From Fidelibacterota bacterium TCS55 (GTDB taxonomy: Bacteria; Fidelibacterota; Marinisomatia; Marinisomatales; TCS55): a stretch of DNA of 52,710 nucleotides. The stretch is from contig LSCF01000003.1 in the NCBI GenBank assembly GCA_001577025.1, forward strand, positions 1 to 52,710. The letters are read 5' to 3'. The position numbers and the translations under genes are program-made. Shown here piece by piece: positions 1 to 52,710 of the stretch (the first letter of the stretch is position 1; each line of letters starts with the position of its first letter). Under the pieces are notes generated by a model. The model did no database searches. It saw nothing but the letters and a program-made list of their open reading frames with translations, and was not told the origin of the DNA.

Positions 1-403
1 GCATCCCTGGGAATACAAACACACCAGCTTGAACTGAAAAATTATTTCCAAACCCTCTATTATATGAAGGGAAAAATAAGCAAAAATCACGGCAATAGGC
101 TTTATGATTTTCTATGGGAAAAGCGGATGGAGCAAATAGATACATACTCTTATTTGGATCTGCTCTCCAAACTTGGCCATCAACCTCAGCTGTTTCGATC
201 TTGCTTAATCTTTTAACAGATGCAAACGGTACAGAAATAATAATACCATCTTGTGTTTTTAGCTTATACTCTAAAGAAGATTTTTCAACAATCTGCCCTA
301 AGAAGATATTGCCATCATTGGTCTCGATTTCAACCATTTCATTTTCTTGCGAAAATCCAAATGTCATTATGAAAAACAAGCAAAGTGATAAAAATCTTAA
401 CAT
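1..403 (-). CDS. Exported conserved hypothetical protein, 3'-truncated by window edge
   Basis: On the minus strand an ATG at 403-401 opens a frame with no stop down to base 1 (134 codons seen). It begins with a clear Sec signal peptide (MLRFLSLCLFFIMTFGFSQ), then a beta-rich region, then a segment with the pattern SMYLFAPSAFPI, followed by FFPSYNRGFGNNFS. From memory this pattern (xYLFAPxAxP, then NxGxxxNFS) recurs in conserved hypothetical exported proteins of Bacteroidetes-like bacteria that may form outer-membrane barrels. No function is known to me. The plus-strand frame at 114-455 is its shadow. The gene is divergent from the HAD gene at 573; the 169-base gap between them is AT-rich. On the minus strand TAACTTTG lies 4 nt before the ATG and resembles a Bacteroidetes -7 element. 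Confidence 0.72.
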   Translation of the reverse strand, partial: MLRFLSLCLFFIMTFGFSQENEMVEIETNDGNIFLGQIVEKSSLEYKLKTQDGIIISVPFASVKRLSKIETAEVDGQVWRADPNKSMYLFAPSAFPIENHKAYCRDFCLFFPSYNRGFGNNFSVQAGVFVFPGM

Positions 404-572
404 AAATCAAAGTTACGTTTTTTTTGTGAATAAAATAATTATTTTGATTAATTAAATGACCGATGCCAATTTAGGTAATATTACATGGTATTGAGATAAT
501 GGCCAAATCCCTCAGAAATGTTCAACTCATTTCTTAATTTTCCTCCCGTTTTTAGAACATAAATCTTTAATC

Positions 573-1202
573 ATGATTCAGCATATTTTTTTAGACATCG
601 GCGGCGTCCTCATTAATATTCATCCAGATCGGTGTGCTCAATACTGGGCTGATAGTGCCGACCTTTCATTAGTTGAAATTAAAACCGCTTTTTCTGATGA
701 AGTCCACCATGCCTATGAAACCGGCCGTCTTACAGATCATGAATTTTTCACCGCATTTAAAGAAGGGTTACCTCATCCCTGTTATTTAAAAGAATCCGAT
801 TTTTGGCGAGGATGGCAAAAGCTATTGGGTAAAGAAACGGCCGTTTCAGATTTGTTGAAACCCCTTTCAAAAGAATACAATATTTGGCTTTTATCCAATA
901 CGAATCCGAGCCACATTAGAGATGAAATTGATCTTAGGTATCAATTCCCAAACCATATAAATGGGGCCATCTATTCATTTGATGCGAGGGTGAGAAAACC
1001 GGACAGGGCCATTTATGATTATGCCCTAAAAACGGCCAGCGCCGTACCATCTAAATCTCTATTCATTGATGACTTGAAAGAAAATATCGATATGGCCCAA
1101 TCCTTGGGATGGGCCGGCATTCATTATGAAAATTTTGATCAATTAAAAGATGAATTAAAATCATATAATATTCACATGAAAAATTTGGAATTAACTACAT
1201 GA
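573..1202 (+). CDS. HAD-superfamily hydrolase (HAD-IA, YihX-like)
   Basis: A 209-residue cytoplasmic protein with all four HAD motifs. Motif I is FLDIGGVL with nucleophile D8; the usual second Asp is Gly (D-x-G), as in YihX-type phosphatases. Motif II is LLSNTNPSH. Motif III is the Lys of RKPDRAIY. Motif IV is SLFIDDLKENI. Such enzymes dephosphorylate small sugar phosphates or nucleotides; the substrate cannot be read from the sequence. It is the first gene of a five-gene plus-strand operon and its stop overlaps the next start (ATGA, 1199-1202). No strong Shine-Dalgarno sequence precedes the ATG. Confidence 0.88.
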   Translation: MIQHIFLDIGGVLINIHPDRCAQYWADSADLSLVEIKTAFSDEVHHAYETGRLTDHEFFTAFKEGLPHPCYLKESDFWRGWQKLLGKETAVSDLLKPLSKEYNIWLLSNTNPSHIRDEIDLRYQFPNHINGAIYSFDARVRKPDRAIYDYALKTASAVPSKSLFIDDLKENIDMAQSLGWAGIHYENFDQLKDELKSYNIHMKNLELTT

Positions 1203-3319
1203 AAAAATATATCATTACCGGCTTAATTATTATAGCCGGGATATTAGGGTTCAATCTTTATGTCCCCCTATTTAACGCACCCATTGATGCAGCATCCTTT
1301 TCAACCTATGATGTAAAGATTCACAGAGATACTTGGGGTGTGCCTCATATTTTTGGGAAGCAGGATAAGGATACAGCTTACGGTCTTGCCTATGCCCACG
1401 CAGAGGATGATTTCAAAACCATTCAGGGAACCGTCATCGCAGCCAGGGGGAAGCTGGCCTTCTATCATGGAAAAGAAGGGGCAGCCAATGATTATATGGT
1501 TCAGTTGTTGAAAGTTTGGGATGTGGTAGAATCCAGTTATGCCTCTCAACTCACGGAAGAAACCCGAGATTTAGTAGAGGCTTATGCAAACGGTTTAAAC
1601 CATTATGCGGTATTACACCCAGATGAAGTATATCGTGGCTTGTTTCCAGTATCGGGGAAGGATGTAATCGCAGGATTTGTCCACCGTATGCCGCTGATGT
1701 ATGGCCTCGATCGCGTTTTGGGTAAACTTGCTTCCGATGAAAAACCGGAATTTTCTGTCGGCAAAGAAAAAATAGAAAGGGGACCGTTTGAACAAACATT
1801 AATGGGATCTAACGCAGTGGCCGTAAGTCCGAAACGATCAGCAGATGGGTATACCAGGCTTGCCATCAACTCGCATCAGCCATGGACTGGTCCTGTAGCC
1901 TGGTATGAGGCCCACCTCCACAGCGAAGAAGGATGGAATATGACCGGTGGCCTGTTTCCCGGATCACCTGTAATCTTCTTGGGCCATAATGAACATTTGG
2001 GTTGGGCCCATACGGTCAATAGTCCGGATTTGGTTGATGTTTATGAATTAGATATTCATCCGGAGGATGAAAATAAGTATTTCATCCAAGGGAAGTATGA
2101 AACCATCGATATTTGGGAAACAGAGATTGAAATGAAACTATGGGGGCCTTTTCGATGGACTTTCAAACGGGATATAATGTGGTCCATTCATGGACCCGTG
2201 TTTAAAAATCCCCATGGCACATTTGGTGTTCGGTTCTCTGGATATGGGGAAGTACGTCAAGTAGAGCAATGGTACCAAATGAACAAGGCCACGAGCTATG
2301 AAGAATTTGAATTTGCTATGAGTTTGCAGGCCTTGCCCATGTTTAATACGGTATATGCTGATAAGTCTGGAAATATTTCTTATGTCTATAATGCCCTAAT
2401 GCCCTTCCGGATGAGCGATGCTTACGATTGGAAGGGTATTCTTCCGGGGAATACAATCCAGTCTTTATGGCAGGGCTATATCGAATATGACATGCTCCCT
2501 CGCGTAGTAAACCCAGAATCGGGGTTTGTCCAAAATTGTAACAGTACCCCATACAAAGCGACTTTGGGCATCGTGGAATCCCGCATGCCTTTTCTAATGA
2601 ATAATCTTGGTATCGAAACTTTTCAAACCAACCGAGCATATCGTGCCGTTGAGACCTATGGCGCTGACACTTCTATCACACGGGAAGAATTCTACCAGTA
2701 CAAATTTGATACCAAATATTCAGAAAAATCGGTTATGGCTGTTAATCTAAAGAAATTTTTATCCGAAGCTGGCAGTGATGACCCCCATATGACGGAAGCA
2801 CTGGAACTGCTCAGAAATTGGGACCTCGATACAGATAGTACCGCCACAGCCATGCATCTGGCCTATGATGCAATTCGCCCAACAAGCGACCCGGATAAAT
2901 ACACATATAACTATGCCACCATTATGGATAGGCTGGGAAAGTCAATAGAATACTATCGATCCGTTTATGGAAAGATTAATGTAAAATGGGGAGAGATTCA
3001 GCGGTTAAAAAGAGGAGATATAGATCTGCCTCTAAGCGGCGGTCCGGATATTTTCCGTGCCATTTATTCCCGGAAGCAGAATGGACAGCGCAAGGCCACT
3101 GCAGGGGATTGTTTTTTCCAGATCGTGGAATGGAGTCCGGAGGGTAAAGTATCATCCCAAAGTATCCATCAATTTGGATCTGCCACGTCTGATGAAAATT
3201 CACCCCACTATAATGACCAAGCTGAATTATTTGCTACTCATCAAATGAAACCCGTATGGATGACCTTAGAAGATATTAAATTAAACCTTGAAAAATCTTA
3301 TCGCCCCGGCGAAGAATAA
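1199..3319 (+). CDS. Penicillin acylase-family Ntn hydrolase (acylase), exported
   Basis: A 706-residue precursor of the penicillin amidase family (Ntn hydrolases acting on N-acyl amides such as penicillins, acyl-homoserine lactones or acyl-peptides). Residues 1-25 form a signal peptide or membrane anchor. The alpha-chain region begins with VKIHRDTWGVPHIFG, typical of the family. The autoproteolytic site is visible as LMGSNAVAV: Gly203-Ser204, with Ser204 becoming the N-terminal nucleophile of the beta chain. Downstream family features include INSHQPW and FLGHNEHLGWAHTVN. Length is normal. It is translationally coupled to the HAD gene by a 4-nt overlap. The location is periplasmic or cell-surface by inference, and the substrate is unknown; quorum-signal or peptide scavenging are possibilities. 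Confidence 0.9.
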   Translation: MKKYIITGLIIIAGILGFNLYVPLFNAPIDAASFSTYDVKIHRDTWGVPHIFGKQDKDTAYGLAYAHAEDDFKTIQGTVIAARGKLAFYHGKEGAANDYMVQLLKVWDVVESSYASQLTEETRDLVEAYANGLNHYAVLHPDEVYRGLFPVSGKDVIAGFVHRMPLMYGLDRVLGKLASDEKPEFSVGKEKIERGPFEQTLMGSNAVAVSPKRSADGYTRLAINSHQPWTGPVAWYEAHLHSEEGWNMTGGLFPGSPVIFLGHNEHLGWAHTVNSPDLVDVYELDIHPEDENKYFIQGKYETIDIWETEIEMKLWGPFRWTFKRDIMWSIHGPVFKNPHGTFGVRFSGYGEVRQVEQWYQMNKATSYEEFEFAMSLQALPMFNTVYADKSGNISYVYNALMPFRMSDAYDWKGILPGNTIQSLWQGYIEYDMLPRVVNPESGFVQNCNSTPYKATLGIVESRMPFLMNNLGIETFQTNRAYRAVETYGADTSITREEFYQYKFDTKYSEKSVMAVNLKKFLSEAGSDDPHMTEALELLRNWDLDTDSTATAMHLAYDAIRPTSDPDKYTYNYATIMDRLGKSIEYYRSVYGKINVKWGEIQRLKRGDIDLPLSGGPDIFRAIYSRKQNGQRKATAGDCFFQIVEWSPEGKVSSQSIHQFGSATSDENSPHYNDQAELFATHQMKPVWMTLEDIKLNLEKSYRPGEE

Positions 3320-3337
3320 CCGATTCAGGAGAGGACC

Positions 3338-5311
3338 ATGAAACGACTATTAATCATTCCCGTCATTATTATTTCAATGGTGTGGGCAGACCGACCCATT
3401 ACGTCTGAAGATATTGTGAATATGCGGTACGCCACTCAGCCCGCCATGAATAATGTGGGCACCAAGATTGCCTATGTAAATATCATCCCCAGAACCCCAG
3501 ATGAGCCTCGCGGTGGTAGTTATCGTGAAATCTGGGTCATGAATGCAGATGGTTCAGATAAGCGCCAATACACATCTTCTCCTGTGAATAGTTGGTCTCC
3601 CCAATGGACCCCAAATAGCAATCTCTCATTTCTATCTCGGCGAAAAGATCATCATAAATCCACGCAAGTGTATGTGATTCCATTGGATGGGGGCGAAGCG
3701 AGGATACTTACCGATCACAAAACCGGTGTGGGCTCATACCAATGGTCTCCAAATGGTAAATGGATTGCATTCACATCCCGGGATGAAAAATCAAAGGAGA
3801 AGCAAGCCAAAGAAAAGGCCGGCTATGATATGATTGTCATGGATGAAGAACATATCTATACGCGGATTTGGGTATACAATGTGAAAACAGGCCAAACCCA
3901 AAAAGTATATAAGCAAAATCTAAATGTGGGTTCATTCGAATGGACTTCAGACAGTAAAAACATCATCTTCCAAGCCACTGAAAAAACAGGTGCGGATCGT
4001 GATTTATTGGAACGATCTATTTATCGCGTGAAAGTCCCTAGTGGCAACCCCCGTAAGGTTTTAGAAACACCGGGGAAATTGGGTGATATGGCTGTTTCTC
4101 CTAATAGCGAAACATTGGCATTTTTGGGGGCTACCACATATAACGATCCCATTGCACAAAGTATTTATACTGTACCCGTAAAAGGGGGTAAAGCCACCAT
4201 CCATACGCCGGATTTTAAAGAATCATTCATAACTATTGAATGGGTGGACAATCAAACCATTTTGGGTAAATCCTATCGAGGGACCAAAACAGTGTTATCC
4301 ACGATTAATACAAAAGAAAAATCACCGGAAGGTGTGGCAAACCAAACCGATGTATTGGCCCCGAGCCAAATTTTAACATCAGTCTCTTTGCATCAATCAT
4401 CTGGGCAACTGGTCATTATGGCATCAGGCCATGGTCATCCCAATGAAATTCATGTGGGGGCACTTGGTCAATCCACAATTCAGCGCCTCACATATTCCAA
4501 TCCCGATTTTGACGAAATTGCACTGGCAAAGCAAGAAACTATTTCATGGATTGGCACTGACGGATTAGGGATCGAAGGGGTGATTACCTATCCATTAAAA
4601 TATCGGAAAGGGAAGCGGTACCCTCTCGTATTGCAGATTCACGGTGGTCCCGAAGGTACCAGTTTGGATGGGTGGAATACCCGGACTACCTACCCGGTTC
4701 AGCTTTTAGCAGCAGAAGGATTTGTTGTGTTAGAACCAAACTATCGGGGCAGTGGAGGCCGCGGTGTAGCCTTTTCTAAAGCAGATCATGATGATTTGGC
4801 AGGATTAGAATTTGATGATGTGCTGGCAGGTATTGATTATTTAATTGCTCAAGGTATTGTGGATGGCAATAAAGTGGGAACGGGCGGTTGGTCCTATGGG
4901 GGATATTTTTCTGCATGGGCGGCTACAAAACACTCAGACCGTTTTAAAGCATCCATGGTAGGAGCCGGTTTAACCAATATGATCAGCTTTATGGGTACGA
5001 CCGATATACCCTATGAAATGTCTGACACCCACTGGAACCAGTGGTGGTTCGATAATATGGAACTCCACTGGGATCGATCTCCATTGGCCCATATCAATAA
5101 TGCAAAAACGCCAACCTTGGTCATCCACGGATTGAAAGATGAAAGGGTCCACCCGGAACAGGGCATGGAATTATGGCAGGCCCTTCGGATTAAAGGGGTG
5201 GATACGGAATTGGTATTTTATCCCAGAGAACCTCATGGTCTTTTAGAACGTGCTCATAAATTGGATTACATGGAACGGCTCGTTGACTGGTATAATAAAT
5301 ACGTGAAATAA
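3338..5311 (+). CDS. S9-family serine peptidase (acylaminoacyl/dipeptidyl peptidase type), exported
   Basis: A 657-residue prolyl-oligopeptidase-family enzyme. An N-terminal signal peptide (MKRLLIIPVIIISMVWA) is followed by a WD40/TolB-like beta-propeller (about residues 25-400) with repeated SPNGKWIAF-like blades, then an alpha/beta-hydrolase domain. The catalytic triad is visible: Ser519 in GGWSYGGYFS, Asp601 in HGLKDERVH, His633 in REPHGLL. The oxyanion region is QIHGGPEGT. It would cleave short peptides or acyl-amino acids in the periplasm. It lies 18 nt after the acylase gene with a GGAGAGG-type ribosome site just before the ATG, so the pair probably acts on peptide or amide nutrients together. 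Confidence 0.92.
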   Translation: MKRLLIIPVIIISMVWADRPITSEDIVNMRYATQPAMNNVGTKIAYVNIIPRTPDEPRGGSYREIWVMNADGSDKRQYTSSPVNSWSPQWTPNSNLSFLSRRKDHHKSTQVYVIPLDGGEARILTDHKTGVGSYQWSPNGKWIAFTSRDEKSKEKQAKEKAGYDMIVMDEEHIYTRIWVYNVKTGQTQKVYKQNLNVGSFEWTSDSKNIIFQATEKTGADRDLLERSIYRVKVPSGNPRKVLETPGKLGDMAVSPNSETLAFLGATTYNDPIAQSIYTVPVKGGKATIHTPDFKESFITIEWVDNQTILGKSYRGTKTVLSTINTKEKSPEGVANQTDVLAPSQILTSVSLHQSSGQLVIMASGHGHPNEIHVGALGQSTIQRLTYSNPDFDEIALAKQETISWIGTDGLGIEGVITYPLKYRKGKRYPLVLQIHGGPEGTSLDGWNTRTTYPVQLLAAEGFVVLEPNYRGSGGRGVAFSKADHDDLAGLEFDDVLAGIDYLIAQGIVDGNKVGTGGWSYGGYFSAWAATKHSDRFKASMVGAGLTNMISFMGTTDIPYEMSDTHWNQWWFDNMELHWDRSPLAHINNAKTPTLVIHGLKDERVHPEQGMELWQALRIKGVDTELVFYPREPHGLLERAHKLDYMERLVDWYNKYVK

Positions 5312-5312
5312 T

Positions 5313-6269
5313 ATGAAAACAAAAATTATATTATTACTCATCATTTATAGCTTCCTCTTTTCTCAGGAAGTCATGCCCATAGAAATTCCCTTAAATGGGG
5401 AAGCGGCGGAACGGAGTCTGGAAATGTCTGGCTTGGCTTGGTATGGAGATTATCTCATTCTCATGCCTCAATATGTAGAGAAAGATGCACCCGGTTTTTA
5501 TGCCTTGAGTAAAACCAAAATTCAAAAGTGGCTCAGTGGTAACCGTTCTGCAGGGTTGACACCGGAGAAAATCGATCTCATTCAGCCACAATACGATCTC
5601 ATGATTCCTGGATATCAAGGCTTCGAAGCATTAACCTTTTCCGGAAAAGATGCCTATCTGATCATGGAATCGAAAGCTGATGGTGATATGCACAGCTTTT
5701 TGGTGAAAGGTAAAATGGACTTTCGGCGAAAAAATCTCACCATCGACCCCGATGAAATGGAAGAAATTCCCCTTCCCAAACAAATTAAGAATATGGGAAT
5801 TGAGAGTATCTTAAAATTCAAATACCGGCTGCTAACCCTTTATGAAGCGAATGGTAAAAATGTAAACCCATACTCGGCGGGGTATTTTTACAACACAGGG
5901 CTAAAACCAAAAGGAGAAGTGCCATTTCCAAATTTGGAATATCGATTAACGGATGTGACTGAAGTGGATGGCCAAGGTCGATTTTGGGCCATTAACTTTT
6001 TTTGGCCGGGGGAAAGAAAACGGTTAAAGCCCGTAGAAGATGGTATAGAAAAAAGCGGAACCCACAGCCAATATGAACATGTGGAGCAGCTGGTGGAATA
6101 TCAGGTCAATGCAGATAAAATTATTCGCACCGATTCAGAACCGATTCAACTGGTTTTGGAAAAGAATTCCCGAAACTGGGAAGGGTTGGTTCGATTAGAT
6201 GACCAAGGCTTTCTTATGATTGTGGATGAACACCCTAGGACAATCTTGGCTTTTGTTCCAATACATTAA
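5313..6269 (+). CDS. Exported hypothetical protein, possibly phytase-like/SdiA-regulated beta-propeller
   Basis: A 318-residue protein with a signal peptide (MKTKIILLLIIYSFLFSQ). It starts 1 nt after the peptidase stop. Internal segments SGLAWYGDYLILMPQY, GYQGFEALTF and NWEGLVRLDDQGFLMIVD resemble the blades of 'esterase-like activity of phytase' or SdiA-regulated propeller proteins, where paired EGL/EA motifs recur. This is recognition by pattern only; I see no complete catalytic set. The role may be binding of phosphate esters or a structural propeller. Co-transcription with two secreted hydrolases suggests an extracytoplasmic role in nutrient processing. Confidence 0.62.
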   Translation: MKTKIILLLIIYSFLFSQEVMPIEIPLNGEAAERSLEMSGLAWYGDYLILMPQYVEKDAPGFYALSKTKIQKWLSGNRSAGLTPEKIDLIQPQYDLMIPGYQGFEALTFSGKDAYLIMESKADGDMHSFLVKGKMDFRRKNLTIDPDEMEEIPLPKQIKNMGIESILKFKYRLLTLYEANGKNVNPYSAGYFYNTGLKPKGEVPFPNLEYRLTDVTEVDGQGRFWAINFFWPGERKRLKPVEDGIEKSGTHSQYEHVEQLVEYQVNADKIIRTDSEPIQLVLEKNSRNWEGLVRLDDQGFLMIVDEHPRTILAFVPIH

Positions 6270-6294
6270 AAATTTGCAAATAAGATTTAAAAAG

Positions 6295-6756
6295 ATGGGT
6301 AAAAGACAAATTATTGAATTAACAGGATTAATAAGTGTTGTGGCTTCACTTGCTTTTGTGGGGTTTGAGATCCGGCAAAACACTAGTGCTGTTCGAAGCG
6401 CAACCAATATTGCTATTTCTAATCAAGTTATGGAATTGTCTAGGGATGTTGCAAACGATGAGAGATTAAGCAGGTTGATTCATTTAATGTTGGTTGAAAA
6501 TGTACGGGGTGAAGAATTAAACCCTGAAGACTATGTCAGTCTATGGATGTATGTTAATGCAGGCCTTCGCAGAATAGAAAACATCTTTCTACAAGTCCAA
6601 GACGGTATTCTAGACCCGAGCGCTTTTGATCAAATTGCAATGAGTAATTTTTACCGAACTAATATTGCGCGCGAGACCTGGGATATGGTAGGACAATACT
6701 TTGACAAAGATTTTATTATTCATTTTGAAGCTATTAGGGACAGCTTGCCCCAATAA
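6295..6756 (+). CDS. Small single-span membrane protein, conserved hypothetical
   Basis: The preferred start is the ATG at 6295, giving 153 residues; a longer frame from 6220 would overlap the previous gene by 50 bases and adds an implausible N-terminus. One transmembrane helix (about residues 8-24, LTGLISVVASLAFVGFEI) is followed by the pattern FEIRQNTSAVRSAT. I recognise this as typical of a widespread uncharacterised marine bacterial family (membrane anchor, then E-IRQNT, then a helical cytoplasmic domain). Function unknown. It is the last gene of the plus-strand operon and converges on the minus-strand operon ending at 6776; I see no hairpin terminator in the 19-base gap. Confidence 0.7.
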   Translation: MGKRQIIELTGLISVVASLAFVGFEIRQNTSAVRSATNIAISNQVMELSRDVANDERLSRLIHLMLVENVRGEELNPEDYVSLWMYVNAGLRRIENIFLQVQDGILDPSAFDQIAMSNFYRTNIARETWDMVGQYFDKDFIIHFEAIRDSLPQ

Positions 6757-6775
6757 CTATCCCCGTACTATATAA

Positions 6776-7483
6776 TTAAAACGTCCATTTGAGGTTGCCT
6801 TGCCACCCTATGGCAAGAGTGAGGGAGGAAGCATCGGTTAATGATTTATTCATGTAATCCTCCATTTCATAATTCATATTGAATGATAACCCTGCTTTGA
6901 TTGGGACGATCACTTCTAGCATATACTGAATTCGGGAAAGATCATTCTCCACCACTTCACTGATTTGTTTAAAATATTCTAATTCCAGTTTGGTGGAAAA
7001 TAGATCTGTATCATGATCCCAGAATGCACCGGTTTTTATATAAGAGGTCTTTCGCGTCTCATTCAAATAATCTGACATATCAAATGCATGGCCCAGTTCC
7101 GCATTCATCAATCCATGTTCATATTGATTTATGAACAGGCCAAACCCCTGATTAAAGTGATATTGAAGGGCCACATTGGCTCTCGTATTTTTCCGATAAG
7201 AAGTAATGGTATATCGATAAAAACGGGGTCGGGTAGTGTATTTGTTACTGGTTTTGTATCGGAGATAAATGAAGGAATCCTTTTTCAATCCATAAGCAAA
7301 AAGCCGTAAATCCCGGAAGGTCTTTTCAGTTTGGCGATTCAAACGATAATAGCCAAATCCGCCACTTAATGAATCAGAATTGGCCATGCCGCCTTGTGCA
7401 TATTGCTTCCATGCGATGGAATCGGCCTGAGCAAATAATGGTGAGGCGCTCACCAGAATCAGGCCAATGATTAGCTGTTTCAT
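6776..7483 (-). CDS. Putative outer-membrane beta-barrel protein (DUF481-like)
   Basis: A 235-residue protein with signal peptide MKQLIIGLILVSASPLFAQA and a C-terminal aromatic residue (…LKWTF), as expected for outer-membrane barrels. Alternating hydrophobic strands with Tyr/Phe girdles run through the sequence (YLRYKTSNKYTTRPRFYRY, then ALQYHFN, then GAFWDHDTDLFSTKLELEYF). The overall plan resembles DUF481 'salt-induced outer membrane' proteins, but this is a tentative match. Its ATG overlaps the stop of the ABC permease (ATGA at 7480-7483), so it is the last gene of the five-gene operon. An outer-membrane partner of that ABC system is conceivable. Confidence 0.6.
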   Translation of the reverse strand: MKQLIIGLILVSASPLFAQADSIAWKQYAQGGMANSDSLSGGFGYYRLNRQTEKTFRDLRLFAYGLKKDSFIYLRYKTSNKYTTRPRFYRYTITSYRKNTRANVALQYHFNQGFGLFINQYEHGLMNAELGHAFDMSDYLNETRKTSYIKTGAFWDHDTDLFSTKLELEYFKQISEVVENDLSRIQYMLEVIVPIKAGLSFNMNYEMEDYMNKSLTDASSLTLAIGWQGNLKWTF

Positions 7484-8241
7484 TGTTTGATTTTTTTACC
7501 ACTTTCCATGAGGAGAATGGCTGCCACGGTAAACCCGATCGTCATGAAAATGGCCACAATTAAGCTCGTATTTGGTTCAGAATCGGCCACCCCCAGAATC
7601 GTGTAGCGAAGTCCATTAATCATATAATAAATCGGATTGAAAAAACTGGCTTCTTGTGCCCATTCCGGGAGCATTTTTATAGAGTAGAAAATGCCGCCCA
7701 AAAAGCTTAATGGTGTTAAAAAGAAATTTTGCATGGTAGCCAACTGATCCCAAGTTTCGGCCAACTGTCCGAGTAAAAGTCCAATACTGGAAAATGCCCA
7801 TGAGACGAGCATGATAAATCCAATGGTGGCCACGGGATCCACCACCGGCATACCGCTTAATCCCACACCAACGAGTAAAATTAAAATGCCATTTACTGTT
7901 CCCCTTACCATCCCTCCAATTATGTATGCCAATGAAATTTCAAAGCTGGAGAGGGGCGCCTGAAGCAAATCGGGTAATTGTCCCAGCAGTTTCATTTGCA
8001 ACATGGATGAAGCAGAATTAGAGGAGGCATTGGTGAGTGTATTCATCATAATTAAACCGGGGATGATGAAGAGTGTATAAGGGATGCCGTCAATAGTGGA
8101 AATGCGCTTCTCTAAAGTAAATCCAAAAATGAGGATGTAGAGGATGGATGAAGTGAGCCCCGGTATAACCGTTTGACGATATACAGAAAAAAACCGCCCA
8201 ACTTCCCGGGCGGTGAGTGTCCATAGGCCAACCCAATTCAT
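7480..8241 (-). CDS. ABC-2 type transporter permease
   Basis: A 253-residue polytopic membrane protein with about six hydrophobic helices and the ABC-2 signature region GLLLGQLAETWDQLATMQNF, followed by PLSFLGGIFYSIKMLPEW. The start is placed at the ATG 8241-8239 (MNWVGLWTLTAREVGRFF) because it overlaps the ATPase stop by the ATGA pattern; the longer frame back to 8322 runs inside the ATPase gene. With the preceding ATPase it forms an exporter of the drug/polysaccharide/lipid class. The substrate cannot be told. Confidence 0.9.
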   Translation of the reverse strand: MNWVGLWTLTAREVGRFFSVYRQTVIPGLTSSILYILIFGFTLEKRISTIDGIPYTLFIIPGLIMMNTLTNASSNSASSMLQMKLLGQLPDLLQAPLSSFEISLAYIIGGMVRGTVNGILILLVGVGLSGMPVVDPVATIGFIMLVSWAFSSIGLLLGQLAETWDQLATMQNFFLTPLSFLGGIFYSIKMLPEWAQEASFFNPIYYMINGLRYTILGVADSEPNTSLIVAIFMTIGFTVAAILLMESGKKIKQ

Positions 8242-9161
8242 TCGTTTATCCCTTTGCCGGTAAGACTCAGGAACACATCCTCTAGAGATGACTTTGTGGT
8301 CTCCACTCTTTGTATGTGGCATCCGATCTGGGTCAGTTTATTAATAATTATAGGCAGAGCCTCCTCCGGATCTTGAACTGTAAAATGGAGTCTGCCTTCT
8401 GCATAAGTAAAAGTAAAATCAGTTAAGGATGCATTTAGATCTACATCCGTATCGGAAATGTTAATGGTAATTCCTGCATGCCCTAGTTGACCGGTAAGCT
8501 CCTTTGGGGTCCCTTCTTTGATCACATTCCCTTTATCTATAATGGCTACCTTATCGCAGAGCTTTTCTGCTTCTTCAATATAATGGGTGGTGAGAAGGAT
8601 GGTTTTACCCGCTTTGTGGAGTTCGCTGAAATATTGCCATAATTCATGGCGGAGTTCAACATCCACACCGGCGGTAGGTTCATCTAGGATGAGAATTTTC
8701 GGATCATGGACCAATGCTTTGGCAATCTGAAACCGCCTTTTCATTCCACCGGAAAGCTGGCGAAGTCGAGATGAACGCTTTTCTTCTAAACCCAATCGAA
8801 GGAGGAGTTCATCCACTTTTTCCTTGGCTTCATTTTTGGGAATTCCGTAATAGCCCGCTTGAAAGAATAACAGTTTATCTAAAGGGAAAAACCAATCTTG
8901 GGTAAATTCTTGAGCCGAAATGCCCATTTGAGACCGGGTGAATCGGTAATCAGAAACTGTGTCCTTCCCAAAAACTTCTGCGGAGCCTTCATTCTTCCGA
9001 ACCAAGCCCGTGAGGATATTAATGGTGGTGGTTTTGCCGGCGCCATTGGGACCGAGCAAACCGAAGAATTCTCCATCTCCAATGGTCAAATTGATTCCTT
9101 TTAAGGCAACCGTATCATCATAACTTTTTTTCAGATTCTGTATGGAAATGGCAGGGGTCAT
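8238..9161 (-). CDS. ABC transporter ATP-binding protein (ABC-2/DrrA-like)
   Basis: A 307-residue ATPase. Visible motifs are Walker A GPNGAGKTTT, Q-loop region, signature LSGGMKRR, Walker B ILILDEPTAGVD and the switch His in TTHYIEEAE. The C-terminal 80 residues form the extra domain of DrrA/CcmA-like exporters. It is translationally coupled to both neighbours by ATGA overlaps (9158-9161 upstream and 8238-8241 downstream), and pairs with the ABC-2 permease. Confidence 0.93.
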   Translation of the reverse strand: MTPAISIQNLKKSYDDTVALKGINLTIGDGEFFGLLGPNGAGKTTTINILTGLVRKNEGSAEVFGKDTVSDYRFTRSQMGISAQEFTQDWFFPLDKLLFFQAGYYGIPKNEAKEKVDELLLRLGLEEKRSSRLRQLSGGMKRRFQIAKALVHDPKILILDEPTAGVDVELRHELWQYFSELHKAGKTILLTTHYIEEAEKLCDKVAIIDKGNVIKEGTPKELTGQLGHAGITINISDTDVDLNASLTDFTFTYAEGRLHFTVQDPEEALPIIINKLTQIGCHIQRVETTKSSLEDVFLSLTGKGINE

Positions 9162-9505
9162 TTATACTCGATATCAAACCCGATATTGGCATCAAATGGA
9201 TTGGGGAAATCAAAGCCTTCAACACCGGGGAAGTGGACAACCGATGCGATAAATCCCCACGGAATCAGCATAGATGCATTTACATCTTTTTCGCCGCTGG
9301 GTTTTCCATCTTTCATGACAGGCACTTGAAATGCAGGGTGTTCTACCCATAGACCGTATTCGTCATAGCCCACCACTTTTACATAAATTTTATTTTTCTC
9401 GATGCCCAATGCTTTCAGTGGATCATGGCCATCAAGCACAAGGAGAACCACATCATCAATTATATCATCTATTTTCATGGGAGCTTTATCCATTTGATAC
9501 CCCAT
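9158..9505 (-). CDS. Hypothetical cytoplasmic protein in the sugar dehydrogenase/ABC operon
   Basis: A 115-residue soluble protein without signal peptide or membrane helix. I do not recognise the family. It has an acidic N-terminal helix (IDDIIDDVVLLVLDGHDPL), a beta segment KIYVKVVGYDEYGLWVEHP and a hydrophobic segment LIPWGFIASVVHFPG. The start at 9505 overlaps the dehydrogenase stop (TAATG); in-frame ATGs at 9493 and 9478 are alternatives. Its stop overlaps the ABC ATPase start. Position suggests co-translation with the transporter; no function is proposed. Confidence 0.65.
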   Translation of the reverse strand: MGYQMDKAPMKIDDIIDDVVLLVLDGHDPLKALGIEKNKIYVKVVGYDEYGLWVEHPAFQVPVMKDGKPSGEKDVNASMLIPWGFIASVVHFPGVEGFDFPNPFDANIGFDIEYK

Positions 9506-10692
9506 TAGTTGTCTTGAATTAATTTATAAATACCGCCATTATATTCGACGATGTACAGTTCCCCGTTTGCATCCACTCCGAAGGAGGAGATGTAGGTAGT
9601 AAATTCACCATTGGCCAAATTGATTTCTTCGGTGCGGTTTTCAAATTCAACCGCTTTCCCATTTAAGACTTTAAATGTCCAAATATTTCCGGAGCAATAA
9701 TCCCCGAATAAATAATATCCTTGGAGTCCCGTAATCTCTTTACCGCGATATACATAGCCGCCGGTGACGGAACATCCTTCAGCATCCGCTTGTGAGCCAC
9801 CACCTAAAACCACCATATAATTGGCATCATTTGGATATTCTATGATGGGCATGGTTAATCCATCTTTTGGTTTTTTATTTTTAGGATTATAGCAATGACT
9901 TGCTTCCATGAGCCGCCAGCCGTAGTTCACGCCGCCGGGACTGCCTGCCGGTTCATAATTGACTTCTTCCCATTTATTTTGACCCACATCACCATAATAG
10001 ATATCACCGGTTTTACGATCGAATGAAAAGCGCCACACATTCCGGAAACCCCACGCCCAGACTTCGCCTCGCTTATCTTTTTGCCCATAATATGGATTTG
10101 ATTTTGGGATACCATACGGGTGGGTATTTACATCGATTCGGATTACCTTGCCAAAAAGCGTATTGAGATCTTGCCCGGCATTCAGCGGGTCGCCTGCCTT
10201 TCCGCCATCACCTATCGAAATATACAGGTAACCATCGGGACCAAATTCCATGTGGCCGCCGTTATGATTTCGGTAAGGCTGTTCCAAGTCAAAGAGGATA
10301 CGCTCAGAAGTGTGGTCGGCTTTTTTATTCGATTTTACTGAAAATTCTGAAACGACAGTATAACCGTCGTTATTCATATAGTTCACATAGAATTTTCCAT
10401 TCTTGGCATAATTCGGGTGAAAGGCAAAACCCAACAATCCTCTTTCATCTCCCGGGCGGTTTGGATTTACGACACGCTTGTCGATATCTAAAAAAGGAGT
10501 GACTGCCGCCTTTCCATTATTGATGATCTTGATGCGACCACCTTGTTCTACAACGTACAAGAGGTTTGCATCTTCAGGGTGAGAAGTGACAAATAGGGGT
10601 TTTTTAAATCCATCCGCAATCAATTTGGACGATAGGGTAGCCGATTGCCCAAAAAGAAAAAATGGAATAATGAGTAGTATTATTTTTTTCAT
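9505..10692 (-). CDS. PQQ-dependent sugar dehydrogenase family protein (soluble GDH/sorbosone dehydrogenase), exported
   Basis: A 395-residue protein with signal peptide MKKIILLIIPFFLFG. The six-bladed propeller of the GSDH family is evident: FKKPLFVTSHPED at the N-terminus, RGLLGFAFHPNYAKNG, and the signature HNGGHMEFGPDGYLYISIGD. Later come GKVIRID and GFRNVWRFSFDRKTGDIYYGDVG, which matches the 'GxRN…D' region. Members use PQQ and calcium to oxidise sugars or aldoses in the periplasm; some members are non-enzymatic. It is the first gene of a five-gene operon. No PQQ synthesis genes are in the window. Confidence 0.9.
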   Translation of the reverse strand: MKKIILLIIPFFLFGQSATLSSKLIADGFKKPLFVTSHPEDANLLYVVEQGGRIKIINNGKAAVTPFLDIDKRVVNPNRPGDERGLLGFAFHPNYAKNGKFYVNYMNNDGYTVVSEFSVKSNKKADHTSERILFDLEQPYRNHNGGHMEFGPDGYLYISIGDGGKAGDPLNAGQDLNTLFGKVIRIDVNTHPYGIPKSNPYYGQKDKRGEVWAWGFRNVWRFSFDRKTGDIYYGDVGQNKWEEVNYEPAGSPGGVNYGWRLMEASHCYNPKNKKPKDGLTMPIIEYPNDANYMVVLGGGSQADAEGCSVTGGYVYRGKEITGLQGYYLFGDYCSGNIWTFKVLNGKAVEFENRTEEINLANGEFTTYISSFGVDANGELYIVEYNGGIYKLIQDN

Positions 10693-10769
10693 AGTGGAAG
10701 TTAATAAAAGATTATCAAAGTCTTTCAGTTTTGATTGGGGTTAGGTGATACTTAAAAAAATTATTTATC

Positions 10770-13221
<2,452 letters not shown>

Positions 13222-13231
13222 GGCTTAATCC

Positions 13232-13654
13232 TCAAGAGGAAGTGAAAGTAACGCATTTTTTATACCAATGGTCATATGTCACTTGTTTCCGAATCATATA
13301 ATCGGCAGTGCATCGGGCATTGGCCGTGCAAACGTCCGGATCTTTTCCGCGGACATTATTATGCATGACCACCACATATTTTTTAAATGGCTTTTTGGCA
13401 TATTGTCCCATGTTTGCCAATGCGGATACTGCAAAACTTAAATCATCGCTGGACCGATTTCGATCGACCAAAATTTCTATATGATAGATTCGATCGCCAC
13501 CCTCTCTATAGATTTTCAACCCGGTGAGTTTCGGAGCCATATGGTTACGCTTAAAATATTGGGGCGTCATGGCGGCAATTTGCTGATCTGTAAACTTTGG
13601 CTTTACTGCAAATAGCGTGGACGAAATAATTAAAAGTGTAAAAACATATTTCAT
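13232..13654 (-). CDS. Exported hypothetical protein
   Basis: A 140-residue protein with a signal peptide (MKYVFTLLIISSTLFA). I do not recognise the family. It has a mixed alpha/beta mature region with KIYREGGDRIYHIEILVDRN and three Cys residues near the C-terminus (DVCTANARCTADYM, KKCVTF). The ATG overlaps the stop of the upstream gene (ATGA at 13651-13654), and the downstream gene follows within 10 nt, so it belongs to the four-gene operon that ends in ligA. Probably periplasmic. Confidence 0.7.
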   Translation of the reverse strand: MKYVFTLLIISSTLFAVKPKFTDQQIAAMTPQYFKRNHMAPKLTGLKIYREGGDRIYHIEILVDRNRSSDDLSFAVSALANMGQYAKKPFKKYVVVMHNNVRGKDPDVCTANARCTADYMIRKQVTYDHWYKKCVTFTSS

Positions 13655-14667
13655 GATGATTTCCTTCTTTTTGAAATGAAAACTAATCCCAGCAAAATGC
13701 CCAATGCCCCAATGACAATCGCAATTTGGATCCGTTTGGGGTGATAAACAATGGATGCGGCCTCAATCACGTAGTCATCGTTGATAAAGGCATCAGAGCC
13801 AAATGTCCACCATAACGTATCATTAGATACCGAATCCGAGTTAGATGCAGTAATTACACCGGGAAGAATACCGGCAAATTTAAATGAATCATCGTGAAGT
13901 TTTACCGTAATGTTTGCTTCCTGGACATAGGGCATCATGGCTGCCATACACAATTCGGAAAATCCCGCAGGTAAATCTTTAGAAAATGGACGAAAATTGA
14001 TTTTAATCAATTGAGCCGGCAAAACGAATGATTCATTCCCCCTGGCAGTCGAATCATTCAACACGCCAAAAAGATTGCCTTCTTCTTCTGCTTTGTAAAA
14101 TACACCGCGAAAATGATTTAAAATGCGCTCAATCAACAAATCATCCAAGCCATGGTCATCTTGAAGATTTTCAAGGCCCATTTGTAGGCAATACATAATG
14201 ATTTCAGTTTCCACTTTTTCATTTAAATCCTCTTTACCCGTGTCACTCATGGATTTTGCTAAAAGTGGATATTTGTTATGGATGCCCCTTCCTTTAAAAA
14301 TTTGATTAAAACTGTATTGGGTAGAGAAAAAGTTGGACCACTTTTTAACCGTAATGGGGTGCCGTTGTGGTGCAGGCCCTTTATTTACATCATGGAAAGT
14401 GGTCGATCCATTCAAGATCGCCTGAGAAGAGATAATATGAACTGTTTCTCCAGATTCCGGATCTCCTTTTTGGACGATATCAGATGCCCATTTCCCGCCG
14501 GCAGGGATTGGAAAATCTCTATCATAAATATCCTTTTCATCTCCCTCGCTACGAAATTGCATGAGATATTTACCATCAGGAAATACGCGGACGGTAATCA
14601 ATGTTTCAACACACTGAAACGAGAGGAATGCTGTAAAAAATAAGAGGACTAATTTGGTATTCCGCAT
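13651..14667 (-). CDS. Membrane-anchored exported hypothetical protein (possible lipoprotein)
   Basis: A 338-residue protein. The N-terminus MRNTKLVLLFFTAFLSFQC is a signal sequence ending in Cys19; the -1 residue is Gln, so the lipobox is imperfect. The mature region is mainly beta with no family I recognise. A C-terminal transmembrane helix (about residues 311-333, IAIVIGALGILLGLVFI) is followed by KRRKSS, a topology with the bulk outside the cytoplasm. It is the first gene of the minus-strand operon. Immediately upstream lies the terminator of the neighbouring gene at 14706-14737, so its promoter must be in the 14668-14705 segment or overlap the hairpin. Confidence 0.7.
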   Translation of the reverse strand: MRNTKLVLLFFTAFLSFQCVETLITVRVFPDGKYLMQFRSEGDEKDIYDRDFPIPAGGKWASDIVQKGDPESGETVHIISSQAILNGSTTFHDVNKGPAPQRHPITVKKWSNFFSTQYSFNQIFKGRGIHNKYPLLAKSMSDTGKEDLNEKVETEIIMYCLQMGLENLQDDHGLDDLLIERILNHFRGVFYKAEEEGNLFGVLNDSTARGNESFVLPAQLIKINFRPFSKDLPAGFSELCMAAMMPYVQEANITVKLHDDSFKFAGILPGVITASNSDSVSNDTLWWTFGSDAFINDDYVIEAASIVYHPKRIQIAIVIGALGILLGLVFISKRRKSS

Positions 14668-14705
14668 GGCGGTAATTTACATGTTTATAAGAGGGGAGAA
14701 AACAA

Positions 14706-14737
14706 AAAGGGCCACGATTGTGGCCCTTTGAATTGCA
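14706..14737 (-). terminator. Rho-independent terminator of the TPR/SLH lipoprotein gene
   Basis: A perfect 10-bp stem AAAGGGCCAC / GTGGCCCTTT (14706-14715 with 14720-14729) encloses a 4-nt loop. Read on the minus strand it is followed by a T-rich tail (TTTTTGTTTTC). It lies 24 bases past the stop of the minus-strand gene ending at 14754. Confidence 0.9.
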
Positions 14738-14753
14738 CTAAATTGTATGAATT

Positions 14754-15881
14754 TTAAAAGGTCATACGTAATGAGGTTTGCAAGGTGCGGATAATCAATA
14801 AAGCATCAGCACCGGTTACATCGCCCGTAGGGTTAAACCGACCTGTAATCACATCCGCCTGCATGATGCCCCGTTCTGTGCAGAGGGCCATGGCATTGTA
14901 TGCAAAATGACTGCTGGGCACATCGCTGAATCGACTGCTTGCTTCCCCAAAATATTTTGTTTCTAGGCTTTCATCTCGGGTGGCCACAACCAATAATCGT
15001 TGTACAGCCAGGGCATAGTTGGCGCGATTGATAGTATCATCAGGATAAAAATTTCCATCCGGCTCTATATTCATAATGCCGTATCGGATCATATCCTTAA
15101 TCCATGTTTCGGCCCAATGGTTCCTCGAATCATTTGGGACAACAATGGTTGAGGTTTGATTGGCTTGAGATGGGGTTTGAAACCCTGAATTCTGAGTAGA
15201 GGGCATCCGGTCAAATAAAACGCCGATTTTCAATTCTTCGGCAAATAGTACGGCCAAATCGGCCCTGTTAATCCGTTCTTTTAATGCTACCTTTTTCCCC
15301 ACAGCTGTGCCGGGCATGGCGCGGACGATTTTCTGTGCCAGTTTCCATTTTGAATCTGCTTTGCCCGCATAGTCACCGCGCATATTCACTACCTTACTGA
15401 AATAATCTTCAGCTTCATCAAATTCATAATTGTATAAATGTGCCACGCCAAACCAATAATTAGCTCCTTCATGATTATCGTCTCGTTTAAGGGCAGTTTC
15501 TAAATAGTCTTCAGCCCGTTTAAACCACCGCTTTTCCGAATCCCGCATGACAATCCAGACTTGGGCGCTTAAGGCAAGTGCTTCCGGATCTTTTTTCCCG
15601 CGGCTGGCACATCTGGATGCATAATTTTTTGCTTCTTTGTTGTTTCCCAGATGGGCATGGGCCAGTCCCAGTCCTCCATAGCCCACTGCAAATTTTTTAT
15701 CCAGATCGACAGATCGTTGGAAGGATTTGATTGCCTGTTGAAAATCGCCATTCTCAATGGCACGCATACCTGCTTTATAGTGATATTCGGGCGTATCCAC
15801 ATCACTTTCTGGCTTGGTGGCACATGCCGCTAAAAACAATAATATTAGAATTGGGGTATTTTTAAGATATTTCTTTAACAT
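14754..15881 (-). CDS. Lipoprotein with TPR repeats and C-terminal SLH-like domains
   Basis: The start chosen is the ATG at 15881 (375 residues) because CGAGGA lies 7 nt upstream; the longer frame to 15929 adds 16 residues before the signal. The lipobox is textbook (LFLAAC), so the protein should be lipid-anchored. TPR units follow (about residues 30-180): EYHYKAGMRAIENGDFQQAI, GYGGLGLAHAHLGNNKEA, and YWFGVAHLYNYEFDEAEDYF. The C-terminal half carries SLH-like units (HWAETWIKDMIRYGIMNIEP with GNFYPDDTINRANYALAVQR, and FSDVPSSHFAYNAMALCTER), which usually bind cell-wall or envelope polymers. Probable role: an envelope scaffold. It is divergent from the FlgT-like gene and shares the CRP/FNR-like dyad at 15960-15975. 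Confidence 0.85.
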   Translation of the reverse strand: MLKKYLKNTPILILLFLAACATKPESDVDTPEYHYKAGMRAIENGDFQQAIKSFQRSVDLDKKFAVGYGGLGLAHAHLGNNKEAKNYASRCASRGKKDPEALALSAQVWIVMRDSEKRWFKRAEDYLETALKRDDNHEGANYWFGVAHLYNYEFDEAEDYFSKVVNMRGDYAGKADSKWKLAQKIVRAMPGTAVGKKVALKERINRADLAVLFAEELKIGVLFDRMPSTQNSGFQTPSQANQTSTIVVPNDSRNHWAETWIKDMIRYGIMNIEPDGNFYPDDTINRANYALAVQRLLVVATRDESLETKYFGEASSRFSDVPSSHFAYNAMALCTERGIMQADVITGRFNPTGDVTGADALLIIRTLQTSLRMTF

Positions 15882-15959
15882 AATGCAATCCTCGAAAAGT
15901 TTATTCACTAGGAATATACCGTGAATCATCCATAAATAAAAATAGCTGGAATTATGTTA

Positions 15960-15975
15960 CTTGATCCAGATCACA
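15960..15975. promoter_or_regulatory. CRP/FNR-like operator dyad, site A
   Basis: CTTGA-TCCAGA-TCACA. By eye 16 of 22 positions of the wider site match the E. coli CRP consensus; it also reads as an FNR box (TTGAT-N4-ATCAC). It sits between two divergent genes, 90 bases from the plus-strand start. Its centre falls at about -60.5 of a start site predicted from the TTGTTT/TAATTT promoter, the class I geometry. Comparable dyads occur at 18681 and 31573. Confidence 0.5.
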
Positions 15976-15992
15976 TCTTTCATTTTTATGTA

Positions 15993-16021
15993 TTGTTTAT
16001 CGTCGCCATATTGGATAATTT
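15993..16021 (+). promoter_or_regulatory. Candidate sigma70-like promoter for the FlgT-like operon
   Basis: TTGTTT (15993-15998), 17-nt spacer, TAATTT (16016-16021). Predicted transcription start near 16028, giving a leader of about 24-30 nt. The match is moderate, and AT-rich DNA gives chance hits; the spacing relative to site A supports it. Confidence 0.35.
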
Positions 16022-16057
16022 AACCTGTATTTGTGTACGAACTTAAGATGGATGAAA

Positions 16058-17173
16058 ATGTATAAAACCTTTTTAAAGATATGGACCATCCTTTTTCTCA
16101 CCGGATCTTGTCTTTTATGGGCTCAAGGTCAGACCGCAACCGGTGTTGGGTATGGTCTAACAAAAGATGCTGCCGTTGAACAGGCAAAGCGAGATGCTGT
16201 TGAGCAGGGGTTAGGGGCATATATGACCTCAAGCACCACGGTTACGGCCACTTCTATCGAAGATAATATTTATTCTAAAGCGCAGGGATTTGTGAAATCA
16301 TTCAAGATTGTGAAAGAAACAAAAGGCCCTGACGGTAATTTTGAAATCACAATCGAAGCCCAAGTCACGGATATGATCGATCAGGTTATGGCGGATGAAG
16401 CTGCACTGCAGACATTGCTTAATGCCATGAACCGTCCGCGAATTATTTTTATGATTCGTGAAGAAAACCTTGTTGATAATACACCCACAGATTTTGCCGA
16501 AACCAAACTGCTTTCCATGTTTTATGATAAAGGGTTTGATGTGGTGGATCGCCAATTGGTCCAAGCATTAAGAGGCGAGCAGGATTACGAACAAGCCTTG
16601 GCCGGGAATGTATCGGCAGCGGCTAAAATTGCCGCCCAGCTTGGGGCCGAAGTGATTGTGATTGGGACTGCAAAAATATCATCAGGTGGAAAAGTGTATA
16701 ATATGCACTCCGGACAGGCAGATATTAATGCAAAAATTATTAGGGCAGATACGGGTGAGATACTGGCGGTTGTTCCTCAGGCCAGAGGGAAAAAACCCCA
16801 TATTTCGGCTTCCACAGCCGGTGTAAATGCAGCCAATCAAGCTGCTGGTGTATTGGGGACTAATATTATTTCTCAGCTTATTACCAAATGGAGTACCCAG
16901 CAGTCTAATTTCATTAAAGTGTATATTGTACTAAAAGGGGCGGACTTCATGTCTTATATGACGTTTGAATCTTTCCTGAAAGCCCAGACCGTATCCGGTA
17001 TTCGGAATGCCTACGCTAAAAGTTTGAACGATGGTGTAGCCGAATATGAAGTGGAATTTGAAGGAAAATCCCAAGCATTGGCCATGGGGTTGGCCCAAAC
17101 CAGTCCAGATGGATTAAATTTTAAAGTCACCGGATTAACCGGCAATCGAATCACAGCAGAAGTTGTACAATGA
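16058..17173 (+). CDS. Exported FlgT/CsgG-like protein
   Basis: The start is taken at 16058 (371 residues, MYKTFLKIWTILFLTGSCLLWAQ), a signal peptide; ATGs at 16031 and 16052 are alternatives. Mature residues begin ATGVGYGLTKDAAVEQAKRD, the alpha/beta fold of the FlgT N-terminal/LPP20 type, where residues cluster as A-x-x-A-x-x-A before a YSKAQGFV strand. The central region (QLGAEVIVIGTAKISSGGKV) resembles the CsgG/TolB-N nucleotide-like fold of envelope assembly proteins. The C-terminus YMTFESFLKAQTVSGIRNAY repeats the FlgT-like pattern. There are no flagellar genes here, so a role in envelope or outer-membrane assembly is inferred. The stop overlaps the next gene's first ATG. Confidence 0.75.
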   Translation: MYKTFLKIWTILFLTGSCLLWAQGQTATGVGYGLTKDAAVEQAKRDAVEQGLGAYMTSSTTVTATSIEDNIYSKAQGFVKSFKIVKETKGPDGNFEITIEAQVTDMIDQVMADEAALQTLLNAMNRPRIIFMIREENLVDNTPTDFAETKLLSMFYDKGFDVVDRQLVQALRGEQDYEQALAGNVSAAAKIAAQLGAEVIVIGTAKISSGGKVYNMHSGQADINAKIIRADTGEILAVVPQARGKKPHISASTAGVNAANQAAGVLGTNIISQLITKWSTQQSNFIKVYIVLKGADFMSYMTFESFLKAQTVSGIRNAYAKSLNDGVAEYEVEFEGKSQALAMGLAQTSPDGLNFKVTGLTGNRITAEVVQ

Positions 17174-17184
17174 TGAGGTATCCA

Positions 17185-17997
17185 ATGAAAAGATTAATCG
17201 GATTAACAGCCATTTTATGCACCATGGCCTTTTCTCAAGGTGTGGTCACCCAGCTTGAAAAGGGGAGCATTAATTATTCGGATCAAACCATTTCCGCAAT
17301 TGGGATTGGCTTTGTCCCTCAAAATGCAATCAATGCAGGACAGGCTCGCCGTATGGCCCTTCGCATTGCCAAGCAGGATGCCCTCCGACAGTTGATTGAA
17401 ATTGTGAATGGGGTAACCCTTACCAGTGAAACGACCATGAGCGGTGCCATGGTGGATGATGTAATAAACACCAAGGTCCAAGGTTTCATTCGGGGGGCTC
17501 GCCAAACGGGGCAACCCAAATATTTAAGTGATACATCAGTAGAAGTAGAATACGCTGTACCAATGAGCGGTATATCGGATATTATTCTACCACCAGTCAC
17601 GGTTCCGGCAGCTGCCCCAGGGACACCAGCTGCAGCAGCCACCACGCCAACCACGGGTGGAATTACCGGTGTAATCATTGATGCCCGCGGCTTGCAGGCC
17701 CGCCCGGCAATGGCACCAAGAATTTTAGATCAAAATGGGAATCCAGTTTATGGACCGGGAACATACAGCCGGGAATATGCAGTCACGAATGGCGTGGCAG
17801 GCTATTCTAAATCTTTAGAAGCGGCTCAGAAAGATGCCCGTGTTATGGGAAACCCGTTGGTTGTCAAAGGTGTGGCAACAGCTGGGACAAATCGGACAGA
17901 TATTACCATCTCAAATGCGGATGTATCTAAAATAGATGCGGCCAATCGCAGTTACAATGTGCTGAAAGATTGTCGCGTGTTGATCTTGCTGGATTAA
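17185..17997 (+). CDS. Exported LPP20/FlgT-like protein with Pro/Ala-rich linker
   Basis: The start is set at the third in-frame ATG (17185, 270 residues), because GAGG lies 6 nt before it; ATGs at 17170 and 17173 overlap the upstream stop. A signal peptide (MKRLIGLTAILCTMAFSQG) is followed by an LPP20/FlgT-N-like domain (residues about 25-120: ISAIGIGFVPQNA, ARRMALRIAKQDALRQLIEI, TKVQGFIRGA). Then comes a low-complexity linker rich in Pro, Ala and Thr (about residues 135-155), and a second LPP20-like domain (VIIDARGL to the end). It is a distant relative of the preceding gene, and the two probably act in one envelope complex. Confidence 0.75.
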   Translation: MKRLIGLTAILCTMAFSQGVVTQLEKGSINYSDQTISAIGIGFVPQNAINAGQARRMALRIAKQDALRQLIEIVNGVTLTSETTMSGAMVDDVINTKVQGFIRGARQTGQPKYLSDTSVEVEYAVPMSGISDIILPPVTVPAAAPGTPAAAATTPTTGGITGVIIDARGLQARPAMAPRILDQNGNPVYGPGTYSREYAVTNGVAGYSKSLEAAQKDARVMGNPLVVKGVATAGTNRTDITISNADVSKIDAANRSYNVLKDCRVLILLD

Positions 17998-18029
17998 AAT
18001 TAATTGAAAATAAAAGGATGCGGAATCTC

Positions 18030-18677
18030 ATGAAATTCAAAATAATTTCATTCATATTGATAATTGGTACTTTGGCCATAGGACAGGATGCGCCAGTGGC
18101 CAAGGCTGATAGCAACGACCTTCAGGTGGGGGATATTGCCCCTTCCTGGGCTTTAATGTATGCCCCTGGTAAATTCGAATTTTTAAAGAACTGGACAGAA
18201 GAAGAAGGCAAACGCCTTAGAAAGTTCCAAAGCCAACCTGATAGGCATGGCGTGCTTCTAAGCTTTTTTGCCACTTGGTGTCAGCCATGCATGAAAGAGC
18301 TTCCAATTCTTGAAGAGGTTTATCAAGAATATAAGGATGAAAGAATCAAATTTTTCCTTATTGATATTACTGAAGCGACTCGTAATAATCCCGGGGAAGT
18401 ATATGGCATGGCCTACAAAGACGTACCTAAAGCAGGTCCTTTTTTAAAGGAAAAAGGAGTAACTATGCAGATACTTTATGATACGCGGGGAACCGCCATG
18501 AAGCGGTACAATGCCCAGATTTTACCCCGACTTTTCATGATGGATGGGAATCGCAAGATTACACTCACCCGGAAAGGTTTTCATGAAGGGGAAGAAGAAA
18601 AATTTAAAACGGAATTATCGGAAGAAATTGAACGTCTTTTAGCAGAATTACCTGCCCCAAAAAACGGGACCAAATAA
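18030..18677 (+). CDS. TlpA/ResA-like thioredoxin-fold protein, exported
   Basis: The start is placed at 18030 (MKFKIISFILIIGTLAIGQ, signal peptide; 215 residues). The ATG at 18018 has its AAGG too close, and the frame back to 17970 overlaps the previous gene. The redox motif is Cys84-Gln-Pro-Cys87 in FFATWCQPCMKELP, followed by ILPRLFMMDG with the cis-Pro (LPR). AhpC/TSA-thioredoxin type, 40 residues longer than minimal TlpA. It would reduce or exchange disulfides outside the cytoplasm, possibly for the Cys-containing CsgG-like proteins encoded downstream or for haem attachment. That partnership is inferred from position. Confidence 0.88.
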   Translation: MKFKIISFILIIGTLAIGQDAPVAKADSNDLQVGDIAPSWALMYAPGKFEFLKNWTEEEGKRLRKFQSQPDRHGVLLSFFATWCQPCMKELPILEEVYQEYKDERIKFFLIDITEATRNNPGEVYGMAYKDVPKAGPFLKEKGVTMQILYDTRGTAMKRYNAQILPRLFMMDGNRKITLTRKGFHEGEEEKFKTELSEEIERLLAELPAPKNGTK

Positions 18678-18680
18678 AAT

Positions 18681-18696
18681 TGTGAGCCAGCCCACA
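18681..18696. promoter_or_regulatory. CRP-like operator dyad, site B
   Basis: TGTGA-GCCAGC-CCACA, one base from a perfect TGTGA-N6-TCACA dyad. It lies 3 nt after the thioredoxin stop and 50 nt before the CsgG-like gene start. A TAATAT at 18719-18724 would be the -10 element, with start near 18731; the dyad centre would then lie at about -42.5, the class II position. Confidence 0.5.
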
Positions 18697-18745
18697 GGAT
18701 ATATTAAATTGGGAAGGGTAATATTCAAACAAAAATGACTCAATT

Positions 18746-19462
18746 ATGAATCGAAAAAAACAAATATTTATCTCTACGGCCTTAATGACATTTGCATGGA
18801 TTTATGGTCAGGAAACAGTGTTGACGGAAGAAGTGTCTCAGGACCTGGCTCAAGGGAAAGAAACGGTGGCGATTCTGGACTTTGAAGGACGGGGCATTTC
18901 AGAAATGGAAGCGGCCACACTTACCGATCGTCTTATGAGTGAAATGGTAAACACAGATGCAGTTATTATGGTAGAGCGGAACCAAATGGAAGAAATTTTA
19001 CAGGAGCAGGGGTTTCAGCAGTCTGGCTGTACCACCGCAGAGTGTGCCGCTGAGGTTGGTGCCCTTTTGGGTGTAGAAAATATGGTATCAGGTTCTTTTG
19101 GTAAATTGGGGAATACCTATACCATTGATTCAAAACTGTTTTCTGTAGAAACAGGAGCAACGATCCGCTCTGTATCCAAGACCTATAAAGGTGAAGTGGA
19201 TGGCCTATTACCCGTTATTGAAGTAGTAGCCTGGGAACTGGTCGGTTTAACGCCCCCGGCTGATCTGCTTGCCAGAGCAGGCGGAACCCCAGAGCCTGTC
19301 GAACAGCCGAAAGAGCCCCGAAAACCCATGAGTAAAGGTGCAAAACGGACCCTATGGGCAGTCCTTTTGATTGGGGGAGGACTTGGGGGTGCTTACGCTG
19401 CAGGTGTATTTGATCCCAAACCTGTTCCCCTCCCTGAAGCACCCACCTTACCTGAAGGGTAA
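18746..19462 (+). CDS. CsgG/TolB-N-like exported protein with C-terminal membrane helix (paralogue 1)
   Basis: A 238-residue protein. The N-terminal signal sequence ends near IYGQ. Then a CsgG-like alpha/beta domain: TVAILDFEGRGIS, LMSEMVNTDAVIMVERNQ, ENMVSGSFGKLGNTYTIDSK, as in curli/Lpo-type assembly proteins. Cys95 and Cys100 form a CX4C pair (SGCTTAECAAEVG). After a Pro/Lys-rich linker a single hydrophobic helix (LWAVLLIGGGLGGAYAAGVF) is followed by a Pro-rich tail. Its paralogue at 31638 has almost the same domain, and each lies directly before a large sorting-domain exoprotein. Function is unknown; an assembly or export accessory for that exoprotein is inferred from the duplicated arrangement. 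Confidence 0.8.
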   Translation: MNRKKQIFISTALMTFAWIYGQETVLTEEVSQDLAQGKETVAILDFEGRGISEMEAATLTDRLMSEMVNTDAVIMVERNQMEEILQEQGFQQSGCTTAECAAEVGALLGVENMVSGSFGKLGNTYTIDSKLFSVETGATIRSVSKTYKGEVDGLLPVIEVVAWELVGLTPPADLLARAGGTPEPVEQPKEPRKPMSKGAKRTLWAVLLIGGGLGGAYAAGVFDPKPVPLPEAPTLPEG

Positions 19463-19465
19463 GCC

Positions 19466-22400
19466 ATGTTTAATAAATTATTATTAAGCATTTTATTGAT
19501 TTCTGTTGGACTGGGACAACCTGTTGTTAGCTTTGATGGATCTAATGATTATTTAAGTACCGATGACACAACCGGTACTGCTTTATACAGCGATTTTACC
19601 GTCTCTGGATGGGTATTCCCCAAAGCAGATGGAACACAACAAGTAATGAAAAATGGTACATTTGAAATTCAATACCAAGGATCCTACTATCGGTATTTTT
19701 CAATATACCCTGGTGGTTATAGCACAACATTTGGTAAAGCATCCATTAATGAGTGGCATCATATAGTAGTAACACGCAGTGGCGCCAATTTAAATATCTA
19801 CGTTAATGGTGAGCTTCACACCACATCCACATCGTTTTCTTCAGGAAACTTTACAGATGGCACCAATATTGGTCGAGACCAAGATTATGGTGAATACTTC
19901 CGTGGGTTTATGGACGAATTTGCAATATGGAATACAGCTCTTGATTTGAATGCGGTAAAAAGTTTATACAATGGCGGTACGCCAAAATCAGCCAGTGCAG
20001 TTAATTCATCTAATTTGCGTTCATACTGGGCCATGGATGATGGGAGTGGCACATCGGCGACCAATGCAATTTCAAATAGTCCAGGTTTAGTTCTTAATGG
20101 TGCGAGCTGGTCCACTTTTACCATGTCGCCGAAACCGGAGCGAATTGCTGATATTAATAGCGGAAGTACCGGTTCATATCCGCGAAATTTTAATGAATAT
20201 AATGGAAAAGTTTATTTTACCGCTAATGATGGGACCTATGGTGAAGAAATTTGGGTCTATGATCCATCGGACAGTACCACAACCCGGGTAACGGATATAG
20301 CATCAGGATCCAATTCAGGATTGACCTATAATTCAATCTTGGTCGAATATGATGGAAAATTATATTTTGAAGGTTATGAAAGCACTTATGGGGCTGAATT
20401 GTATTCATATGATGGTACAAATGTGACGCGGATTTCTGATATTTATTCGGGGACGAATTCATCATACGCAAAAATGATTACTGTGCTCAATGATACTTTA
20501 TATTTTGTGGCTACTAATAATACATATGGTTACGAATGGTACTCATATGATGGTACAAACATTGTGCGTCGTACAGACATACGTAGTGGCGGATCTGACG
20601 GTGTTTATCCTTGGAGTGGTAATGCAAAAGTGTATAATAACAAAATCTATTTTGCTGGATATGACGATACGAAAGGTGTGGAATTCTTTTCTTATGATGA
20701 AACCAATGGGGCCCAACTTGTTAGTGATCTTTACAGTGGCACCACTGGTTCCTATCCAACTAACTTTATGGTTTTTGATAGTAAATTATATTTTAATGGG
20801 GGATATAGCACCTCTTCATCTTCAGCCCCGGATGTAGGGAATGATGCTGCAGGCAGCTCTGGTTCAAGCATGAGCCACAATACCAATTTGCTAAAATTTG
20901 ACAACACAACGGTATCCGTTGTTGATATGGGATCTACCGCTCAGTATTTCACCCTTTTTGGTGAAAATGCGATTTATAAAAATAAAATGTATTTAAATGC
21001 ATTTACCGAATCTAATGGGTATGAACTTTGGTCATACGATGAAACCAATGGTGGACAAATGGTGGCCGATTCCATTTATCCCGGCTCCAATAGTTCACAT
21101 CCATATTATGGTCAGGTATTTAATGATAAACTATACTTTCGAGCTACGGATGGAAGCCAATCATGGGGTGGTAGTAATTATGAATTATGGTATTATGATA
21201 GCACCGGATTTGGTCGTGCAGGTGATATTTACCAAAGCACCAATGGTTCATATCCCCAAAATCTTTATGCCTCTAACGATGCCTTGTATTTCTCTGCTAC
21301 AGATGGTAGCACAGGCTATGAACTATATGCCATTCGGCTTAGCGATCCAAAACCCACCATCGCCAGCGTCACCTCCACCACAAGTAACGGCACCTACAAG
21401 GTGGGCGATGAGATTAATATTACGGTGAATTTTTCGGAAACGGTATCCTGGGCATGGTCCGATACATTAGAAGTAATCCTAGAAACAGGAACAACAGATC
21501 GCACGATCCGGTATGGTGGCACCAGCCCACTTACCGGTGTTACCAGTGTTTCCGGTACTTACACGGTTGGATTTGGAGATGCGAGTTCGGATCTGACTGT
21601 GAAGTCTATTACGATGGATGGGTCCATTACAGATGCATCCAGTCAAGTTATGGATAATTTTACTGTGGGATCCAACTTGTCTGCATCTTCTAATTTGGTT
21701 ATTGATGGTGTTCTACCCACAATTGCCAGTGTAAAGAGTACAAATGATAATGCCACCTATTCTGTTGGGGCCAATATCAATATTACGGTGAATTTTTCAG
21801 AAGCGGTGTCTTTATCCAGTGGCGGTTCCATGACGGTTACCCTAGAGACGGGGACTCCAGATCGTGAAGTATCGATTACTTCAATATCGAATTCAAATAC
21901 GGCTTCCGGAACCTATACAGTTCAATCGGGTGATACCAGCAGCGACTTAGATGTATCTTCTATTGCCTTATCCAGTGGTGCCACATTATCCGATGGTGCT
22001 GGGAATGCCATGTCCGTATTTACAGTTCCATCTGATAGTAGTTTGGCTGATTTCAATAATATCGTATTAAATACAACTAAACCGGGTACACCCACAAATA
22101 TTGCTGCCGAAAATCGGTATGGTGGCATTGGATTAAAATGGAACACAGAATCTAGTGCAGTGAAATATTATGTATATCGAAGCAGTGATAACAGCACATT
22201 TACAAAGTTATCAACAGAACCTACAGATACAGTATATACCGATGACTTAACGGCTGGCGATCGATATTACTACTACGTAACGGCAGTCAATTCTGCTAAC
22301 ACAGAAGGGGATTCATCTAGACATGTTTCTGGCTATGCGACGGAAATCTGGTGGGTGGATGATGTAAACGGAAGTGATTCCAATAGTGGGAAGGCTGAAT

Positions 22401-25400
22401 CAGAAGCATTTAAAACCATAGAGCAGGCCCTTAAAACCAATTCGGATTTGGCTTCTGGGGATACGATTTATGTAAACCCCAGTATCACCAGTACCAATTC
22501 AACCAAACATACAGGCTATTATGATTTTGGCAATATTTCTTCCGGAATAAACCTAAATCATAATAAGGATTTTGTCTTAAAAAGTACAGCTGGGGCTGAT
22601 AGTACCATTTTTAATGCCGAGGGGAAAAACCGTCATTTTTATTTTGATGATGGCCAAACGGAAAACACTAAAATCATAGGTATCACCTTTTTCAATGGTA
22701 AAGAAGACGGAAATTGGCCTGGCGGTGGTGCTTTGGTGATTGATGGAAGCAACACAAAAATAGCATTTGAAAACTGTGTATTTGACAGCAATCGTGTGAT
22801 AGATGACTACGCGGGCGGTGCCATTGTCATTCGGAATCAGGCGACACCTTCATTTACCGCCTGTACATTTAAAAACAATTATGTAACCGATGATAATAGC
22901 AGTAGCTATGGTGGTGCAATTAGAATTGAAAGCCCAAACTCTTTGACTGATTTACAAAATACCATCAATTTTAAACAAACTAAATTTATCAGCAACTATG
23001 TTAAAGTAAAATATTCTGCCTATGGCGGCGCAGTTTACTCCAACAGGAACACCTTATTTGAAAACTGTTTATTTGTTAATAATGGTGCCATTTCAGGTTA
23101 TGGGTCCACAAATACCAATGACTGGAATGAATCTAAGGGCGGCGCAATTGGCAGTAATGGTGGTTATGACAACACCGGTGTTATTACCGTGATTTCAAGC
23201 AGCACATTTGACCGCAATTATGTAGATGTGCAAACGAACAATGGCAATCCGAGGGGTGCGGCCATTTATTATAATTCGTGGAGCAATACACAAACAAGTA
23301 AAGTGTATGTTTATAATTCAATCATAACGGGATCATATCGCTTAAGAAATAATGCTGATTATACAGAGTCAGAGGATAATAAAATTTTCTCAACCGATAA
23401 CAGCAGTAATCGGTCCAATATCAATTATTCTGCCATTGAAGGGAGCGCGGATCAATCTTGGGCGGATGATAAAGTTTATGATATTAATCCCGTGTATAGC
23501 GATACGGCAAATATGGATTATTCCCTTAGCATAAAAAGTCCATTATTGGGACAAGGAACTACTTCATACGAGGGTTACAATGCACCAACAATTGACCTAT
23601 CTGGGGATGCGCGCCCCTCTCCATCTGGGTCCAACCCAGACATGGGTGCCTATGAAAGTACACTGAGCAGTTCAACATCGCCATTGCCCGTAGCCAATTT
23701 GACCGGGACATCCAAGACCAACAGTGTATATCTGTCTTGGTCAGCCGTAAAAGCCTCCGTAGGTAGCACATCTGATGCAGCCAATATTCGGTATCAAGTT
23801 TATCAAGGGGATTCCCAAGTGGGAACTTCTGTATCTACAAACTTTACGGTAACTGCGTTAACCAATGGCACCGCCTATACGTTTAGTGTGTCGGCCCAAG
23901 ATACCAGCAGTGGTGAACTCGGCGCCAACTCAAAAGCAATATCCGTTACACCAAAATATCGCGGCCCCAAATGGTATGTGGCCACAACGAATGGTAGTGC
24001 GCTCGGAGATACGAGTACCAATGCAGATTTGGGTGGTTTTGACAATCCAATCAACCATTTAACCTCAGCCATGGAAATTGCCGCATCTGGTGATACCATT
24101 GTAATGATGAGCGGTACCCATAGTGGTTCTAATAATAGAGGCATTAGTTTCAATTCCAATAAGCCTCTAGTGATTATGGGTGACCCCAACTATACTGCGG
24201 ACAATATCATCATGGATGCGGGGGGAAGAGATCGCCACTTTACATTTGAGAATGGAGAAGATTCAACGTATCAAATTATTGGATTAACGCTCTACAATGG
24301 CAAAGGAACCGATGACGGCGGAGGATCAGTTTCAGTAAGTAATAGTGCAAGTCCTGTATTTAAAAGAGTTATTTTTAAGGAGAATATCAACGCTTCAGAC
24401 AATTGGGAAGGGGGCGGCGCTATTCGCATTCAAGGATATTCAACGCCTTCATTCTATTATTGTACTTTTGACGGGAATGTGACCGATCGAACCAGCAGTG
24501 AAAATAACAATGAGGCATCTGGTGGTGCTGTTTTTATTGCTTACAGTTCAAATAGTGCAAATAGCCGGATTTTGTTTGACGGATGTGTTTTCAAAAATAA
24601 TATGGCTAAAAGTGATTGGAGCGCTAGTGGTGGCGCGCTGATGGTTCGTGAATCTCAAGTTGATGTGATAAACTGTTTATTTTATGGAAATACAGCTTAT
24701 TCATCGGTTGATGGGACCAATAATTACCATTCGATCGGCGGTGCAATGAATATTCTATCTCCGGGTTATTATAGTAATTCCCAAAATTCATGGGTGGGTG
24801 GTAATATAAAAATTATCAATTCTACCATCGTAAATAATCGCGTAAAAACGGGTTCCAGCAATTCAAGCAATGCCAATGTGGGCGGTGTATATTTTGATAG
24901 TTGGGGACGAAGTGAAAAAGCATGGTTTTTTAATAATATTGTTTGGGGCAACCAGGATGGAAGCGGTGGCCTTAATTACCAGATACACTTAAGCAATGAA
25001 ACTGGTTGGGTTGGACCCTATTTCAATTACAATGTGGTACAGAATAGCAGTGATATTTCTTCTTTACAAGATGATAATTCATTCGAGACAGACCCGGCCT
25101 TTTCTGACTCAACTAATGGAGACTACAGTCTCTCAAACGCTAGCCAGCTCATTGGTGCAGGTGGTTCTAGCTACGAAGGTGAAAGCGCACCTACGACAGA
25201 TATTTTAGGCTTAAGCAGACCAAATCCTTCCGGGTCAAGCCCCGATATTGGGGCTTATGAAAATAGCCTTTCTACAACACCATATCCGGCACCGGTCAAA
25301 AATCTGACCGCTGTTGGGGGTAGCCAATCGGTCACCTTATCCTGGGATGCGGTGGCAGGAGCAGACTCTGTCTACAAAGTATATCAGCATACGAGCGCCT

Positions 25401-28400
25401 TTAGTGTGGATGCAACTTATTTTAAAGACACCACTTCTTCAACTACCTATACAATCACGGGCTTAGATAATGCCACACGATATTATTTCAGAGTATCTGC
25501 GGTGAATACAAAGGGTTATGAAGGTACAGCCTCAGCCTCTGTAGATATTACACCCACATACAGTGGACCAGTTTGGTGGGTCGGTACTTCCGGTAGCGAT
25601 AACAATGAAGGTAGTAGCGGCAGTCCATTTGCATCTATATCTCATGCCATGGATCATGTTTCGGCTGGGGATACAGTCATGATTAAGCCGGGTACCTATT
25701 CTGGCTCAGGTAACCGTGAAATTGAAATATCTAGCAATAATTCTAAAGCGGACTTCAGTAAATATAAAAACCTGGTCATTACATCGGAAAAAGGTGCAGA
25801 CAGCACCATTATTGATGCCAATAATCAAGGCAGGCATTTTACCATTGTTGGGAATCAACAAAATACCATTGATTCTACACTTCAGTTTATTGGTTTAACA
25901 TTTACTGGTGGTTTATCAAATGAAGATGGTGGCTCCTTCTATATCGAGGCTAATACTTTTTGGAACAATAGTGTTCAAACCAATGTGGCGTCACAGATGC
26001 AGCCCAAATTTAAAAACTGCGTGTTTAAGGATAATGAAGCATTTAAAAATACTGATGGAGCAGCGGGTGGCGCTCTTCGTTTTAACAGTGCCGCGGCTAT
26101 ATTTGAAAACTGCGTGTTTGAAAGTAATTATTCAAATTCACGTGGTGGCGCCATTTCCTTTTCTGGCGACAATCAGGCTAGAATAGATACTACGTGGTTC
26201 AGAAATTCTACATTCAAAAATAACGGTGTTAATGATTCCGGCCAGACTCAAAACGAACCGAAGAATTCTAATGGTGGTGCGATTTCACTTGATTTTGGTA
26301 TGAGCTTAATCATTTTGAATTCCACATTTAGTAATAATGGGGTGGTAAAAAATAATAATAGTAGTCATGCTAGAGGAGGCGCTTTATCAATAGATGAGGA
26401 CTGGTCTTTAAGAGTTGCTCCACTTGTATGGGTTTATAATTCCCGCTTTACTAAAAATAATGTAACTCATAATGTTAATAATGGTGGTGGTCGTGCCCTT
26501 GGTGGCGCCATTTCTGCTGGTGCGCCAATTGTTATTGCCAATACCGTTATAGATAGCAATTCTGTTAATGGCATTAATTGCAATAATGGATGTCCTGGCG
26601 GCGGCGGGGTTTATATTCGAGTTCAAAGTCAATGGGACAATAATGGTAACGAGACTAACGGTTCCAATTATTTGATTAATAATACAATTGTTAATAATTA
26701 TGGATCCGCTTCCAGCAACAATACCGTAGAGAGCGGCGGTATATTTCTTGATCATGTAACGGAACAGATGGGAACTTGGTTTAATAACATTATATGGGGT
26801 AATCGCACCAATAACGATTCTGGGGATCGACATAACTTGAACTATATAAATAATGAAGAGTTTAAGATTTCTGTTGATTATAACAACGTAGAAGGCATTG
26901 AACAATACAGCTTTATCACGGGTGAAAATTCTTATGATTTGGACCCTGTATTCTATAGCAATACCAACTACCAGCTATCCACGGGTAGCCCCTTAATTGG
27001 TGCAGGTACAACTTCATTTGATGGTATAAATGCACCGACTGAAGATATACTGGGTAATGATAGGCCCAACCCCTCTGGTTCAAGCCCAGATTTGGGTGCC
27101 TATGAGAATGCATTGGCTGAATCGCCCTACCCTAAACAAGTGCAAAACCTCATTGCCAAAGCGGGTAGCAAAGAAGTATCATTGAGCTGGGATGCCAATA
27201 CGGAAACGGATATTGCTAAATACTTGGTATATAAATCAGAAATAAAAGGATTCACACCAACCTCAACAGATAGTGTAGATGAAACGACCTCTACATCCTA
27301 TACCGTTACCGGGCTCGAGAATGGTGTGAAATACTTTTTCAGAGTAGCTGCTGTAGATAATGACGGTTACCGCGGGACCTTTTCTAATGATGCAAACGCG
27401 ATTCCCAGATACATGGGACCAAACTGGTATGTGGCTGTAAATGGAAGCAATGAGAATGATGGAGATGAAGCCAACCCACTCAGCGATTTAAGAACAGCCA
27501 TCGATTCTGCTCAGGCTGGCCATACGGTGATCCTCCTAGCAGGAACACATGATGGACCTGACAATAGGGAGCTTAAATTAAATACAGGTAAACAGATTCG
27601 AATTGTAGGTGATCCCAATGCCAATGTGGAAGATGTCATTCTTGATGCTGAATATAACGGCAGACATTTTGATATTATGGGTAATTACGACAGTACGCTT
27701 GTTTTCAAAAACATTACATTTAAGCGAGGCAGTGGTCGTTCAGATGGCGGTAGCTGGCGTCTGGCTGGATCCATTTGGATTGAAGGTGGCTCATTTTGGG
27801 ACGATCAAACGCAGCAGCAAATTGAAGGGTATCCTGAGCCCGAATTTGTGAATTGTGTTTGGGATGACAATCATGTTGGTGGTTTTAATGAAGTAGGTGC
27901 TGGTGGTGCCATTGCGATTCGGGATGCATCGCCTACTTTTGTAGGTTGCACATTTATGAATAATGGCGCAGGTGGTAGAGGTGGCGCAGTTTATACCCAG
28001 ACATTTAATGCAGAGCATGCATCCAGTCCCCAGTTTAGATATACTTTGTTTAAGAACAACTACGCAGAAAACCAGGATGATGTTGGGTGGGGTGGCGCTG
28101 TGACGATGGAGGGCCCGGGGCTTCCAAAATTTATAGGTTGCAGGTTTGAAGGGAATATAGCACGAAGTGAAAATAATAGTGGTAGAGGCGGCGCAGTTCA
28201 AATTGAATATTGGCAGCCTGATTATGGTACCAATGTTTTGTTTTCACGATGTGTTTTTGTTGATAATGTAGCTGAAGGTAATAATGGCGATGCTTATGGT
28301 GGCGCAATCTATACCTCAGCCCCGTTTGAGATGGTCAATTCCATTGTGGTTAAAAACAGGGCTCGGGGTAATTGGGGTTCTGGTGGCGGTTTGTCCATTC

Positions 28401-31400
28401 AAATCAAGGAGCAAAATGGAACTCAAGGCCATTCACTTTTGATAAATAATACTATTGTTGATAATGAGGTGACCGACAATACAGGCAATTATGCCTATAG
28501 TGGTGGCGGGATTTCGGCAATGAATTCTTCAACTCAAGGCGGTTTATGGTTTAATAATATCATTTTTGGTAATAATTCAGAGCATGAAAATTCAATCATG
28601 GTAGACGGCAGTGCTAATATTGATATGGCCTACCTGAATGTGGACGATGAAGAAGGTAAATCATGGTTTGATGATGCAACAATGATTACGGATAAACCCA
28701 AATTTAGAAATCCAACCGCTGGAGATTATCGACTTAGCTTTACCAGCCAATTGATTGATGCAGGTGCTGCTTCTTATGGCGGTGAAAATGCACCAAGGGT
28801 GGATTATCGTAATTATTACCGCATAGGATTGCCTGATATTGGTGCTCTAGAAGCAGGAGCTAGCAAATACATTTTGGCCATGGAAGACGATATCACCGAA
28901 GATAAGGATACCACTTTTGTTAGCCTAAGCCAGGAAGTGAAGTTTACTATCACGACAGGAGACATCGATGGTAATATTGTTACAAACAGTAATGAACCGG
29001 TAAAATGGGATATCTTCCCGAATCAAAAGTATGCCCGTGTGAGCACCACTGCAGATTCTACAACCAGTGGTGGTTCAGCTACAGCAACCGTAACCGTGAC
29101 CAGCCAAACAAAAGGAAAAGGATTCCGATTTCGAGTCATTGCTGAAGTTGGCGAAGCGTATATCCGCTCCGATATGTACGTCATTGAAGAAATGGTCACT
29201 GGTGCGCCACCACCTGTCACCGATTTAACAATTTCACCCAGCGATTGGACGAATCAGCCCAACTTTACCCTAAATTGGAATTCTCCTACTTGGGAAGCAC
29301 AAAGGGAACTGATTGGTGCTGTTGTTGAAATCACGGATGGTGTGAACAAATATAATGAATATTTGAGCTTCCCATCCGGGGATACATTAACCAATTATTC
29401 CTTTACAGCACCAGAAGCAGGCCAATACACGACATATCTATGGTTAGTAGATGAACTTGGAAATGAAAATCCGGATAGTGCCAAATCTGTCACAGCTAAA
29501 TATGATAATATTGCCCCAGAGGAATTCTGGCTCCATTACCCCAGTCCAGATGTTTGGGAAAGTGACAAACCCAGGTTCCATTGGTCAGACGGTGGAGACT
29601 ACCCGTCAGGTATCGAGGAATTCCATATTTTCATTAATAAAAATCATTATGCAAAATTTAGTCCGAATGATGCGAATTATAATCAAAGCAATGAAGAGTT
29701 TTATATTGATGCACCCACATCCATCCCTGACGGTAACCACAGCTGGCATATGGAAGCATCGGATTTTGCCGGTAATATTAGATGGTCCAGCGACACAGTC
29801 CATTTTGGTGTAGATATCACTCCACCAAATATTGTCCATAATTCACCCTTAACTGTTGTGGATGAAGGTTCGACTACACCGGCCATTGATATTAATGTAT
29901 CCGATGGTGCTTCCGGTGTGAAAGAAACATTTCTCTATTATCGCCGGTCTGGCGGTGGGGGGGGCGGATTTGTGTCGGTAGATATGAGTTCCGGCTCTTA
30001 CAGCATCCCAGGTGGTGACGTGAAATCGGATGGATTAGAATACTACATTGAATCAGAAGATAATGTAGGTAATACACGTTATTGGCCTGCAGAAGGTGAA
30101 TTCCATTCGGTGAAAGTCAGGACGGAGAGTTCCGTTTCTACAGCTGCCCGTTGGCCTAGCGGCGTTCCCGGCGGCACAGACTCTACCAATTATGTATTTT
30201 TCTCCATTCCATTTGATGTGGGCAATGCCAAGAGCGCCATTACGTCTGTCTTGGATCCAGAAAATAAAGGTCCCGATGAATTTAACTATCGCCTTTATGG
30301 CTATAGCAATGGATGGCAGGAAAACCCATCCTCGGTGACCATGGGGAATGGGTACTTCCTCATCTACGATCCGGCTAAATATTCGGACAATCCACAGATG
30401 CATTTTGACTTTGGCCAGGGTACATCCACACCCACAGAGCCACCTTATGGGTTTGGCGTAACGACTGGACAATGGAAATTCTTCGGTTCCCCTTACAATT
30501 TCAATGTCTCCCTAGACAATGTTTATACTGAGGATGGCACTAATATTCGAGATGCGGGTTCTATTTATACTTGGAATAGTTCTTGGTCCAGCGCCGGTTC
30601 CTCTCTCCAGCCATGGAAAGGGTATATCTTTAAATCCGGTGGTGCCACGAAACTAAATATTGACGTAAGAGGATCCACATTCGGCAAAATGGCCAAGGCC
30701 ATGAATCCCGATGATTATCCCATGGATGCAAACGAATGGATCGTGGATATAATTGCTGTCACAGGCAATGCAAGGGATGAGCTTAATAGCGTAGGTGTCA
30801 GATCATTCGCTTCTGATGGTTATGACCCATTGGATGAGTTTGAACCCCCCGGTGTTCCTGGTGATGTGGTCCTCCGAATTGACAATAGAAACCGGCAAGA
30901 AACGCCGGACCTCTATGCCAAGGATATCCGCAAGCCCAATGAAGAAGGCCACTTTTGGGATATCCAGGTATTTGCACCGACGAATGGTCAACGGACATAC
31001 ATCACATTCGAAGGGTTAGGATATGTGCCTGAAGAATATGATGTATTCCTCATCAATAAGACCACAAAACAAGCCAAAAACTTGGAATGGGATGCCCAGT
31101 ACCGCTTTGCCAATACGGGTTCTGAAAGCTACTTAAAACAGGAACTACGACTTGTGGTGGGTACGAAGAAATTTGTTGAGGATAATAATGCAGGCGTGAG
31201 TCTCTACCCTGATGCCTTTACACTATCACAAAACTATCCAAATCCATTTAATCCTCAGACATCCATTATGATCAGCCTGGAAGAGGATGCCAATGTAGAT
31301 CTGGTCATCTATAACTTATTGGGGAAGAGATCACCCGATTGGCCCATAATGAACACCGTCCTGCCGGTTATTACAACTTCATCTGGAATGGTCGAAATGC

Positions 31401-31447
31401 CATTGGCGATAAGGTTGCAACCGGGGTGTATTTTTATCATGCCATGA
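19466..31447 (+). CDS. Giant secreted multi-domain surface protein, frameshifted in its C-terminal sorting domain
   Basis: 3993 codons, starting 3 nt after the CsgG-like gene. Order: signal peptide (1-18); LamG/ConA-like domain (about 20-180; EWHHIVVTRSGANLNIYVNG); ELP/hyalin-like repeats (about 225-630; KVYFTANDGTYGEEIWVYD, KLYFEGYESTYGAELYSYDG); two bacterial Ig-like domains with TIASVxST and INITVNFSE (about 640-870); then four FN3 + right-handed beta-helix units (22078-28860). More Ig/FN3-like domains follow, then a module shared with the 1338-residue exoprotein (from about 30191), and the sorting signature LSQNYPNPFNPQTS. The frame breaks near 31327; restoring one base extends it to 31509 with the normal ending. 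Probably a type IX-secreted adhesin or glycan-binding protein. Confidence 0.88.
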   Translation: MFNKLLLSILLISVGLGQPVVSFDGSNDYLSTDDTTGTALYSDFTVSGWVFPKADGTQQVMKNGTFEIQYQGSYYRYFSIYPGGYSTTFGKASINEWHHIVVTRSGANLNIYVNGELHTTSTSFSSGNFTDGTNIGRDQDYGEYFRGFMDEFAIWNTALDLNAVKSLYNGGTPKSASAVNSSNLRSYWAMDDGSGTSATNAISNSPGLVLNGASWSTFTMSPKPERIADINSGSTGSYPRNFNEYNGKVYFTANDGTYGEEIWVYDPSDSTTTRVTDIASGSNSGLTYNSILVEYDGKLYFEGYESTYGAELYSYDGTNVTRISDIYSGTNSSYAKMITVLNDTLYFVATNNTYGYEWYSYDGTNIVRRTDIRSGGSDGVYPWSGNAKVYNNKIYFAGYDDTKGVEFFSYDETNGAQLVSDLYSGTTGSYPTNFMVFDSKLYFNGGYSTSSSSAPDVGNDAAGSSGSSMSHNTNLLKFDNTTVSVVDMGSTAQYFTLFGENAIYKNKMYLNAFTESNGYELWSYDETNGGQMVADSIYPGSNSSHPYYGQVFNDKLYFRATDGSQSWGGSNYELWYYDSTGFGRAGDIYQSTNGSYPQNLYASNDALYFSATDGSTGYELYAIRLSDPKPTIASVTSTTSNGTYKVGDEINITVNFSETVSWAWSDTLEVILETGTTDRTIRYGGTSPLTGVTSVSGTYTVGFGDASSDLTVKSITMDGSITDASSQVMDNFTVGSNLSASSNLVIDGVLPTIASVKSTNDNATYSVGANINITVNFSEAVSLSSGGSMTVTLETGTPDREVSITSISNSNTASGTYTVQSGDTSSDLDVSSIALSSGATLSDGAGNAMSVFTVPSDSSLADFNNIVLNTTKPGTPTNIAAENRYGGIGLKWNTESSAVKYYVYRSSDNSTFTKLSTEPTDTVYTDDLTAGDRYYYYVTAVNSANTEGDSSRHVSGYATEIWWVDDVNGSDSNSGKAESEAFKTIEQALKTNSDLASGDTIYVNPSITSTNSTKHTGYYDFGNISSGINLNHNKDFVLKSTAGADSTIFNAEGKNRHFYFDDGQTENTKIIGITFFNGKEDGNWPGGGALVIDGSNTKIAFENCVFDSNRVIDDYAGGAIVIRNQATPSFTACTFKNNYVTDDNSSSYGGAIRIESPNSLTDLQNTINFKQTKFISNYVKVKYSAYGGAVYSNRNTLFENCLFVNNGAISGYGSTNTNDWNESKGGAIGSNGGYDNTGVITVISSSTFDRNYVDVQTNNGNPRGAAIYYNSWSNTQTSKVYVYNSIITGSYRLRNNADYTESEDNKIFSTDNSSNRSNINYSAIEGSADQSWADDKVYDINPVYSDTANMDYSLSIKSPLLGQGTTSYEGYNAPTIDLSGDARPSPSGSNPDMGAYESTLSSSTSPLPVANLTGTSKTNSVYLSWSAVKASVGSTSDAANIRYQVYQGDSQVGTSVSTNFTVTALTNGTAYTFSVSAQDTSSGELGANSKAISVTPKYRGPKWYVATTNGSALGDTSTNADLGGFDNPINHLTSAMEIAASGDTIVMMSGTHSGSNNRGISFNSNKPLVIMGDPNYTADNIIMDAGGRDRHFTFENGEDSTYQIIGLTLYNGKGTDDGGGSVSVSNSASPVFKRVIFKENINASDNWEGGGAIRIQGYSTPSFYYCTFDGNVTDRTSSENNNEASGGAVFIAYSSNSANSRILFDGCVFKNNMAKSDWSASGGALMVRESQVDVINCLFYGNTAYSSVDGTNNYHSIGGAMNILSPGYYSNSQNSWVGGNIKIINSTIVNNRVKTGSSNSSNANVGGVYFDSWGRSEKAWFFNNIVWGNQDGSGGLNYQIHLSNETGWVGPYFNYNVVQNSSDISSLQDDNSFETDPAFSDSTNGDYSLSNASQLIGAGGSSYEGESAPTTDILGLSRPNPSGSSPDIGAYENSLSTTPYPAPVKNLTAVGGSQSVTLSWDAVAGADSVYKVYQHTSAFSVDATYFKDTTSSTTYTITGLDNATRYYFRVSAVNTKGYEGTASASVDITPTYSGPVWWVGTSGSDNNEGSSGSPFASISHAMDHVSAGDTVMIKPGTYSGSGNREIEISSNNSKADFSKYKNLVITSEKGADSTIIDANNQGRHFTIVGNQQNTIDSTLQFIGLTFTGGLSNEDGGSFYIEANTFWNNSVQTNVASQMQPKFKNCVFKDNEAFKNTDGAAGGALRFNSAAAIFENCVFESNYSNSRGGAISFSGDNQARIDTTWFRNSTFKNNGVNDSGQTQNEPKNSNGGAISLDFGMSLIILNSTFSNNGVVKNNNSSHARGGALSIDEDWSLRVAPLVWVYNSRFTKNNVTHNVNNGGGRALGGAISAGAPIVIANTVIDSNSVNGINCNNGCPGGGGVYIRVQSQWDNNGNETNGSNYLINNTIVNNYGSASSNNTVESGGIFLDHVTEQMGTWFNNIIWGNRTNNDSGDRHNLNYINNEEFKISVDYNNVEGIEQYSFITGENSYDLDPVFYSNTNYQLSTGSPLIGAGTTSFDGINAPTEDILGNDRPNPSGSSPDLGAYENALAESPYPKQVQNLIAKAGSKEVSLSWDANTETDIAKYLVYKSEIKGFTPTSTDSVDETTSTSYTVTGLENGVKYFFRVAAVDNDGYRGTFSNDANAIPRYMGPNWYVAVNGSNENDGDEANPLSDLRTAIDSAQAGHTVILLAGTHDGPDNRELKLNTGKQIRIVGDPNANVEDVILDAEYNGRHFDIMGNYDSTLVFKNITFKRGSGRSDGGSWRLAGSIWIEGGSFWDDQTQQQIEGYPEPEFVNCVWDDNHVGGFNEVGAGGAIAIRDASPTFVGCTFMNNGAGGRGGAVYTQTFNAEHASSPQFRYTLFKNNYAENQDDVGWGGAVTMEGPGLPKFIGCRFEGNIARSENNSGRGGAVQIEYWQPDYGTNVLFSRCVFVDNVAEGNNGDAYGGAIYTSAPFEMVNSIVVKNRARGNWGSGGGLSIQIKEQNGTQGHSLLINNTIVDNEVTDNTGNYAYSGGGISAMNSSTQGGLWFNNIIFGNNSEHENSIMVDGSANIDMAYLNVDDEEGKSWFDDATMITDKPKFRNPTAGDYRLSFTSQLIDAGAASYGGENAPRVDYRNYYRIGLPDIGALEAGASKYILAMEDDITEDKDTTFVSLSQEVKFTITTGDIDGNIVTNSNEPVKWDIFPNQKYARVSTTADSTTSGGSATATVTVTSQTKGKGFRFRVIAEVGEAYIRSDMYVIEEMVTGAPPPVTDLTISPSDWTNQPNFTLNWNSPTWEAQRELIGAVVEITDGVNKYNEYLSFPSGDTLTNYSFTAPEAGQYTTYLWLVDELGNENPDSAKSVTAKYDNIAPEEFWLHYPSPDVWESDKPRFHWSDGGDYPSGIEEFHIFINKNHYAKFSPNDANYNQSNEEFYIDAPTSIPDGNHSWHMEASDFAGNIRWSSDTVHFGVDITPPNIVHNSPLTVVDEGSTTPAIDINVSDGASGVKETFLYYRRSGGGGGGFVSVDMSSGSYSIPGGDVKSDGLEYYIESEDNVGNTRYWPAEGEFHSVKVRTESSVSTAARWPSGVPGGTDSTNYVFFSIPFDVGNAKSAITSVLDPENKGPDEFNYRLYGYSNGWQENPSSVTMGNGYFLIYDPAKYSDNPQMHFDFGQGTSTPTEPPYGFGVTTGQWKFFGSPYNFNVSLDNVYTEDGTNIRDAGSIYTWNSSWSSAGSSLQPWKGYIFKSGGATKLNIDVRGSTFGKMAKAMNPDDYPMDANEWIVDIIAVTGNARDELNSVGVRSFASDGYDPLDEFEPPGVPGDVVLRIDNRNRQETPDLYAKDIRKPNEEGHFWDIQVFAPTNGQRTYITFEGLGYVPEEYDVFLINKTTKQAKNLEWDAQYRFANTGSESYLKQELRLVVGTKKFVEDNNAGVSLYPDAFTLSQNYPNPFNPQTSIMISLEEDANVDLVIYNLLGKRSPDWPIMNTVLPVITTSSGMVEMPLAIRLQPGCIFIMP
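22078..28860 (+). repeat. Four tandem FN3 + beta-helix protein-coding units
   Basis: Four diverged repeats of about 1.6-1.9 kb inside the giant gene. Each has an FN3 domain (LxWxAxxxxxxY…Y, …YYFRVSAVN-like), then W(Y/W)V, a G-S-D-N-type turn, SGDTI/AGDTV, a beta-helix with repeated GGA(I/V) turns and 'F-x-N-C-x-F' rungs, and an ending PDxGAYE. Helix starts are near 22350, 23970, 25570 and 27420; ends near 23655, 25260, 27110 and 28850. Only the last ends GALEAG instead of GAYE. The repeats are seen at protein level; the DNA has diverged. Confidence 0.8.
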
Positions 31448-31509
31448 TCCGCAATGATCAAGGAAAAGTGGTCTTGAATAAAACCAGAAAAATGATCTTT
31501 TTAAAATAA
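31316..31509 (+). pseudogene. Frameshifted C-terminal sorting domain of the giant exoprotein
   Basis: In frame, the protein ends with LLGKRSPDWPIM then unrelated residues. The -1 frame from about 31327 to the stop at 31507-31509 reads GYYNFIWNGRNAIGD, TGVYFYHAMI and ends KTRKMIFLK, exactly the expected FlgD-like/Por sorting-domain ending (compare TKKMILMK of the next exoprotein). Adding one G after AAG at 31327 gives GKEITRLAHNEHRPAG and joins both parts. No slippery heptamer is present, so a single-base deletion, true or from sequencing, is more likely than programmed frameshifting. Confidence 0.85.
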
Positions 31510-31531
31510 TCGATTCTCTAATCCTCAGAAT

Positions 31532-31558
31532 AAAAGGGGCTGGAAACAGCCCCTTTTT
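31532..31558 (+). terminator. Rho-independent terminator after the giant exoprotein gene
   Basis: Stem AAAAGGGGCTG / CAGCCCCTTTT (31532-31542 with 31547-31557) with a GAAA tetraloop and a run of five T at 31554-31558. It lies 22 bases past the restored stop at 31509, which independently supports 31509 as the real gene end. Confidence 0.92.
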
Positions 31559-31572
31559 ATTTGTATGAACCC

Positions 31573-31588
31573 TGTTGCCTATATCACA
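31573..31588. promoter_or_regulatory. CRP-like operator dyad, site C
   Basis: TGTTG-CCTATA-TCACA, with one strong half-site. It is located between the terminator and the second CsgG-like gene. A weak -10 (TAAGTT, 31610-31615) would put the start near 31622 with the dyad centred at -41.5 (class II). The operon it would control ends in an adenylate cyclase. Confidence 0.42.
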
Positions 31589-31637
31589 GATTTTAGGGTA
31601 CTTTTTCTGTAAGTTATTCAGTGAACAGGAGTTTTTC

Positions 31638-32321
31638 ATGAATAGGATACGCATTATATTTTTATTTGTTTTTACTTCGGTGGTTTTTGCCCAGGTAAAT
31701 GATGGATCTCAGGCCAAACCCACGGCAGCCGTATTAGACTTTGTTGGTTCCGGAATTACAACACAAGAAGCCCAAGTGCTCACCCAGCGATTGGGGTCAG
31801 AACTGGTTCAAACTGATGCCCTCATTATGGTTGAAAGAAATCAGATGAATGAAATCATGGAAGAACAGGGTTTTCAGCAGGCCGGTTGTACCTCCGCTGA
31901 ATGTGCTGCAGAAATAGGAGCACTTCTAGGTGTTCAAAAGATGATATCTGGTTCTTTCGGTAAGATAGGAAATTCTTATACCATTGAAGCCCGCATGTTT
32001 TCTGTTGAATCTGGTGAAACAGAAAAAACGGTGAGCAAAACCTATAAGGGTGAGGTTGACGGATTATTACCACAAATTCAAATTGTCGCTTGGGAACTGA
32101 TGGGCTTAACGCCTCCAGCTGACCTTTTGGCCCTGACTGGAGTTGAAGTTAAGGAAGAGGCTGCAGAAGAAAAACCGAAGAAAAAAGGCGGCAGCAAGTG
32201 GCTCCGCAACACATTTATTTTATTAGTCCTAGCCGGTGGCGGTGCCTACCTTGCAATGCAGGGTGGAGACGCGGATCTCCCTGAACCTCCTGCGCCTCCC
32301 ACAACAGGAGGTGGATCATGA
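31638..32321 (+). CDS. CsgG/TolB-N-like exported protein with C-terminal membrane helix (paralogue 2)
   Basis: Start at 31638 (227 residues), chosen because AGGAG lies 7 nt upstream; the longer frame to 31575 contains the promoter region. Signal peptide MNRIRIIFLFVFTSVVFAQ, then the same CsgG-like domain as the gene at 18746: LIMVERNQMNEI, EQGFQQAGCTSAECAAEIG, SGSFGKIGNSYTIEA, KTYKGEVDGLLP. The CX4C pair is conserved. A Lys-rich linker and a C-terminal helix (FILLVLAGGGAYLAM) end in a Pro-rich tail. The stop overlaps the next gene (ATGA at 32318-32321), so it is translated together with the exoprotein gene. Confidence 0.82.
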   Translation: MNRIRIIFLFVFTSVVFAQVNDGSQAKPTAAVLDFVGSGITTQEAQVLTQRLGSELVQTDALIMVERNQMNEIMEEQGFQQAGCTSAECAAEIGALLGVQKMISGSFGKIGNSYTIEARMFSVESGETEKTVSKTYKGEVDGLLPQIQIVAWELMGLTPPADLLALTGVEVKEEAAEEKPKKKGGSKWLRNTFILLVLAGGGAYLAMQGGDADLPEPPAPPTTGGGS

Positions 32322-35300
32322 AACGTATTATAATTGCTATCGCTCTGCTTTCATTCGGTTTTTCACAGCAAACATACGATAGTGAAATACAACCCATTTG
32401 GGACAACTCCTGTACGTCATCCTGCCATAATTCAGGGAATAATAGCGGTGGGTTGAATCTCATGTCAGCAAATAGTTATTCTGAATTGGTCAATGTGGCT
32501 TCTCAGGGTTGGCCAAGCGTTATGCGGGTAAAGCCGGGAGACAATCAAAATTCAGTACTATTTCAAAAAATAGTAGGAAATACTTCCTTTGGTGATCGAA
32601 TGCCAAAAGGGGGTACTCTTGGTCAGGCAGATGAGGATAAAATAAAAAAATGGATTGATGAAGGTGCTCCTCAGGATTGGAGTGGAGGTACAGCAGGTGT
32701 TGGTTCCTATGATTTTGAAGTTGGAGATAGAGTAGAAGTTTCGGTTTCTGAAATAAATGGTTCTTCAAATTTCAGTGTGGAATTTTTTGTTTTATTTCAT
32801 ATAGAGCCAACTGAAGATCAGCTCATCATTGAAAGAGAAAGTAGCGATGGTACTTACCATGATTTTTTTCTTGAATACAATAAATCACCTGATGAGTTTG
32901 AATTATCAATCGATCAAGTAGGAACACTTACTTACCCAGTGTCTAACTTATTGAGCGGTGGACTGAATGGTTGGCATCACATCTATTTTGAATACAATAA
33001 TCAAGATTTGAATTTCTTTTGGAATGGAAACAATGTGGCTTCTGTGCAAAACATTCCGAATTTATCTTTTCCAACATCAAGTAAACCTATCAAGTTCGAA
33101 AATTTTAAAGGTTCAATTGATGGTTTGCGGTTTCGGAAAACATCCGGCTTTGAAGGCATTCCTGGAGGGATTTGGGACCAGACCAACATGGGGAATGATG
33201 CTATTTTGGTGTGGAATTGTAATGAGATTTTAGTTGATGCAAACATAAACCCGGATGATAGCAATCAATACCTTAAAGATGAATCTGGCAAAAACAACCA
33301 TGGTCTTATTCAAGGAAACGGTCAGCTGGATTATGATGTGTTTGGCGGTGGCGGCGGCGGTGGTACTCAAGGGATTGAAGTGAGTTACAAAAGTAACAAC
33401 GCATTTAATGGCGATGTTCATATTGGATATATTCCTCAAGGGAATGATCCAAATTACTGGTCAAGCGCCACCCATAAATGGGATTTGGGTAATCACGTTT
33501 TCCCTGGTGATTATTGGACTAAAATTTGGCATGATGGGATTCCGGATGGAGAGGCCCATTTGATTGTATTTGTAGATACAAATAACGATGATCAGTGGAA
33601 TGATGCCACAGAGTACGGAGCCATATCCCAAGTATTTCAGGTGACCAATAAACAGGGTAATGCAGGTACCCTAACCTTAATGAAAGGCGGCGGAGGAGGT
33701 GGCCCCGGCAAGCCAAACACCATTGAGATTGTGGTTCGGCTGAACCAGAATATCGGTGTAGGGGATGTCCATGTAGGCGTCTGGTTGCCAGGCAATAATG
33801 CAAACCCGGATATCGTTGGTAATATGGATGTGGAAAATTCACCGTCACCAATTGAAGGATGGGGTTTTGAATTTAATGATAGCCGTATCCTACCCAGTGA
33901 TGGACCCTATAAAATCGAAGCATTTTTTGATCAAAATAATAATGATATGCCTGATGCTAATGAACTGCTTGTTCTATTTCAAGATATATATACGGATGAC
34001 CAAGGATATGCCTTCGTTGATATGACCCTGGGAGATGGCGGGAATCAGCAGCAGATTCTCAATGTGTCTCTTTCGGTTGATGGCGTTGGCGATGGTGTCA
34101 ATGGTCAAGTCATTATCGATTTACTCAGAAACAGTGATGAACATATTATTCAAGGGTTTCAATTTGGAGAAACCACGCCTATTACAAATATGAATAAAAG
34201 TTTCAACGTAACATCGCAAGTTAATCAAAATGAATCAGTCTTTTTAAGGGGTTGGTATATGACTGGCGGCAATGAGACAACTTTACTTGCTGAAGGAGAA
34301 TCAAACGTTTTCAATTGGCCTCCAACTGGGGATATTAGCCTGGTCCTTGAAAAAGGAACCTATACAGGACCATTCAAAACGAATATAACCGTCCATGGGA
34401 CCGATGAGAGCGGGACCCTTTCGTTTAGGATATTACCCCAAGGGTCTTCAATAAATGATTATATGCCTGATTTTATTGGCGCCGAATATAGCTATGACCA
34501 CCCGCAAGTGTTTTCAACACCGCCCAGCGATGAGGAAATAGAAATTAATGATTTTCTCATAGATGTAGATTACGGCATGTATCCCTTAGTGGCATGGTAT
34601 AATGTGGGCTCAGATGATGCTTTTGACCCTGCCCAAGATCCGTTTGCTGCTGGTCAGATCAATATTGTCAAAGATCAGGACCCTAATATTTCTTTTACCA
34701 ACTTGAGTATTTTACCGGGGCCAGAGATTGTCTCAAATAATTTAATTGGATTAACTCCAAATGAAGGCGAAGACTTGTCTTTTTCGATAAATGTTAATCC
34801 GCATCCAAGCATGTTGGCCGGTACAGTATCTCAGGTGTCAATGATTTATTTTACGGGACATGGTAATTTCCGATTCACCGATTGTTCCAATTCAACAGGA
34901 GATACATATGACTGTTTAGTCCCCGGTTCAGATATGACCAATTCAGGCTTGGTGATCGGTATTGATGCTTTCGATGAATATGGTGCAGAATCCTCTGCTG
35001 GACCTTATGATGTAGCTGTACAATTTGATTCAATATATATTTCTTCTGTTCCTGCAGAACGCTATATAATGATCTCTGTTCCTGCAAATTTATCAAACCC
35101 TTCTCTGACGAATGTATTGGGAGATGAATTGGGAGAAGCGGATGCGACAAAATGGAGATCATTTAAATGGGTAAATGGTGCTTATCAAGAAAATGCAGGT
35201 AGTTTAACACCCGGCTCTGCTGTTTGGCTTATTTCCAAAGAAAACGTCAATGCCATCCAGGCCGGCAGTGGCTATTCCACTGCTTTATCGATGGGAAAAA

Positions 35301-36334
35301 CCATTTCGCTTTCAACCGGCTGGAACCAAATTGGTAATCCATACAATTTCCCCATCAATATAGATGATCAAAATATGGTACAATTTTCATCAGAAGTTGA
35401 AAAAGTCTTATATCAATATTCAGGAGGTGAGAATTATTCTCAAACCACCAATTTAGACCCTGGCACAGGCTATTGGGTATATTCCAATGGTAGCGGCAGC
35501 ATTAACATTTCTCCAATAAATAATGCTGATCCTCATGCACAGCCTTCTTCGCCGAATTTGGTAAGCAAGAGTCAGGAAGGCTGGGAAGCCACTCTAGAAG
35601 TTGCTGCAGGGAATCAAAAAGATAAAGCAACCATATTCGGTATGCATCCTGAGTCATCAGATGGTTATGACAAAAAGGATTTCCATGAACCTCCGGTTAT
35701 TGGAGAATATATATCAGCTTATTTCAATCATTCTGAAATAGGGAACTTGAATAATGATATGAGAAGTGAAAGTCAAGATGTGGCACGCTGGCCCCTGTCG
35801 GTCATTACTAATCAAAAAGGAACGGTGAAAATGACCATTCCTGATATTGAAAGAATTCCAAATTATTTTGAAGTGATGCTCTATGACCCCATTTCAAAAG
35901 TCGTCTATGATATGCGTCAAGATAATCTGGTAAGAATCTCTTCTCAGGGTTCTGAAAATCCATATCCTCTAGAATTGATATTGGGTCCATTTGATGAAGT
36001 GGAGGAACAATTGGATATGATGGATATAATTCCCAGCACATTTCAACTGGCTCAGAATATACCCAATCCATTCAATCCTGTAACCAGCATTCGCGTATCT
36101 CTTACTGAACAAGCTGTTATGACCCTGAAAGTCTATAATATTTTGGGAATCGAAATGAATGCACTGGCTGTGAACCAGTTATTTAGTAAAGGTAATCATC
36201 GTTTCCTCTGGGAAGGGAAAGACGATAATGGTCGACAATTACCTTCCGGAATATATTTATATCGCCTTACGGTGAGTTCCGAAAATGGTCTTCCCGTTTA
36301 TCAAGATACCAAGAAGATGATATTAATGAAATGA
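32318..36334 (+). CDS. Secreted exoprotein with N-terminal cytochrome c-like domain and C-terminal sorting domain
   Basis: 1338 residues. Signal peptide (1-16), then a cytochrome c-like domain (about 20-125): haem motif C32-TSS-C36-H37 with three residues between cysteines instead of two, a candidate axial Met95 in DRMPKGG, and the ending KIKKWIDEGAPQDW typical of surface cytochrome-like domains. A LamG/ConA-like domain follows (about 140-320). Poly-Gly linkers join two beta domains with calcium-loop-like segments (DTNNDDQWND, DQNNNDMPDANE). The C-terminal ~425 residues share a module with the giant protein (GWNQIGNPYNF, DGYDKKDFHEPP), and the protein ends in FQLAQNIPNPFNPVTS, then TKKMILMK, an intact sorting domain. 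Probably a surface protein; haem binding is inferred. Confidence 0.85.
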   Translation: MKRIIIAIALLSFGFSQQTYDSEIQPIWDNSCTSSCHNSGNNSGGLNLMSANSYSELVNVASQGWPSVMRVKPGDNQNSVLFQKIVGNTSFGDRMPKGGTLGQADEDKIKKWIDEGAPQDWSGGTAGVGSYDFEVGDRVEVSVSEINGSSNFSVEFFVLFHIEPTEDQLIIERESSDGTYHDFFLEYNKSPDEFELSIDQVGTLTYPVSNLLSGGLNGWHHIYFEYNNQDLNFFWNGNNVASVQNIPNLSFPTSSKPIKFENFKGSIDGLRFRKTSGFEGIPGGIWDQTNMGNDAILVWNCNEILVDANINPDDSNQYLKDESGKNNHGLIQGNGQLDYDVFGGGGGGGTQGIEVSYKSNNAFNGDVHIGYIPQGNDPNYWSSATHKWDLGNHVFPGDYWTKIWHDGIPDGEAHLIVFVDTNNDDQWNDATEYGAISQVFQVTNKQGNAGTLTLMKGGGGGGPGKPNTIEIVVRLNQNIGVGDVHVGVWLPGNNANPDIVGNMDVENSPSPIEGWGFEFNDSRILPSDGPYKIEAFFDQNNNDMPDANELLVLFQDIYTDDQGYAFVDMTLGDGGNQQQILNVSLSVDGVGDGVNGQVIIDLLRNSDEHIIQGFQFGETTPITNMNKSFNVTSQVNQNESVFLRGWYMTGGNETTLLAEGESNVFNWPPTGDISLVLEKGTYTGPFKTNITVHGTDESGTLSFRILPQGSSINDYMPDFIGAEYSYDHPQVFSTPPSDEEIEINDFLIDVDYGMYPLVAWYNVGSDDAFDPAQDPFAAGQINIVKDQDPNISFTNLSILPGPEIVSNNLIGLTPNEGEDLSFSINVNPHPSMLAGTVSQVSMIYFTGHGNFRFTDCSNSTGDTYDCLVPGSDMTNSGLVIGIDAFDEYGAESSAGPYDVAVQFDSIYISSVPAERYIMISVPANLSNPSLTNVLGDELGEADATKWRSFKWVNGAYQENAGSLTPGSAVWLISKENVNAIQAGSGYSTALSMGKTISLSTGWNQIGNPYNFPINIDDQNMVQFSSEVEKVLYQYSGGENYSQTTNLDPGTGYWVYSNGSGSINISPINNADPHAQPSSPNLVSKSQEGWEATLEVAAGNQKDKATIFGMHPESSDGYDKKDFHEPPVIGEYISAYFNHSEIGNLNNDMRSESQDVARWPLSVITNQKGTVKMTIPDIERIPNYFEVMLYDPISKVVYDMRQDNLVRISSQGSENPYPLELILGPFDEVEEQLDMMDIIPSTFQLAQNIPNPFNPVTSIRVSLTEQAVMTLKVYNILGIEMNALAVNQLFSKGNHRFLWEGKDDNGRQLPSGIYLYRLTVSSENGLPVYQDTKKMILMK

Positions 36335-37092
36335 TGAAACGGATTTTATTTATTCTTTTCTGCTTCGGCACTTTTGCTTTTGGGCAAAAGGAATTTGGAA
36401 AAATCACACTACCCTTAGGGCGCGTCCAGGTACAGCAGGGGGGTACAGGTGCTTTCAAAAAAGCCATGCCCCGTATGCCCATCAAAGAAAAGGATGTGGT
36501 GAAAACATTGGCCAAATCCCGCTGTGAAATTACATTGGTAGGCGGGGGCAAACTCCGCATCGGTGAAAATTCTGAATTGGAAATCACTGAAGCAAACGTA
36601 AAACCCATGGAGAAGAACTTTGGCGCCACATTGAAAAAAGGCGATGTTTGGGTGGCGGCCAAAGCAGCATTTGGTGAAAAGAAAAATGTGGCGGTGAGAA
36701 CCCCAACAGCCGTTGCTGCTATTCGGGGGACCAAATACCGTGCTAAAGCAGGTGACGATGAAAGTTCTGTATTGGTCTACGACGGTAAAGTAGATGTAAA
36801 TGCAGCAAAGAATGTTGTGGAAGCAAGAAAAGATCAAATGAGGCAAGGATTTCAACCGCCCGGAGGTGCCCCAAAATTCAAACTGGGCCCTGTTACGGAG
36901 GTTCAGGCCCCAACCCAGGTAGCTGGCCCTTATGAAGTATCCCTGGAAGATTGGGTTAGTTTGGTAGAAGGAATGCAAATTAATGTGCGCAAAGATGGCA
37001 AATACTCCATGTTCAAGTTTGACCAGGATACGGATGCAGGACTTGATTTTGTCAAATGGAATAAGGAGCAGGATGCCAAGGACGAAAACTAA
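36331..37092 (+). CDS. Exported FecR-domain protein
   Basis: A 253-residue protein with signal peptide (MKRILFILFCFGTFAFGQ). It has a FecR-type beta domain: GRVQVQQGGTGAFKKAMPRM, MPIKEKDVVKT, GGKLRIGENSELEI, ATLKKGDVWVAA, VAVRTPTAVAAIRGTKYRA, SSVLVYDGKVDV. The last two are the FecR hallmark. Unlike classical FecR there is no N-terminal cytoplasmic sigma-regulator domain, so it is a periplasmic FecR-only protein. Overlap with the preceding stop (ATGATGA) links it to the exoprotein, and it lies just before the CHASE2 cyclase, a pairing I believe is common for such FecR proteins. Probably a ligand-binding partner of the CHASE2 sensor. Confidence 0.88.
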   Translation: MMKRILFILFCFGTFAFGQKEFGKITLPLGRVQVQQGGTGAFKKAMPRMPIKEKDVVKTLAKSRCEITLVGGGKLRIGENSELEITEANVKPMEKNFGATLKKGDVWVAAKAAFGEKKNVAVRTPTAVAAIRGTKYRAKAGDDESSVLVYDGKVDVNAAKNVVEARKDQMRQGFQPPGGAPKFKLGPVTEVQAPTQVAGPYEVSLEDWVSLVEGMQINVRKDGKYSMFKFDQDTDAGLDFVKWNKEQDAKDEN

Positions 37093-37114
37093 TTTTTCTT
37101 TAAATTATACTTAA

Positions 37115-39427
37115 ATGTCTGATCTGTTAAAACGACTGGGCATGGGTGGTGCCATCGGCCTTGCTATGGCACTTTTCATTGGATGGGGAACCTACGAAAT
37201 CCCTTTTTTAAAATCCCTTTTAGATGGTTATGAATTCCTCTCCTACGACGGACGGATGCGTGCCCGTACCGCTGGCGTAGAGCAGATGTCCATCGATGAT
37301 GTAGTGATTATTGATATTGACAATACATCGGTTGCGCCGCCGGAAGAAGGCGGATTAGGCCATTATTTCGACTGGCCCCAAGCCTACCACGGTCGCCTCA
37401 TCAATACGGTCACTTCCGGTAATCCTGATGCCCTTCTATTTGATATTATTTTTGATAAAGAGAATACATTTAATTATGATTTGGTGAATGCGCTCACCGA
37501 TGAAAATGCGCCCCAAAACGAAGCCCTGTCAGATGTGACGGGCCAATTTCTCGTCAGTAATGATCCGTCTATGTTTTTAGAAGCCACCTATAATTCTCAA
37601 AAGGCTTACCATGCTTTGGTTTTTGAAGAAGAGGATACACTCAATTTTTTGTATAAGATGGATGTAGAACCGGAAGGCTATTTTTATGACAATCATATCA
37701 TTCATGGTGTATCTGAAGAAGCCAAAACCAAACTGCCCCAAGCGGATCGATTAGGGAATACCTATGTAGACCTGCTTTCTGCTTCGGTAGGAGCCGGTTC
37801 AGCCAATTTTCCTCAGGATGAGGACGGCATCATCCGCCGCGCACCCACCGCCATTTATTTTGAAGGTGCAGATCATGTCTATCCCAGTTTGGTCATGTCG
37901 GCGGCCATCGATATCCTTGGCATCAAAAAGGATGGAGGATTCGACTATGACTTTGAAAACAATGTGTTGCGGTTGCGAGACACTACGGATACGGTCGTTC
38001 GTGAAATTCCCATCGATGATCATGGGCGGATGTATGTGAATTATTACGGACCATTCCAGACTTTTTACTACCTACCATACATGTATTGCTTCGATCCTGA
38101 AATGTTGCCTCCGGAATATTGGGAAGGTAAAGTGGCATTGGTAGGGGCATCCCTCCCAGGGCTTATGGATCTTCGAAATACACCGGTCCAGGAAACTTTT
38201 GCCGGGGTGGAGATCCATGCTAACGTTATGAACAGCCTGCTTCAAGGTGAATTTGTTCAACCCAAGCATAGATCCGAAACATTTGTCATCATTATAGTTA
38301 TATCCGTTTTGTTGGGTGTATTGGTAAGCCTCCCTGAAAAACCACTTTACACATTACCCGTTCCACTGGTGGGGATTGTGGCATGGATTCTTTTCACCTA
38401 CTCTCAATTCTTTTCTTCGCTGGTCATGTGGGAAGTGGTCCGGCCGGCTCTCTCTATGATTACCACATATGGCGGCATTTTTCTCTATAACTTCCTCATT
38501 GTAGAAAAAGATAAACGATTTTTGAAGGATACATTCGGTACCTATATCTCTCCTGAACTGATTGATCAAATGTTCGATGCAAAAGAAGAGCCCCAACTTG
38601 GCGGTAATGAGGGCTATCACACTGCTTTCTTTACAGATATTCAAAGTTTTTCAGGATTTTCTGAAAAATTATCGGCGGGAGATTTAGTCGAGTTGTTGAA
38701 CGATTATCTCACAGAAATGACCGATATATTATTAGAAAATAAAGGCACATTAGATAAATATATCGGTGATGCCATTGTGGCTTTTTACGGTGCGCCCGCA
38801 CCGGTGGATGACCATGAATATTGGGCCTGTCTCACAGCCGTAAAAATGCAGGAGCGATTGGCAGAACTGAGAGCCAAATGGCAGGCCGAGGGTGATCGGT
38901 GGCCCGAGATTGTCCACCATATGCAAAACAGGATTGGTATCAATACGGGTAAAATGGTGACGGGAAACATGGGGTCATCTATGCGAATGAATTATACCAT
39001 GATGGGGGATACAGTGAACTTGGCAGCCCGATTGGAAGCATCGGCCAAACAGTATGGCGTTTATATTCAAGTAGCGGAAGAATCTTACCAGGCTTGTAAA
39101 GACAAATTCATCTGGCGGGATCTGGATTATGTCATTGTCATGGGTAAAACAGAGCCGGCCCAGGTATTTGAATTGATTTCTGAAGCAGGCAATATGCCTC
39201 CAGGATATGATAAACTTTTACCAGCTTACGACGAAGCACTGAAACTTTACCGCGGACAAGAATGGGAAAAAGCTATTGATGCATTCAAAGCATCTGATGA
39301 ACTGGAAGATATGTTTGGCGGTAGAAAAACCAACCCAAGCAGAATCTATATTCCCCGCTGCGAACATTATCGCGACAACCCTCCCGGCGATGACTGGGAT
39401 GGATCTTGGGCCCTTACGAAGAAATAG
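37115..39427 (+). CDS. CHASE2-domain adenylate cyclase (class III), membrane-bound
   Basis: 770 residues. N-terminal membrane helix (about 11-29), extracytoplasmic CHASE2 domain (about 30-385; VVIIDIDNTSV, FDIIFDKE, GVEIHANVMNSLL), three membrane helices (about 388-465), then a class III cyclase domain. Metal-binding Asp508 (FFTDIQSFSGF) and Asp552 (KYIGDAIVAFYG) are present. The purine-specificity pair is Lys548 and Thr628, the combination found in bacterial adenylate cyclases, so cAMP is the predicted product. The C-terminal tail (YDEALKLYRGQEWEKAIDAF) is a TPR-like unit. It lies 22 nt after the FecR gene. With the CRP-like dyad at the operon start it suggests a sensor whose product may control its own operon. 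Confidence 0.93.
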   Translation: MSDLLKRLGMGGAIGLAMALFIGWGTYEIPFLKSLLDGYEFLSYDGRMRARTAGVEQMSIDDVVIIDIDNTSVAPPEEGGLGHYFDWPQAYHGRLINTVTSGNPDALLFDIIFDKENTFNYDLVNALTDENAPQNEALSDVTGQFLVSNDPSMFLEATYNSQKAYHALVFEEEDTLNFLYKMDVEPEGYFYDNHIIHGVSEEAKTKLPQADRLGNTYVDLLSASVGAGSANFPQDEDGIIRRAPTAIYFEGADHVYPSLVMSAAIDILGIKKDGGFDYDFENNVLRLRDTTDTVVREIPIDDHGRMYVNYYGPFQTFYYLPYMYCFDPEMLPPEYWEGKVALVGASLPGLMDLRNTPVQETFAGVEIHANVMNSLLQGEFVQPKHRSETFVIIIVISVLLGVLVSLPEKPLYTLPVPLVGIVAWILFTYSQFFSSLVMWEVVRPALSMITTYGGIFLYNFLIVEKDKRFLKDTFGTYISPELIDQMFDAKEEPQLGGNEGYHTAFFTDIQSFSGFSEKLSAGDLVELLNDYLTEMTDILLENKGTLDKYIGDAIVAFYGAPAPVDDHEYWACLTAVKMQERLAELRAKWQAEGDRWPEIVHHMQNRIGINTGKMVTGNMGSSMRMNYTMMGDTVNLAARLEASAKQYGVYIQVAEESYQACKDKFIWRDLDYVIVMGKTEPAQVFELISEAGNMPPGYDKLLPAYDEALKLYRGQEWEKAIDAFKASDELEDMFGGRKTNPSRIYIPRCEHYRDNPPGDDWDGSWALTKK

Positions 39428-39442
39428 AAAATATCTAACCAA

Positions 39443-40375
39443 ATGAATTTGCCATTTTATTCCGCAGCGGACGTACGATCTGCTGTATCCATGTCTGAGG
39501 CCATTGAAGCCATGAAGACTGCTTTTGTAGCTTTAAGTGATGGGTCTGCCATTGTTCCCAATCGGATTAATCTCCCCATTGAAGACCAAAATGCGCTCCA
39601 CCTATCCATGCCTGCTTATATCAAAGGGGGCAAGTATAATACCATCAAATTGGTGAATATCCATTTTGATAACCCCGGAAAAGGATTGCCACTTATCAAT
39701 GGGGTGATTTTGGTCATGGATGCACTGGAAGGGAGTCCGTTGGCCCTGATCGAAGGAAAGTCTGTTACCGCATTACGAACGGGTGCTAGTTCGGGGTTGG
39801 CGACCGATTTATTGGCAAATCCAAATGCAAAACAGGCTGTCATCATAGGAGCTGGTGCCCAGGCCGGAACACAAATTGAAGCCATCCGATGTGTCCGCAA
39901 TTTGGAATCAGTAAAAGTATTGGGTCGGTCAGAAGAAAAAACAGCAGCATTTTGCGAAGGGTTTGATTCGGTAGTTCAACCAGGGAATAAATTGGATTTA
40001 AAAACAGCCGATATTGTTTGTACAGCTACCACCGGCGAGACCCCTTTATTTGATTTAGATGATGTTAAGCCCGGTGTCCATATCAATGCGGTGGGCGCTC
40101 ACAAACCGACCGCAAGAGAGTTGGGGACCGCACTAATTCAGAGGGGAAAAGTATATATCGATAAACTTTCCTCAAGTAAAGTGGAAGCGGGGGATATCCT
40201 GATTCCGGTTTCAGAAGGGACGTATGACTGGAGTCAAATTAAAGGTGAATTGGGAGATTTAGTCATGGGTAAAATCCAAGGCCGATCGTCAACTGAGGAT
40301 ATGACTATTTTTAATTCCATTGGTAATGCAGTCCAGGATTTGGTTATTGCTTCTATGTTAATGGAAAAAAAATAA
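39443..40375 (+). CDS. Ornithine cyclodeaminase/mu-crystallin family NAD(P)-dependent reductase
   Basis: A 310-residue protein. The Rossmann motif is AVIIGAGAQAGTQIEA. Conserved family residues are Lys in NTIKLVNIH and Arg in VTALRTGASSG. The key Asp of true ornithine cyclodeaminases (GGDCPGK region) is His220 here (AVGAHKPTAREL), the pattern of mu-crystallin, pyrroline-2-carboxylate or ketimine reductases and alanine dehydrogenase-like members. So reduction of a cyclic imino acid is more likely than ornithine deamination. It starts 15 nt after the cyclase gene and a terminator follows at 40443, ending this transcription unit. Confidence 0.85.
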   Translation: MNLPFYSAADVRSAVSMSEAIEAMKTAFVALSDGSAIVPNRINLPIEDQNALHLSMPAYIKGGKYNTIKLVNIHFDNPGKGLPLINGVILVMDALEGSPLALIEGKSVTALRTGASSGLATDLLANPNAKQAVIIGAGAQAGTQIEAIRCVRNLESVKVLGRSEEKTAAFCEGFDSVVQPGNKLDLKTADIVCTATTGETPLFDLDDVKPGVHINAVGAHKPTARELGTALIQRGKVYIDKLSSSKVEAGDILIPVSEGTYDWSQIKGELGDLVMGKIQGRSSTEDMTIFNSIGNAVQDLVIASMLMEKK

Positions 40376-40442
40376 AAATGGACATTTATCCTGTTTTAAG
40401 TTTCATAAAAAGGTAAGAATTTCCGCCATGGATATTTTGACT

Positions 40443-40476
40443 ACGGCCGCCCTTTTGTTAAAGGGTGGCCGTTTTT
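40443..40476 (+). terminator. Rho-independent terminator after the cyclodeaminase-family gene
   Basis: Stem ACGGCCGCCCTT / AAGGGTGGCCGT (40443-40454 with 40461-40472), 12 pairs including one G-T wobble, loop of about 6 nt, then a run of T to 40476. It separates the upstream operon from the carA promoter. Confidence 0.9.
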
Positions 40477-40512
40477 GTATAAACCCCAATTGGGTGATTC
40501 AATAATGATGCA

Positions 40513-40538
40513 GGGTCAAATGAAACAACGTTTGACCC
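40513..40538. promoter_or_regulatory. Inverted repeat overlapping the carA -35 element (putative operator)
   Basis: Perfect 8-bp inverted repeat GGGTCAAA (40513-40520) and TTTGACCC (40531-40538) with a 10-nt spacer. The right arm contains the -35 hexamer TTGACC, so a bound protein would block RNA polymerase. It is not an ArgR box of the known type. In RNA it could also form a hairpin, but it lies upstream of the predicted start site. Confidence 0.5.
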
Positions 40539-40561
40539 ATTCCTGTTTTATTTTTTATAAT
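40532..40561 (+). promoter_or_regulatory. sigma70-type promoter of carA
   Basis: TTGACC (40532-40537), 18-nt spacer, TATAAT (40556-40561), close to consensus. The start is expected near 40568, giving a leader of about 32 nt before the carA ATG. Confidence 0.7.
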
Positions 40562-40599
40562 GAACAAAAATTTTCTTACCGCATAATAATGGACAATAC

Positions 40600-41694
40600 A
40601 TGAGTGAACTTAACCCCGCAATTTTACTTTTCGAAGACGGTCGCATTTTTCAAGGAAATGCCTTTGGCCATACTGGCGAAACCACAGGAGAAGTTTGTTT
40701 TAATACGGGCATGTCCGGTTACCAGGAAATTTTAACGGATCCTTCTTATTGCAAACAAATCGTCACCATGACAGCGCCACATATAGGCAATTACGGTGTA
40801 AACCCGGAGGATATAGAGTCAGAACGCGTACAAGTGGCGGGATTTGTAATTAAAGAAGAAACAGCTGTTCCTTCCAATTGGAGATCAACCCAATCCATTG
40901 GTGAATATTTAGATGCACATAAAATTGTGGGCATTCAAAATGTAGATACCCGCGCCATTACGCGCCACCTCAGAGATCAGGGGGCCATGAATGGTATTAT
41001 ATCATCCGTGGATTTGAATATAGATAGTTTGAAAGAGAAGTTAGTAAAAGTCCCTTCAATGGCAGGGCTTGACTTGGCAAAGGAAGTCACTACCGATTCA
41101 TCATTTGAATGGTCAAAAAATGGCAGCACCGGGAATTATAAAGTGGCGGCGATTGATTTTGGGATAAAACATAATATCCTCAGGTTATTAGAAAGCCATG
41201 GTTGCGATGTGACTGTCTTTCCCGCCAATACATCTGCCGATGATATTTTGAAATTTGATCCGGATGGTGTATTTCTTAGTAATGGTCCCGGTGATCCGGC
41301 AGCCGTTACCTATGGCATTGAAATGGTAAAGCAACTTGTAGGGAAGAAACCGATTTTTGGCATTTGTTTAGGGCACCAAATATTGGCTTTGGCATTAGGC
41401 GCAGCAACATTTAAACTAAAATTTGGTCACCGCGGCATCAACCATCCTGTCCGGAATGAAGATAATGGAGTTGTAGAAATCTCCAGCCAAAACCACGGCT
41501 TTGTGGTGGACCCTGAATCGCTTCCGAAGAATGTGGTTCAAACGCATGTAAACCTGAACGATAACACCAATGCGGGCATTCGATGTGATGATATGAATGC
41601 ATTTTCGGTACAATATCATCCAGAATCCAGTCCCGGCCCTCATGACAGTCGATATCTCTTTCAGCAATTTGCAGATTTAATGAATAGCCACTGA
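40600..41694 (+). CDS. carA: Carbamoyl-phosphate synthase small (glutaminase) subunit
   Basis: 364 residues, normal length. The N-terminal CarA domain (LLFEDGRIFQGNAFG, VCFNTGMSGYQEILTDPSY) is followed by a class I glutamine amidotransferase domain with nucleophile Cys256 (FGICLGHQIL), His340 and Glu342 (VQYHPESSPGP). It supplies ammonia to CarB for carbamoyl phosphate, used for arginine and pyrimidines. It has its own promoter. carB is not adjacent; three genes lie between them. Confidence 0.97.
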   Translation: MSELNPAILLFEDGRIFQGNAFGHTGETTGEVCFNTGMSGYQEILTDPSYCKQIVTMTAPHIGNYGVNPEDIESERVQVAGFVIKEETAVPSNWRSTQSIGEYLDAHKIVGIQNVDTRAITRHLRDQGAMNGIISSVDLNIDSLKEKLVKVPSMAGLDLAKEVTTDSSFEWSKNGSTGNYKVAAIDFGIKHNILRLLESHGCDVTVFPANTSADDILKFDPDGVFLSNGPGDPAAVTYGIEMVKQLVGKKPIFGICLGHQILALALGAATFKLKFGHRGINHPVRNEDNGVVEISSQNHGFVVDPESLPKNVVQTHVNLNDNTNAGIRCDDMNAFSVQYHPESSPGPHDSRYLFQQFADLMNSH

Positions 41695-41754
41695 GATGCA
41701 GAGATTAGAAAATATAATTTCAAAGCATCATCTATAAATCTGAGACATTAACCA

Positions 41755-42660
41755 ATGATCCTAGAAACTAACCAGCTGACAAAATCTTTTGGCCTTCGCA
41801 AAGCTGTGGATAATCTTAATCTTGAGATTCCTGAAGGCGCTGTATATGGGTTTTTAGGTCCGAATGGCAGTGGAAAATCCACAACGATCCGGATGATGAC
41901 CGCATTAATCACCCCGGACGAGGGTGAAGTGATTATTCAAGGTAAATCGGTGCAGGCGAATGGTAATACGGCCCTAACTGATGTGGGTGCACTCATCGAG
42001 CGTGCAGATTTTCATAAGCATCTCTCCGGTGAAACGAACCTGAAAATGCTGGCGCGTATGGATGGTACGGATATGTCCAGAGTTCAAATGGTGCTAGATC
42101 GGACTGGGTTGGGCGCCCGGGGAAATGATAAGGTGAAGACCTATTCACAGGGGATGAGACAGCGATTGGGAATCGCCCAAGCCCTTCTATCCAATCCAAA
42201 ATTATTAATTCTGGATGAGCCAACCAATGGTCTTGATCCACAAGGGATGAAAGAAGTACGTGATTTAATCCAAGAATTAGCATCAGAGGGTATTACCATT
42301 TTTATTTCTTCACATCTGCTGGACGAAGTGCAAAAGATATGCTCGCATGTAGCCATGATCAGTTTGGGGAGCCTCATTACTGCTGGGAAGATTGAAGATT
42401 TATTGCGGGATTCAGATTTGCTCTTAACAGAAGTCCATGTGAATAAAGTCGAGGAGGCAGTAAAATTGCTTTCAGATCAATCGTGGATTCACCGCTGTGA
42501 GGCAGAAGATAGTGTTTTGCGTGTTGGTGTTGGCCAAGAGCACATTACAGAAATGGTTCAATTGTTAGTAAAAAACAATATTCAGGTTTCCGCTGTTATT
42601 CCGAAAACCAGTTTAGAAGATTTATATTTATCGAAGCTGGGGACAGAAAGTCAAATCTGA
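41755..42660 (+). CDS. ABC transporter ATP-binding protein (bacitracin-type exporter class)
   Basis: A 301-residue ATPase: Walker A GPNGSGKSTTI, signature YSQGMRQRLGIAQALL, Walker B LLILDEPTNGLD, switch His in ISSHLLDEVQ. The C-terminal extra domain is as in BcrA-like proteins. Its stop overlaps the permease start (TGATG at 42658-42662). The transporter sits between carA and carB; the substrate is unknown. Confidence 0.92.
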   Translation: MILETNQLTKSFGLRKAVDNLNLEIPEGAVYGFLGPNGSGKSTTIRMMTALITPDEGEVIIQGKSVQANGNTALTDVGALIERADFHKHLSGETNLKMLARMDGTDMSRVQMVLDRTGLGARGNDKVKTYSQGMRQRLGIAQALLSNPKLLILDEPTNGLDPQGMKEVRDLIQELASEGITIFISSHLLDEVQKICSHVAMISLGSLITAGKIEDLLRDSDLLLTEVHVNKVEEAVKLLSDQSWIHRCEAEDSVLRVGVGQEHITEMVQLLVKNNIQVSAVIPKTSLEDLYLSKLGTESQI

Positions 42661-43496
42661 TGTTGGGATTGATTCATAACGAATTGCTGGTCATCATCGG
42701 TCGTTGGCGTAGTTATATCGGATTCATTGGTATATCCATTCTCATGCCGCTGATTCTTTGGGGGTTTGTCCACGGTAGTAACGAGCTGCACCAAGATTAT
42801 GTCCGGGAATTGGGCGGTACATTTGTGGTGGTAGGGAATATTTTTAATGCATTTCTGGCCACCTATATCATTATGAATACATTGTGGATTCATATTCCAT
42901 TTTTAATCACTTTGGCCGCCGGGGATTCAGTAGCGGCTGACGGATCCAATGGCATTTTCAGGATTACACTTACTCGATCGGTCAGCCGATTAAAAATTCT
43001 TATTTCAAAATTATTGGCTACCTATATCTATACAGCCGCGCTCCTCATATTTTGTGCATTCTGGAGTCTGGGCGTTGGCAGCTTGGTTTTGGGCACAGGT
43101 GATCTCATTACCATCGATAACGGCATTTTAATTTTAGATGAATCTCAGGCATGGATTCGAATGGCCCTATCATTTGCTTTGGCCATTTTGGTCATGTGTA
43201 CAGTGGCGACCCTTTGTTTTATGTTTTCTGCATTGGTAAATAATGCAGTAGGACCCATTATCGGCACCATGTTTTTAATCATTATCAGTTATATGATTAT
43301 GGGAATCCCATTGGAATTCTTTGAAAAAATTGAGCCCTATCTATTTGTAAAATATTTCAATGTATGGTGGGATGCATTTAAGGATCCAATCCCCTGGGGA
43401 GAGATTGGTAAAAAACTCGGCATTTTGTCACTTTACTCAGCAGGGTTTTTCGGCATCGCAGTAAAAGTGTTTTTAGCAAAGGATATTAAAACATGA
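42660..43496 (+). CDS. ABC-2 family transporter permease
   Basis: A 278-residue protein with about six hydrophobic helices, for example IGFIGISILMPLILWGFVH, ALSFALAILVMCTVATLCF and PIIGTMFLIIISYMIMGI, and the region FRITLTRSVSRLKILISK typical of ABC-2 permeases partnered with BcrA-type ATPases. It overlaps the ATPase stop by one base, and its own stop overlaps the LolA-like gene (ATGA at 43493-43496). Confidence 0.88.
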   Translation: MLGLIHNELLVIIGRWRSYIGFIGISILMPLILWGFVHGSNELHQDYVRELGGTFVVVGNIFNAFLATYIIMNTLWIHIPFLITLAAGDSVAADGSNGIFRITLTRSVSRLKILISKLLATYIYTAALLIFCAFWSLGVGSLVLGTGDLITIDNGILILDESQAWIRMALSFALAILVMCTVATLCFMFSALVNNAVGPIIGTMFLIIISYMIMGIPLEFFEKIEPYLFVKYFNVWWDAFKDPIPWGEIGKKLGILSLYSAGFFGIAVKVFLAKDIKT

Positions 43497-44248
43497 GGCA
43501 TTTATTTATCATTGCTATCATGTGGTCATCGATCGTTTTTGGACAATCCATGACGGTAGAAAAGATTCGGGATAATGTAATTGCACAATTTGAACAGATT
43601 AATGATTATCAGGTGGATATGAAAATATCAGTTAAGATGACAGGTTTTCGTATGCCTAAGAAGAAGATTCGTGTCTATTATAAACGGCCAGATAAAGTGA
43701 AAGTAGAAACGAAAGGATTCGCCATTTTACCCAAGACAGGGGTGGATGGGAATCCCAGTGAGTTTTTGGATATGCTGAAGCATGTAACCGATATTAAGCG
43801 AACCATCCATAACAATTCGCCATACTATAAAATAATGGGCAAGGTTGAACGTGATTCATTAAAGATTCCATTAAATGTAAATAAAAATGAAACACCTGAA
43901 ATCACCATGGATGTATTAGTGGATGCGAAAAAATGGGTCATCACCGAAGTGGACGTTTATTTGGATTCTGAAAGTGTGTTCACCTTTCAAACCGATTATA
44001 CAGAAATAGATGGAATTTATGTTCCGGAGCGTTCCATCTTTAAAATTGGTATCAAAGGAATTAGCAAGTGGTCCGCTGGGAATCCAGTTGATCTAGGCGG
44101 TCCCGGCTCAGAGAGACAAGATTTTGAAGACATGGCAAAAAATGCCGGGTTTGATCCTGAAAAGGATGAATTTGTAGGAGAAATGGTTATGGCCTTCACA
44201 AAATACAAAGTGAATGAAGGAATCGATAACCAAATATTTGAAGAATAG
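43493..44248 (+). CDS. Exported LolA-like (lipoprotein-sorting fold) protein
   Basis: A 251-residue protein with a signal peptide (MRHLFIIAIMWSSIVFGQ) and a LolA/LppX-like half-barrel: FEQINDYQVDMKISVKMTG, KIRVYYKRPDKVKVE, MDVLVDAKKWVITEVDVYLD, FQTDYTEIDGIYVPERSIF. Such proteins carry lipids or lipoproteins through the periplasm. It is fused in translation to the ABC permease, so a system that moves a lipid-like molecule to the outer membrane is the natural hypothesis. Confidence 0.75.
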   Translation: MRHLFIIAIMWSSIVFGQSMTVEKIRDNVIAQFEQINDYQVDMKISVKMTGFRMPKKKIRVYYKRPDKVKVETKGFAILPKTGVDGNPSEFLDMLKHVTDIKRTIHNNSPYYKIMGKVERDSLKIPLNVNKNETPEITMDVLVDAKKWVITEVDVYLDSESVFTFQTDYTEIDGIYVPERSIFKIGIKGISKWSAGNPVDLGGPGSERQDFEDMAKNAGFDPEKDEFVGEMVMAFTKYKVNEGIDNQIFEE

Positions 44249-44260
44249 CAGTAAAGAATT

Positions 44261-47200
44261 ATGCCAAAACGAAACGACATTGAATCCATATTAATTATTG
44301 GCGCCGGTCCCATCATTATCGGTCAGGCCTGTGAATTTGATTATTCCGGCACTCAAGCCACCCGGGCTTTGAAGGAGGAAGGTTACAGGGTTATCCTGGT
44401 GAACTCCAATCCTGCCACGATTATGACCGATCCAAATTTGGCGGATGCAACATATATTGAGCCAATTACTTCAGAGTATGTTGAGGCCATTATTCAAAAA
44501 GAAAAGCCAGACGCTATTCTCCCAACCGTGGGCGGACAAACCGGTCTGAATATTGCTATGGACCTGCACCGGGAAGGTATTCTGGAAAAGTATGGGGTCC
44601 AGCTTATTGGGGCTCAGGTAGATGCCATTGACAAGGCGGAGGATCGTGAACGATTTAAAGAAGCCATGGATGCGGTAGGTATTGATACAGCGATAGGTGG
44701 TTTCATCAACTCTTGGGATGAAGCGGAAGCCCACCTTGATAAAATGCAATTTCCCATCATCATTCGGCCATCTTTTACCATGGGCGGCACCGGTGGTGCA
44801 GTAGCATATAATTATGAAGAATATCAAAAATTGGTGGAGAATGGCCTGAATGCGAGCCCTATTAATGAAGTGCTAATTGAAGAATCTTTGCTGGGATGGA
44901 AGGAATTTGAACTGGAAGTCATCCGGGATAAGGCTGATAATGCCATCATCATTTGTTCCATTGAAAATTTTGATCCAATGGGGGTTCACACAGGAGATTC
45001 AGTAACCGTTGCACCGGCTATGACACTCACCGATAAAGAATTCCAACAGATGCGAAATTGGGCCATCCTTTGCTTGCGAACTATTGGCGTTGAAACGGGC
45101 GGTTCCAATGTACAATTTGCAGTTAATCCTGAAAATGGCCGCATGATTATTATTGAGATGAACCCACGCGTGAGTCGGTCATCTGCGTTGGCATCAAAAG
45201 CGACAGGATTCCCCATTGCCAAAGTGGCAGCAAAGCTGGCAGTTGGATTTACTTTGGATGAACTACCCAACGACATTACCGGGAAAACTTTGGCAGCGTT
45301 TGAACCCACCATTGACTATATAATAACCAAAGTGCCTCGATTTGATTTTGAAAAATTTCCATCCGCTTCAGGACATTTAGGTGTGCAGATGCAAAGTGTG
45401 GGCGAAGTGATGTCTATTGGTCGCACATTCAGAGAGTCAGTGCAAAAAGCATATCGTTCTTTAGAAGTTGGGTTGGATGGACTAGAGCCTAAACCGGCGG
45501 CAGAAGGGGATCCGGATGTTAATCGAGCACGATCATTGGATATGTCCACCTTGCGGTATGGAACGTCATTCCGGTTGTTAAAAGTCCGTCAAGCACTTGT
45601 CGAGGGGCAATCTATTGAGGATGTGTTTAATGTAACAAAAATTGATCCATGGTTTTTAAATCAAATTAAAATGTTGGTAGATATGAATAATGTAGAGACG
45701 CTTAGCAATGCGTCTTTACGTAAATTAAAACACAATGGATTTTCTGATCGACAAATCGGACGGATGATAGGAAAAAAAGAAAAAGAGATTCGTGCGCAAC
45801 GCCATGATGAATCGGTTCATCCTTCTTACAAAGTTGTAGACACTTGTGCAGCTGAATTTGAAGCCCAGACGCCATATTGTTATTCAACTTATGATGAAGA
45901 AAATGAAATCATGCCCTTAGAGGGGAAGAAAGTGATCATTTTGGGCGGTGGCCCTAATCGAATAGGCCAAGGCATAGAATTTGATTATTGCTGTGTTCAG
46001 GCTGTATTTGGACTAAAGGATCAAGGCTATAAAACCATTATGGTCAATTGTAATCCGGAAACTGTCAGCACAGACTTTGACTTAGTGGATCGTCTCTATT
46101 TTGAACCGGTCACATTTGAAGATGTTTTGAATATTGTTGAATTTGAAAAACCCGAGGGTGTTTTGGTGCAGTTTGGTGGTCAAACACCTTTAAAAATCGC
46201 AAATGCCTTGGCTGATGCCGGTGTTCCAATCATTGGTACGTCTCCGAAAAATATTGATCTGGCAGAAGACCGGGAGAAATTCGGCACCATTCTAAAAAAG
46301 CTAAAGATAGTATGTCCCCAATACGGCACGGGACGAACTCTGGATGAAGTGGTGTCTGTGGCCGAAAAAATTGGATTTCCTGTTCTAGCCCGTCCCAGTT
46401 ATGTCCTGGGAGGGAGAGCCATGGAAATCGTTTATTCAAAAGAACAGTTGATTGATTATATTTCTCGAAATGCTGATGTAACAGAAGGTCATCCCATATT
46501 GATCGATGAATTCTTAGAGGATGCCTTCGAATTTGATGTGGATGCCCTATGTGATGGTGAAACGGTGCACATCGGAGCAGTAATGCAGCATATTGAAGAA
46601 GCGGGGATTCACTCCGGGGATTCGGCCTGTGTATTGCCTCCGTACCGAATCACAACTGATGCCATGGATGAAATCATTCGAATTGCAAAAGCATTAGCCC
46701 TTGAACTAAAGGTTATTGGTCTCATCAATTTGCAATTCGCATATAAAGATGGCCAGGTCTATGTACTGGAAGTCAACCCAAGAGCGAGTCGGACAGTGCC
46801 GTTTGTAAGTAAAACTACTGATGTTCCCCTTGCTCGGATTGCTTCCCAATTGGCAGTAGGTGCAAAACTATCCAAATTTAAATTAAAATCCTGGGACGAA
46901 AATTCTCATGTGGCGGTAAAGGAAGCCGTGCTGCCATTTAATAAATTTCCAGAAGAATCCATTTTTTTAAGCCCGGAAATGAAATCCACCGGTGAAGTGA
47001 TGGGTATATCCAATTCAATGGGAGAGTCATTTCGACGGGCCTCCATCAGTGCCGGGAATAAGGTCCCCAATTCCGGAACCGTATTCATTTCAGTAAACGA
47101 TGGGGACAAGTTGGACATTATTCCCATCGCCCGCGATCTGAATGAAATTGGTTTTAAACTGATTGCCACATCAGGAACGGCCAAAGAACTAAAACGAAAT

Positions 47201-47464
47201 GGTCTCCCTGTGGAATCTGTATTTAAAGTGGGTGAAGGACGGCCAAATGTACTGGATGGGATCAAAAATGGAGAGGTGAATTTGGTGATCAACACGCCAA
47301 TGGGTGCTCAGGCACGTTATGATGAGGAGTCCATTGGTCGGGCCTGTATCCAAAAAGGAATTGAAGCCATCACCACACTATCCGGGGCAGAAGCAGCTGT
47401 GCGGGCCATCCGTTTGGGCGGAAGAAAAATTCAGGTAAAATCAATTCAAGAATACCATATTTAG
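44261..47464 (+). CDS. carB: Carbamoyl-phosphate synthase large subunit
   Basis: 1067 residues, full length. Two homologous ATP-grasp halves are visible: [20 protein letters not shown] and [20 protein letters not shown] for the pre-ATP domains, [16 protein letters not shown] and [16 protein letters not shown] for the nucleotide loops, [17 protein letters not shown] and [17 protein letters not shown] for the metal-binding loops. A C-terminal MGS-like allosteric domain (from about 935, [11 protein letters not shown] to the end) binds regulators in known enzymes. It uses ammonia from CarA with bicarbonate and two ATP. It lies 12 nt after the LolA-like gene. Confidence 0.98.
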
Positions 47465-47467
47465 GTG

Positions 47468-47499
47468 TTGGTTTACATTGAAAATATCCTTTAGCTTTG
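47468..47499 (+). promoter_or_regulatory. Candidate Bacteroidetes-type promoter before the arginine leader
   Basis: TTG (47468-47470), 21 nt, TAGCTTTG (47492-47499), fitting the TTG…TAnnTTTG pattern of Bacteroidetes housekeeping promoters. A start would fall near 47503-47507, leaving the leader ATG almost leaderless, which would explain the missing Shine-Dalgarno sequence. The match is short and may be chance; read-through from carB is the alternative. Confidence 0.3.
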
Positions 47500-47506
47500 T
47501 GCCGTT

Positions 47507-47575
47507 ATGTTAAAACTTCGACGAAATAATAGACAGAATCGCCGCCGCTCCAATCATTTGGGGGGACACCGGTAA
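47507..47575 (+). CDS. Arginine-rich leader peptide of the argGH attenuator
   Basis: A 22-codon frame starting MLKLRRNNRQNRRR and ending GGHR, followed by TAA at 47573-47575. Seven of 22 codons are Arg (R5, R6, R9, R12, R13, R14, R22), including a CGC-CGC-CGC run at 47540-47548. It lies just after carB and before a strong intrinsic terminator ahead of argG, the layout of amino-acid-attenuated operons such as his, trp and leu. The codons for L18-G19-G20 hold the GGGGGG that pairs with the terminator's 5' arm. No clear ribosome-binding site precedes it. It would sense charged tRNA-Arg by ribosome stalling. Confidence 0.72.
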   Translation: MLKLRRNNRQNRRRSNHLGGHR

Positions 47576-47627
47576 GGTCTATCAATACGTCATAAAAAAA
47601 TAGAATTTGATAAAAGCCCCCCGGATG
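47555..47627 (+). promoter_or_regulatory. Antiterminator helix of the arginine attenuator
   Basis: Bases 47555-47565 (CATTTGGGGGG) can pair with 47617-47627 (CCCCCCGGATG) in an unbroken 11-bp helix: six G-C, two G-U and three further Watson-Crick pairs. It uses the 5' arm and loop of the terminator, so the two structures exclude each other. A ribosome stalled at the CGC run (47540-47548) leaves the first strand free; one that reaches the stop at 47573 covers it. Confidence 0.65.
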
Positions 47628-47647
47628 TTCCGGCGGGCTTTTTTTTT
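47612..47647 (+). terminator. Intrinsic terminator/attenuator upstream of argG
   Basis: Stem 47612-47625 with 47629-47642 (5' arm AAAAGCCCCCCGGA, 3' arm TCCGGCGGGCTTTT), 14 positions with one internal C-C mismatch, loop TGT, and a run of nine T at 47639-47647. It lies 23 bases before the argG start, too close to be only the carB terminator. Confidence 0.92.
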
Positions 47648-47670
47648 GAAAAATATTAAAAGAGAAAATC

Positions 47671-48933
47671 ATGAATAAAGAGAAAATCATATTAGCATAT
47701 AGTGGCGGTTTAGATACCTCCATTATTTTAAAATGGTTGGTGAATAAAGGATATGAGGTCATTTGTTTTATTGGTGACGTGGGGCAGAAAGATGACTTCA
47801 AAGCTGTAGAAGAAAAAGCAATGGCTTTAGGTGCCTCCAAAGTATACATCAAGAATTTGCAAAAGGAATTTGTTACCGGTTATATTTTTCCGGCTTTGCA
47901 GGGAAATGCCCTTTATGAAGGTCGGTATCTGTTGGGAACATCCTTGGCTCGGCCGGTGCTTGCCAAAGCGCAAATTGATATTGCCCATGAAGAAGGTGCC
48001 ACCATTGTTTCCCATGGATCCACAGGGAAAGGTAATGACCAAGTTCGGTTTGAACTGGCTTACTATGCTTTGGATCCAAAAATTGGAGTCTTTTCACCGT
48101 GGAAGGATGTGGAATTTTTAGATCAATTTAAAGGGCGGAATGATTTGCTGGCATATGCTGATGAATGGGATATCCATGTGACGGCTACTAGGGAAAAGCC
48201 TTATAGTGAAGATGAAAACCTCATGCATATCAGTCATGAAGCCGGCGTATTGGAAGATCCCTCATCCCGCCCAGATGCCTCTGTATTCAGCATGACAAAT
48301 GGCATCGGCGATGCACCGGAGAAAGAATCGATTCTTGAAATTGAATTCAAGGATGGTATCCCAACCCAGATATCAAATTTAGATGATGGCACAGTAAAGA
48401 CAGATGGGTTGGATATGTTTCTTTATTTAAATGAAATGGGCAGTCTCCATGGAATTGGCCGTATCGATATGGTAGAAAACCGTTTCATTGGCATTAAATC
48501 TCGAGGAGTATATGAAACCCCAGGAGCAACCATCCTCTGGGAAGCCCACCGAGATTTAGAAGGGATTGCCATGGATAAAGAAGTGATGCACATTCGAGAT
48601 GGTCTCATTCCAAAATTCGCTGAATTGATATACAATGGATTTTGGTTTTCACCAGAAATGGATTTCTTGCTCACCTGCATCGCCAAGAGCCAAGAAGCGG
48701 TAGACGGTACAGTTCGAGTCGCCTTATTAAAAGGAAACGTCATTTCAATCGGACGTGAATCTCCCACTTCGCTCTATGATCAGGATATGTCCAGCATGGA
48801 TATTGAAGGAGGATTTGATGCGACCGATTCCCAAGGATTCATCAATATCAATGCCATTCGATTGAAAGCTCATAATTATGTTTTACAAAAAAGAAATCCA
48901 TACAAATGGAGGAAGGAAATCAGTAATGAGTAA
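47671..48933 (+). CDS. argG: Argininosuccinate synthase
   Basis: 420 residues, normal length. The ATP pyrophosphatase motif is [12 protein letters not shown] near the N-terminus. Further conserved segments are [36 protein letters not shown] and SRGVYETPG. It joins citrulline and aspartate using ATP. AAGAG lies before the ATG. It is the first full gene after the arginine attenuator and its stop overlaps the argH start region, so both are controlled together. Confidence 0.98.
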
Positions 48934-50116
48934 ACTTTGGGAAAAAGGTGTTTCACTGGATAAAGCCATTGAATCTTTTACTGTGGGAAATGATCCTGAA
49001 TTGGATCAAGTTTTGGTCCCCTACGATTGTAAAGCATCAAAAGCGCATGCGAATATGTTGGGGCAGAAGGGGTACCTTACCGATGAAGAAGTGAATCAGC
49101 TGATTTCAGCATTAGACCAAATTATCCGTCGTCATGAAAATGGTGAATTCAACATAGACATTTCCCAAGAAGATTGTCACACGGCCATTGAAGAATGCCT
49201 TGTAGAAGCCTTGGGTGAAATGGGTAAGAAAATTCATACGGCCCGATCCCGGAATGATCAAGTATTGACAGCACTTCGTCTCTATTACAAAGATGAATTG
49301 AGCGAAATCAATTCCCTTGCAAAAGCATGGATAGATGTGTTGACCCAATGCGGTGAGGAACACCAGGAAGTAGACTTTCCCGGATATACCCATATGCAAA
49401 AAGCCATGCCCTCATCCATCTCCATGTGGGCAAGTGCATATGCAGACTGTATGAAAGATGATGTCAACTCATTGATAATGGTTGCGTCTTTAATTGATCA
49501 ATCACCTTTGGGATCGGCAGCGGGATATGGTGTATCCATTGAAATTGATAAGGACATGACTGCAAAGGAATTGGGTTTTTCAAAGGTACAAGAGAACCCA
49601 ATTTATTGTCAATTGAGCCGGGGAAAATTTGAGTTGGCTTTGCTCCAGGCATTCAATCAGGTATTACTTACAATTAACCGATTGGCTTCAGATTTAATCC
49701 AATTTTCTATGTCTGAATTTGGTTATTTCTCACTACCGGAAGAATTCTGTACCGGAAGTTCAATCATGCCTCAGAAGAAAAACCCGGATGTATTGGAACT
49801 CCTTAGAGGCAGTTATCACATTCTCTTGGGATATGAGACACAGGTCAAAACGATTACATCCAATCTCATTTCAGGATATAATAGGGATATTCAATTATCG
49901 AAAGAGCCAGTAATGCGGAGTATCAAGTTAGCGAAAGATTGTTTGGGGATTTCGGCCGCAGTTGTTTCTGGGTTGTCCGTCAATAAGGATAAATGCAAAG
50001 CAGCTATGACCGGCGAATTGTATGCCACAGAAAAAGCGTATGAAATGGTGAAAGAAGGGGTTCCCTTTAGGGAAGCCTATAAAAAGGTGGCGGAATTACT
50101 CCGAGAGGGAGATTAG
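48926..50116 (+). CDS. argH: Argininosuccinate lyase, short form
   Basis: The start is at 48926 (396 residues): the ATG overlaps the end of argG and is preceded by GGAGGAAGGA. The frame back to 48878 lies inside argG. The family signature is [20 protein letters not shown]; other conserved parts are [17 protein letters not shown] and [18 protein letters not shown]. It splits argininosuccinate to arginine and fumarate. Most ArgH proteins have about 450 residues or more; this one stops right after [13 protein letters not shown], without the usual C-terminal extension. Its last 21 bases overlap aroQ on the other strand. Confidence 0.96.
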
Positions 50117-50527
50117 TTTATTTAAGCCGATCAAATATCCTGATTTTCCTTTCCCGGATATTTGTTTGATACATACATCCTTGATAACGGATACTTTTCG
50201 AAAGACTTCACGGTTGTAAATATCGCTTAAGTGTACTTCTACGGTTGGGATATTCACCGATGCAATGGCATCCCGCAATGCAAAAGAATAGTGGGTTAAG
50301 GCGCCGGGATTGATAATGATACCATCCATATTGCCCATCGTTTCATGGAGGCGATCAATAATATTACCCTCATGGTTGGATTGATACCATTCGATATGAT
50401 GGCCATCTGATTCAGCCTGATCATTCAGCCATTTTTCAATATCTGAAAGCGTTTCATGACCATAAACATCAGGTTCACGAGTACCGAGTAAATTTAAATT
50501 TGGACCATTGATTACCAGAATATTCAA
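50096..50527 (-). CDS. aroQ: 3-dehydroquinate dehydratase, type II
   Basis: 143 residues, normal length. Type II dehydroquinase motifs are NGPNLNLLGTREPDVYG with the active-site Tyr, WYQSNHEGNIIDRLHE, INPGALTHYSFALRDAI and VEVHLSDIYNREVFR. It dehydrates 3-dehydroquinate in the shikimate pathway. It is the last gene of the operon; its ATG overlaps the aroB stop (ATGA at 50524-50527). The 3' end overlaps argH. Confidence 0.97.
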   Translation of the reverse strand: MNILVINGPNLNLLGTREPDVYGHETLSDIEKWLNDQAESDGHHIEWYQSNHEGNIIDRLHETMGNMDGIIINPGALTHYSFALRDAIASVNIPTVEVHLSDIYNREVFRKVSVIKDVCIKQISGKGKSGYLIGLNKLISLSE

Positions 50528-51594
50528 TAGAGCACCTTTAATGATTCTTGAATTAAATCCGCTGTAACATCAATTGAAGTCGTTGCATTTCCGAGCCCAT
50601 CTAAAACGACAAAGCTTAGGACTCCTTTTTCAGATTTTTTATCTGTTTTAATATATGGCATGAGATGATTCCCATTTATGTGACGCAATTCGGGTAGGGG
50701 TAAGCGATTAATTGTTTCAACCAATGTTGATTGTTCTTTTTTCATTAGTAATCCAAGCTTTTGAGAAATATATCCGGCACATTTCATGCCAAGTGCGACC
50801 GCTTCACCATGTCGAATCTTTCCATATCCCAAGTGAGATTCCAGGGCATGTCCTATGGTGTGACCAAAATTTAGGATGCGGCGAAGATCACCCTCATGTT
50901 CATCTTTTGAAACCACTTCCGCTTTAATTTCACAAGAACGGGCAATGGCATCTTCATATGGAAAAGTATCTAAGTTTTCCATCCATTTCGCCGTATCATT
51001 TAGGAAATCCTGATCCCAAATTGCACCATATTTAATCACTTCACCCAGTCCGGCAATCACTTCTTCTTTTGGGAGTGAATCTAAAATATTAGGGTCAACG
51101 AATACACCCTTTGGTTGATAAATGGACCCAACCAAGTTTTTTCCTTCAGCAATGTTTATCCCTGTTTTCCCACCAATGGCTGAGTCTACCATGGCCAATA
51201 ATGTGGTGGGAATTTGAAAATATTCGATTCCGCGCATAAAAGATGAGGCAACAAATCCGGCCACGTCCCCGACCACACCACCACCCAAAGCAAGTATTGT
51301 TGAAGATCGGTCACAGTTTAATTCAACCATTTGGCTTACAACCCGACTGAATTCATTCATACTTTTTGCAGCCTCACCAACAGGCAGTGTTATAAAATCA
51401 ATGTTATAACCGCCTTCTTTTAGCTGGTTCATGAGATCAAAACCGAATAACTCCATCAGGTTATACTGAGAAATAATCACCCATTTTTGGCCATGATTAT
51501 AATCGGATAACATGGAATCCATTTGCTGCATTAATCCCGATTTCACATGAATCGGATAAGAACGATGGCCCAAGTTTACTTGAATAGACTTCAT
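50524..51594 (-). CDS. aroB: 3-dehydroquinate synthase
   Basis: 356 residues, normal length. NAD-binding and active-site segments are visible: TILALGGGVVGDVAGFVASS, RGIEYFQIPTTLLAMVDSAI, GGKTGIN, KNLVGSIYQP, and the metal-binding His residues in LNFGHTIGHALE and RHGEAVALGM. It converts DAHP to 3-dehydroquinate. ATGA overlap with aroK upstream (51591-51594). Confidence 0.97.
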   Translation of the reverse strand: MKSIQVNLGHRSYPIHVKSGLMQQMDSMLSDYNHGQKWVIISQYNLMELFGFDLMNQLKEGGYNIDFITLPVGEAAKSMNEFSRVVSQMVELNCDRSSTILALGGGVVGDVAGFVASSFMRGIEYFQIPTTLLAMVDSAIGGKTGINIAEGKNLVGSIYQPKGVFVDPNILDSLPKEEVIAGLGEVIKYGAIWDQDFLNDTAKWMENLDTFPYEDAIARSCEIKAEVVSKDEHEGDLRRILNFGHTIGHALESHLGYGKIRHGEAVALGMKCAGYISQKLGLLMKKEQSTLVETINRLPLPELRHINGNHLMPYIKTDKKSEKGVLSFVVLDGLGNATTSIDVTADLIQESLKVLY

Positions 51595-52088
51595 GATTGG
51601 ATTTGTTGTATAATTTGTGAAGATACTGCTTCAGGCGTTTGGTCTGCATCGACTGATAAGTGGGCTGTGCTCAAGTAATGGTCTTTTCTTTTATTCCAAA
51701 TTTTGGTCAATTCCTGAACCCTTTCTTTATTTTGGAGAAGGGGGCGATCAATAGCATTATGGAGACGATTTGCTAACTCATTTAGAGAAGCCTGGAGCAT
51801 GACAACTTTTCCTGATGCATTAAGGAATTTTCTATTTTCTTCCGATAAAACAATTCCCCCGCTGCAAGCCACGATAACAGTGAAATCCTCCATATGCCTC
51901 AATGCTTTAGATTCTAAAATTCGAAAGTGAGATTCACCATTTTCTTTAAAAATATCTGATATAGATTTATTGTTTTTCACTTCAATATAATGGTCCAAAT
52001 CCACAAAAGGCATTTTCATCTTTTTGGCGAGAAGTTTCCCCACTGTTGATTTGCCCGATCCCATCATGCCGATTAAGTAAATGTTCAT
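51591..52088 (-). CDS. aroK: Shikimate kinase
   Basis: 165 residues. P-loop GMMGSGKSTVGK at the N-terminus; DLDHYIE is the shikimate/Mg site; ILESKALRHM and CSGGIVLSEENR (the GG-G region) are the substrate-binding parts; RPLLQ is the lid Arg. It phosphorylates shikimate. The start overlaps the aroC stop by one base (TAATG), so the pathway genes aroC-aroK-aroB-aroQ are translationally linked. Confidence 0.96.
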   Translation of the reverse strand: MNIYLIGMMGSGKSTVGKLLAKKMKMPFVDLDHYIEVKNNKSISDIFKENGESHFRILESKALRHMEDFTVIVACSGGIVLSEENRKFLNASGKVVMLQASLNELANRLHNAIDRPLLQNKERVQELTKIWNKRKDHYLSTAHLSVDADQTPEAVSSQIIQQIQS

Positions 52089-52474
52089 TAATATTTTGCA
52101 GTCGCTTCCATGTGGGCTTTGAGTTGACTCATCGAATCGCCGCCAAATTTTTCGAGAAGTGCATCAGCCAAAACGAAACATAACATGCTTTCTGCGATGA
52201 TTGACGCAGCCGGTACTGCACAAGAATCTGTCCGTTCTTTATGAGCATCCTTTTCTTCTTTAGAGTGGATATCAACAGATCGCAAAGGTTTAACCAAAGT
52301 GGGGATTGGTTTCATGGCCATTCGCAGGACAATGGGCTGGGCATTACTCATGCCCCCTTCAATCCCACCGGCATTATTAGAGTAGCGTGTAAATGATTCA
52401 CCATCATGACCGATCTCGTCATGGACTTCGCTGCCAAATCTTTCTGCACCATTAAAGTGCCTGTCAATGAAAGC
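52088..52474 (-). CDS. aroC: Chorismate synthase, C-terminal fragment (5' part replaced)
   Basis: About 128 C-terminal residues of chorismate synthase: GAERFGSEVHDEIG, NNAGGIEGGMSNAQPIVLRM, KPIPTLVKPLRSVDI, RTDSCAVPAASIIAES. It makes chorismate from EPSP using reduced FMN. The homology is clear down from about 52450 and fades near 52474; upstream DNA codes for a different protein in another frame. An intact gene would need some 240 more residues. So the gene is broken here, probably by an assembly join at the window's end, though a rearrangement is possible. Confidence 0.85.
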   Translation of the reverse strand, partial: AFIDRHFNGAERFGSEVHDEIGHDGESFTRYSNNAGGIEGGMSNAQPIVLRMAMKPIPTLVKPLRSVDIHSKEEKDAHKERTDSCAVPAASIIAESMLCFVLADALLEKFGGDSMSQLKAHMEATAKY

Positions 52475-52710
52475 CTGTTGCCAAGGTTCTGAAATTGAAT
52501 CTTTGCCTGTAGATATTGCTGTTCAGTTCTGTCAAGACTGTTTTTTGAAGCAAATTGATTTTTACTCAGTTCTTTGACTCTTTTCAACTCCTTTTCAACA
52601 AGTTTCAAATTGGCACTCGAGAGTTTGATATCATTGTTCAGATTTATAATATCCTGTTTTAAATTCTCAATATCTGTCTTTGCCTGTCTTATTCTAACCT
52701 TTCCTGTCTG
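52462..52710 (-). CDS. Membrane fusion protein (HlyD/RND-efflux adaptor) fragment
   Basis: The minus-strand frame is open from base 52710 inward: QTGKVRIRQAKTDIENLKQD, LSSANLKLVEKELKRVKELS, FASKNSLDRTEQQYLQAKIQ, NLGNRLSLT. This is the coiled-coil hairpin of periplasmic adaptor subunits (pattern LxxxxFxSKxxLDxxxxxYxxAK…LxxxLSLT). After LSLT the lipoyl/beta-barrel region should follow, but the DNA switches to chorismate synthase in a different frame. The frame continues meaninglessly to 52348. Both ends are therefore missing. Confidence 0.78.

Follow-up and report, generated by a model that had tools for sequence, protein, structure and literature searches.

A probable arginine attenuator ahead of argG, and leaders with Arg and His codons on his-argG operons, in the phylum Neomarinimicrobiota

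We analyzed a 52.7-kb stretch of DNA (hereafter the window) from a member of Neomarinimicrobiota, an uncultured, marine phylum, in which a short Arg-rich reading frame and an intrinsic terminator precede argG. Judged by sequence comparison, this locus is very probably (about nine chances in ten, by our estimate) an attenuator of the classical kind, in which a translating ribosome responds to the supply of charged Arg-tRNA and thereby governs transcription of argG(H). The mechanism is the one known from trp and his; what appears new is the use of arginine, the Arg+His leaders found on his-argG operons, the probable near-leaderless start, and the phylum. Arginine synthesis is a textbook case of repressor control, and over much of this phylum an RNA switch seems to replace the repressor, which would show the exchange of one regulator for another. 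Leader-peptide control would, in addition, reach into a phylum without cultured members.

The argG leader in the window

A hairpin scan of both strands of the window yielded 20 terminator-like hairpins, and positions 47507-47647 held the only convincing combination of a leader ORF and a terminator; the one further match was a weak, Arg-poor ORF ahead of a terminator. A preliminary description of this DNA had claimed three parts here: a 22-codon leader with seven Arg codons, including CGC-CGC-CGC; a strong terminator with nine T, 23 nt ahead of argG; and an 11-bp alternative helix. All three are present exactly as described (Table 1). Hairpin AAAGCCCCCCGGATGTTCCGGCGGGCTTT occupies 47613-47641 and the nine T 47639-47647, with the argG ATG (47671) 23 nt downstream. 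The CATTTGGGGGG/CCCCCCGGATG duplex comprises 11 bp, two of them G-U, at -20.8 kcal/mol. With Arg at 7 of 22 codons ahead of argG(H), the codon cluster matches the genes that would be controlled. Two further features had escaped the preliminary description. One is a conserved 1:2 hairpin, which completes the three-helix design; the other is a C x C mismatch inside the terminator stem, where the C of the 5' arm can pair with a G of region 2 but faces another C in the 3' arm. No Shine-Dalgarno sequence was seen upstream of the leader ATG in the window.

Table 1. Features of the argG leader locus in the window, and Arg+His leaders in other genomes.
Feature	Position	Strand	Detail
carB, upstream neighbor	44261-47464	+	ORF; also next to the leader in related loci
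Promoter of leader (probable)	47468-47499	+	TTGGTT at 47468-47473; 21 nt after TTG, TAGCTTTG at 47492-47499, 7 nt before ATG
Leader ORF MLKLRRNNRQNRRRSNHLGGHR	47507-47575	+	22 codons, 7 Arg: ATG TTA AAA CTT CGA CGA AAT AAT AGA CAG AAT CGC CGC CGC TCC AAT CAT TTG GGG GGA CAC CGG TAA
CGC CGC CGC, predicted stalling codons	47540-47548	+	RRR kept in relatives, third positions vary
Region 1, CTCCAA, of 1:2 hairpin	47548-47553	+	Pairs with TTGGGG at 47558-47563; compensatory changes in relatives
Region 2, CATTTGGGGGG, antiterminator 5' strand	47555-47565	+	Within last leader codons; duplex with 47617-47627
Intrinsic terminator, AAAGCCCCCCGGATGTTCCGGCGGGC + 9 T	47613-47647	+	Stem changes compensatory at three positions in relatives
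Region 3, CCCCCCGGATG, part of terminator	47617-47627	+	Pairs with region 2
argG, argininosuccinate synthase, putative regulated gene	47671-48933	+	TIGR00032, 459 bits, over cut-off
argH, argininosuccinate lyase (which we take it to be from its translation)	48878-50116	+	Longest ORF; true start probably further downstream
Arg+His leaders before hisG	G014:C95 (L197), G124:C56 (L199), G128:C10 (L200), G129:C37 (L198), G108:C5 (L271), G067:C150 (L259)

Folding of the region had a z-score of -2.3, and the window antiterminator taken alone was only moderately better than shuffles (29/500). The strong case against chance comes from the comparisons set out below.

The genome that contains the window (G000, a 92% complete draft) encodes argF, argG, argH, and carAB. 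Neither argC nor hisG was found in it, so this organism probably makes arginine from ornithine or citrulline and takes up histidine. In the window, carA and carB are separated by two genes of an ABC transporter and one lipoprotein-carrier-like gene (41755-44248).

Promoter and predicted mechanism

A conserved promoter-like element lies just upstream of the leader start, and was missed by the preliminary description. The pattern scored was TTG-N(18-22)-TAnnTT, with its last base 5-9 nt upstream of the leader ATG, and it was chosen after inspecting the sequences; over 16 lineage representatives its summed score was 95, compared to 68.6 ± 3.4 for shuffled sequences (0/1000). In 12 of the 16, the TAnnTT element ends 5-8 nt upstream of the leader start codon. 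It resembles the TAnnTTTG element of Bacteroidota. Because the conserved promoter ends so close to the start codon, the transcript probably has next to no untranslated sequence ahead of the leader ORF. The same element argues against read-through from carB as the sole source of the transcript, which we had considered.

From this arrangement, we infer a transcription start, leader translation, stalling, termination, and a response to arginine. Transcription would start just ahead of the leader AUG, and a ribosome would enter the Arg-rich leader at once. With ample Arg-tRNA, the ribosome would reach the stop codon and cover region 2 (GGGGGG), the terminator would form, and argG would be off. With scarce Arg-tRNA, the ribosome would stall on the CGC run and cover region 1, region 2 would stay free to pair with the 5' arm of the terminator while the 3' arm is still to be transcribed, and RNA polymerase would continue into argG.

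In modeled nascent RNA, the mean pairing of the terminator 5' arm was 0.68 when the ribosome was placed on the Arg run and 0.29 when it was placed on the stop codon. The corresponding folding energies for the window were -22.9 and -0.7 kcal/mol; part of this gap comes from the greater length of RNA left exposed in the first state. At equilibrium, the terminator still wins in the complete window RNA with a stalled ribosome (0.85). This suggests that the switch must be kinetic, that is, decided during transcription, as in other attenuators.

Conservation of the leader in the window's family

These organisms are known through draft metagenome assemblies. In the window's family (f1), the leader stands directly before argG in eight of ten argG-bearing genomes: the window and seven relatives that share its arrangement, from the same genus (G015, G021-G024) and from other genera (G008 and G031). 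A covariance model (R1) built from these eight leaders was searched against 245 genomes and recovered its eight members at 94-157 bits, with the next match at 47.5. The matches below 48 bits beyond f1 were mostly plain terminators and were not accepted as members by themselves; they led to the dual Arg+His leaders described below.

The RRR block is encoded in f1 as CGC CGC CGC, CGC CGT CGA, CGA CGA CGC, CGA CGC CGT, or CGG CGC CGT, and G031 retains two of the three Arg. In the terminator stem (3:4), relatives show G-C/A-T, T-A/A-T/T-G, and G-C/A-T at three positions. The fourth pair of the antiterminator (2:3), G-C in the window, is replaced by A-T in four of the relatives and is not formed in the other three, and the 1:2 helix CTCCAA/TTGGGG has A-T/C-G and C-G/T-A changes. 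The helices of classical attenuation (1:2, 2:3, and 3:4) all carry compensatory changes within f1. The preliminary description had proposed aligning related intergenic regions as a check, and the alignment bears it out, both in these helices and in Arg codons that are kept as their third positions vary. Taken singly, the f1 antiterminators are only modestly better than shuffles, and that of L054 is not better at all.

Arg leaders and ArgR across the phylum

Among the 245 Neomarinimicrobiota genomes searched, argG was found in 64, and in nearly all of these we could inspect the sequence ahead of the gene. An Arg-rich leader with a terminator stands directly before argG in 19 genomes of families f1, f10, f20, and f30 (for example, the peptides MVERRRQVRRSRTPRQNWRFRGIL in f10, MRSDRRHSQLRRRGTETMVRSRAG in f20, and MTRHMNLTIIRRRRPSLEGTGV in f30); G186 has two argG copies, with a separate leader for each. 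In f10, f20, and f30 too, the last leader codons are complementary to the 5' arm of the terminator. We scored this antiterminator pairing against dinucleotide shuffles (500 per leader). Eight leaders outside f1, including the Lys-rich G100 leader, reached z-scores of -3.7 to -6.7 (0-1/500 shuffles); the pairing was moderate in L084 and L085 and weak in L068, L071, and L107. In every leader analyzed, a strong intrinsic terminator with a T-run follows 22-42 nt past the leader stop codon, and strong terminators are confined to the argG loci that have leaders.

These loci bear on the possibility that the hairpin merely terminates the carB transcript and that the Arg-rich ORF arose by chance. In the window, carB ends (47464) only 42 nt ahead of the leader ORF, and the hairpin would stop carB transcripts too. 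However, argG retains both leader and terminator in f20 and f30, where carB was not found upstream; RRR is retained in f1 despite its varying third positions; antiterminator pairing recurs in unrelated sequence; and the leaderless argG loci have no strong terminator. We therefore regard a plain carB terminator as very improbable.

Compared by eye, leaders of different families share little beyond their Arg runs, which suggests that the architecture was kept, or rebuilt, as the sequence changed. The leader peptide is conserved within the window's genus, as would be expected if the ORF encoded a small basic protein with its own function, but nothing except the Arg runs is retained between families, the antiterminator strand is formed by the last codons, and the composition shifts to Arg+His in his-argG operons. 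We consider the chance of such a protein close to negligible. The preliminary description had read the locus as a classical attenuator of the trp/his type; this reading gains support from the covariation in f1, from the unrelated leaders of the same architecture in other families, and from the distribution of ArgR.

ArgR (PF02863) was detected in 23 of the 245 genomes, all of them argG-bearing members of families f23, f27, and f29, where it mostly adjoins argG; the phylum is mostly without it. No leader was found in any of the 22 ArgR genomes with readable DNA upstream of argG, and PF02863 had no match in the window's genome (at 92% completeness) or in any leader-bearing genome. Fisher's exact test for this exclusion gives 1e-7, which overstates the evidence because leader and ArgR both follow family lines, such that there are fewer events than genomes. 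Twelve argG-bearing genomes had neither ArgR nor leader that we could find.

None of the 30 argG loci inspected in candidate division KSB1 and relatives has an Arg leader with a terminator, and no leader was found directly before argC (15 loci) or argF (three loci). An Rfam search of the leader region gave only sub-threshold matches, including His_leader (RF00514; 20.6 bits, gathering score 49) and Trp_leader (RF00513; 15.2 bits, gathering score 41), and a T-box covariance model had no match up to E = 5.

Comparison with known systems

In the his and trp attenuators of enterobacteria, a short ORF is rich in consecutive codons for the amino acid that the operon makes, three helices exclude one another, and an intrinsic terminator precedes the first gene. 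The argG leader is like them in its codon run, three exclusive helices, and terminator, but it has Arg codons and a different sequence, places region 2 inside the ORF, is apparently near-leaderless, and belongs to a different phylum. The mycobacterial polycysteine attenuators have a leader ORF with a cysteine codon run on a leaderless mRNA (Canestrari et al. 2020, as described in PMC9031893) and no obvious terminator hairpin (PMC1262725). The argG leader shares with these a near-leaderless start (predicted) and an amino-acid-specific codon run; unlike them, it uses Arg and has a strong terminator.

Two published leaders sense arginine. In Salmonella ORF34-speF, consecutive Arg codons do so to control polyamine synthesis via Rho and RNase G (PMC6386406); the argG leader also has consecutive Arg codons, but precedes genes of arginine synthesis and has an intrinsic terminator. 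In Staphylococcus aureus, the Arg-codon leader rbfL senses arginine shortage and covers the ribosome-binding site of a biofilm regulator, which blocks translation (PMC13009471); Arg codons are common to both, and rbfL is without a terminator switch. With such precedents, the argG leader could sense Arg and act mainly via nascent-peptide arrest, translational coupling, or Rho-dependent termination. We give this a small chance, given the strong intrinsic terminator and T-run in every leader analyzed and, for an arrest peptide, how little besides Arg runs is shared between families.

Compared to ArgR, the predicted argG attenuator would serve similar genes and respond to a similar signal, but ArgR is a DNA-binding protein and was not found in the leader genomes. 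Attenuators for other amino acids have been described (PMC1262725, PMC2965389), and a 2010 survey, which added a Firmicutes case of its own, knew of no earlier leader-peptide control beyond Proteobacteria and Actinobacteria (PMC2965389). In the open-access literature, we found no description of an attenuator for arginine synthesis, nor of an Arg+His version.

Leader codons and operon content

In G014, G067, G108, G124, G128, and G129, argG lies downstream of hisI within the his operon, although in G128 leader and argG are on separate contigs, and in G108 hisI and argG are separated by one more reading frame, which appears to be broken. The leaders of these six operons, which the preliminary description had not noticed, combine Arg and His codons: MNMRRRHNHYHR..., MKYNRRHHHN..., MAQRRRMHHHHH..., MNMRRRHNHHHH..., MNIRRRHNHHHR..., and MNMRRRHNHHHQ.... 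RRR together with a His run is present in five of the six, and RRR in none of the roughly 40 other his leaders, which have His runs. Fisher's exact test gives 4e-6 (with 0/40 for the other leaders) but overstates independence, because four of the six his-argG leaders are mutually homologous.

The closest contrast comes from G013, of the same genus as G014, in which no argG was found: its leader has CAA CGC CAA where G014 has CGA CGC CGA. The his-argG leaders represent an evolutionary experiment, in which the Arg run goes with argG and two of three Arg codons are Gln codons in a sister without it, and which makes selection of leader codons by operon content directly testable. Two cases are less clean: G068 has the leader of G067 with no argG found, and its contig ends early; G145 has a leader with RR, and again no argG was found.

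Overall, the predicted leaders match their genes, with Arg codons before argG, Arg+His before his-argG, and His before other his operons. It seems fairly likely that, in Neomarinimicrobiota, leader-peptide attenuation took over several amino-acid operons, with near-leaderless leader ORFs, and that operon rearrangement brings a matching change in leader codons (Arg with argG, Arg+His with his-argG, His with his, and Lys with lysW). The leader of a fused operon would then be a natural two-amino-acid sensor, answering a shortage of either.

Most his operons of the phylum have a leader peptide with a His run, followed by a terminator, ahead of hisG (about 40 loci, among L207 and L215-L273), in families f1, f5, f10, f11, f13, f20, f23, f27, f29, and f30.

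Lys-rich leaders were also observed. G188 and G189 (L195, L196), found via R1, have the Lys-rich leader MLVTIYKSKQSAKAKKLGTARNPRAAVL, a terminator, and a strong antiterminator before lysW, upstream of argC; this may be a Lys attenuator. In the low-GC genomes G099 and G100 (L124:927-980, L099, L103), a Lys-rich leader with almost no Arg (MGIILNQLKRKKNSKKK) precedes argG-argH-lysW-argX-argC..., which may reflect either drift to AT or a change in the amino acid sensed. A second leader-like ORF with a terminator lies before lysW at L124:3540-3690.
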